Positions 1-33,023 of a stretch of DNA of 33,023 bases are shown piece by piece; position 1 is the stretch's first letter; each line of letters starts with the position of its first letter. Made by a program: the position numbers and the translations under genes. Location of the stretch: the IMG/VR virus record IMGVR_UViG_3300025138_000181, positions 1 to 33,023 of that record. One strand, given 5' to 3'. The notes under the pieces were generated by a model that saw only the letters and a list, made by a program, of their open reading frames with translations, ran no database searches and was not told where the DNA came from. Origin of the DNA: a virus.

Positions 1-1
1 C

Positions 2-247
2 AGTAGTTCAGATTACTTTTCTGATAGTGGTAAAGTAGGAATACGATTTACTTATCCATTACAATCTACCTGCACAAAAGAGTCAATCAATCTAACTTTA
101 GAAAATGAAAGACTAAAACAGCAACTAGAGTTACTTAAACTATGTGGTCGTTATCAAGGATTAGAATTACCAGATCATTTTGAAGATGTAAGAAAAAAAT
201 GTAAGGGAATTAAACTAAAGGAAAAAACAGATGCCAATGCAGAGTAG
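2..247 (+). CDS. C-terminal part of an unknown phage protein (5' truncated)
   Basis: An open frame enters from the left edge and stops with TAG at 245-247, giving 81 visible residues without a start codon. The middle part (about residues 30-48, with the run NLTLENERLKQQLELLKL) has a heptad-like pattern suggesting a short coiled coil. Three cysteines lie in the fragment. It directly precedes two small membrane-protein genes, and the next start (237) lies inside its end. In the late-gene order this position follows the tail fibre, so it could be a fibre-associated or spanin-like protein, but neither is shown. Confidence is for it being coding, not for a function. Confidence 0.6.
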   Translation, partial: SSSDYFSDSGKVGIRFTYPLQSTCTKESINLTLENERLKQQLELLKLCGRYQGLELPDHFEDVRKKCKGIKLKEKTDANAE

Positions 248-335
248 TATAGGACACTTATTAACTAACGATATATCAGCTTTAAATTTAATAATATTAA
301 TAATTATTTTATCTATTGTGTGGAAAAAGAAATGA
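237..335 (+). CDS. 32-residue single-pass membrane peptide
   Basis: ATG at 237 lies inside the end of the preceding gene, and TGA at 333-335 overlaps the next ATG (332) as ATGA. The peptide has a polar N-terminus, a run of about 14 aliphatic residues (LNLIILIIILSIV) and a basic WKKK end, so a single membrane segment with the positive end in the cytoplasm is expected. Both junctions are typical of translational coupling. Small proteins of this kind beside phage lysis genes are often holin or antiholin partners. That role is inferred from position only. Confidence 0.5.
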   Translation: MQSSIGHLLTNDISALNLIILIIILSIVWKKK

Positions 336-526
336 GTGATTGGGAAAAAGAAATTGCAGAATTAAAAACTGATGTCAAATATATAAGAGAAGATGTAAAT
401 ATTATGCAAAAGCAAATAATGGGCCTTAATAAAACTTCTAATATGGGTATTGGTGGATTAAAGGTTGCATTGTTTATTGGTGGTATTTTAGGAGCAATTT
501 ATACTTTTTTCCGATTAATAGATTAA
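332..526 (+). CDS. Small coiled-coil protein with C-terminal membrane segment
   Basis: A protein of 64 residues. The first 35 or so residues are charged and helical (repeated I/L/V at heptad spacing, DVKYIREDVNIMQKQI), and residues 42-60 are hydrophobic (KVALFIGGILGAIYTFF), giving a C-tail anchored topology. ATG at 332 is preferred over the in-frame GTG at 320 because it overlaps the upstream stop as ATGA. The architecture resembles small phage holin-like or haemolysin XhlA-like proteins (N-terminal coiled coil, C-terminal membrane helix). This is a fold-level comparison only. It sits ahead of the lysozyme and holin genes, which fits a lysis accessory role. Confidence 0.6.
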   Translation: MSDWEKEIAELKTDVKYIREDVNIMQKQIMGLNKTSNMGIGGLKVALFIGGILGAIYTFFRLID

Positions 527-603
527 AAACAAGCTTATATTTCAACGTAGAAGAAGAAAACTAACCTTCCTTGACCATTAGTACCCCCTAAAAAGGACGT
601 TAT

Positions 604-1296
604 ATGAAGACTTTAATAATTTCGGACCTTCATTTTCCCTACGCACACAAAGACAGTTTACCTTTTTTAAAAGCTGTTAAGTCCTGGTTAAAACCAGACA
701 GAGTTGTAAATATAGGAGACGAAGTTGATTATCATGCGATATCATTCCATGACAAAGACCCTGATCTTGATAATGCTACTCAAGAGCTGCTGAAGGCTAG
801 AAAAGATATAAAAAAATTAGAAAAGTTATTTCCTAAAATGGATTTACTTCATTCTAATCATGGCTCCCTAGTGTTTCGTAAAAGAAAATATCATGGTTTA
901 CCTGATTACATTATAAAAGATTATCCTGATATTCTTGACGTTAATAAAAAGAATTGGAAATGGCATGATAAACTTATCTTACATGATAAGTATGGAAGTT
1001 ATTACTTTGTTCATAATATGAATAAAGACCCATTAAAATCTTCTATGGCTATTAGTATGAATTTTATTCAAGGTCATTTTCACACAGATTTTCAAATTAA
1101 ATATTGGTCTTCTCCTGAAGCTCTTAAATGGGGAATGACAGTAGGGTGTTTAATTGATAAAGACTCCCTAGCATTTGCTTATTCAAGAGTAAATATCCGA
1201 AGACCCATACTTGGCTGCGCTTATATAGAGAACGGAATACCTAATTTAATTCCTATGGTTTTAGAAAAAGGTAATCGTTGGATAGGCAAGATATGA
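604..1296 (+). CDS. Calcineurin-like metallophosphoesterase
   Basis: The 230-residue protein carries the metal-ligand series of the family in order: D8-x-H10 (SDLH), G38-D39 (NIGDE), N85-H86 (SNHG), H137 and G157-H158-x-H160 (GHFH). These bind a di-metal centre that hydrolyses phosphate mono- or diesters. Length is typical of phage and bacterial single-domain members. Family members cut nucleic acids, cyclic nucleotides or phosphoproteins, and the substrate cannot be read from sequence here. It sits between small membrane proteins and the lysis genes and overlaps the MazG-like gene as ATGA, so it is probably expressed late. It might act in nucleotide salvage or host RNA/DNA turnover (inference). 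Confidence 0.88.
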   Translation: MKTLIISDLHFPYAHKDSLPFLKAVKSWLKPDRVVNIGDEVDYHAISFHDKDPDLDNATQELLKARKDIKKLEKLFPKMDLLHSNHGSLVFRKRKYHGLPDYIIKDYPDILDVNKKNWKWHDKLILHDKYGSYYFVHNMNKDPLKSSMAISMNFIQGHFHTDFQIKYWSSPEALKWGMTVGCLIDKDSLAFAYSRVNIRRPILGCAYIENGIPNLIPMVLEKGNRWIGKI

Positions 1297-1523
1297 AAAC
1301 AAAAGACAAGTTAGTTCAAGGTGTTATTGATCGCATTGCTAAACGATCTGAAGAAGGAATAAAAAAATTTGGCTGCACTATGTTAGAGTCAAAAAAACCT
1401 ACAATAGCCTGGCTAGATGAAGCACAACAGGAACTTTCTGATGCCATTATATACTTAGAAAAGTTTAAATACATTTTAAAAGAAGAAGAATTGGAACAAG
1501 AAAAAATTGGAGGAACAGATTGA
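1293..1523 (+). CDS. Small MazG-like protein (putative)
   Basis: A protein of 76 residues. ATG at 1293 overlaps the upstream stop (ATGA) and is preferred over an upstream TTG at 1278. The region IAWLDEAQQELSDAIIYLEK matches the pattern of small phage proteins related to the MazG/dUTPase-like all-alpha NTP pyrophosphohydrolases, where acidic residues in E-x2-x-E and D-A on adjacent helices coordinate magnesium. Only part of the canonical E-x-x-E...E-x-x-D set is visible, so activity is uncertain. The stop TGA overlaps the TTG start of the lysozyme gene. Next to a metallophosphoesterase, a nucleotide-metabolism role is plausible. Confidence 0.6.
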   Translation: MKTKDKLVQGVIDRIAKRSEEGIKKFGCTMLESKKPTIAWLDEAQQELSDAIIYLEKFKYILKEEELEQEKIGGTD

Positions 1524-1948
1524 TTGAGGAGATAAAAAAAAGAATTCGTGAACACGAAGGGTATCGTAATAAAGTATATCGAGATCATCTAGGAAACAGA
1601 ACAATATTTTGGGGACATCTATGTGATGCAGAGGACTCTTATAAAGATGGTGTAGAATATAGCGAAGAAGAAGCTATTGAAGTTTTTAACAAAGATTTTA
1701 ATGACGCATTTGATTTAGCTAAAACATTTTTGTATGACCCAGACAAACATCATGCAGATATTTTTGGTGTATGTATTGAAATGGCTTTTCAACTTGGCAG
1801 TAGGTTATTTAAGTTTAAAAATTTTAGAGCAGCATTAGAGAAGAAAGAATATTCTGTTGCATGTATGGAAATGAAAAATTCCCTTTGGGCCGAACAAACA
1901 CCAGGAAGATGTGATTCTTTAATAAAAATCGTGGAGAAACATAAATGA
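1520..1948 (+). CDS. Endolysin, T4-type lysozyme (GH24 muramidase)
   Basis: A protein of 142 residues. The start is TTG at 1520, chosen because GGAGG at 1508-1512 lies 7 bases upstream and the TTGA overlap couples it to the preceding gene. Residues E13, D22 and T28 reproduce the E-x8-D-x5-T catalytic spacing of T4 lysozyme (E11, D20, T26), in the context EHEGYR...YRDHLGNRT. The enzyme cleaves the MurNAc-GlcNAc bond of peptidoglycan. No signal peptide or SAR segment is visible, so it should need a holin to reach the wall. The downstream membrane peptide and holin genes supply that. The usual GIGH motif after T28 reads FWGH, a mild departure. Confidence 0.9.
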   Translation: MIEEIKKRIREHEGYRNKVYRDHLGNRTIFWGHLCDAEDSYKDGVEYSEEEAIEVFNKDFNDAFDLAKTFLYDPDKHHADIFGVCIEMAFQLGSRLFKFKNFRAALEKKEYSVACMEMKNSLWAEQTPGRCDSLIKIVEKHK

Positions 1949-2043
1949 AAATAATTGTAACAGTTTTATTTACGTCTTTAGTCTTAGTAGAAGCTGCTAA
2001 TTTCTATGTTTATTATAATCAAATTACAGGTGCATTATGTTAG
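1945..2043 (+). CDS. 32-residue membrane peptide between endolysin and holin
   Basis: ATG at 1945 overlaps the lysozyme stop as ATGA, and TAG at 2041-2043 lies inside the next gene (start 2037). The sequence has two basic-flanked features: MK followed by about 15 hydrophobic residues (IIVTVLFTSLVLVEAA), then an aromatic polar tail ending in Cys. It could be a holin or antiholin partner or a signal-anchored peptide. It is too short for a domain call. The tight overlap on both sides argues that it is translated. Confidence 0.55.
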   Translation: MKIIVTVLFTSLVLVEAANFYVYYNQITGALC

Positions 2044-2441
2044 GATTATTAGGAACAATAGCTCCATTAGCAAAAACATTATTAGGAACAATAGATAAGG
2101 CAGTACCAGATAAAGATTTAGCACAAAAAATAAAAGCAGAATTTAATAATGAATTGTTAAATGCTGATATGTCTAAATTTAAAGCTGCAGCAGATATAGT
2201 TAATTCAGAAGCTAAATCACAACATTGGATTACAGCAACTTGGAGACCAATGTTAATGTATTGTCTTATCATAATTGTATTCAACAATTACATTTTGATG
2301 CCTTATATAAAATATTTTTTTGGCGTTGAAATAACATTAGAAATTCCTCAAGATTTATGGACATTATTACAAATTGGTCTTGGAGGGTATGTAGTCGGTA
2401 GGTCTGGAGAATCCATCGCTAAAAACTTTAAAAAAAAATAG
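2037..2441 (+). CDS. Holin, GTA-type 3TM family
   Basis: A protein of 134 residues resembling the 'holin of 3TMs, for gene-transfer release' family. It has an amphipathic N-terminus, a central helical charged part, then the family hallmark W-I-T-A-T-W-R-P at residues 62-69 leading into hydrophobic segments at about 70-98 and 112-124, and a lysine-rich tail. It would form lesions in the inner membrane that release the endolysin encoded just upstream. This family is common in alphaproteobacterial gene transfer agents and marine phages, which fits the proposed host range. The start overlaps the preceding peptide gene by 7 bases. Confidence 0.82.
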   Translation: MLGLLGTIAPLAKTLLGTIDKAVPDKDLAQKIKAEFNNELLNADMSKFKAAADIVNSEAKSQHWITATWRPMLMYCLIIIVFNNYILMPYIKYFFGVEITLEIPQDLWTLLQIGLGGYVVGRSGESIAKNFKKK

Positions 2442-2450
2442 GAAAAATTT

Positions 2451-2789
2451 ATGGATAAAAATGAAGAACATATTGTTGGTAAAAGTGGAGACTATACAGC
2501 AAAAGCATCTCTAGGCGAAACTTGGGAAAAAAGTGCATGGACAAGTGGTGTATCACTTAAAGGTTCAGCAGTTTTAAATGACCCTACACCTGGGGGAATG
2601 TACGATGTTAAAATCAAAACTAACTGTGATGGATATAATAACACTTATGAAGTTTCACAAGGCGAGTCTTTTGATTTTAAAAAAATTACAACTAATCTAA
2701 TGGACGCAACAGATGTTAAAATTACTGTTACAGGTAAAGAAGGTCAAACAGGCGATTGGAAGTTAGTTGTAGATTATAAAACTTGTTAG
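2451..2789 (+). CDS. Unknown beta-rich small protein
   Basis: A protein of 112 residues, 9 bases after the holin gene. It is rich in Thr, Gly, Asp and Lys with alternating hydrophobic residues (KITVTGKEG, WKLVVDYKT), suggesting a small beta-sandwich. No signal peptide or membrane helix is seen. I do not recognise the family. The late, lysis-proximal position and beta-rich composition would suit a virion decoration or host-surface protein, but this is inference. Confidence 0.65.
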   Translation: MDKNEEHIVGKSGDYTAKASLGETWEKSAWTSGVSLKGSAVLNDPTPGGMYDVKIKTNCDGYNNTYEVSQGESFDFKKITTNLMDATDVKITVTGKEGQTGDWKLVVDYKTC

Positions 2790-2797
2790 GAGAATAT

Positions 2798-2917
2798 ATG
2801 AAATTATTAGAAGACTTATGGGACCATATAAAATCTTGGTCAGACTGGGGAATGAAAGATTGGATTAAAGCAGGTATAGTAGCTTTAATTGTAATCGTAG
2901 TAATTGGTGCTATTTAA
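2798..2917 (+). CDS. 39-residue single-pass membrane peptide
   Basis: ATG at 2798 with an AGGAG at 2788-2792. The N-terminal 24 residues are amphipathic and tryptophan-rich (DLWDHIKSWSDWGMKDW), followed by a strongly hydrophobic end (GIVALIVIVVIGAI). This is an N-in or N-out membrane-anchored micro-protein. Nearby genes are holin and small basic proteins. The function is unknown, and a role in membrane remodelling or lysis timing is possible. Confidence 0.6.
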   Translation: MKLLEDLWDHIKSWSDWGMKDWIKAGIVALIVIVVIGAI

Positions 2918-2935
2918 TTAACTTTAAGGAATAAT

Positions 2936-2971
2936 ATGGATAAGAAAAAACCAAGACCACCTAAATACTGA
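2936..2971 (+). CDS. Possible 11-residue proline/lysine micro-ORF
   Basis: ATG at 2936 follows AAGGA at 2926-2930 and encodes MDKKKPRPPKY. The stop TGA shares its last base with the next ATG (2971). The good ribosome-binding site and the TGATG junction suggest that it is translated, at least as a coupling leader for the next gene. It is too short for any statistical support. Confidence 0.3.
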   Translation: MDKKKPRPPKY

Positions 2972-3120
2972 TGTCTTTTACAAAGAGACAAACAGAAACT
3001 TTAAAAAAGCATAAAAAACATCATACTAATAAACATATGGTTATGATGAAAAAGCTAATGAATAACGGAAAAACTTTCACAGAAGCACATAAAATAACGC
3101 AAAAAAAAATAGGTACTTAA
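2971..3120 (+). CDS. Small very basic His/Lys-rich protein
   Basis: A protein of 49 residues with about a third Lys or His (KKHKKHHTNKH near residues 12-22) and a C-terminal part (FTEAHKITQKKIG) resembling the short helix seen in many small phage virion-associated proteins. It is followed directly by the ATG of the next gene after TAA. The strongly positive charge suggests nucleic acid binding or packaging. The function is unknown. Confidence 0.55.
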   Translation: MSFTKRQTETLKKHKKHHTNKHMVMMKKLMNNGKTFTEAHKITQKKIGT

Positions 3121-3264
3121 ATGTCTTTGTATGAAAATATAAATAAACGTAAACGTCTTGGTATATCAAGACCTAAATCTAAATCTACAATATCTAGTAG
3201 CTCATATGCTAACATGAAATCTGGGTTTAAAAATAAAAAGAAAAAACAAAAAAAAATTACGTGA
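3121..3264 (+). CDS. Small basic protein of a type common in marine podoviruses
   Basis: A protein of 47 residues beginning MSLYENINKRKRLGISR and ending in a lysine cluster, with a Ser-rich middle. The pattern 'MSLYxNIxxRxxxG.SRxK.KSTI' with a Lys tail is one I associate with small conserved hypothetical proteins in marine podoviruses. No function is known to me. The TGA stop (3262-3264) overlaps the GTG start of the next gene as GTGA, so the two are translationally coupled. Confidence 0.6.
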   Translation: MSLYENINKRKRLGISRPKSKSTISSSSYANMKSGFKNKKKKQKKIT

Positions 3265-3593
3265 AAAAACTTAAATTGCCTTCCAAAGTAACTATTGGAG
3301 CTTTTGAGGTACAATTAATTACAATACCCCATGACATTAGTTATGAGGTTTCAGAAGCACAGGGGGCCTTCGTTGGAAAGCCCCCTTACAAAATATATTT
3401 AGATGATGATATTATCCAAGGTGGAGGTAAAGACGCAATCAACGTAGTTATCCATGAAATGTTGCATGTTGGATATTACCAATATCTTCTCAAAGATAAA
3501 GAAGAAGAAACTGTTGTTAATTCTTATGGGAATTTTATTACAGAATTACTTACTCGTTCCGAATTAAAAGCATGGATAATTGACAATATGTAG
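3261..3593 (+). CDS. Putative small zinc metalloprotease-like protein (HExxH)
   Basis: A protein of 110 residues. The start is GTG at 3261, overlapping the previous stop. The motif HEMLHVGYY (His at about residue 65) is a zinc-binding HExxH helix, preceded by a beta-rich segment (YKIYLDDDII) as in ImmA/IrrE- and SprT-like minimal gluzincins. A possible third ligand is Glu in NFITELLTR, about 25 residues downstream. ImmA-type proteins cleave repressors and SprT-like ones cleave DNA-protein crosslinks. Here the gene is in the late segment and far from the repressor, so a role in immunity is not obvious. The motif assignment is firm, the activity is not. Confidence 0.7.
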   Translation: MKKLKLPSKVTIGAFEVQLITIPHDISYEVSEAQGAFVGKPPYKIYLDDDIIQGGGKDAINVVIHEMLHVGYYQYLLKDKEEETVVNSYGNFITELLTRSELKAWIIDNM

Positions 3594-3600
3594 AGGACCT

Positions 3601-3951
3601 ATGAACCAATGGAACCCCCTTCGGTTTGATAAAGAGTTTATCTCATCAGAATTAACAAGAACAAGAAAAGCATATGGGGAGTCTAAAGCTGCCTACGATA
3701 GCTTAGAACGTCAGAAAAAAAGAATTGAAGCTAAATTATACCTAGAGTTTAGACAGGCTGAAAAATGTACTGTTGAAGACGCAAAAATGAAAGCACGTAC
3801 TCATATAGAGTATGCAGAGATAGATACCCTTATAGATCAAGCAGAAATGCAGACAGAAAGAGCATATGCTGATTATGAAGGTTTACGTTTAAAGTGTCAG
3901 TTATTGATACAAGAGAACAGTACAATGAAACAAGAAATGAAATTAGGGTAG
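3601..3951 (+). CDS. Helical coiled-coil protein, unknown
   Basis: A protein of 116 residues. ATG at 3601 is preferred over an upstream TTG (3580) because AGAGGA at 3592-3597 is correctly spaced. It is almost wholly helical and charged, with heptad-like runs through residues 18-110 and a 'VEDAKMKARTHIEYAEID' segment also seen in small phage hypothetical proteins. It is the last gene before the terminator at 4042-4076. I can assign no function. Confidence 0.65.
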   Translation: MNQWNPLRFDKEFISSELTRTRKAYGESKAAYDSLERQKKRIEAKLYLEFRQAEKCTVEDAKMKARTHIEYAEIDTLIDQAEMQTERAYADYEGLRLKCQLLIQENSTMKQEMKLG

Positions 3952-3972
3952 TGGTATACTTAATGGTATACT
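3952..3972 (+). repeat. Pair of TGGTATACT repeats, left arm of attP
   Basis: Two identical 9-mers TGGTATACT at 3952-3960 and 3964-3972, start-to-start spacing 12. The same 9-mer occurs twice with the same spacing and orientation on the other side of the tRNA-derived core (4194, 4206). This is the layout of arm-type integrase binding sites. The call is by pattern only. Confidence 0.55.
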
Positions 3973-3988
3973 TAATACTTTATTAAGT

Positions 3989-4007
3989 TTGATAAAACTT
4001 GATAAAA
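3989..4007 (+). repeat. Two TTGATAAAA direct repeats near attP
   Basis: TTGATAAAA at 3989-3997 and 3999-4007, 10 bases apart, which places them on the same face of the helix. They lie between the left arm repeats and the terminator. Excisionase or IHF-type bending sites are often found at such positions. The assignment is tentative. Confidence 0.3.
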
Positions 4008-4041
4008 TATAGAAACCATTACAAATCATTACATATAAGAA

Positions 4042-4076
4042 ACCCCAGAAACTCAACACTTCTGGGGTCTTTTTTT
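4042..4076 (+). terminator. Rho-independent terminator of the late/lysis operon
   Basis: A perfect 9-bp stem ACCCCAGAA (4042-4050) / TTCTGGGGT (4060-4068) with a 9-base loop, followed by C and seven T. It ends the rightward genes that stop at 3951 and protects the attachment site and the convergent integrase gene. Confidence 0.92.
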
Positions 4077-4101
4077 ATTTGTAGAAATAGTGTAAACATA
4101 A

Positions 4102-4146
4102 TTTGGGACCAGGGGGTCGAAGGTTCGAATCCTTTCTCCCCGACCA
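4102..4146 (+). other. attP: attP core: 3' half of tRNA-Pro(UGG)
   Basis: The 45 bases read as the 3' part of a tRNA: anticodon loop TTTGGGA (anticodon TGG, proline), 3' anticodon stem CCAG, variable region, T arm GAAGG-TTCGAAT-CCTTT (one G:U pair), acceptor strand CTCCCCG, discriminator A and the encoded CCA. The 5' half of the tRNA is absent, so this is not a functional tRNA gene. It lies 16 bases beyond the integrase stop. Phages that integrate in tRNA genes carry such a fragment so that the host tRNA is rebuilt on insertion. The predicted attB is therefore the 3' end of the host tRNA-Pro(UGG) gene. Confidence 0.88.
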
Positions 4147-4162
4147 CTAATTCTGCCATTTT

Positions 4163-5293
4163 TTAAACTTGGTCAGTACCTTCTTTATTATTTTGGTATA
4201 CTATTTGGTATACTAACTTTCCAATTTTTTCTAAACTATCAGATCGTGTTTTAAAATCTGATTGATCGTATATTCTGCTAGTATTAATATCGCTATGTCC
4301 ATATGTTTTCATTACATGTTCAGAGTTACCAATTAAATTAGCAGTAGTGTGTCTAGTATCATGTTCTCTATACATTTTAATAAATCCTGCATCTTTTTGA
4401 GCTGTTTTATAAGCTCTTCTAATGCTTTTAATAGGTTTACCATTATATAAAAAAACATTACCTGGTTTATCTAAATTTAAACATTGTATTCTAGCTTTAT
4501 GTTCTTCATCACTTTCACTAGGAAACAATTTTTTACCTTTTAATAAATTTTCCATTTCATGTGTAAGTGGTAAAATGTATTCTTGATTACCTTTTTGTAT
4601 AAAAGTAATAGTCATTCTATCCCAATTAATCATTTGTGTAGTCAATTCCATTGAATTAAATTTTCTTAAACCAGAAACCAATCTCCAAAATATTACATTT
4701 TTTGCATGTGGTTTAGCTGCTTGATACATAGATACAATTTCATTTTTAGACATAGAACGATCTATTTTTTTTTCTTTTTTAAACATAAAAGTTTTCCAAA
4801 TAGGTTCGTTTCCTAATAAATATTTTTGTGATAATTTTGCATCATTGTAAGCCTGTCTTAAAAAAGCAATTTCAATATTAATTGTTTTTGGTTTTACTCC
4901 TTCTTTTCTTCTTTTATTAATGAATTTTTTTATAATACCAGGAAGATTTACTTCATGTATAAAAGTTTCTTGACCTATTTCGTCAATCCATCTTTGCACA
5001 TTTCGTAAAAAATCATTCTTAGTTGATTTTGGATTTTGCGTATTTTCCCAATTAGGTTCTACTGTTTCTTGGTACTCACTAAATAATTCTAAACAACTTA
5101 ATTTTTGTTTTATATTAGTAGGTGTTTTAAGTTGACGTTTTAAATCAACTATCCACTCTTGCCTAATTTCTCTTGCTTCCTTATATTTAGTAGTTCCTGA
5201 AGATTTTTTGTAGAGTTTACCTTTAATCCTTGTGTGTAAGTACCAATAGGGCGACCCCTCACGTTCTCGTATTCCTTCTCTTCTTGTTGCCAT
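4163..5293 (-). CDS. int: Tyrosine-family site-specific integrase
   Basis: A protein of 376 residues. The N-terminus (GSPYWYLHTRIKGK) is the arm-binding-type domain, residues about 65-160 are a SAM-like core-binding domain, and the catalytic domain holds R210 (SGLRKFNSMEL), K234 (QKGNQ), H311-x-x-R314 (HDTRH), H333 (GHSD) and the nucleophile Y342 (RIYDQ). It performs integration at the adjacent tRNA-Pro core and excision with a directionality factor. The start is ATG at 5293. The first 145 bases overlap the 3' end of the excisionase-like gene. Two TGGTATACT repeats lie within its own 3' coding end and encode the VYQIVYQ stretch. Confidence 0.96.
   Translation of the reverse strand: MATRREGIREREGSPYWYLHTRIKGKLYKKSSGTTKYKEAREIRQEWIVDLKRQLKTPTNIKQKLSCLELFSEYQETVEPNWENTQNPKSTKNDFLRNVQRWIDEIGQETFIHEVNLPGIIKKFINKRRKEGVKPKTINIEIAFLRQAYNDAKLSQKYLLGNEPIWKTFMFKKEKKIDRSMSKNEIVSMYQAAKPHAKNVIFWRLVSGLRKFNSMELTTQMINWDRMTITFIQKGNQEYILPLTHEMENLLKGKKLFPSESDEEHKARIQCLNLDKPGNVFLYNGKPIKSIRRAYKTAQKDAGFIKMYREHDTRHTTANLIGNSEHVMKTYGHSDINTSRIYDQSDFKTRSDSLEKIGKLVYQIVYQNNKEGTDQV
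4194..4214 (+). repeat. Pair of TGGTATACT repeats inside the int 3' end, right arm of attP
   Basis: TGGTATACT at 4194-4202 and 4206-4214, with 12-base spacing and the same orientation as the pair at 3952/3964. They flank the tRNA-derived core (48 bases from its right end). Here they are also coding sequence for the integrase C-terminus after the catalytic tyrosine. Proposed integrase arm sites. Confidence 0.5.
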
Positions 5294-5457
5294 GTTGCTC
5301 CTTCTTTTAAATCTTCGATATGGTTTGAATTAAACCTATAATCTCTTCCATATCTTACGCACTTAATAATACCCTCATTTACTCTCTTATACAAGGTTGG
5401 GCGTGAAATATTTAATTCTTGGCATACTTGAGTTGCTGTCATTAATGCTTTATTCAT
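5149..5457 (-). CDS. Excisionase/AlpA-like DNA-binding protein (HTH_17 type)
   Basis: A protein of 102 residues. Residues 5-52 (TATQVCQELNISRPTLYKRVNEG...VRYGRDYRF...) form a MerR-type winged helix as in AlpA/Xis directionality factors: helix-turn-helix followed by a wing with the R-Y-G-R-D-Y-R-F pattern. The remaining 50 residues are charged, unrecognised, and encoded over the first 145 bases of int in another frame. ATG at 5457 has AAGGAA upstream and overlaps the previous stop by 8 bases. Position next to int supports a recombination directionality factor. A transcriptional regulator of int is the alternative. Confidence 0.8.
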   Translation of the reverse strand: MNKALMTATQVCQELNISRPTLYKRVNEGIIKCVRYGRDYRFNSNHIEDLKEGATWQQEEKEYENVRGRPIGTYTQGLKVNSTKNLQELLNIRKQEKLGKSG

Positions 5458-5710
5458 ATAATTTTCCTTGATTTAGGTCTTCTGTGAGAGGTTTCCAGGT
5501 AATATCAACTAATTGGTAACTGCCCTTAAATTGTGATTGTATGACGTTATTATTAGCCTTTAAATTGCTTAATTCTTCTGGGTTTAGTTCCATTACCTCA
5601 TTATTATGGGTTATTCTTAAACCACCTTGCCTAATAGCAGACTTAATTTCATAATCTTTGACAGAGACATATTTACCTTGCCATAATTTTTTAACTGATG
5701 TTGTTTTCAC
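5450..5710 (-). CDS. Unknown small protein of the int operon
   Basis: An 86-residue protein if read from GTG at 5710, which has a good AGAGG six bases upstream. An in-frame ATG at 5731 would add 7 residues but has no clear ribosome-binding site and a longer overlap with the upstream gene. The sequence has mixed strands and helices (KDYEIKSAIRQGGLRITHNNEVMELNPEEL). No motif is recognised. Overlap with both neighbours places it in the leftward integration/recombination operon. Confidence 0.65.
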   Translation of the reverse strand: MKTTSVKKLWQGKYVSVKDYEIKSAIRQGGLRITHNNEVMELNPEELSNLKANNNVIQSQFKGSYQLVDITWKPLTEDLNQGKLYE

Positions 5711-5999
5711 TTTTAACCTCTGGTATGTCAAATTCAGATGCTTCTATCTCTGCTTTATCTTTATCAAACCATTCAGTAACAGGACCAAATTCAGTATCAG
5801 AGTCATATAAAAGACGAACAATTTTTTCATAACTTGTTTTGCTAAATACTTCTTCTGATGCTTTTTCTAAAGTTTCAGCGCTATAAGTTCTGCATATAAT
5901 AATATCTTCCTTCACTTTGCTAGTTACGACATTACCATAATATGTTTGTGCTATTTGCTCTGCAAGAGTTTGACTAATTCTTTGTGTGTAAATTTTCAT
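5691..5999 (-). CDS. Unknown acidic small protein
   Basis: A protein of 102 residues with an acidic C-terminal third (DSDTEFGPVTEWFDKDKAEIEASEFDIPEV). ATG at 5999 overlaps the stop of the 5996-6364 frame as ATGA and also lies inside the 3' end of the HNH gene. An acidic tail of this kind is seen in SSB-like and DNA-mimic proteins, but no domain can be named. Confidence 0.65.
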   Translation of the reverse strand: MKIYTQRISQTLAEQIAQTYYGNVVTSKVKEDIIICRTYSAETLEKASEEVFSKTSYEKIVRLLYDSDTEFGPVTEWFDKDKAEIEASEFDIPEVKSENNIS

Positions 6000-6279
6000 A
6001 TTCGTTCCAATAATATTTCGCTATTTCGTGTGGGTTTTGCTTTTTCGTTTCCCAATACTTCTTCTCGCCAACTCGGTGTAGTTCGAACAGATGGCAATTT
6101 TGACACAAAGGAATTAAATTTGATTGATCTTTTACTTTCTGACCCATGCCCCTCTTGTCCTTGTATTTCTCTTGTAAGGTTATGTGATGTGCTTGAGAAC
6201 GAGGAGGGTATTGACACATCGAACATTCTTGACTTCGAATGAAGTTGCGATACTTCTCTATCTTTCTTAACTGTTTCAT
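5974..6279 (-). CDS. HNH nuclease-like zinc-finger protein
   Basis: A protein of 101 residues from ATG at 6279 (AAGG upstream at 8 bases). Two CxxC knuckles (C19-x-x-C22 and C59-x-x-C62-H63) bracket the A-H31-H32-I core and the L-I-P-L-C-x-x-C-H motif typical of phage HNH nucleases such as NinG/DUF968-like recombination nucleases. The first His of HHI is the expected general base. It sits between OB-like and small proteins in a recombination-type operon with a RecB-type nuclease, so junction or DNA-end processing is plausible. Most of the gene is overlapped by a second open frame on the same strand. Confidence 0.85.
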   Translation of the reverse strand: MKQLRKIEKYRNFIRSQECSMCQYPPRSQAHHITLQEKYKDKRGMGQKVKDQSNLIPLCQNCHLFELHRVGEKKYWETKKQNPHEIAKYYWNEYENLHTKN

Positions 6280-6364
6280 CAATATCCTTTTTCATACTAG
6301 GCCAAACATAATTCATTTCTTTACAAATACTGTAAAGGTGCATGGACAACTCTTCATCGTCCAT
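5996..6364 (-). CDS. Overlapping same-strand reading frame, possible 122-residue protein
   Basis: ATG at 6364 overlaps the end of the 6354-6845 gene by 11 bases, and TGA at 5996-5998 overlaps the next ATG (5999) as ATGA, so both ends look coupled. It alone covers 6280-6353, which would otherwise be an unusual gap in this packed operon. Residues 1-28 (MDDEELSMHLYSICKEMNYV...) look like normal coding sequence. The remaining 94 residues are read from the same bases as the HNH gene in another frame and are Ser/Arg/Lys-rich with no recognised domain. It may be a true overlapping gene, a short gene extended by chance, or the front of an HNH protein joined by a +1 frameshift. Confidence 0.45.
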   Translation of the reverse strand: MDDEELSMHLYSICKEMNYVWPSMKKDIDETVKKDREVSQLHSKSRMFDVSIPSSFSSTSHNLTREIQGQEGHGSESKRSIKFNSFVSKLPSVRTTPSWREEVLGNEKAKPTRNSEILLERI

Positions 6365-6845
6365 TACTTCGCATGTGTTGAATTGCAGCACCGATACAAA
6401 CTGCTCGTAAATTCTCTCCATCTAAATTTCTTAAATTATTAAATTTTTGAGATTTGTCATAAGCTGTATCGACAGCTTGTAAGTAAGTTTCCATATCATT
6501 GTTAGTAGAACTTACTATAGGTTGTGAACTTACAACTCTTTCTTCATCAGCTCTATTTTCTACGTTAGCACCATGATCGAAACTTGTATCTTGTTGTGAA
6601 CCATGTCCACCTTGTATCGTGCATTGTGTTAATGTTGTTCCGTAATCAGTTTTCTCAAATTTGAATTCAACTTTATCGCCAACTTGAAAAACATCTAACC
6701 CTAAAGTACCTTCATAAGTTCCGTCATATCCTTTAATTGGATATTTAAAAGCAGGGTTATCACAATCTATAATAAGACCATGTTTACGTTTTGCTGTTTG
6801 ATATTTTTCTTTAACTGTACCTGTTAAGGGTGCGTATTCATTCAT
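6354..6845 (-). CDS. OB-fold-like protein, possible single-strand DNA binding
   Basis: A protein of 163 residues. The first 75 residues read as a small beta-barrel (LTGTVKEKY...GLIIDC...GTLGLDVFQVGDKVEFKFEKTDYGTTLTQC) with a cold-shock/OB-like pattern. The rest is polar and Gln/Ser-rich, then helical at the end. Its ATG overlaps the stop of the RecB-type nuclease gene by one base (TAATG), so the two are co-translated. A nuclease plus a DNA-binding barrel suggests recombination or DNA repair. No acidic SSB tail is present, so this is a cautious structural guess. Confidence 0.6.
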   Translation of the reverse strand: MNEYAPLTGTVKEKYQTAKRKHGLIIDCDNPAFKYPIKGYDGTYEGTLGLDVFQVGDKVEFKFEKTDYGTTLTQCTIQGGHGSQQDTSFDHGANVENRADEERVVSSQPIVSSTNNDMETYLQAVDTAYDKSQKFNNLRNLDGENLRAVCIGAAIQHMRSNGR

Positions 6846-7555
6846 TATTTACTCCTTTTTCTTTTTTCGAATATCTTTTTTAATTCGAAGTTATTGACAT
6901 GTGCCTGACGCATCAAATCAAATTGGTTAAATCCCAACTTTAGTTGCAAAGCTGAAAAAACTTTTAATTTAATTTTACTTGTAGTTTTAGGTATAAGAAC
7001 AATCATTGCTTGATCGCAATGAAAACCCTGTGTCTCATGTATTAGATTATCATATGCACCCATTTGCATAATAGTTTCTGGGTAAATGTCTTTGCCTGTT
7101 TTAAAATCTATCAAAGTTTTATGGTTATGTTCATCTATAATTAAAAGATCAGGACACCCTCCGTATTCTAACTTTTCCGAAACCATATTACGTTCTGTCC
7201 AAATTACTTCGTACTTATTTTCTTTAACTTTTTTATCCCACCATTCTTTAAATTTAAGATGTGCTTGTAGAACTATTTCATCACTAGGCATTTCATAAGG
7301 TTCTTTTAAAACATATTTTTCAGCGTAATCATGTATTAATGTTCCTTGTCCTCCTGCTGTATCTCGTAGCTCGGTCCAATGTTGAATAAGATCATGGTCC
7401 ATTTTTAAATCTTTAAGCTGTTGATTTTTACCAGACTCAAAACCTATTTTATAAGTCCAATTTAAAAGAGGTGCAGGATTTTTATATTCATTAATTATTG
7501 TTGTAGTTCCAGTAACAGGTTTACCATTTAATAATTTATATTTAATTGTTGGCAC
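6845..7555 (-). CDS. PD-(D/E)XK nuclease, RecB/Cas4-like exonuclease
   Basis: A protein of 236 residues from GTG at 7555 with AAGGAG upstream. The motif order matches the RecB-type family: G71-T-L-I-H75 (GxxxH), E121, G-C-P-D136, D150-F-K152 and Q164-M-G-A-Y168. The metal is bound by H75, D136 and D150, and Q/Y contact DNA. Stand-alone members are phage recombination exonucleases that resect ends. No recognisable Red-beta/RecT/Erf annealase is seen next to it, though the OB-like gene follows directly. Confidence 0.88.
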   Translation of the reverse strand: MPTIKYKLLNGKPVTGTTTIINEYKNPAPLLNWTYKIGFESGKNQQLKDLKMDHDLIQHWTELRDTAGGQGTLIHDYAEKYVLKEPYEMPSDEIVLQAHLKFKEWWDKKVKENKYEVIWTERNMVSEKLEYGGCPDLLIIDEHNHKTLIDFKTGKDIYPETIMQMGAYDNLIHETQGFHCDQAMIVLIPKTTSKIKLKVFSALQLKLGFNQFDLMRQAHVNNFELKKIFEKRKRSK

Positions 7556-7733
7556 GTTGCTCCTTATTAAAATCGTTACGAAGAGTTTCGTTGTCCATGT
7601 CTTCTAACTTTTCAATTCTTTTTTTAAGATTTTTATTTTCTTCTTTAAGTTCAGTAATGGCTTTAACAATTTGTTTAACCATTCCTAAGTGAAGTCCTGT
7701 GTCTAACTTATCCATCAAACTAACTACTGTCAT
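7542..7733 (-). CDS. Short coiled-coil protein
   Basis: A protein of 63 residues. Residues 20-50 form a heptad coiled coil (MVKQIVKAITELKEENKNLKKRIEKLED). The stop overlaps the nuclease start by 14 bases. Possibly an oligomerising partner of the nuclease or a DNA-binding protein. No domain is recognised. Confidence 0.55.
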   Translation of the reverse strand: MTVVSLMDKLDTGLHLGMVKQIVKAITELKEENKNLKKRIEKLEDMDNETLRNDFNKEQRANN

Positions 7734-7905
7734 TGTCGTTCCTTTTTTTTAATTCATGGAGTGGAACTTGTTCCCCCTCCCAACGTAACATTTCAGTTTC
7801 ATTAATGTATTCTTTCATACGTTCATCAATGTACCAATCATCAAACCTTTCCTCTTGGTCTGAAAGATGTAATAATTTCTGTTTCTGTATTTGCTTTGTC
7901 ATCAT
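7720..7905 (-). CDS. Unknown acidic helical protein
   Basis: The frame is open from 7962. The ATG at 7905 (61 residues) is chosen because it limits the overlap with the upstream gene, but no start has a convincing ribosome-binding site. The protein is charged and rich in Trp, Asp and Glu (EERFDDWYIDERMKEYINETEMLRWEGE). It overlaps both neighbours. Function unknown. Confidence 0.45.
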   Translation of the reverse strand: MMTKQIQKQKLLHLSDQEERFDDWYIDERMKEYINETEMLRWEGEQVPLHELKKRNDNDSS

Positions 7906-8074
7906 CGAGTAAAGCCAATCGAATGTATTTCGCAGCACCTTCGTTATATAAATTTTTATCATCTTCTATTTTCCAATTTATTATTCTTTCATGTTTCTTT
8001 TGTAGTTTTCGGAGGTAGGAAAAAATTAGTGCAACTAAAAACCCACCTCCAAAAATAATTAATGTCTTAAACAT
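7841..8074 (-). CDS. Membrane-anchored small protein, first gene of the leftward operon
   Basis: A protein of 77 residues with an N-terminal membrane segment (residues 2-20, FKTLIIFGGGFLVALIFSY) followed by a basic then mixed cytoplasmic part, giving an N-out/C-in anchor. It is the first gene leftward of the immunity region, so it should be transcribed early or in the lysogen. Small membrane proteins at this place in other temperate phages can be exclusion factors. That is positional inference only. Confidence 0.6.
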   Translation of the reverse strand: MFKTLIIFGGGFLVALIFSYLRKLQKKHERIINWKIEDDKNLYNEGAAKYIRLALLDDDKANTETEIITSFRPRGKV

Positions 8075-8117
8075 GAGACTTCAGCCTTTTATTTTCAGGA
8101 GAAAAAATGAATATAAA

Positions 8118-8134
8118 GGGGGCATTTAGCCCCC
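8118..8134 (-). promoter_or_regulatory. GC hairpin in the leader of the leftward operon
   Basis: A 6-bp stem GGGGGC/GCCCCC with loop ATTTA. Read leftward it is followed by CTTTATATTCATTTTTT, an imperfect U-tract, so it resembles a weak intrinsic terminator. It lies between the likely leftward promoter region (about 8240-8320) and the first leftward gene (8074), so it may attenuate that operon. It could alternatively stop rightward readthrough, but the rightward flank is not T-rich. Confidence 0.55.
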
Positions 8135-8243
8135 AGTATGCTTTTAAAGTCCTTGTTGAAGACAACATGAACTTAATTTGACGTTTTTTATTCCAGTATT
8201 TAAAGCAAATTTTGTTCATAAATGTCTATTATTAGCTTTTTTT

Positions 8244-8313
8244 GTCAATTTCAATAAAAAAAAAATATTTTTTATCAATATTAATAAAAAGTTAGCAATT
8301 TTTATAAATTGAC
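8244..8313. promoter_or_regulatory. Operator/promoter region upstream of the repressor
   Basis: GTCAATTT at 8244-8251 and its inverted complement AAATTGAC at 8306-8313 flank an extremely AT-rich stretch containing the related TATCAATATTAATA. A third copy of GTCAATTT occurs at 9023-9030 on the other side of the repressor gene. These are candidate repressor binding half-sites. A plausible repressor promoter is TTAGCA (8292-8297) and TGTATA (8314-8319), spacer 16. A leftward -35 TTGACA is present on the minus strand at 8242-8247, without a convincing -10. Confidence 0.5.
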
Positions 8314-8331
8314 TGTATAGGTGTTTGTTAT

Positions 8332-8982
8332 ATGGTTTCAGCAATAATGAATAATAAAATAAGAGATGCTATCAAGGCTGCAGGTATGCAACAAAATGAA
8401 GTTGCAAAACTAATTGGCATTAATGAAATACATTTTAGTAGAGTTATTAATAAAAAAGTTTCATTGACACCACAGATGGCAGAGAAGTTAGCTAATATCA
8501 AAGAGTTACAGTTAGAAAAAAAAGAATTATTATTTCCAAGTTTAGATTTAGAAATAGCAGGACAGTTTTGGTCTGGTACAAAAGTTGAAATGTTTAAATT
8601 TGATAGACCTATCCTCAAAATTCCTAGTGCTATTATACCTGGTTCATATGGAATAAACTTTAGAGCTAATAAAGATGAAGATACAAATTACTCTTTAGAT
8701 TTTAACCAAGGTATAATTTATATATTTAATTCTTATTGGCAAAAAAATAATAAAGTTGATCCATTGTGTTTTAAAAGTGTTGCGATGGTAGAAAGAGATA
8801 ACGGAGATTTAGCGATTGGTTGGATTTCAGAACCAGATGCTAAAAATAGATTTTATTTTACTACACTTCATTCCACTATTACCATGCACATTAAAGTTAA
8901 GTGGGCAGCAATATGTACTGGAACAGTTAATTTAAAAGCATTACCAGACATACATGATAATGAAAGTATGCACATAGAATAA
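8332..8982 (+). CDS. XRE-family phage repressor (CI-like)
   Basis: A protein of 216 residues. Residues 9-60 form an XRE helix-turn-helix (IRDAIKAAGMQQNEVAKLIGINEIHFSRVINKK...), where the recognition helix follows the turn at GIN. The C-terminal 120 residues are beta-rich, like the dimerisation/peptidase-fold domain of LexA/CI repressors. I cannot identify a clear Ala-Gly cleavage site with the Ser/Lys dyad, so self-cleavage is unproven. ATG at 8332 is used, and an in-frame ATG at 8347 is possible. It stands alone between divergent operons, which fits the master repressor of lysogeny. Confidence 0.8.
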   Translation: MVSAIMNNKIRDAIKAAGMQQNEVAKLIGINEIHFSRVINKKVSLTPQMAEKLANIKELQLEKKELLFPSLDLEIAGQFWSGTKVEMFKFDRPILKIPSAIIPGSYGINFRANKDEDTNYSLDFNQGIIYIFNSYWQKNNKVDPLCFKSVAMVERDNGDLAIGWISEPDAKNRFYFTTLHSTITMHIKVKWAAICTGTVNLKALPDIHDNESMHIE

Positions 8983-9022
8983 ACTTTTATTATCAACTTA
9001 AAAAAAATACTTTACTTTTTTT

Positions 9023-9030
9023 GTCAATTT
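9023..9030 (+). promoter_or_regulatory. GTCAATTT site downstream of the repressor gene
   Basis: The 15-base context TTTTTTTGTCAATTT is identical to that at 8237-8251 upstream of the repressor. It precedes the rightward early genes in an AT-rich stretch (TATATATTTTTATAG), so it is a candidate operator over the early rightward promoter. The rest of 8983-9147 holds no gene I can support. Confidence 0.45.
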
Positions 9031-9106
9031 ATATATTTTTATAGTAGAGCAATAAGGCTCTTCCAAATTTAGTCGGTCAAACTTTATTTGGTGCTTCTTC
9101 GGAAAA

Positions 9107-9137
9107 GGGGGGTTTTACTTATAATTGTTTACCCCCC
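9107..9137 (+). promoter_or_regulatory. GGGGGGT/ACCCCCC hairpin in the rightward leader
   Basis: A 7-bp stem (9107-9113 with 9131-9137) and 17-base loop, 10 bases before the LexA-like gene start. No U-tract follows, so it is not a standard terminator. It could occlude or expose the start region, or serve as an antitermination or protein-binding signal. It mirrors the GC hairpin on the left side of the repressor. Confidence 0.45.
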
Positions 9138-9147
9138 TAGTAAAAAT

Positions 9148-9372
9148 ATGAAACCTATGCCTTTAACTCCACGACAATTAAAAGTTTATGAGATAATTAA
9201 TAATGCTTACAAAAAAAATAAAATATCTCCAACTATTGAAGAAATAAAAACTGCTACTGGGTACAAATCTAAAGGTTCTGTTTGGAGTATGTTAAGAGTT
9301 TTAAAGTTTAAAGGGTATTTGGATATAGTTGATTATAAAGCTAGAGCTTACACACCTTTAATAGAACTATGA
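9148..9372 (+). CDS. LexA-like winged-helix DNA-binding protein without peptidase domain
   Basis: A 74-residue protein from ATG at 9148 (the frame is open further upstream to a TTG at 9088, but that part covers the hairpin and looks non-coding). The core LTPRQLKVYEIINNAYKKNKISPTIEEIKTATGYKS..SVWSMLRVLKFKGYL matches the N-terminal domain of LexA (PF01726), with the recognition helix near SVWSMLRVL. There is no C-terminal serine-peptidase domain, so it cannot self-cleave. It is the first gene right of the repressor and overlaps the replication gene (ATG at 9369), the position of a Cro- or CII-like early regulator. Confidence 0.8.
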   Translation: MKPMPLTPRQLKVYEIINNAYKKNKISPTIEEIKTATGYKSKGSVWSMLRVLKFKGYLDIVDYKARAYTPLIEL

Positions 9373-10142
9373 CAGATAAAATTTTTTCTATGCCTGTTAG
9401 GGTTAATGATTTTATCGCTAATACTGTGCATTTAAAAAATGAAGATTTAGGTATTTATTGGCGATTACTTTGTTTTGCCTGGGAGAATAAAGCGCAGCTC
9501 ACAGATAACTTTGAAGAAATTTATGAAATTTGCAAAGCATATGACACACATACTAAAGAAAAAGTTGATAAAATTTTAATTAATTTTTTTAGTTTTAATG
9601 ATGTATCAAAATGTTTTGAACAAAAAGCGCAAGTTGAGGAGTGGGTCAGAGTTAATCGAACTCACGTTATTAGGTCAGAAAATGGTAAACTTGGAGGAAG
9701 ACCTAAAGCTAATGAAAAGCTAAACGAAAGCAAAGACAAAGCACTTATACCTATACTTATACCTAAACTTAATAATAAAATAAAATATACTTCTGAATTT
9801 GATAAATTCTGGGAGAATGATGGTAGGTCAATAAAAAGTGATACCTTCAAAGAATTTAACAAACTAACAGTTGAGGATAAAAAAGAAATTAAAGATAAAT
9901 GGCAAAAGTATAAATCTGAAAAAGGAGATTTTTTTGTTGCCTGTGAAAGATTTCTTCGCAAAAGAATATTCGATCAAGTAGTTTCCGTTCAACAAGCTGC
10001 GTCAGACAACGAAGTTGTTATTAAAACTAAGGTACAAATGTGGGAAAAAGGCATGATGAAATATTTAGCTAAACCAGATGAAATACAGAAAGCTTTAAAA
10101 ATGAAATTAATTACACCAGAATTTGCAAAGGAATTAGGTTGA
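9369..10142 (+). CDS. YdaU/DUF1376-like replication protein
   Basis: A protein of 257 residues. Residues 7-60 (MPVRVNDFIANTVHLKNEDLGIYWRLLCFAWENKAQLTDN) match the DUF1376/YdaU domain, a winged-helix-like module at the N-terminus of phage replication initiators. 'NGKLGGRPKANEK' at about 105-117 is the basic linker common to this family, and the C-terminal part (FDKFWENDG...) is a DnaD/replication-protein-like helical region. It probably recruits the host helicase at the phage origin. ATG at 9369 overlaps the upstream gene by 4 bases. This is the only replication gene seen. Confidence 0.78.
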   Translation: MTDKIFSMPVRVNDFIANTVHLKNEDLGIYWRLLCFAWENKAQLTDNFEEIYEICKAYDTHTKEKVDKILINFFSFNDVSKCFEQKAQVEEWVRVNRTHVIRSENGKLGGRPKANEKLNESKDKALIPILIPKLNNKIKYTSEFDKFWENDGRSIKSDTFKEFNKLTVEDKKEIKDKWQKYKSEKGDFFVACERFLRKRIFDQVVSVQQAASDNEVVIKTKVQMWEKGMMKYLAKPDEIQKALKMKLITPEFAKELG

Positions 10143-10636
10143 AAAAACACACGCAAGTTGACTATGGCGCAGCCAAATTAAGAGAATTAGATCAAGGTTT
10201 ACTAGAAAGACTTGCTGATAATTGTTTAATGAAATTAGAGCCTATTGGTAAAGGTCCAAGAGTTTTACAAAAATTATATAAATCTGAACTTGATAGATTG
10301 TATCAAAAAGAGCAATTATGCCCTTGGAATAAAGACAAAAACTTAATTTTATACAGCGCAGGGCAAAAATTGGCTGTTTTTCATTCTATTGGACAAGGTA
10401 ATCCTAAAATTACAAGCACCATTAATGACATTGTGAATTCTATGGGCCACCATGACGACAAAATGTTATATTTACATTTTAAAGATTTATATTTGAAAGC
10501 CCTTCAATCTTGTCGAAATAACGCAAAAGAAGTAAGAAAAGTCGTATTAGATGATGAAAAGGTCCATAATTTAAGTAAATTACAAGAGGGTTTAGAAAGT
10601 TTAGATAAATTTTGGAACCCTAAAACAAGACCTTAA
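10139..10636 (+). CDS. Unknown helical protein after the replication gene
   Basis: A protein of 165 residues starting at TTG (10139), overlapping the previous TGA as TTGA. It is basic and helical. The part from about 75 to 120 (LYSAGQKLAVFHSIGQGNPKITSTIND...) loosely recalls DUF6456-type phage helical proteins, which I cannot confirm. By position it may be a DnaC-like loader, a second replication protein or an antiterminator. No Walker motifs are present, which argues against an ATPase loader. Confidence 0.6.
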   Translation: MKKHTQVDYGAAKLRELDQGLLERLADNCLMKLEPIGKGPRVLQKLYKSELDRLYQKEQLCPWNKDKNLILYSAGQKLAVFHSIGQGNPKITSTINDIVNSMGHHDDKMLYLHFKDLYLKALQSCRNNAKEVRKVVLDDEKVHNLSKLQEGLESLDKFWNPKTRP

Positions 10637-10719
10637 CGTCCTAATAGTCGGAAGCTTTCGTCCTATTTCTATGGCATCTTTAGGTCATTTTTTAACCCTC
10701 TAACTGTTCTTATTTTGTT

Positions 10720-10766
10720 CCTATTGCGATAGGTTTTCAAAAATATATTATCCTATCAACCGATAG
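10720..10766. promoter_or_regulatory. Two short hairpins in the 10637-10782 gap
   Basis: CCTAT-TGCG-ATAGG (10720-10733) and CTATC-AACC-GATAG (10753-10766) are two 5-bp inverted repeats with 4-base loops and a shared CTAT/ATAG core. They lie in a 146-base non-coding gap before the gene at 10783. They could be binding sites for a small regulator or a replication-origin element. No U-tract follows either. Confidence 0.35.
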
Positions 10767-10782
10767 AAGTGTTTTGACACAA

Positions 10783-11088
10783 ATGTCGGATATGTACGAT
10801 TTAAAAGAATTAGTAGAACAAACACCCACTAACAGATTAGTTTATTTATTTAGAGCCATACTACACAGAGCTTTGTGCGATGCGTTAGGAATATTAGATC
10901 AATCAGACAAAGTTAAAAAAAATTTTATTAAGAATTCTCAAGATTATATTGGAAGCAAAGACTTTTATCAAATTTGTTATTTAGCAAAGACAAATCCAAA
11001 TGAAATTATAAATTTATATGACAAACTTAAAAAAGAAAATCTTGAAACAAGAAAATCTATTGCAAAGAGATTACAAACTAACAGATGA
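10783..11088 (+). CDS. Unknown small protein of a marine-phage type
   Basis: A 101-residue protein from ATG at 10783 (an in-frame TTG at 10774 and an ATG at 10792 are alternatives). The order 'RALCDALG...F...SQDYIGSKDFYQICYLAKTNPNEI' follows a pattern I associate with conserved small phage proteins, where a S/G-x-D-F-x-x-[VI]-C-x-L-A segment follows an alpha-helical domain. Function unknown. It overlaps the next gene by 71 bases. Confidence 0.6.
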   Translation: MSDMYDLKELVEQTPTNRLVYLFRAILHRALCDALGILDQSDKVKKNFIKNSQDYIGSKDFYQICYLAKTNPNEIINLYDKLKKENLETRKSIAKRLQTNR

Positions 11089-11251
11089 ATTAGTTCTCCA
11101 GGCTAAAGAGATAAAATATTCTGGGGGTTTATCTTTAATGATAACTATTTCTGGTTTTAAAAATAGAGAAGATATTGAGTTATTTGCTGATATGTACTTA
11201 GGCAACGAACAAGATAATTCGCTACCTAGTATGATTGAAACAATACATTAA
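11018..11251 (+). CDS. Unknown small protein, end of the rightward early operon
   Basis: A 77-residue protein from ATG at 11018, or shorter from TTG at 11042 or 11060 with less overlap. The core GGLSLMITISGFKNREDIELFADMYLG is a beta-alpha unit without a recognised family. TAA at 11249-11251 overlaps the convergent gene at 11248 by 4 bases, with no terminator between them. Confidence 0.5.
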   Translation: MTNLKKKILKQENLLQRDYKLTDELVLQAKEIKYSGGLSLMITISGFKNREDIELFADMYLGNEQDNSLPSMIETIH

Positions 11252-11403
11252 TAATATTTTTTAAAATCTTTTAAACTTAATTTAAAAAATTCTTTAAATA
11301 TTGTGTTAATTACTTTTCTATATTCTTCTTGATTACCTTTAAATTGGCTAATCATTAAAGAACCTACAATTTCATTTAATCTAAATATTTCTTTTTTACT
11401 CAT
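11248..11403 (-). CDS. Tiny helical protein, last of the leftward small-gene cluster
   Basis: A 51-residue protein with AGGAGG seven bases before its ATG (11403), one of the best ribosome-binding sites in the cluster. The product is basic and helical, ending in a Lys/Phe/Tyr-rich tail (FFKLSLKDFKKYY). The upstream gene stop overlaps its start by 8 bases. Function unknown. Confidence 0.55.
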   Translation of the reverse strand: MSKKEIFRLNEIVGSLMISQFKGNQEEYRKVINTIFKEFFKLSLKDFKKYY

Positions 11404-11599
11404 TATTTACCTCCTTTTTTAAATGGTTAATTTGAGATTGCTGCGATCTGCACTTCTCTTCAAGTCTTTTTATAGACTCAACTAAAGTCTCTAAGGTCCT
11501 TTGTAAAACTGGCGCAGCAACTCGTTGATTGTTTTCTATCTCCATAGAAATATATTTAATATCTTTAAGTAATTCGTGGTAAGGGTGTACTTCAATCAT
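11396..11599 (-). CDS. Small coiled-coil protein
   Basis: A 67-residue protein with two helical heptad segments (residues 9-25 and 35-62, LETLVESIKRLEEKCRSQQSQINHLKKEV). It overlaps the preceding and following genes of the leftward cluster. No domain is recognised; dimerisation is likely. Confidence 0.55.
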   Translation of the reverse strand: MIEVHPYHELLKDIKYISMEIENNQRVAAPVLQRTLETLVESIKRLEEKCRSQQSQINHLKKEVNNE

Positions 11600-11826
11600 T
11601 ATTTACCTCTCTTAATTTTTATTAAAGTTTCTTTTGCTTCTGCATAAAAAATAGTATCATCTGGCATACAAGTTGACGTGCCTTCTGCAAAATCACAATC
11701 ATAACAGTATTCAGATGGTTTACCTTTTGTATGTTTAATCTGATTATATTCTATGTTTGCACCTCCACAACTGGCGCAAACTTCAATCCCATCTTCAAGA
11801 ATATCTCTGTAAGAATAACTATTCAT
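11599..11826 (-). CDS. Small zinc-ribbon protein
   Basis: A 75-residue protein from ATG at 11826, preferred over ATG 11841 because AGAGGA lies 6 bases before it. Two cysteine pairs, C-A-S-C near residue 17-20 and C-Y-D-C near 41-44, form a probable zinc ribbon, and a further Cys follows. Such small proteins bind nucleic acid or a partner protein. The stop overlaps the next gene by one base. Confidence 0.6.
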   Translation of the reverse strand: MNSYSYRDILEDGIEVCASCGGANIEYNQIKHTKGKPSEYCYDCDFAEGTSTCMPDDTIFYAEAKETLIKIKRGK

Positions 11827-11995
11827 TATCTTCCTCTTCATGTACTAAAAAATTAACCTGGAATATGCCTTCACTATCTTTGCCATAAGTTGCGTAAATT
11901 GCATTAGACTCAATAAAATCTAGCAATAATTCCTCTAACTTTTTTCGCTTGTAAATTTCTTTATGATTTGGAGTTTTTAAAATTTGTTTGTTCAT
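11819..11995 (-). CDS. Unknown 58-residue acidic-tailed protein
   Basis: ATG at 11995 overlaps the upstream gene stop (ATGA-type), and TAG at 11819-11821 lies within the next gene. The helical N-terminus (HKEIYKRKKLEELLLDFIES) is followed by a strand pair and a VHEEEDNE tail. Function unknown; included because of its coupled junctions on both sides. Confidence 0.55.
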   Translation of the reverse strand: MNKQILKTPNHKEIYKRKKLEELLLDFIESNAIYATYGKDSEGIFQVNFLVHEEEDNE

Positions 11996-12351
11996 TTACA
12001 ACTCCATAACTCTTCACAAGCATCATCTAATCCAATATTGTCTATAAAATTCCATGTTGCTCTGTCTCCTCCCCAATATCCCTCGACACGCATTTCTCTA
12101 GTATCAACATAAATATTAGGTCCTCCTCCTGCGACCATTAACTCTGCACCATAATAAGATTTATCACGACCAACAATGAATTTCATATCATAAACATTTT
12201 CTAAATAGTCATATCCATTAGGTTCAAAGTCTTCTTTTTCTTCGTCAGTTAAATCATGGTAAGCATTATAATTTTCTTTTTCTAACTTACCTGACGTTAT
12301 TTCTTCTGCAATTCTTCTAACTATTTGTAATAGTTCTTTATCTGTACTCAT
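11992..12351 (-). CDS. Conserved phage protein with NIYVDT...EGYWGGD motif, unknown
   Basis: A protein of 119 residues, the longest in this cluster. An acidic N-terminal half precedes a beta-rich C-terminal half with the run AGGGPNIYVDTREMRVEGYW. This pattern of a Gly-rich turn, N-I-Y-V-D-T and G-Y-W-G recurs in small phage and plasmid proteins of unknown function as far as I recall. A role in host takeover is possible given the position, but nothing in the sequence shows it. Confidence 0.6.
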   Translation of the reverse strand: MSTDKELLQIVRRIAEEITSGKLEKENYNAYHDLTDEEKEDFEPNGYDYLENVYDMKFIVGRDKSYYGAELMVAGGGPNIYVDTREMRVEGYWGGDRATWNFIDNIGLDDACEELWSCK

Positions 12352-12465
12352 TTATTTATCTCCCTCGAAGTAATAGATTAAAAACATAACCAGGCTTACA
12401 AACCCAAGCCCAGTTATGCTAAATACTAAAGCGCCAACTAATAAGTTAAAAATATAAAGGTCCAT
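12352..12465 (-). CDS. 37-residue membrane peptide
   Basis: ATG at 12465 lies inside the end of the upstream gene, and TAA abuts the next ATG. Residues 4-32 are hydrophobic (YIFNLLVGALVFSITGLGFVSLVMFLIYY), long enough for one membrane pass, with a short acidic end. Function unknown; a candidate exclusion or host-membrane protein. Confidence 0.55.
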   Translation of the reverse strand: MDLYIFNLLVGALVFSITGLGFVSLVMFLIYYFEGDK

Positions 12466-12667
12466 TTAATCCTCTTAGTTTACTCATTACTGAAAGCACT
12501 TCCTGAGAAGTCATAAACATTAATCGACTAACTGCTTCGTGTTGCTCTTTATCGTTTAAATTAGGTTTCATTAGTTCAAATAATTCTTTGTGCTTATCTG
12601 ATCTAAACAAGTCTATCGTAATTGACTCATTACTAGGTTTAAATTTTATCTTTGTTACTTTATTCAT
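12446..12667 (-). CDS. Unknown 73-residue basic protein
   Basis: ATG at 12667 is preferred over ATG 12673 because GGGGG lies 7 bases upstream of it. It has an N-terminal beta strand region (VTKIKFKPSNESITIDLFRS) and a C-terminal helix pair (EAVSRLMFMTSQEVLSVMSKLRG). It overlaps both neighbours. No domain is recognised. Confidence 0.55.
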   Translation of the reverse strand: MNKVTKIKFKPSNESITIDLFRSDKHKELFELMKPNLNDKEQHEAVSRLMFMTSQEVLSVMSKLRGLNGPLYF

Positions 12668-12833
12668 TTTCATTCCCCCAATCGTTAATGAAATCTTTTA
12701 CTTTGTAAGAAATTTCTTTTTTTAATAAGTCTTTTAATTCTTGGCTTAAATTACCTGGTATCAATTTCATTGACCCATCATAATTGTCTCCCCAAATAGA
12801 GACGTTAATATTAAAGTTAAAATCATAGTCCAT
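12660..12833 (-). CDS. First gene of the leftward small-gene cluster, unknown
   Basis: A 57-residue protein from ATG at 12833 with GGGAG upstream. It begins with strands (DYDFNFNINVSIWGDNYDG) and ends in a helix (SQELKDLLKKEISYKVKDFIND). It is transcribed away from the ribbon-helix-helix gene, from the region carrying the 8-bp repeats, so it is the likely first target of that regulator. Confidence 0.55.
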   Translation of the reverse strand: MDYDFNFNINVSIWGDNYDGSMKLIPGNLSQELKDLLKKEISYKVKDFINDWGNENE

Positions 12834-12857
12834 ATTTTCTCCCTTGTTTAATATGTT

Positions 12858-12918
12858 AGTAAGTCAGTAACTGAGTAAGTAAGTAATGTCAAATAATAAT
12901 TGCGTAAGTGAGTAATTA
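12858..12918. repeat. Six 8-bp repeats (AGTAAGTS-type) between divergent genes
   Basis: Four contiguous 8-mers at 12858-12889 (AGTAAGTC, AGTAACTG, AGTAAGTA, AGTAATGT) and two more at 12903-12918 (CGTAAGTG, AGTAATTA). The block lies between the leftward gene at 12833 and the ribbon-helix-helix gene at 12937. Tandem 8-bp boxes are the typical operators of MetJ/Arc-class RHH proteins, so these are probably its binding sites. Confidence 0.6.
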
Positions 12919-12936
12919 AGGTTAAAGACCTGGGGA

Positions 12937-13128
12937 ATGAATAAACCACAATCTAAACCTCATCGCTTACAGTTTAATACTGATGATAAAAACAAAGATA
13001 GAATAGAAAACTATCGCTTTAATAATAGAATAGGGTCTCAATCTACTGCAATAGAACAATTAGTAGGTATGGCATTAGATCAATTAGAGAGACAAGATAC
13101 AAAGAAGTCTAAGAATAGTAAGGGATAG
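12937..13128 (+). CDS. Ribbon-helix-helix DNA-binding protein
   Basis: A 63-residue protein. A short strand at residues 10-16 (RLQFNTD) followed by two helices (DRIENYRFNNRIGSQSTAIEQLVGMALDQLERQ) gives the Arc/MetJ-type RHH fold, with 'IGSQSTAIEQLVGMAL' as the usual second helix. The C-terminus is lysine-rich. RHH dimers insert the N-terminal strand into the major groove of tandem operators. The 8-bp repeat block just upstream makes autoregulation and control of the divergent cluster likely. Confidence 0.75.
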   Translation: MNKPQSKPHRLQFNTDDKNKDRIENYRFNNRIGSQSTAIEQLVGMALDQLERQDTKKSKNSKG

Positions 13129-13476
13129 AGAGCGTTAGGTTCGTCTTCATAGTTCTCATTAGTCCAAAGTGGCACATTACTTATATAGAACAAAATATCT
13201 GCACTAAGTATCTCACTTAGTATCACACTTGATACAACTTCCTTAGAATACCCAGCAATACAGCCAACAAATTTACACCGACAACCTGGCTAAGAACTAG
13301 GTGGCTATCTATATTTATAAATAAAAACCAAGACGATCATTATGATTTAAGTAGGACCACCCCCAACGGACTTACACATAATATAGGGGACCCACACACA
13401 TACTAGACCCACCCTTTATATAGCCCTTATCGGCTTATATTTGACCATAGGGGAACAAAAGAGGAACGAAGGCACT
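13129..13476. other. 348-base non-coding region before the virion module
   Basis: No gene can be supported here. It holds three 12-bp direct repeats (13202-13237), an inverted pair ACCT...AGGT near 13298-13313, an AT-rich stretch TATATTTATAAATA near 13310-13330 that might be a promoter -10, and C-rich segments (ACCCACACACATACTAGACCC near 13391-13411). The position upstream of terL and the repeats make it a candidate for the late promoter and the packaging (pac/cos) site. Confidence 0.5.
13202..13237 (+). repeat. Three 12-bp direct repeats
   Basis: CACTAAGTATCT, CACTTAGTATCA and CACTTGATACAA in tandem without gaps, matching at CACT and at TATC/ATAC positions. The units are slightly longer than one helical turn, like iterons. 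They could bind the small terminase, the late regulator or the replication protein. Confidence 0.55.
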
Positions 13477-13659
13477 ATGACTAAGAAAAAAGAAAAGAAG
13501 AAATCTGATTCATTTATGGACGAATTTAAGGCTTTAGTTGAAGAGATTAATAAGCCTACACCAGTTCATAATGAGTCAGGTCGAGGAGCAGTTAAATCTG
13601 ACGATGTAGATGCAATGTATCGACACCTTGATAATGCCAAAGATAATAATTCCGTATAA
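13477..13659 (+). CDS. Small lysine-rich protein preceding terminase
   Basis: A 60-residue protein from ATG at 13477 (GAAGG about 6 bases upstream; an upstream in-frame TTG at 13441 is less likely). The first 10 residues are nearly all Lys, then an acidic helix and polar tail. Its end overlaps terL by 26 bases. It sits where a small terminase subunit is often found, but it has no helix-turn-helix. Function unknown. Confidence 0.55.
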   Translation: MTKKKEKKKSDSFMDEFKALVEEINKPTPVHNESGRGAVKSDDVDAMYRHLDNAKDNNSV

Positions 13660-14890
13660 GCCACGTCAACATCAGCTCACAGTTCATAAGAACTTAAAGC
13701 GATGGAATGTACTGGTGGCACACAGAAGATTTGGGAAGACATGCCTAGTTCTCAATGAAATATTAAAAAAATGTATGCTGAATACATTACCAAGTCCTAA
13801 GTATGGATATATCGCCCCTACGTACCGAATGGCAAAACAAGCAGCATGGCAATACTGCATAGATTACACGCATAAAATTCCAGGTGTGCAATATCACACC
13901 ACCGAACTTCGTGTTACCTTACCAGGTAACAGAACAATACAAATGTTCGGAGCTGACTCTTATGACAATTTACGTGGACAACGATTTGATGGAATAGTTG
14001 TAGATGAAATAGCAATGATGCCCCCTGATATATGGACAGTATTACGTCCTGCATTATCCGATAGAAAAGGGTGGCTTATAGCCATAGGTACTCCTGCAGG
14101 TCATAACGCTTTTTTTGATCTGTATGACAATGCTCTTAATAATCCTGATGAATGGTACACAGCAGTATTTAAAGCAAGTGAAACAAAAATTATAGACGAA
14201 GACGAATTACGTGCAGCTCGTAAAATGATGAGTGAAGAACAATATGAACAAGAATTTGAAGTATCTTTTGATGCAGGTGTTCTAGGGGGTATTTACACAA
14301 GGTCTTTAACAAAGGCACAAGATGAAGGTCGTATTACAAATATAGAATACGATGAAAATTTTAAAGTAGATACAGCATGGGATTTGGGTGTTGGAGATTC
14401 CACAGCAATATGGTTCTTTCAACGAGTGGGTAATAGAATACACCTGATTGATTATTATGAAAATACATCAATGGGGTTAGACCATTACGTGAAAGTATTA
14501 TCACAAAAAGGGTATCAATATTCTAACCATTACGGACCACATGATTTACGTCAACGTGAGCTTTCTAGTGGTAAGTCAAGATATGAAATTGCAAATAATT
14601 TAGGATTGTATTTTACAATCGTTCCTAAGTTACCTGTCATAGATGGTATCAATGCAACACGTATGATTTTTTCTCGTATGTGGTTTGATAGAGATAAATG
14701 TAAACAAGGTATTGAAGCAATGCGTCAGTACCAATGGGAAAGAAACGATAAGACAGGACAACTGTTAGATAAAGCAAAACATTCATGGGCTTCTCATGGC
14801 TGTGATGCCATTAGATACATGGCAGTTGGAATGAATGAAACAACAGATTTTAAAAGTAAAATTAATTATGGAAATATGGGAATTGTATAA
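13634..14890 (+). CDS. terL: Terminase large subunit (TerL)
   Basis: A 418-residue protein from ATG at 13634 (an in-frame ATG at 13610 adds 8 residues). The ATPase domain shows a Walker A-like R32-F-G-K-T36 preceded by VAHRR, Walker B I-V-V-D124-E125, and coupling motif G152-T-P. The RNase H-like nuclease domain has D250 (DTAWDLG), an H-D pair at 303-304 and D391 (HGCDAIRY). It translocates and cuts DNA at the portal. The typical length is about 420-470. The small subunit is encoded after it. Confidence 0.95.
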   Translation: MPKIIIPYKPRQHQLTVHKNLKRWNVLVAHRRFGKTCLVLNEILKKCMLNTLPSPKYGYIAPTYRMAKQAAWQYCIDYTHKIPGVQYHTTELRVTLPGNRTIQMFGADSYDNLRGQRFDGIVVDEIAMMPPDIWTVLRPALSDRKGWLIAIGTPAGHNAFFDLYDNALNNPDEWYTAVFKASETKIIDEDELRAARKMMSEEQYEQEFEVSFDAGVLGGIYTRSLTKAQDEGRITNIEYDENFKVDTAWDLGVGDSTAIWFFQRVGNRIHLIDYYENTSMGLDHYVKVLSQKGYQYSNHYGPHDLRQRELSSGKSRYEIANNLGLYFTIVPKLPVIDGINATRMIFSRMWFDRDKCKQGIEAMRQYQWERNDKTGQLLDKAKHSWASHGCDAIRYMAVGMNETTDFKSKINYGNMGIV

Positions 14891-15300
14891 TGGTAATGCC
14901 AACTAAATATAGCAAACAAATGATAATAAATATTTGTGATAGATTAGCCAATGGAGAATCTATTCGTTCTATTTGTCGTGATAAGGACATGCCTACATGG
15001 GAAACTATTCGTACTTGGCTTCGAAAAAAAGAAGGATTTCAAGAAGAGTACAATAGAAGTAAACAAGAAGGTATTGAATATATGCTTGGCGACAATAGAG
15101 CTAAAGCATTAGAAACTTTAGAACGTGCAAAACAAGGTAAAGGTAAAGTAGGTTTAGAAGAAGCTGCTGTATTAAAACTGCTAATGCACGATACACATTG
15201 GACAGCAGGAAAATTAGTACCAAAAGTTTATGGAGATAAGACACAACAGCAAATTACAGGCGCAGATGATGGGCCATTGCAGATAAAGTGGGAAGATTAA
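14890..15300 (+). CDS. terS: Terminase small subunit, Sf6 gp1-like
   Basis: A 136-residue protein overlapping the terL stop by one base. Residues 8-50 form a DNA-binding helix-turn-helix (ANGESIRSICRDKDMPTWETIRTWLRKKEGF) followed by an oligomerisation region. The C-terminal part ...WTAGKLVPKVYGDKTQQQITG resembles the W-x(8-10)-P-x-x-Y-G-D-K motif of Sf6-type small terminases. It recognises the packaging site and stimulates TerL. It lies downstream of terL, the reverse of the common order. Confidence 0.85.
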   Translation: MVMPTKYSKQMIINICDRLANGESIRSICRDKDMPTWETIRTWLRKKEGFQEEYNRSKQEGIEYMLGDNRAKALETLERAKQGKGKVGLEEAAVLKLLMHDTHWTAGKLVPKVYGDKTQQQITGADDGPLQIKWED

Positions 15301-17304
15301 ATGGCTAAAATGCGAAATTCAGAAGTATTAGCGCTTCTCGGACAATTATTAGAAAATTCTATTGGTTATTTTGAAGGAACTATTGGAGCAGAACGTAGAA
15401 CTGCTTTTAAATACTATTTAGGAAAGCCCTATGGTAACGAAATTGAAGGTCGTTCCCAAGTAGTAACGCAAGATGTACTAGAAGTTGTAGAAAATATACT
15501 TCCTTCCTTGCTTCGTATCTTTACAGCAGGAGAACAAATTGTAAAATTTGATCCTCAAGGTCCTGAAGATCAACAAATGGCTGAACAATGTACGGATTAT
15601 ATCAATCATATTTTTATGAAAGATAATCCAGGCTTTATGATTTTATATACAATGTTCAAAGATGCGCTTTTACAAAAAAATGGTTTTGTAAAACATTATT
15701 ATAAAGAAATTGAAAAAACAAAAACAGAAGAGTACGCAGATTTAACTGATGTAGAATATAATTCATTATTAATTGATGATACTGTTTCTGTTGACGAACA
15801 CGATATAAAAGAAATTCAAGGTCAATTTGAAATAGAATATTTACACGATGTTAAAATTACTCGTACAACAAAAGAGGGAAGAATTTGTGTAGAAAATGTT
15901 CCTCCTGAAGAAGTGTTTGTCAGTAAAAACGCTAAAAGTTTTGCTGACTCTCAATTTGTTGGACATCGAGTTATTAAAACAAGAGCTGAAGTTATTGCAA
16001 TGGGTTTTGATAAAAAACTTGTCGATAAACTTCCTAGTTATTCTGATGGTTTTTATAATCAAGAACATACAGAAAGAGAATTATATCAAACTGAATCTCC
16101 TGATACAGAATATCAAAGTATAGATAAGTCAACAGACTATGTTCGCATTGTAGAATGTTACACTAAAATTGATTACGAAAAAAAAGGTAAACCAACTTTA
16201 CGAAAAATTACTATGGGGGGTAATGAAAGTATTATTTTAGATAATGAAGAAATAGATTATCTTCCTTTCTCTATGGTAACTCCAATACCTATGCCACATT
16301 TATTTTACGGAATGAGTGTTGCTGATTTAGTGATGGACCTCCAGTTAATGAAATCAACTGTTCTTCGTCAAACAATGGACAACATGTATTTGCAAAACAA
16401 CGCAAGACATTTAGTTATTGATGGTCAAGTACAACTTGATGATTTAATTACTTCACGTCCTGGTGGCATTGTAAGAACTAAAGGACCAGGTGCTGTTACC
16501 CCACTAGCTACCCCTTCGTTTTTAAATGAAGGTTTAGCAATGTTAGAAAAAATAGATCAATTAAAAGAATCACGAACAGGTATTTCTCGTTCTCAAATGG
16601 GAGCAGACCCTAACACTATACAAAAATCACATACAACAGCTACAAGTGTTAATGCTTTAGTAAATGCTAGTACACAAAGAATAGAATTGATAGCCAGAAT
16701 ATTTGCAGAGACTGGAGTCAAAGATTTATTTAGATGTATTATGCAACTTGCTACTAAGTATCAAGATAAACCACGAATTATACGATTAAGAAATCAATTT
16801 GTAGAAATGAACCCTCAAGATTGGGCTGATAAAGAAATGGACGTTTCAATACATGTTGGTTTAGGTACAGGTAATACAGATCACAGAGTAAATTTACTTT
16901 CACAAATTTTACAAATACAACAAATGCTAGTGAAAGAAGGTGGCTTTGGCAGATTAGTAGATGAAAATAAAATTTATAACACGTTAGAAAAGTTAGTTGT
17001 AAATTCTGGTTTTAGTTCTGCAGAACCTTTCTTCCTTGACCCTACAACAGTTCCTCCTCCTCCACCAAAAGACCCTATGCAAGAAAATCCTCTTCTTATG
17101 GCAGCAATGGAAGAATTAAAATTAGAAAAAGAAAAAACAATGGCAACTCTTCAACAAAAACGTGAAGAGATGATGGTAGAAATGAAAATGAAAGTATTAG
17201 AACTAGAAACAAAACTTAAAATTGCAGCAGAAAAAATTGATTCAGAAGAATTACGCAAAGCTGCTGACATTGAAAGTAATTTTATTAAACAACGAGGAAA
17301 CTAA
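15301..17304 (+). CDS. Portal protein
   Basis: A 667-residue protein following terS directly. The N-terminus (GYFEGTIGAERRTAFKYYLGKPYGNE...SQVVTQDVLEVVENILPSLLRIFTAGEQIVKF) matches P22/SU10-type portals, where the wing and clip regions follow. The C-terminal 75 residues (from about 590) form a charged coiled coil, the barrel-like extension seen in P22-type portals. Twelve copies would form the DNA channel at the capsid vertex and contact TerL. Length is typical for this class. Confidence 0.92.
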   Translation: MAKMRNSEVLALLGQLLENSIGYFEGTIGAERRTAFKYYLGKPYGNEIEGRSQVVTQDVLEVVENILPSLLRIFTAGEQIVKFDPQGPEDQQMAEQCTDYINHIFMKDNPGFMILYTMFKDALLQKNGFVKHYYKEIEKTKTEEYADLTDVEYNSLLIDDTVSVDEHDIKEIQGQFEIEYLHDVKITRTTKEGRICVENVPPEEVFVSKNAKSFADSQFVGHRVIKTRAEVIAMGFDKKLVDKLPSYSDGFYNQEHTERELYQTESPDTEYQSIDKSTDYVRIVECYTKIDYEKKGKPTLRKITMGGNESIILDNEEIDYLPFSMVTPIPMPHLFYGMSVADLVMDLQLMKSTVLRQTMDNMYLQNNARHLVIDGQVQLDDLITSRPGGIVRTKGPGAVTPLATPSFLNEGLAMLEKIDQLKESRTGISRSQMGADPNTIQKSHTTATSVNALVNASTQRIELIARIFAETGVKDLFRCIMQLATKYQDKPRIIRLRNQFVEMNPQDWADKEMDVSIHVGLGTGNTDHRVNLLSQILQIQQMLVKEGGFGRLVDENKIYNTLEKLVVNSGFSSAEPFFLDPTTVPPPPPKDPMQENPLLMAAMEELKLEKEKTMATLQQKREEMMVEMKMKVLELETKLKIAAEKIDSEELRKAADIESNFIKQRGN

Positions 17305-18611
17305 TGGCACAAAATCCGTATTTACAAAACTTATTAGGTATTAATCAAAGTGGTATGGGTTTGTATAATTATAATTATGATTTACCAACGTATAATAATT
17401 TATTATCTCAAAATTTAACAGAGTCTCAAATTGCACAATATGACCCACGTTTTAGTACCTTTAATCAATTTCCTTATAAACCTAAACCTAACCCTCAACA
17501 AAACTTTGCACAATACGAAGTAGTTCCTCAAGTAGAAGGTCAAGTACCTGTAGAAGAAGAAGATACAGAAAATAATATAAATAACGGAAATCAAACTACT
17601 AATAATAATAACAGTTTTGACAGAATATCAACACAGCGATATGGAGATATAAGAGACAACTCTCCTGAAGTTTTAAATCTTTCTAATGTTCCTTTAACCG
17701 ATATGTCAGAAAAAGAAATAATGGATTTTGGTTTAAGAAAAGGTTACATTGGTGAAGATGGAACTTTATTAGGACCACAACAATTTAGCGATCAAACTCT
17801 TCCTCCTGGTGTTTTAGGTTTTGCAGCAAACATGGCATCTGGTCCTATTCAAATGGCAAACGATAGACAATACGAACAATTTACAAATGCTTTGCAAAAG
17901 AAAAATATGTTTTTAGGACGAGGTGTTGATAGCCCTTCCTTTGCTAGTTTTTCTCCTAGTTATAAAGAAGCATTATCTAAAGCAAATTTTTACAATGATA
18001 AATTAGGTAATATGGGGAGTCAAACAAACCTTCGTATTCCAGGTACACAAAAAAGTGTCAGAGCATTAATAAATCAATATGCTCCAGTTGGAGCAGGTAT
18101 GGATTTTAAAAAACAAAAAAATAAAGACCCTAATCAAGTTCAATATCATACAAGTACAGGTGGTTATTATAATGGTAATGGTAAATTTGTAAATCATTAT
18201 GGGCAACAACAAGCTTTTGGTTCTTTAAAAGATGCAGTTGAGACAATAATGGCAGCTTCAAAAAGTGGAAATATTTCAACAGTACCAGATAAATTTTTAA
18301 CAAGTAAATACAAAGATACTATTAAAGCTTTAATAAAACGTGGAGATTTTTCACAAAATCAAGGTAATGAAATTATAACTGCAATTAATAATATTAATAA
18401 TGACAATAAACCTAAAAAAGAAATTAAGAAAAAGAAAGATTACGAACCTAAATATAATACAGGTGGTAATGATGGAACTTCACAAGTAGATAATAATAAC
18501 AATAATAATAATAATACATTTGTTCCATATTCAAGTAGCAGTAATCTTTATCAAGGAAATACAACTTACGGAGACGCAGACGATTATACTGATGATAGTT
18601 CAGGTGTATAA
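17304..18611 (+). CDS. Unknown Asn/Gln-rich virion-module protein
   Basis: A 435-residue protein between portal and scaffold genes, overlapping the portal stop by one base. The N-terminus repeats short NYN/NNL patterns, the middle (residues 130-280) is more ordered (MSEKEIMDFGLRKGYIGEDG...), and the C-terminus is Asn-rich low complexity. No peptidase or known structural motif is seen. Position suggests a head-assembly or minor head protein. Codon use fits its neighbours. Confidence 0.7.
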   Translation: MAQNPYLQNLLGINQSGMGLYNYNYDLPTYNNLLSQNLTESQIAQYDPRFSTFNQFPYKPKPNPQQNFAQYEVVPQVEGQVPVEEEDTENNINNGNQTTNNNNSFDRISTQRYGDIRDNSPEVLNLSNVPLTDMSEKEIMDFGLRKGYIGEDGTLLGPQQFSDQTLPPGVLGFAANMASGPIQMANDRQYEQFTNALQKKNMFLGRGVDSPSFASFSPSYKEALSKANFYNDKLGNMGSQTNLRIPGTQKSVRALINQYAPVGAGMDFKKQKNKDPNQVQYHTSTGGYYNGNGKFVNHYGQQQAFGSLKDAVETIMAASKSGNISTVPDKFLTSKYKDTIKALIKRGDFSQNQGNEIITAINNINNDNKPKKEIKKKKDYEPKYNTGGNDGTSQVDNNNNNNNNTFVPYSSSSNLYQGNTTYGDADDYTDDSSGV

Positions 18612-18614
18612 AAT

Positions 18615-18878
18615 ATGTCAAAAGAAATTAATCTAGGTAATCAAGCAAAGAGAATACTAGAAGACGAAATTTTTACTGATGCAGTAAAAAAAATTGAAGA
18701 AAGATTAAACCAAGAATGGTTAGCATCTCCTCTTCGAGATACAGAAGCAAGAGAAAAAATATTTCTCATGCGTAAAATGTTGGAATCACTTATCAACGAA
18801 ATTACGTCTGTCATGGAGACAGGAAAATTGGCGAATAAGACATTGACCGACATACAAAAAACAAAAATTTTTAATTAA
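18615..18878 (+). CDS. Unknown small helical head-module protein
   Basis: An 87-residue protein that is mostly helical and charged (RILEDEIFTDAVKKIEERLNQEWL...). The segment with 'PLRDTEAREKIFLMRKMLESL' resembles small phage proteins that sit between portal and scaffold in SU10-like genomes, as I recall. Possibly a scaffold or portal assembly accessory factor. Confidence 0.65.
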   Translation: MSKEINLGNQAKRILEDEIFTDAVKKIEERLNQEWLASPLRDTEAREKIFLMRKMLESLINEITSVMETGKLANKTLTDIQKTKIFN

Positions 18879-18894
18879 AAATTAAGGAGACTAT

Positions 18895-19914
18895 ATGGCA
18901 GATCAACCTGTAAAGGAATCTGTTGCGCTATCACAGCAAACAGCAGAAAGTGAAATCATCAACCTTTTGGGTACTTTGGAAAAAGACCAAGCCACAGGGA
19001 ATGAAGACACAACACCAGAGACACCTGTAGAGCAATCTACTAAAGTTGAAAGTGAAACGCAGGAATTAACCCCTGACGATTTGGAATTAGTGTCTGAGGA
19101 CACCACAACGGAAACTGACGAGCAACTTTTTGAAGTCAAAGTAAATGGCGAAACAATTAAAGTTACTTTAGAAGAATTACAAAGTGGTTACGCTAAAGAT
19201 TCTGATTACCGACAAAAAACATCTAAGCTAAGTGAAGAACGTAAAACCCTAGAGGTAGAACGTCAAAAAATTTTAGATGAAATGAACGTGGCTAATCAAA
19301 AAAAATCCGAATACGTTCAACGACTTGAAGAAGTTGTTAGTAATTTTGATAAACCTAGTATGTCCGAAGCCGATTTGGAAAAGCTCTATGAAGAAGACCC
19401 AACGGAATATGTTAAGGCACAAGCTAGAATTACAAAAGAACGTGAACATCAGAATAATTTAAGAGCGCAATTAGAAAGCGAAAAACTAGAACAACAAACA
19501 CAATATCAACAGAAATTAAATACTGTTCTTAGACAAGAACAAGAAAAGTTGATTGAAAAGTTACCTGTTCTTGGCGACCCTAATAAAGCTTCTAAAGTTC
19601 AAAATGATATTAAAAACTTTTTAGTATCACAAGGATTTACCGATACGGAATTACAAAATTTAACAGATCATAGAACAGTTTTGGTAGCGTACAACGCAAT
19701 GCAATTAGATAATTTAAAAAAAGCAAAACTAGATGGAAAAAAAGTTAAACGAGTTCCTAGGGTAGCAACTTCTGGTTCACAAACTACAACATCTTCTGAA
19801 AGTTCGTCTGCGATTCAAAAAGCAATGGCTTCTCAACGAGAAACTCCCAATAAGGGGAATGATAGGAAAACAAAAGATGCTTTCCTTGCTTGGTCAGAAG
19901 CCCAACAACTTTAG
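18895..19914 (+). CDS. Scaffolding-like capsid assembly protein
   Basis: A 339-residue protein with an acidic N-terminal half (Thr/Glu-rich), then the signature EVKVNGETIKVTLEELQSGYAKDSDYRQKTSKLSEER (residues about 80-115), typical of phage scaffolds that have a small beta motif followed by a long coiled coil. Coiled coil runs to about 230, and the C-terminus is basic, consistent with binding to the capsid protein. It lies directly before the capsid gene, with AAGGAG upstream. Confidence 0.85.
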   Translation: MADQPVKESVALSQQTAESEIINLLGTLEKDQATGNEDTTPETPVEQSTKVESETQELTPDDLELVSEDTTTETDEQLFEVKVNGETIKVTLEELQSGYAKDSDYRQKTSKLSEERKTLEVERQKILDEMNVANQKKSEYVQRLEEVVSNFDKPSMSEADLEKLYEEDPTEYVKAQARITKEREHQNNLRAQLESEKLEQQTQYQQKLNTVLRQEQEKLIEKLPVLGDPNKASKVQNDIKNFLVSQGFTDTELQNLTDHRTVLVAYNAMQLDNLKKAKLDGKKVKRVPRVATSGSQTTTSSESSSAIQKAMASQRETPNKGNDRKTKDAFLAWSEAQQL

Positions 19915-19926
19915 GAGAAAATTATC

Positions 19927-20883
19927 ATGGCACAGCCAGGAAATACATTCGACACCTATGACATGAAAGGCATCAAGGAACAGCTTGAGGATATTATATA
20001 TAATATAAGTCCACTTGATACACCTATGTTTTCAGCTATGGGTAAAGGCAAAGCTACTAACACACAGTTTAAGTGGCTAACAGACTCTTTAGCAACTGCT
20101 GCAGCAGACAACCACCAAGTAGAAGGAGACGACTACTCGGCACAGGCGCAGGTAGCAACTAAAGAGCTTCATAACTATACGCAAATCTATGCAAAGAACT
20201 TTATCATTACTGGTACTGACGATGCAGTAGATGCTGCTGCTAGATCGACTCAATTAGCATATAGCCTCGCAAAAAATAGCAAAGAGCTAAAACGTGACGT
20301 CGAAGCAGGTATTACACAAGCTAACGTAATCCCAACAGTAGGTGCGTCTAACGCAGCTAGAAAAACTGCAGGATTAAGAACTTGGATTACTACTAATAAT
20401 GACATGGGTGCAGGTGGAGCAAAAGCAGCACACACTAACGGAGTTCCTACAGGTGTAAGAACTGATGGTGCGCAAAGAGCTTTCACAGAGTCTATGTTGA
20501 AAAAAATTATTAGAGAATGTTTTGTTGCAGGTGGAAACCCAGACACTATTATGGTGGGTCCATTTAACAAACAAGCTATCTCTGGTTTTACAGGTGGTTC
20601 AACTGCTATTAGAGAAGTACCTGCAAAAACTATTGTTGCAAGTATAGATGTTTACCAAAGTGATTTTGGCACTTTAACAGTTAAACCCAACAGGTTTCAG
20701 AGAGACAGAGATGCTTTTGTTTTAGATTCTGAATATTGGGGTTACAATGTTTTAAGACCTTTCACAAATTCACAATTAGCAAAAACTGGAGATAATACTC
20801 ACATGTTATTGTTAATGGAAGGTGGAGTTGTTTCAAGAAACGAAGCTGCTTCAGGTATTATTGCAGATTTAACTACTTCTTAA
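19927..20883 (+). CDS. Major capsid protein, SU10/DUF5309 type
   Basis: A 318-residue protein starting NTFDTYDMKGIKEQLEDIIYNISPLDTP, the hallmark N-terminus of the SU10-like (DUF5309, PF17236) HK97-fold capsid family. The E-loop-like segment and the C-terminal A-domain (RDAFVLDSEYWGYNVLRPF) follow. RBS AGGAG at 19914-19918 is well placed. A strong terminator follows it. This phage-type capsid is shared by several podovirus groups, including pelagiphages, so it supports but does not fix the lineage. Confidence 0.93.
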   Translation: MAQPGNTFDTYDMKGIKEQLEDIIYNISPLDTPMFSAMGKGKATNTQFKWLTDSLATAAADNHQVEGDDYSAQAQVATKELHNYTQIYAKNFIITGTDDAVDAAARSTQLAYSLAKNSKELKRDVEAGITQANVIPTVGASNAARKTAGLRTWITTNNDMGAGGAKAAHTNGVPTGVRTDGAQRAFTESMLKKIIRECFVAGGNPDTIMVGPFNKQAISGFTGGSTAIREVPAKTIVASIDVYQSDFGTLTVKPNRFQRDRDAFVLDSEYWGYNVLRPFTNSQLAKTGDNTHMLLLMEGGVVSRNEAASGIIADLTTS

Positions 20884-20910
20884 TTTTAGGTTAAGTTAAG
20901 AAAACTATAA

Positions 20911-20932
20911 GGGGGCTTCGGCCCCCTTTTTT
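20911..20932 (+). terminator. UUCG-capped terminator after the capsid gene
   Basis: A perfect 6-bp stem GGGGGC-TTCG-GCCCCC followed by T6. UUCG is an exceptionally stable tetraloop. It should partly terminate transcription after the capsid gene and protect its mRNA 3' end, so that capsid is over-expressed relative to the tail genes. Confidence 0.93.
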
Positions 20933-20971
20933 ATTGAAGAGTATTTACTCGGAACGATAAAGGAAAAACAA

Positions 20972-21319
20972 ATGAGAACTTTAAACGACTATTTTTTAAA
21001 TGGTGGCAACATGACAGCTATCCAAACAGCAGACAATGCTAGTCCTGTAGTTGTAGTACCAGATGCAGGAAGAATTAAAGCAATAGTAATGAACGTGCAT
21101 ACAGTAATAGATGCAAACACAACTTTTGATATTATGATTAATGGTGCTGACTCTGGTTCAGATGCAACATTATCAAATGGAACAGCAGATGAGTCTGGTG
21201 TTGAATTATATATTGGCGATGGATTAGATGTAGCTTTAGGCGATGCAATTAACATTAAAAGTAATGGCGAACAAACTGCTGCGACTACTGCTGATTTAAC
21301 TTACGTTATTCGTAGATAA
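20972..21319 (+). CDS. Putative capsid decoration or head-fibre protein
   Basis: A 115-residue protein beginning MRTLNDYFL and then rich in beta strands, Asp, Ala and Thr (VVVVPDAGRIKAIVMNVHTVIDANTTFDIMINGADS...). This N-terminus recurs in small proteins next to SU10-type capsids. A beta-sandwich on the capsid surface is likely, though unproven. It has an AAAGGA site before the ATG and follows the terminator, so it needs read-through or its own promoter. Confidence 0.7.
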   Translation: MRTLNDYFLNGGNMTAIQTADNASPVVVVPDAGRIKAIVMNVHTVIDANTTFDIMINGADSGSDATLSNGTADESGVELYIGDGLDVALGDAINIKSNGEQTAATTADLTYVIRR

Positions 21320-21328
21320 GGAAAAATT

Positions 21329-21604
21329 ATGGCACATACATACCAATACAGACCTTCTGCGTACACAGTTCAAGATCATTCAGGAGCAGGTGTTTTAACT
21401 ACAGCTATTGGAGCTGATGTTATCATTGTTCATATATCTACAACTGTTGCTGCATATATTAAATTAGAAGGAACGGCTGCAAATAAAAATGGAATGTTGT
21501 TAAGTGCAAATGATTCCATGACAATGAAGTGTAGTCCTTCCGATGTAGTTTCTGCATACGCAACAGGAGCAGGACAAATTTCAGTAACAGAGATGTCTTC
21601 ATAA
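21329..21604 (+). CDS. Unknown beta-rich head-module protein
   Basis: A 91-residue protein with mixed Ala, Thr and Val strands (AYTVQDHSGAGVLTTAIGADVIIVHIS...YIKLEGTAANKNG). Probably a beta-barrel decoration or neck protein like its neighbour. The stop overlaps the next gene by one base. Confidence 0.65.
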   Translation: MAHTYQYRPSAYTVQDHSGAGVLTTAIGADVIIVHISTTVAAYIKLEGTAANKNGMLLSANDSMTMKCSPSDVVSAYATGAGQISVTEMSS

Positions 21605-21924
21605 TGACTAAATATTCAATTTCAAAAGATATAGTTGATACAAACTTTATTGAAGATAAAAGTGAAGGTAAATTTCATATTGAAAGAACTCAAGACTTAA
21701 CTCCTGTTATTGAAGAAAATAAAATAAAACAAAGCCTTGGGGAAGGTGTAAGTAAGTCTAAAGAACTTAATCACGTTGCATCTATCCCTTTGGTTGTTGT
21801 TGAGCAATTAGCAAAAAAACAAATTATGTCTCCTAATGGAGATATATTAGATCATGTTCGTTTTAAAAAATGGTTAAACGATAGTGATAACAGAGCATTT
21901 CGAGTATGGACAGGAACAGTTTAA
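21604..21924 (+). CDS. Unknown conserved virion-module protein
   Basis: A 106-residue protein. The central and C-terminal part, MSPNGDILDHVRFKKWLNDSDNRAFRVWTGTV, resembles a small conserved protein common between capsid and adaptor genes in marine podoviruses, as I recall. Function unknown; it may help head completion. Confidence 0.65.
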   Translation: MTKYSISKDIVDTNFIEDKSEGKFHIERTQDLTPVIEENKIKQSLGEGVSKSKELNHVASIPLVVVEQLAKKQIMSPNGDILDHVRFKKWLNDSDNRAFRVWTGTV

Positions 21925-22569
21925 ATGGCATTAGATACGTATTCAAATTTAAAAATAGAAATAGCAAGTTATCTTAACAGAGATGATTTAACTGCTAACA
22001 TTGATACATTTATTGATTTAGCAGAATCACGTCATTCAAAAGATTTACGTTTGCGTGAAATGGCTGTTAATACAACTACTGATACAGTTGCAGGAACAAA
22101 GTATATAACTTTACCTACAGGTTTTTTAGAATTTATTTCTGTGCAGAATACTTCAGCTAGTCCACAAACAGAGTTACAATATATGGCTCCTAATGAATTA
22201 AGTAGAGTGTATGTTGACTCTGGTAATGGTATGCCTGTGTATTACACTATCATTGGAGACAAAATGTATTTTGGTCCTTGCCCTGATAATGCGTACACAA
22301 TTAATATGTTTTATTATAAACGGATAACAGCTTTATCTGATTCTAATACAACAAATGATATTTTAAAAAACTATCCTGAATTATATTTGTATGGAAGTAT
22401 TTTAGAAGCAACTCCTTTTATTCAAAATGATGAACGACTTCCTGTATGGGCTAATCTTTTTAATGAAGCAGTACAGAAAGCTAATTTAAGTGATGAAAAA
22501 GGAAAACATTCTGCAACACCAATACAAATGACTTCAACACAATTTTCTCCTAAACGAAGAGTTTACTAA
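21925..22569 (+). CDS. Head-tail adaptor protein (SU10/P22 gp4-like)
   Basis: A 214-residue protein starting MALDTYSNLKIEIASYLNRDDLTANIDTFIDLAESRHSKDLRLREMAV, typical of SU10/P22 gp4-class adaptor proteins that dock under the portal. The C-terminal half, with 'KNYPELYLYGSILEATPFI', has the characteristic helical bundle. It should ring the portal base and bind the nozzle protein, whose gene follows by a one-base overlap. Confidence 0.82.
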   Translation: MALDTYSNLKIEIASYLNRDDLTANIDTFIDLAESRHSKDLRLREMAVNTTTDTVAGTKYITLPTGFLEFISVQNTSASPQTELQYMAPNELSRVYVDSGNGMPVYYTIIGDKMYFGPCPDNAYTINMFYYKRITALSDSNTTNDILKNYPELYLYGSILEATPFIQNDERLPVWANLFNEAVQKANLSDEKGKHSATPIQMTSTQFSPKRRVY

Positions 22570-24056
22570 TGATACCTTTTGGCGAATTACAAACTGATTT
22601 ACCAACTTACCAAAACACAGGAGCTATACAAGCTGATAATGTGTTACCTTTAAAAGTTGGTTATAGATCATTACCTGGCTTTCAAGAATTAAGTGACAAT
22701 CCTTTAACAGGAAATGCTGTTGGTTTATTTACTGCCTTTAACGCAGCAGGTACTACTAACTACGCAGGAGATGCCACAAAATTATATCAAATGAATTCTT
22801 CACAAGAATTTGTAGATAAATCTAAATCAGGTGGTTATAGTAATTCTACAACAGAGGGTTCAAGAGACTTTTGGGCTTTTACACAATTTGGTACAAATAT
22901 TATTGCTGCTAATAATGCAGATAATATTCAAAAATTTGATGAAGGAACAGATTCAGCTTTTTCTGATTTAGTATCTTTTAAAGCTAAATATTTAGCTGTC
23001 ATTCGTGATTTTGTTTTTACAGGATATACTACTGAAAGTGGAACATCATATAACCAACGTGTTAAATGGAGTGGGTTAAATAATGTATCTCAATGGACAC
23101 CATCACAAACTACGCAATCTGGTTTTCAAGATGTTGTTGGTCCTCATGGTAATATTCAAGCAATTATTGGTGGAGAAAGTTTTGGTATAGTATTTTTTGA
23201 ACGAGCAATTTATCGTGTTAGTTATGTCGGAACCCCATTAATTTTTACGTTTGAAAAAATTTCTGACAATATAGGGTTATTTGCTCCACGTTCTGTTTGT
23301 TCGTTTGGTAATATGATTTTCTTTTTAGCTCAAGATGGATTTTATAAATTAACAGGTGGTCAACAATTAACACCAATAGGTGAAGGAAAAATAGATAATT
23401 ATTTTTTTGAAGATTTATCATCTAACCTAGATGGAATATGTGCTGCTGTGGACCCAAACAATAGTTGTGTATTTTGGTCTTATCGAGGTGGTGCATCTGG
23501 TTCTACAACAGGCGATATAAATAATAAATTATTAATTTATAATTATTCCGTTAATAGATTTAGCACAGGGTCTAGTATTAATATTCAATTTATTGCTAGT
23601 GCTTCTCAAGAAGCATTTACTACATTAGAAAGTTTAGATAAGTTAGGTGTATTAGATACTTTACCTAAATCTTTAGACTCGTATTATTACGGAGAAGGAA
23701 TAGTAGGTTTAGCAGGTTTTAGTGGCGATAAAAAATTTGGAAAGTTTATTGCAACAAGTTTAACAGCAACAGTTGATACAACAGAATTTGAAGGCGCAGA
23801 AGGAAGACGATCTACGTTAATTTCTTCTACACCTATTGTTGATGGAGTAGGGGGTACGTCAGTAACAGTAACACCTTTATCAAGAGCTTCACAGTTAGAT
23901 ACAGTAAATGTTGGAACAGCAGTTTCAACTTTATCAAATGGTTCGTGTCCTATGCGATCTACAAGTAGATACCACCGAATGAGAGTTAAAGTTACAGGTA
24001 ACTTTACTACAATGTCAGGTGTAGATGTAGAAGCTAGGCCAGAAGGTAAACGATAA
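22569..24056 (+). CDS. Tail nozzle / DNA stabilisation protein (P22 gp10-like)
   Basis: A 495-residue protein. The N-terminus LQTDLPTYQNTGAIQADNVLPLKVGYRSLPGFQEL is the signature of the P22 gp10/SU10 nozzle family, beta-propeller proteins that close the portal channel and carry the fibres. Beta strands are spaced along the entire length (repeated FG..., FY..., and VFTGY segments). It overlaps the adaptor and the next small gene. Typical family length is about 470-520. Confidence 0.82.
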   Translation: MIPFGELQTDLPTYQNTGAIQADNVLPLKVGYRSLPGFQELSDNPLTGNAVGLFTAFNAAGTTNYAGDATKLYQMNSSQEFVDKSKSGGYSNSTTEGSRDFWAFTQFGTNIIAANNADNIQKFDEGTDSAFSDLVSFKAKYLAVIRDFVFTGYTTESGTSYNQRVKWSGLNNVSQWTPSQTTQSGFQDVVGPHGNIQAIIGGESFGIVFFERAIYRVSYVGTPLIFTFEKISDNIGLFAPRSVCSFGNMIFFLAQDGFYKLTGGQQLTPIGEGKIDNYFFEDLSSNLDGICAAVDPNNSCVFWSYRGGASGSTTGDINNKLLIYNYSVNRFSTGSSINIQFIASASQEAFTTLESLDKLGVLDTLPKSLDSYYYGEGIVGLAGFSGDKKFGKFIATSLTATVDTTEFEGAEGRRSTLISSTPIVDGVGGTSVTVTPLSRASQLDTVNVGTAVSTLSNGSCPMRSTSRYHRMRVKVTGNFTTMSGVDVEARPEGKR

Positions 24057-24385
24057 TGGCAACAAATCAATTTCCTAATGTACCTATTTCAATGCCAGAC
24101 CATGATCTGCATTTACGATTAATTTCTTCATCACTAAATAATACGATTGATGGAAAATTAAATTCTACAGGAAGCATCACATTGACAGCTAGTTCGACTA
24201 CTTCAACATTAACCAATGCTCGTATTGGAGAAAACTCTGTAATTGTTTTTATGCCAACAACAGCAAATGCACGTACAGCTTTAAATACTTTGTATGTTTC
24301 TGCTAGAGTAAATGGTTCAGCAACATTAACACATGCCAGTTCAGGAAACACAGATCAAACATTCGGATTCACTATCTTCGGATAG
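24056..24385 (+). CDS. Small beta-rich tail protein
   Basis: A 109-residue protein, Ser/Thr/Asn-rich with strands throughout (GSITLTASSTTSTLTNARIGENSVIVFMPTTANARTALNTLYVSA...). The sequence resembles small beta-sandwich proteins that occur next to nozzle genes in marine podoviruses. It is probably a tail or fibre accessory. Confidence 0.65.
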   Translation: MATNQFPNVPISMPDHDLHLRLISSSLNNTIDGKLNSTGSITLTASSTTSTLTNARIGENSVIVFMPTTANARTALNTLYVSARVNGSATLTHASSGNTDQTFGFTIFG

Positions 24386-24803
24386 TCAAATAAGTTACGT
24401 TCCTCCCAAAGATGTTGGCTTAATTTGGAAACAGATTGAGCCACTTCTTTTAAAGCCATTAGAGATTGATGGTTTTGCTTACATGCCTAAAGATATTTTT
24501 GACAGTTTGTTAAAAAAGAAAATGCAATTATGGATTTCATGGAATGTAAAAACAAACGTAGTGGAAGCAGCTATTGTTACTGAAATAATAGATTATCCAC
24601 GTCTTCGTTCTTGTCGTTATTTTTTAGCAGGAGGAACGAATATGAAGTCTTGGTTCAATCCTGTTAAAGAACAAGTTGAACATTGGGCTAAATTAAACAA
24701 GTGTCAACGTATAGAATTAGTTGGACGTAAAGGTTGGGTAAAATGGTTAAGAGATTACAAACAAAAACACATAATATTAATGAAGGAATTAACAAATGAG
24801 TAA
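24333..24803 (+). CDS. GNAT-like tail-module protein
   Basis: A 156-residue protein from ATG at 24333, overlapping the previous gene by 53 bases; no later start is available. The middle and C-terminal pattern (AAIVTEIIDYPRLRSCRYFLAGGTNMKSWFNPVKEQVEHWAKLNKCQRIELVGRKGWVKWL) matches the acetyltransferase-like proteins encoded near phage tail genes, where 'GRKGW' and 'WAK..KC..IEL' recur. Whether it is enzymatically active is unknown. Confidence 0.72.
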   Translation: MPVQETQIKHSDSLSSDSQISYVPPKDVGLIWKQIEPLLLKPLEIDGFAYMPKDIFDSLLKKKMQLWISWNVKTNVVEAAIVTEIIDYPRLRSCRYFLAGGTNMKSWFNPVKEQVEHWAKLNKCQRIELVGRKGWVKWLRDYKQKHIILMKELTNE

Positions 24804-25605
24804 AGGCGCAGGAGAAGCAAGAACAGTTTCCAATGTAGAACCACCAGAATTCCAATTACCTTATTTAACAAAAGGTATGGAACGTGCTGAAGCATTGTAT
24901 AATCAAGCAGGACCAAATTATTTTCCTGGGCAAACGTATGTTGATTTTTCTCCACAAACAAACACAGCATTAAATTTAGCAGAAAAAAGAGCTACAACTG
25001 GTTCTCCGTTAATGGGTCAAGCTAATTCAGAAATGATGAAACAGTTACAAGGCGATTATTTAGACCCAACAAGTAATCCTTTTATATCTAATTTGTATAA
25101 TAAATTAGCAGGAGATGTTACTTCTGGTGTGCAATCTCAATTTACTTCAGCAGGACGTTTAGGTAGTGGTGCTAATCAAGAAGTTTTAGCAAATGCTCTT
25201 GGAGATTTAGGAACACAATTATACGGACAAAATTATTTATCTGAACGAGCTAATATGAACAATGCTTTAATGGCAGCTCCTCAAATGGCAGAAACAGATT
25301 ATAACGATATTATGCGATTACGTTCTGTTGGTTCTGAACGAGAAGGATTACAAGAAGCAGCCCTAGCTGATGCAATGAATAGGTATCAATATCAACAAGC
25401 TCTTCCTTATGAAAAATTAAGAAATTTTCAAGCTGCAACAGGTGGCTCGTATGGACAAACACAAACTAATGTTCAACCTTTACAACGTAACGTAGCATCA
25501 GGTTTATTATCTGGTGGTCTTGCAGGTGCAGAAATGGCTAGTCTTTTTAAAAGCACTAATCCTATGTTTGCAGCAGGTGGAGCATTACTTGGGGCGTTCA
25601 TGTAA
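24796..25605 (+). CDS. Putative DNA-ejection/internal virion protein (first of three)
   Basis: A 269-residue protein. It is Ala/Gly/Gln-rich with a hydrophobic Gly-rich C-terminus (SGLLSGGLAGAEMASLF...AAGGALLGAFM). The early segment 'YFPGQTYVDFSPQTNTALNLA' is a pattern I recall in marine-phage virion proteins located before the largest tail gene. By analogy with P22 gp7/gp20/gp16 and T7 internal virion proteins it could be an ejection protein. The C-terminal helical hairpin could insert into membranes. Confidence 0.65.
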   Translation: MSKGAGEARTVSNVEPPEFQLPYLTKGMERAEALYNQAGPNYFPGQTYVDFSPQTNTALNLAEKRATTGSPLMGQANSEMMKQLQGDYLDPTSNPFISNLYNKLAGDVTSGVQSQFTSAGRLGSGANQEVLANALGDLGTQLYGQNYLSERANMNNALMAAPQMAETDYNDIMRLRSVGSEREGLQEAALADAMNRYQYQQALPYEKLRNFQAATGGSYGQTQTNVQPLQRNVASGLLSGGLAGAEMASLFKSTNPMFAAGGALLGAFM

Positions 25606-26492
25606 TGGGTATATTAGATGCATTAATGAGTTCAGACCCAATGGTGTCAGCTCAACGTAGAGGAATTTTAGAATCATTAGCTTCCATGTCAGGACCTCAA
25701 CCTATTGCTCCAAGCATGGGACAAGTAGCAGGTGCAGTATCAGCAGGAGCAAGACAAGGTAAAAGAGATTACATGGCTGATGAAATGGCTAAATTTCAAT
25801 ACATGACAATGGACGATGGTTCATTTGTTAAATTTAATAAATTAACAGGCGACATAGAAACATTAGATAAGTTTCCTAAAGCAACAGGCACATCATATCA
25901 AATTGGAAATAAAGATGATGAAGCATCATTAAAAAAATTAAAACCTAATTTTAACACAAGTGATTATGCTCCTGGAACTATTGTTACTATAGAAAAAGAT
26001 AAAACATTAAGTTTTAAAGAACCATCTAAAAAAGGAACTTCGTTATCACAAGCCAATATAGATAAAAATAAACTTATAACAGAAAATAGAAAATTTATAG
26101 ATAGAGAATTTGAAAAGTTTAAAAAAATAGAAGGTAATGAAAATGCTACAATGTTACAATTTTATTCAGATTCTTTAAATAAAACATCAGCAGATGGATT
26201 TAATAACAATCCAAATTACGTTCCTGAATTAAAAAGAATAATTTCTAGTTCTATGAATATGTTAAGTGGAGTAGAAGACAAAGATAGAGATAAATACATG
26301 ACAGCATTTGCAGGAGTTGATCTTACAGATCAAGATTTAAATGTAGGTGCAACGTATGATATTGTTGCTCCTGAATATGGAAACATGACAATAGAAGAAA
26401 TTATTCAAGATAATTTAGATATTAATAAAGGTGCTAAAAGAGAAGATATAATAAAACAATTAATTTCAGCAAATATTATTAAGGCAAAATAA
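25605..26492 (+). CDS. Putative internal virion protein (second), unknown
   Basis: A 295-residue protein overlapping its neighbours by one base on each side. The N-terminus is Gly/Ala/Met-rich (MGILDALMSSDPMVSAQRRGILESLASMSG...AGAVSAGARQG), the middle is a small beta motif, and the C-terminal 130 residues are helical. No domain is recognised. It is placed between two ejection-type genes. Confidence 0.6.
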   Translation: MGILDALMSSDPMVSAQRRGILESLASMSGPQPIAPSMGQVAGAVSAGARQGKRDYMADEMAKFQYMTMDDGSFVKFNKLTGDIETLDKFPKATGTSYQIGNKDDEASLKKLKPNFNTSDYAPGTIVTIEKDKTLSFKEPSKKGTSLSQANIDKNKLITENRKFIDREFEKFKKIEGNENATMLQFYSDSLNKTSADGFNNNPNYVPELKRIISSSMNMLSGVEDKDRDKYMTAFAGVDLTDQDLNVGATYDIVAPEYGNMTIEEIIQDNLDINKGAKREDIIKQLISANIIKAK

Positions 26493-29400
26493 TGGCTGAA
26501 TTTACTTTAGCTCCTCCTAGGAAAAGTGAGAATTCTAATATTACATTAGCTGCTCCAAGACCTGTAATGCCACCAACAAATTTCATGGACGACATGATGA
26601 AGGAAGAAGGTTTTGAAGTAGCCAATCAATCAATTAATATAGCTCCTCCTAGAAAACCTTTGTATGAAAATGTTTTTGATACAATTAAAGCCTTAACTGT
26701 AGAGCCTGTAAAAGCAGGATATGAAAGATTTACTGAAGCATTTGAAGGAGACATAGGAGTTCCAAACGCAGCTTTTGAATCTGGTTCAGAAGCAGAAAAA
26801 GAATTTTTTGGTTTTAATACAGATAAATCAATGACACCTACAAATATTGCTAAAACTTTTAATAAAGAATTAATGGCAACAATTTATGATGTAGGAGATT
26901 TTGCTATAATGCGAGTTCCATTTGCTGCTTTTTCAGCAACAGTTGGTACAGGTGCAGAAGCTATTGATAATGCAATAGGAGAAATACCTGGTGCAAGAGA
27001 AGCTGTAGGCAATGTTTTTGGTAAAGCTGTAGGCGAAGACGATATTAAAGAAGGCATAGAAGGTTTTTTTCATCACTACATGATTAATAAAATGTCAGGT
27101 GGTGGTGGCATGAATGTTATTAAAGCTATGCCAAAAGATATAGCCAAACAAAAAGCAAATGAATTTGTTAAAGATTTTGAAAAGAACATAGATAAAAATG
27201 CAAAAGAAATAGCAGAGTCTATTGTTCCTTTAGAAATCGATGCTTCTATAAGAAAACCTGCAATAGAAAAAATAGAAACAATTATTAAAAAAGAATGGGA
27301 AACTAAAAAAGAACCATACATTGAAATGCAAGAAAAAAATCTTGCAGAAGGTAAACCAAAATTTGAAGTTAGAGACGATATTGTAGAATTTAAAATTGGA
27401 GATACAATTTCTTTAGATGCTAAAGGAACTAAAGCGACAATAACTGCTGTAATGGCTAAATCAGAAGCAAAAACTAAAGATGGTTTAACAGTATTTAATG
27501 TTAAAACAGAAAATGGAAAAGTAGGTACTATTACTTTAGAAGCTGTTAAAAGATATAATCGTCAAGAAACTGTAGATTCTATGATGGGTGCAGGACCTAA
27601 ACATAGAAATATTGCAAAAATAGAAGAAAGAATGGAAGCTACTCCTGATGCTCCAAAAGATTTAATTAGACGAGATGTTATTCTACAACAGTTTTTAAAA
27701 GATTTAGATTTACCAATAGAAATTGGTGGAGTTAAAGGAAAAAATACTCTTGGTTATCATCGTAACTTTCTTGGTATAGGAAAACCTGGTGGTGGTGGAG
27801 CTATACGTTTAAAAAATAGAAATCAATTAGAAGTAGCTGCACACGAAGTAGCTCATTATCTTGATAGTCGTATTCCTGAAATTAAAAAGAAATATTCAGA
27901 AAAAGATATGGCTAATGAGATCATACAAGTATCGTATGATATTACAAAACTTCACGAAGGTTTTGCAGAGTTTATTCGTTTTTATATGACGGACCCTGTG
28001 TATGCAAAAGAATCAGCTCCTAAATTTTTTGAATGGTTTGATACGCAAGTTAGAACTAACAAGCTCATTGATAGCCAAAATAAAATGAAAGACATTGGAC
28101 CTGCTGTTTTAAAAGCACAAACTAATTTTTCTAATTGGTATAAACAAAGTGCTTTAGATAGAGCAAGATCAAAAATAGGTGCAGAAGTTGCTATTAATGA
28201 AGGTGTAGGAACAACAGCTCAACAACTTCGAGTAGAATTAATAGATGTTCTTGAAGGCCTTAGACGTTATGAAGATGGTATAGATACACAACCTGTAATC
28301 TATATGAACGCAAGAAATGCTAAAGGCATGAGTGAAGCATTACGTCAAAGTATTAAACAAGGTGCTTTAAGAATTGTTGAAAGAAACGGAGAACGTGTTT
28401 TTGAAATAGACACAAATGGTATTAAGTTTCAAAAAATTATAGATGCCGTTGGTGGACGAGATGCTCCTTTTTGGGATTATGCAGCAGGAAGAAGAGCAAA
28501 ATATTTATTTGAAAATTTTAAAGTTAAAACAGGTTTTACAGCAGCAGAAATACAAGCTCTTGTTGGATTAGAAAAAAAATATCCACAATACAAAAAATTA
28601 TTTAAAGAATATCAAGAGTGGTGGAATACCATTGTTGAAATAGGCATTAAAAGTGAATTGTTTACAAGAGAGCAAGTTAATAAATGGAGAAATGTAGATT
28701 ACGTTCCTTTTAACAGAGTTAATAAATCATCAAAAGGTCCTAAACAAGCATCAGATGTTTTTACTATAAAAATGATTAGAGGTAGTGAAAGAAACATAGG
28801 ACACCCTTTAGATAACATTATTAAAAATGCTCGTACTATTCTTCAAGAATCAATAAGCAATCAATTAAAACTCGATGTAATTAAAAAAGCAGAACAAACA
28901 AAAGATAGTGGAAGATTTATAGAAGCTATTAAAGAGAAAAAAAGAAAACAAGAAGTAAGTGTAAGTACAAAAGAAATACGAGATACATTTAAAGAAAATG
29001 TTTTAGATGTGTCTAAGGGATTGTTACCTAAAGATATAGATTTAATGATCGATATTGCCTTTGATTTAATGGGCGATTTTACTAAAGCTATAGTTCATGG
29101 TTTAAAACCAAAAGAACCAAACACATTGGCTGTATTAAAAAAAGGCAAGATAGAATATTACCGAGTTGCAGACCCTTTATTATTTAGAGCATTAGAAGCA
29201 TTAAATACAAAAAAATCTACATTTGATACTGTAGTTGGTTATTTATCTATTCCCACTAGAATAGGAAGAAGTTTTATAACTTTAGCTGTAGATTTTATTC
29301 AAGCTAACTTTGTTCGAGATACTTTAATGTCAGGCATGTTATCTAAAAATGGGTACATACCATTTGTTGATGCAGCAAAAGGTTTAAAATCACAAATATT

Positions 29401-30976
29401 TAAAGATAAAAATTACAGAGATTGGGTAGCAAATGGTGGTTCGTTATCTAGTTTTTTTGATACACAAGGATTATTTAGAGGACGACTAGAAAGATTTTAT
29501 TCTGACAAAGGAATTAATTTTAAAAAAGTTATAACGTCTCCTTTAAAATTAGGCGAATGGTTTGAAGCATTAGGTTCTTTAATTGAAAACGCATCAAGAG
29601 TGGGAGAGTTTTCTAAAGCTCAAAAAAAAGGTAAAACAGTTTCTAAATCTGTTTTTGAAAGTAGAGAAATTTCAACTGACTTTTCAATGAGAGGTGCTTA
29701 CGACAAATGGTATGGTGGAGCAGCTCAAATATTTATGGAAACGTCATTGTTTTTAAGACCTGCTGTTCTTGGTGGAGATAGAGTTTATCGAGGTGTAGTT
29801 AAAGACTCAAACAAAGGACAAGTTATATCTAAATTAGCAGCAGGTGCAGGTTTCTCTGTTTTGTTAGCAGAAATGAATAGAACTAATCCTTTATATATAG
29901 AGATGGAAGATTGGGATAAAGATGGTCATTGGCATTTCTTTTTACCAACAGAAGATTTAAAACAATTTGTTTTAGAAAATGGAAGAGTACCTTCAACTTT
30001 AGAAGAAGTGTACGGATATAATGAACAAACTAAAATGTATGACAAACCAATGTATGAACATTGGAGATTACCTAAACTATGGGAACCTGGGGCAGCAATG
30101 TCTGTAGCAGAAAGAGCTTGGGTTAATTGGCAAGAAAGTAATAATTTTCAAACAGCTCTTGATGCTAAAAGAATACTATTTGAAACTTTTAGACTTCAAC
30201 TAACTCCATTTGTATTAAATCCTCCTTTAGAAGTTCAAGCAAATAAATTAAAATTTATGCAAAGACCTATTGAGTCTATGTCTGATTTATCTTTACCTAA
30301 AGAATTAAGAGGTGGTCCTTATACAAGCAAAACAATAAAAGCATTAACACAATTTTTAGGACGAAAATATTATAAAAGTGATTACGTTCCTGAAAAAGCA
30401 AAATTATCAGCTCCACAAATTGAAGCTCTTATTCGTGGTTATACAAGTACCATAGGAAATTATTTTTTAATGGCTAGTGATTATGCTTTCTTTGATGATA
30501 TGCCTGATTTAGCATTTGAAGATTATCCTGGTATTAGAAGATTTAGAAAAAAAATAGTTACAGGAACTAAATATGGAAATGAACTTTTTGAATTATTTCA
30601 AGAAGTATCAGAAGTAGTAGCTGCTGCAAACTATTTAACAAAATCTAATTTACCAGAAGAAGCCAAAGTATATATTGAAGATAAAGCCATGAAACTTCGT
30701 ACAGGGGCTAATAATTTAAAAGAGACACTACAAAATATTAATGGAGCAACAAAATACGTTTTAAATCAAAAAGAATTAAAACCTTTACAAGATTTTGCTA
30801 AAGATAGAGCAAAGTCAAAGAAAAGAAATTTTGTTCCATCATTAATAGAAAAGGGAATATTCAACGATATAGGAGCATTAAAATCATGGTTAAGAGAAGA
30901 TATGATGATTGAAAGAAATATTCTTATTAGCAATTTAAAAAACACTATTGAAAAAATAAAGGAAGAAGATGAGTAA
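26492..30976 (+). CDS. Large polyvalent internal virion protein with HExxH and LPD38 domains
   Basis: A 1494-residue protein, the largest of the window. The N-terminal about 70 residues contain three repeats of an (I/L)APPRK-type motif. A gluzincin-like HExxH (H451-E-V-A-H455) is followed about 35-45 residues on by 'HEGFAEFIRFY', typical of the metal-ligand Glu of phage metalloprotease domains. The C-terminal third (about residues 920-1140) has the LPD38 signature (FIQANFVRDTL...ENASRVGEFSKAQKKGKTVSKSVFESREIS...FLRPAVLGGDRVYR). Such proteins ride in the virion and enter the host with DNA. The protease could process host wall or envelope proteins. That substrate is inferred. Confidence 0.82.
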   Translation: MAEFTLAPPRKSENSNITLAAPRPVMPPTNFMDDMMKEEGFEVANQSINIAPPRKPLYENVFDTIKALTVEPVKAGYERFTEAFEGDIGVPNAAFESGSEAEKEFFGFNTDKSMTPTNIAKTFNKELMATIYDVGDFAIMRVPFAAFSATVGTGAEAIDNAIGEIPGAREAVGNVFGKAVGEDDIKEGIEGFFHHYMINKMSGGGGMNVIKAMPKDIAKQKANEFVKDFEKNIDKNAKEIAESIVPLEIDASIRKPAIEKIETIIKKEWETKKEPYIEMQEKNLAEGKPKFEVRDDIVEFKIGDTISLDAKGTKATITAVMAKSEAKTKDGLTVFNVKTENGKVGTITLEAVKRYNRQETVDSMMGAGPKHRNIAKIEERMEATPDAPKDLIRRDVILQQFLKDLDLPIEIGGVKGKNTLGYHRNFLGIGKPGGGGAIRLKNRNQLEVAAHEVAHYLDSRIPEIKKKYSEKDMANEIIQVSYDITKLHEGFAEFIRFYMTDPVYAKESAPKFFEWFDTQVRTNKLIDSQNKMKDIGPAVLKAQTNFSNWYKQSALDRARSKIGAEVAINEGVGTTAQQLRVELIDVLEGLRRYEDGIDTQPVIYMNARNAKGMSEALRQSIKQGALRIVERNGERVFEIDTNGIKFQKIIDAVGGRDAPFWDYAAGRRAKYLFENFKVKTGFTAAEIQALVGLEKKYPQYKKLFKEYQEWWNTIVEIGIKSELFTREQVNKWRNVDYVPFNRVNKSSKGPKQASDVFTIKMIRGSERNIGHPLDNIIKNARTILQESISNQLKLDVIKKAEQTKDSGRFIEAIKEKKRKQEVSVSTKEIRDTFKENVLDVSKGLLPKDIDLMIDIAFDLMGDFTKAIVHGLKPKEPNTLAVLKKGKIEYYRVADPLLFRALEALNTKKSTFDTVVGYLSIPTRIGRSFITLAVDFIQANFVRDTLMSGMLSKNGYIPFVDAAKGLKSQIFKDKNYRDWVANGGSLSSFFDTQGLFRGRLERFYSDKGINFKKVITSPLKLGEWFEALGSLIENASRVGEFSKAQKKGKTVSKSVFESREISTDFSMRGAYDKWYGGAAQIFMETSLFLRPAVLGGDRVYRGVVKDSNKGQVISKLAAGAGFSVLLAEMNRTNPLYIEMEDWDKDGHWHFFLPTEDLKQFVLENGRVPSTLEEVYGYNEQTKMYDKPMYEHWRLPKLWEPGAAMSVAERAWVNWQESNNFQTALDAKRILFETFRLQLTPFVLNPPLEVQANKLKFMQRPIESMSDLSLPKELRGGPYTSKTIKALTQFLGRKYYKSDYVPEKAKLSAPQIEALIRGYTSTIGNYFLMASDYAFFDDMPDLAFEDYPGIRRFRKKIVTGTKYGNELFELFQEVSEVVAAANYLTKSNLPEEAKVYIEDKAMKLRTGANNLKETLQNINGATKYVLNQKELKPLQDFAKDRAKSKKRNFVPSLIEKGIFNDIGALKSWLREDMMIERNILISNLKNTIEKIKEEDE

Positions 30977-33023
30977 TGTAAAAACATGGAGTACAACAGC
31001 AGCTAGTAATAATGCTACACCTCCTGATGGGTTTCCAGAAAATATGTTGCCAAGCCAAGTTAATAATGCGGCTAGAACATTAATGGCAGAAATTCGTGAG
31101 GTATGGAACGATAAAGAATGGTTTGAACTTGGTTCAGGTTCAGGAACGAGTAATGCGACAAGAGCAAGTACAACTTCCATTACGATTGCTGCAGACGTTA
31201 CTTCTACATATCATGTTGGAAGACGTGTTAAAATATTTGGTGCAAATACAGGAACTATATATGGAAAAATAGCAACAACTTCTTATTCTGCTCCTAATAC
31301 AACAGTTTCTTTTACCCTTGATAGTGGAACTATTCATTCTAGTGATACAACTCCTAGAGTATGGGTTGGTTCAACGTATGTTGGTCCTGCTACCCCAGTT
31401 GTTGATGAAGATAACATGGCTAGTAATAGTTCTATTTTAGCACCTTCACAGCAATCGGTAAAAGCATTTGTAGAAAATTTAGTAACTGGACAGGATCTTG
31501 ATGTTTCTGATGGCTCAACTGCTATTGCGATTGATCTTGATAGTGAAACTTTAGGTTTACTTGGTGGCACAGGAATAACATCAACTGCTTCTGGAAATAA
31601 TGTTACTTTAGCTATTGATGGAACTGTTGTTACAGAAAGTTCTACTGATACTTTAACAAACAAAACTTTAACAGCTCCTGTAATTTCTTCTATTTCTAAT
31701 ACAGGAACTCTTACTTTACCAACATCAACAGACACTTTAGTTGGAAGAGCTACTACTGATACTTTGACAAATAAAACTATAACAGGCAGTAAACTTAAAG
31801 GCACAACACAAATTGAAATTGGAGATACTTTAGAAATTTATGATGGCGATATAGACTTTCAAGGTGGAACATTAAAACTTGATGGTAGTTCTCCAAAAGG
31901 AGGTACAGGTAGTTTTAACACAGCACTTGGTGAACAAGCACTTCGTCAAATGCCTACTTCAGGTAGTGGCACAAACAATAACAATACAGCTATTGGATAT
32001 GCAACTTTAAGAAACACGCAAAATGGTGGTCAAAATACAGGAATAGGATCTCTTGCATTAAATTCATTAACAGGCACAGCAGGAAACAATACAGCAGTTG
32101 GGTATGAAGCAGGAAAATTTATATCTTCTGGTCAAAACAATACAATTTTAGGAAGTTTTGATGGAAATGAAAGTAGTCTTGATATTAGAACATCAAGTGG
32201 AAATATTGTTATTGCCGATGGAAATGCTAATATAAGATTTTATGCTAATAGTTCTGGTAATGTTGGTATAGGTACAGTTTCTCCTAGTTCAAAATTACAT
32301 ATTAACGGAGATATTACAGCAGACAATGGTAAGATTACTGTTTCTGATGGATCAAGTTCTACAGCAATTAATCTTGGTGGAACATTAACTTTTGACTCAA
32401 ATAATTTTAATGAGTCAAGTGGTACTGTAAGTGTAAAAACAGCAGGTATTGGCAACACACAAGTTGCTACAGGTATTGCGAGTACAAAAATTGCAGATGG
32501 ATCAGTTTCAGATACAGAATTTCAATACATAAATTCTTTATCATCAAATGCACAAGATCAATTAACTGCAAAATTAGTAAAGGCATCAAATTTATCTGAT
32601 GTTGCATCAGCTTCTACTTCAAGAACTAACTTAGGTCTTGGATCAATAAGCACACAAAATGCAAATGCTGTATCTGTATTGGGAGGCTCGATTACAGGAA
32701 TGGGAACTCCAAGTGGAAATACTGATGTTGCAAACAAAAGTTATGTTGACCAAGCTATTGCAGGTCTAAGAAATAGAACTGTTGCTGAATGTGCTTCAAC
32801 TGCCAATGTAAATATTTCTAATGGTTTAGAAGCAGGAGACACAATAGATGGTGTAACTTTGGTTTCTGGAGATCGAGTTCTCCTAAAAGATCAAAGTACA
32901 GCAACAGAGAATGGTTTATATTTAGCAGTTGGAAGTGGTGCAGGTGCAGCTAGTCGTGATCCAGAACATGATACTATCGCAGAATTATCTGGTGGTATGA
33001 TTACTGTTAATCAAGGCTCTGCA
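30969..33023 (+). CDS. Tail fibre protein (3' truncated by the window)
   Basis: An open frame of 685 codons without a stop from ATG 30969 to the right edge. The N-terminus (TWSTTAASNNATPPDGFPENMLPSQVNNAARTLMAEI) is the attachment motif of many marine phage fibres. Two copies of 'TDTLTNKT' near residues 219 and 258 and a repeat-rich region at about 317-385 (NTAIGYATL..NTGIGSLAL...NTAVGYEAG) follow, suggesting a trimeric beta-helical shaft. The end contains 'GLRNRTVAECAS...GDRVLLKDQ', a common segment before the receptor-binding tip. The tip itself lies outside the window. Confidence 0.88.
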   Translation, partial: MSNVKTWSTTAASNNATPPDGFPENMLPSQVNNAARTLMAEIREVWNDKEWFELGSGSGTSNATRASTTSITIAADVTSTYHVGRRVKIFGANTGTIYGKIATTSYSAPNTTVSFTLDSGTIHSSDTTPRVWVGSTYVGPATPVVDEDNMASNSSILAPSQQSVKAFVENLVTGQDLDVSDGSTAIAIDLDSETLGLLGGTGITSTASGNNVTLAIDGTVVTESSTDTLTNKTLTAPVISSISNTGTLTLPTSTDTLVGRATTDTLTNKTITGSKLKGTTQIEIGDTLEIYDGDIDFQGGTLKLDGSSPKGGTGSFNTALGEQALRQMPTSGSGTNNNNTAIGYATLRNTQNGGQNTGIGSLALNSLTGTAGNNTAVGYEAGKFISSGQNNTILGSFDGNESSLDIRTSSGNIVIADGNANIRFYANSSGNVGIGTVSPSSKLHINGDITADNGKITVSDGSSSTAINLGGTLTFDSNNFNESSGTVSVKTAGIGNTQVATGIASTKIADGSVSDTEFQYINSLSSNAQDQLTAKLVKASNLSDVASASTSRTNLGLGSISTQNANAVSVLGGSITGMGTPSGNTDVANKSYVDQAIAGLRNRTVAECASTANVNISNGLEAGDTIDGVTLVSGDRVLLKDQSTATENGLYLAVGSGAGAASRDPEHDTIAELSGGMITVNQGSA

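Follow-up and report, generated by a model that had tools for sequence, protein, structure and literature searches.

A very probable lambda-type attP with arm-type repeats inside the integrase gene that change in concert among related phages

The window analyzed here is the whole 33,023-nucleotide stretch of the IMG/VR virus contig IMGVR_UViG_3300025138_000181, which derives from a marine phage with SU10-like head genes that is presumably a temperate podovirus. It carries an integrase gene, an excisionase-like gene, one half of a tRNA and several short repeats, as follows:

3952-3960, + strand: putative arm-type site, P arm, copy 1 (TGGTATACT; changes in concert in relatives)
3964-3972, + strand: putative arm-type site, P arm, copy 2 (TGGTATACT; changes in concert in relatives)
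3989-4007, + strand: second 10-bp-spaced repeat (TTGATAAAACTTGATAAAA), candidate accessory-protein site
4016-4033, + strand: 10-bp-spaced repeat (CCATTACAAATCATTACA), candidate accessory-protein (Xis) site
4040-4070, - strand: terminator-like hairpin in the P arm, conserved in relatives
4102-4146, + strand: putative attP core, the tRNA-Pro 3' half, anticodon through CCA (matches tRNA-Pro genes over 45 nt; identical in the relative L006)
4163-5293, - strand: int, a tyrosine integrase of 376 aa with a predicted N-terminal arm-binding domain
4194-4202, + strand: putative arm-type site, P' arm, within int, part of the second VYQ (- strand; changes in concert in relatives)
4206-4214, + strand: putative arm-type site, P' arm, within int, part of the first VYQ (- strand; changes in concert in relatives)
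5149-5457, - strand: excisionase-like gene (HTH_17 and PHROG excisionase matches), overlapping the int start

The Pfam integrase domain of Int (PF00589, scoring above its cutoff) spans residues 180-347, and R210, H311, R314, H333, and Y342 are conserved in its relatives. Residues 8-56 are predicted to form a three-stranded sheet and a helix (fold model; mean pLDDT 72.5, pTM 0.43, moderate confidence), and the best fold match of the predicted structure is lambda Int.

The 9-mer TGGTATACT has exactly four perfect copies in the window, all on the + strand, which form two pairs, each with a 12-bp spacing, on either side of the tRNA-Pro 3' half. It is the only 9-mer of the 33-kb window with two such pairs, and the arrangement was seen for no 9-mer in 20,000 Markov shuffles of 3900-4260. 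The upstream gene (ORF 3580-3951) ends with its stop codon immediately before the left pair. The right pair encodes VYQIVYQ, i.e., Int residues 361-367, beyond the Pfam domain and the presumed catalytic Tyr342. The analysis bore out the original prediction as to the positions, common orientation, and spacing of the repeats, the 45-bp tRNA-Pro half between the pairs, and the placement of the right pair in int coding sequence past the presumed catalytic tyrosine. The int stop codon (4163-4165) falls between the right pair and the core, so the core lies outside int. Between the core and the P pair, the two 10-bp-spaced repeats are kept in varied forms in relatives, and the terminator-like hairpin would serve both flanking genes. 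Single TGGTATACT pairs also occur in nine other viral contigs; no integrase homolog is found there, and we treated these as chance.

The core is 93% identical to annotated tRNA-Pro genes over 45 nt, and we infer that the phage integrates at tRNA-Pro. The 33-kb window holds no complete tRNA gene, and an Rfam search returned nothing near the gathering score. A match to ‘Phage DP SC_2_H4_2017’ proved to be a tRNA-Pro match only. Searching genome contigs for prophages of this family recovered only distant integrases (23-40% identity) and no host chromosome with attB, attL, or attR.

Searches with Int, Xis, and the conserved attP DNA gathered 16 viral contigs sharing this tRNA-Pro core, among which the int-internal pair takes eight different motifs. 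The P-arm copies match the int pair in 15 of the 16, namely those that keep the P arm of the family, and when the int motifs of the eight variants were compared with the P arms, the true pairing was the best of 40,320 permutations (score 137 vs 131 for the next). The geometry is nearly constant. In all 16 contigs the P' pair precedes the scanned core by 72-76 bp. On the far side of the core, the 15 contigs that have the P arm of the family show a P pair beginning roughly 127-129 bp beyond it, with a within-pair spacing of 12 bp, and they likewise conserve the terminator hairpin and the neighboring gene's end. Near-identical phages (L002-L005) retain all four copies. In L006, whose Int is 90% identical, TGATAGACT stands at all four places; the same two bases have been substituted in every copy, at the third positions of the Val and Tyr codons, such that both changes are synonymous in int and the tail still reads VYQIVYQ. 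Between the window and L006 there are substitutions at 8 of the 36 arm positions and at none of the 45 of the tRNA core, with 13.9% in the other noncoding DNA and 7.1% in the int flank. More distant relatives (Int 40-63% identical) have, on the int strand, GTACATCAA (VHQ), GTGGGACAA (VGQ), GTATTGCAA (VLQ), GTATCGGAA (VSE), GTATCTACA (VST), and GTATCACTA (VSL). The match is not always exact: P-arm copies of L043, L044, L041, L042, and L046 are one or two bases off the int copy, and the second P-arm copy shows one- or two-base differences in several contigs.

The original prediction had made conservation of the repeats its test. Relatives carry other repeats, the very result that was to refute it, yet the copies change together in each lineage, which supports the attP and arm-site claim. 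Its suggestion that sharing of sites limits the evolution of the C-terminus holds in part: across the variants (VYQ, VHQ, VGQ, VLQ, VSE, VST, and VSL) only the first Val, encoded by the GT of the motif, is constant, and the tail peptide otherwise varies with the motif.

Two contigs depart from the common organization. In L030 (3618-5216) the int pair is present, but across the tRNA-Pro core the 3' end of the family's int meets the end of a different phage, with a foreign P arm that lacks the motif, a 416-aa tyrosine-recombinase-like gene of its own, and 10-bp repeats (GGTTTCATTT); the contig may be chimeric, or this may be where tandem prophages join. In L036 (1789-1932) int reads through the tRNA core, and integration would alter the Int C-terminus, as reported for Mx8 (PMC6070905).

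Which protein reads the motif can be approached through pairs of phages in which Int and Xis have diverged to different extents. The HTH region of Xis is identical at 53 of 56 positions between the window and L043, and likewise between L036 and L042, whereas the Int N-domains are only 29% and 37% identical, respectively; the motifs differ in both pairs. By these comparisons, the motif tracks Int and not the near-identical excisionase. This bears on the notion that the repeats are sites of the excisionase or another accessory protein, which draws on the binding of excisionases to short direct repeats within attP arms and on the adjacent HTH_17 excisionase-like gene. However, an Xis that is nearly the same in phages with different motifs speaks against it, as do the occurrence of TGGTATACT on both sides of the core, in the manner of arm sites, and the presence of separate 10-bp-spaced repeats in the P arm that could serve Xis; we consider this reading very improbable. 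Even less credible, to the point of being nearly negligible, is the view that what is repeated in int is the peptide (VxQIVxQ, as a feature of the protein), the DNA repeat being secondary. A spacing of 12 bp does equal four codons, keeping the repeat in frame, and the Int tail is predicted, at low confidence, to be helical; but the same DNA stands in the noncoding arm across the core and changes along with the int copies, synonymous positions included, and in distant integrases repeat periods of 11 bp run out of frame.

The arm sites might also regulate int, e.g., through Int binding its own gene, and the original prediction had likewise coupled Int binding to int expression. A precedent exists in KplE1, where Int arm sites of attL overlap the intS gene region, as they do int here; when att overlaps the promoter of an integrase gene, the integrase acts as its own repressor (PMC2951348). 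In KplE1, however, the sites lie over the int promoter, whereas in this phage the int copies sit in the 3' end of the gene, some 1.1 kb away from its start, and promoter-like matches are no more numerous than the mean of the shuffled sequences. The proposed coupling thus finds no support, and an additional regulatory role is unlikely, though less so than either of the foregoing alternatives.

Against these, we favor with high confidence a lambda-type attP whose arm sites P1/P2 and P'1/P'2 would be read by the N-terminal domain of Int. The elements of such a site are in place, namely a tyrosine recombinase catalytic domain, arm-type repeats on both sides of the core, and an excisionase gene beside int, with the N-terminal arm-binding domain recognized by structure prediction only. 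Read directly from the sequences are the arrangement of the sites, their joint change among relatives, and a motif that tracks Int rather than Xis; Int would probably bind the repeats, and the repeat bases would set its specificity. The layout and the relatives support the original prediction of an attP in which presumed integrase arm sites form two pairs and int contains one of these. As to the residues involved, the Int N-domains of the window and L006 differ at positions 3, 4, 9, 10, 12, 29, 41, and 61; the change at residue 9 is also found in L004 and L005 and that at residue 61 in L005, both of which keep the window motif. Residues 10, 12, and 29 lie on or adjoin predicted strands of the fold model and are candidate determinants of specificity.

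Comparable organizations are known in part. In lambda, as here, a core has arm-type sites on both sides, Int has three domains, and int is convergent on attP; lambda differs in having 2 + 3 sites of mixed orientation with the P' sites almost wholly outside int (P'3, at 27806-27815, overlaps the int stop by 4 nt), whereas this phage has 2 + 2 direct sites with the P' pair fully in frame in int. Similar in layout, though distant in integrase sequence, are phages with P22-type integrases, which have P' repeats in the int 3' end and a P pair past a tRNA-like core, with a motif that varies in concert between lineages; at their 11-bp spacing, however, the copies fall into different reading frames and give no peptide repeat. 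These phages, SfI, sal4, ev243, HK639, mEp043, and APSE-1, carry a P' pair in int that matches or nearly matches the P pair, with the motifs GTCCCA, GACACA, or GGCACA (HK639 and mEp043 read by eye). Two-plus-two direct repeats are known from P2-like phages (PMC3931495). The attP of cluster K1 mycobacteriophages also has two pairs of arm sites, but with the core 5' of int, no sites in the int 3' end, and the pairs mutually inverted; among closely related phages of this cluster, a different arm-site consensus goes with a difference at Int N-terminal residues 17 and 19 (PMC3203893). Arm sites and the Int N-terminus also covary in Oenococcus prophages (PMC8074189). In Mx8, attP DNA overlaps int coding sequence as well, but attP lies within int and integration gives int a new 3' end (PMC6070905); here int stops ahead of the core, L036 being the exception. 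The literature covered, which excluded that on P22 attP, yielded no paper on in-frame int arm sites evolving in concert, a weak absence.

Among distant bacterial integrases, 3/18 non-redundant long ones have exact tandem repeats with a period of 10-13 bp in the 3' end of the gene, compared with 0.09 expected and 0/175 internal windows (Fisher p=7e-4); two of the three have 11-bp periods and are hence out of frame. A redundant survey had given 12/33, a figure inflated by related loci. Exact 10-mers common to int and the downstream DNA are a weak criterion (6/52 control windows had one), so the comparison was restricted to long or tandem matches. Neither an exact tandem nor a shared 10-mer was seen in Pseudomonas phage D3. 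In Sphingopyxis phage VSN-002, the 18-nt TCCCGGAATAGTCCCGGA in the int tail is repeated past the core. Pairs of this kind, though less exact, were read by eye in the Synechococcus phages Yong-M3-232 and Yong-M4-211. The VSN-002 integrase (L200 1477-2595; MZ127829), whose locus has two-plus-two repeats beside a tRNA-like core, is annotated as a ‘telomere resolvase’ and aligns with phage integrases. In Burkholderia phages Milagro and Mana and Achromobacter phage CF418P1, pairs of repeats follow immediately on the int stop. With P' pairs in or against int in several other phages, the layout is a recurrent feature of lambda-type attP and not peculiar to this phage. Separately, four integrases by tRNA-Leu or tRNA-Phe genes in bacterial genomes (L077, L078, L089, and L091) have GTTGACCA pairs 12 bp apart at their int 3' ends (VDQNVDQ and the like), which are probably coding P' arm sites.

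On this lambda-type reading, we propose that strand exchange would take place at the tRNA-Pro 3' half. Because the P' pair sits in frame within the 3' end of int, it would after integration stay with int at one prophage end, P1/P2 passing to the opposite one. When the arm-binding specificity of Int shifts, all four sites would shift along, and the copies inside int would carry the tail peptide with them as the motif changes. As the four grips change together in related phages, the Int tail would be partly shaped by the needs of a DNA site.

The overall design is a known one, a lambda-type attP ordinary in kind; it is the in-frame concerted evolution that is of interest, a natural experiment that is unusually clear here. 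What reads as a repeated peptide can be a disguised DNA site, and short tandem repeats at int 3' ends offer a suggested route to arm sites and attP in uncharacterized phages. Eight natural motifs on a near-constant attP, each with its own integrase, make up a dataset on DNA reading by the Int N-terminal domain. More speculatively, and with less than even probability, phages sharing one tRNA site might diversify their arm-site ‘password’ and thereby avoid recombining each other's prophages, with specificity, arm sites, and Int tail evolving as one linked unit because the P' pair is written inside int. If so, L030, where the family's int end meets the integrase region of another phage across the core, would be an instance of such a shared site.
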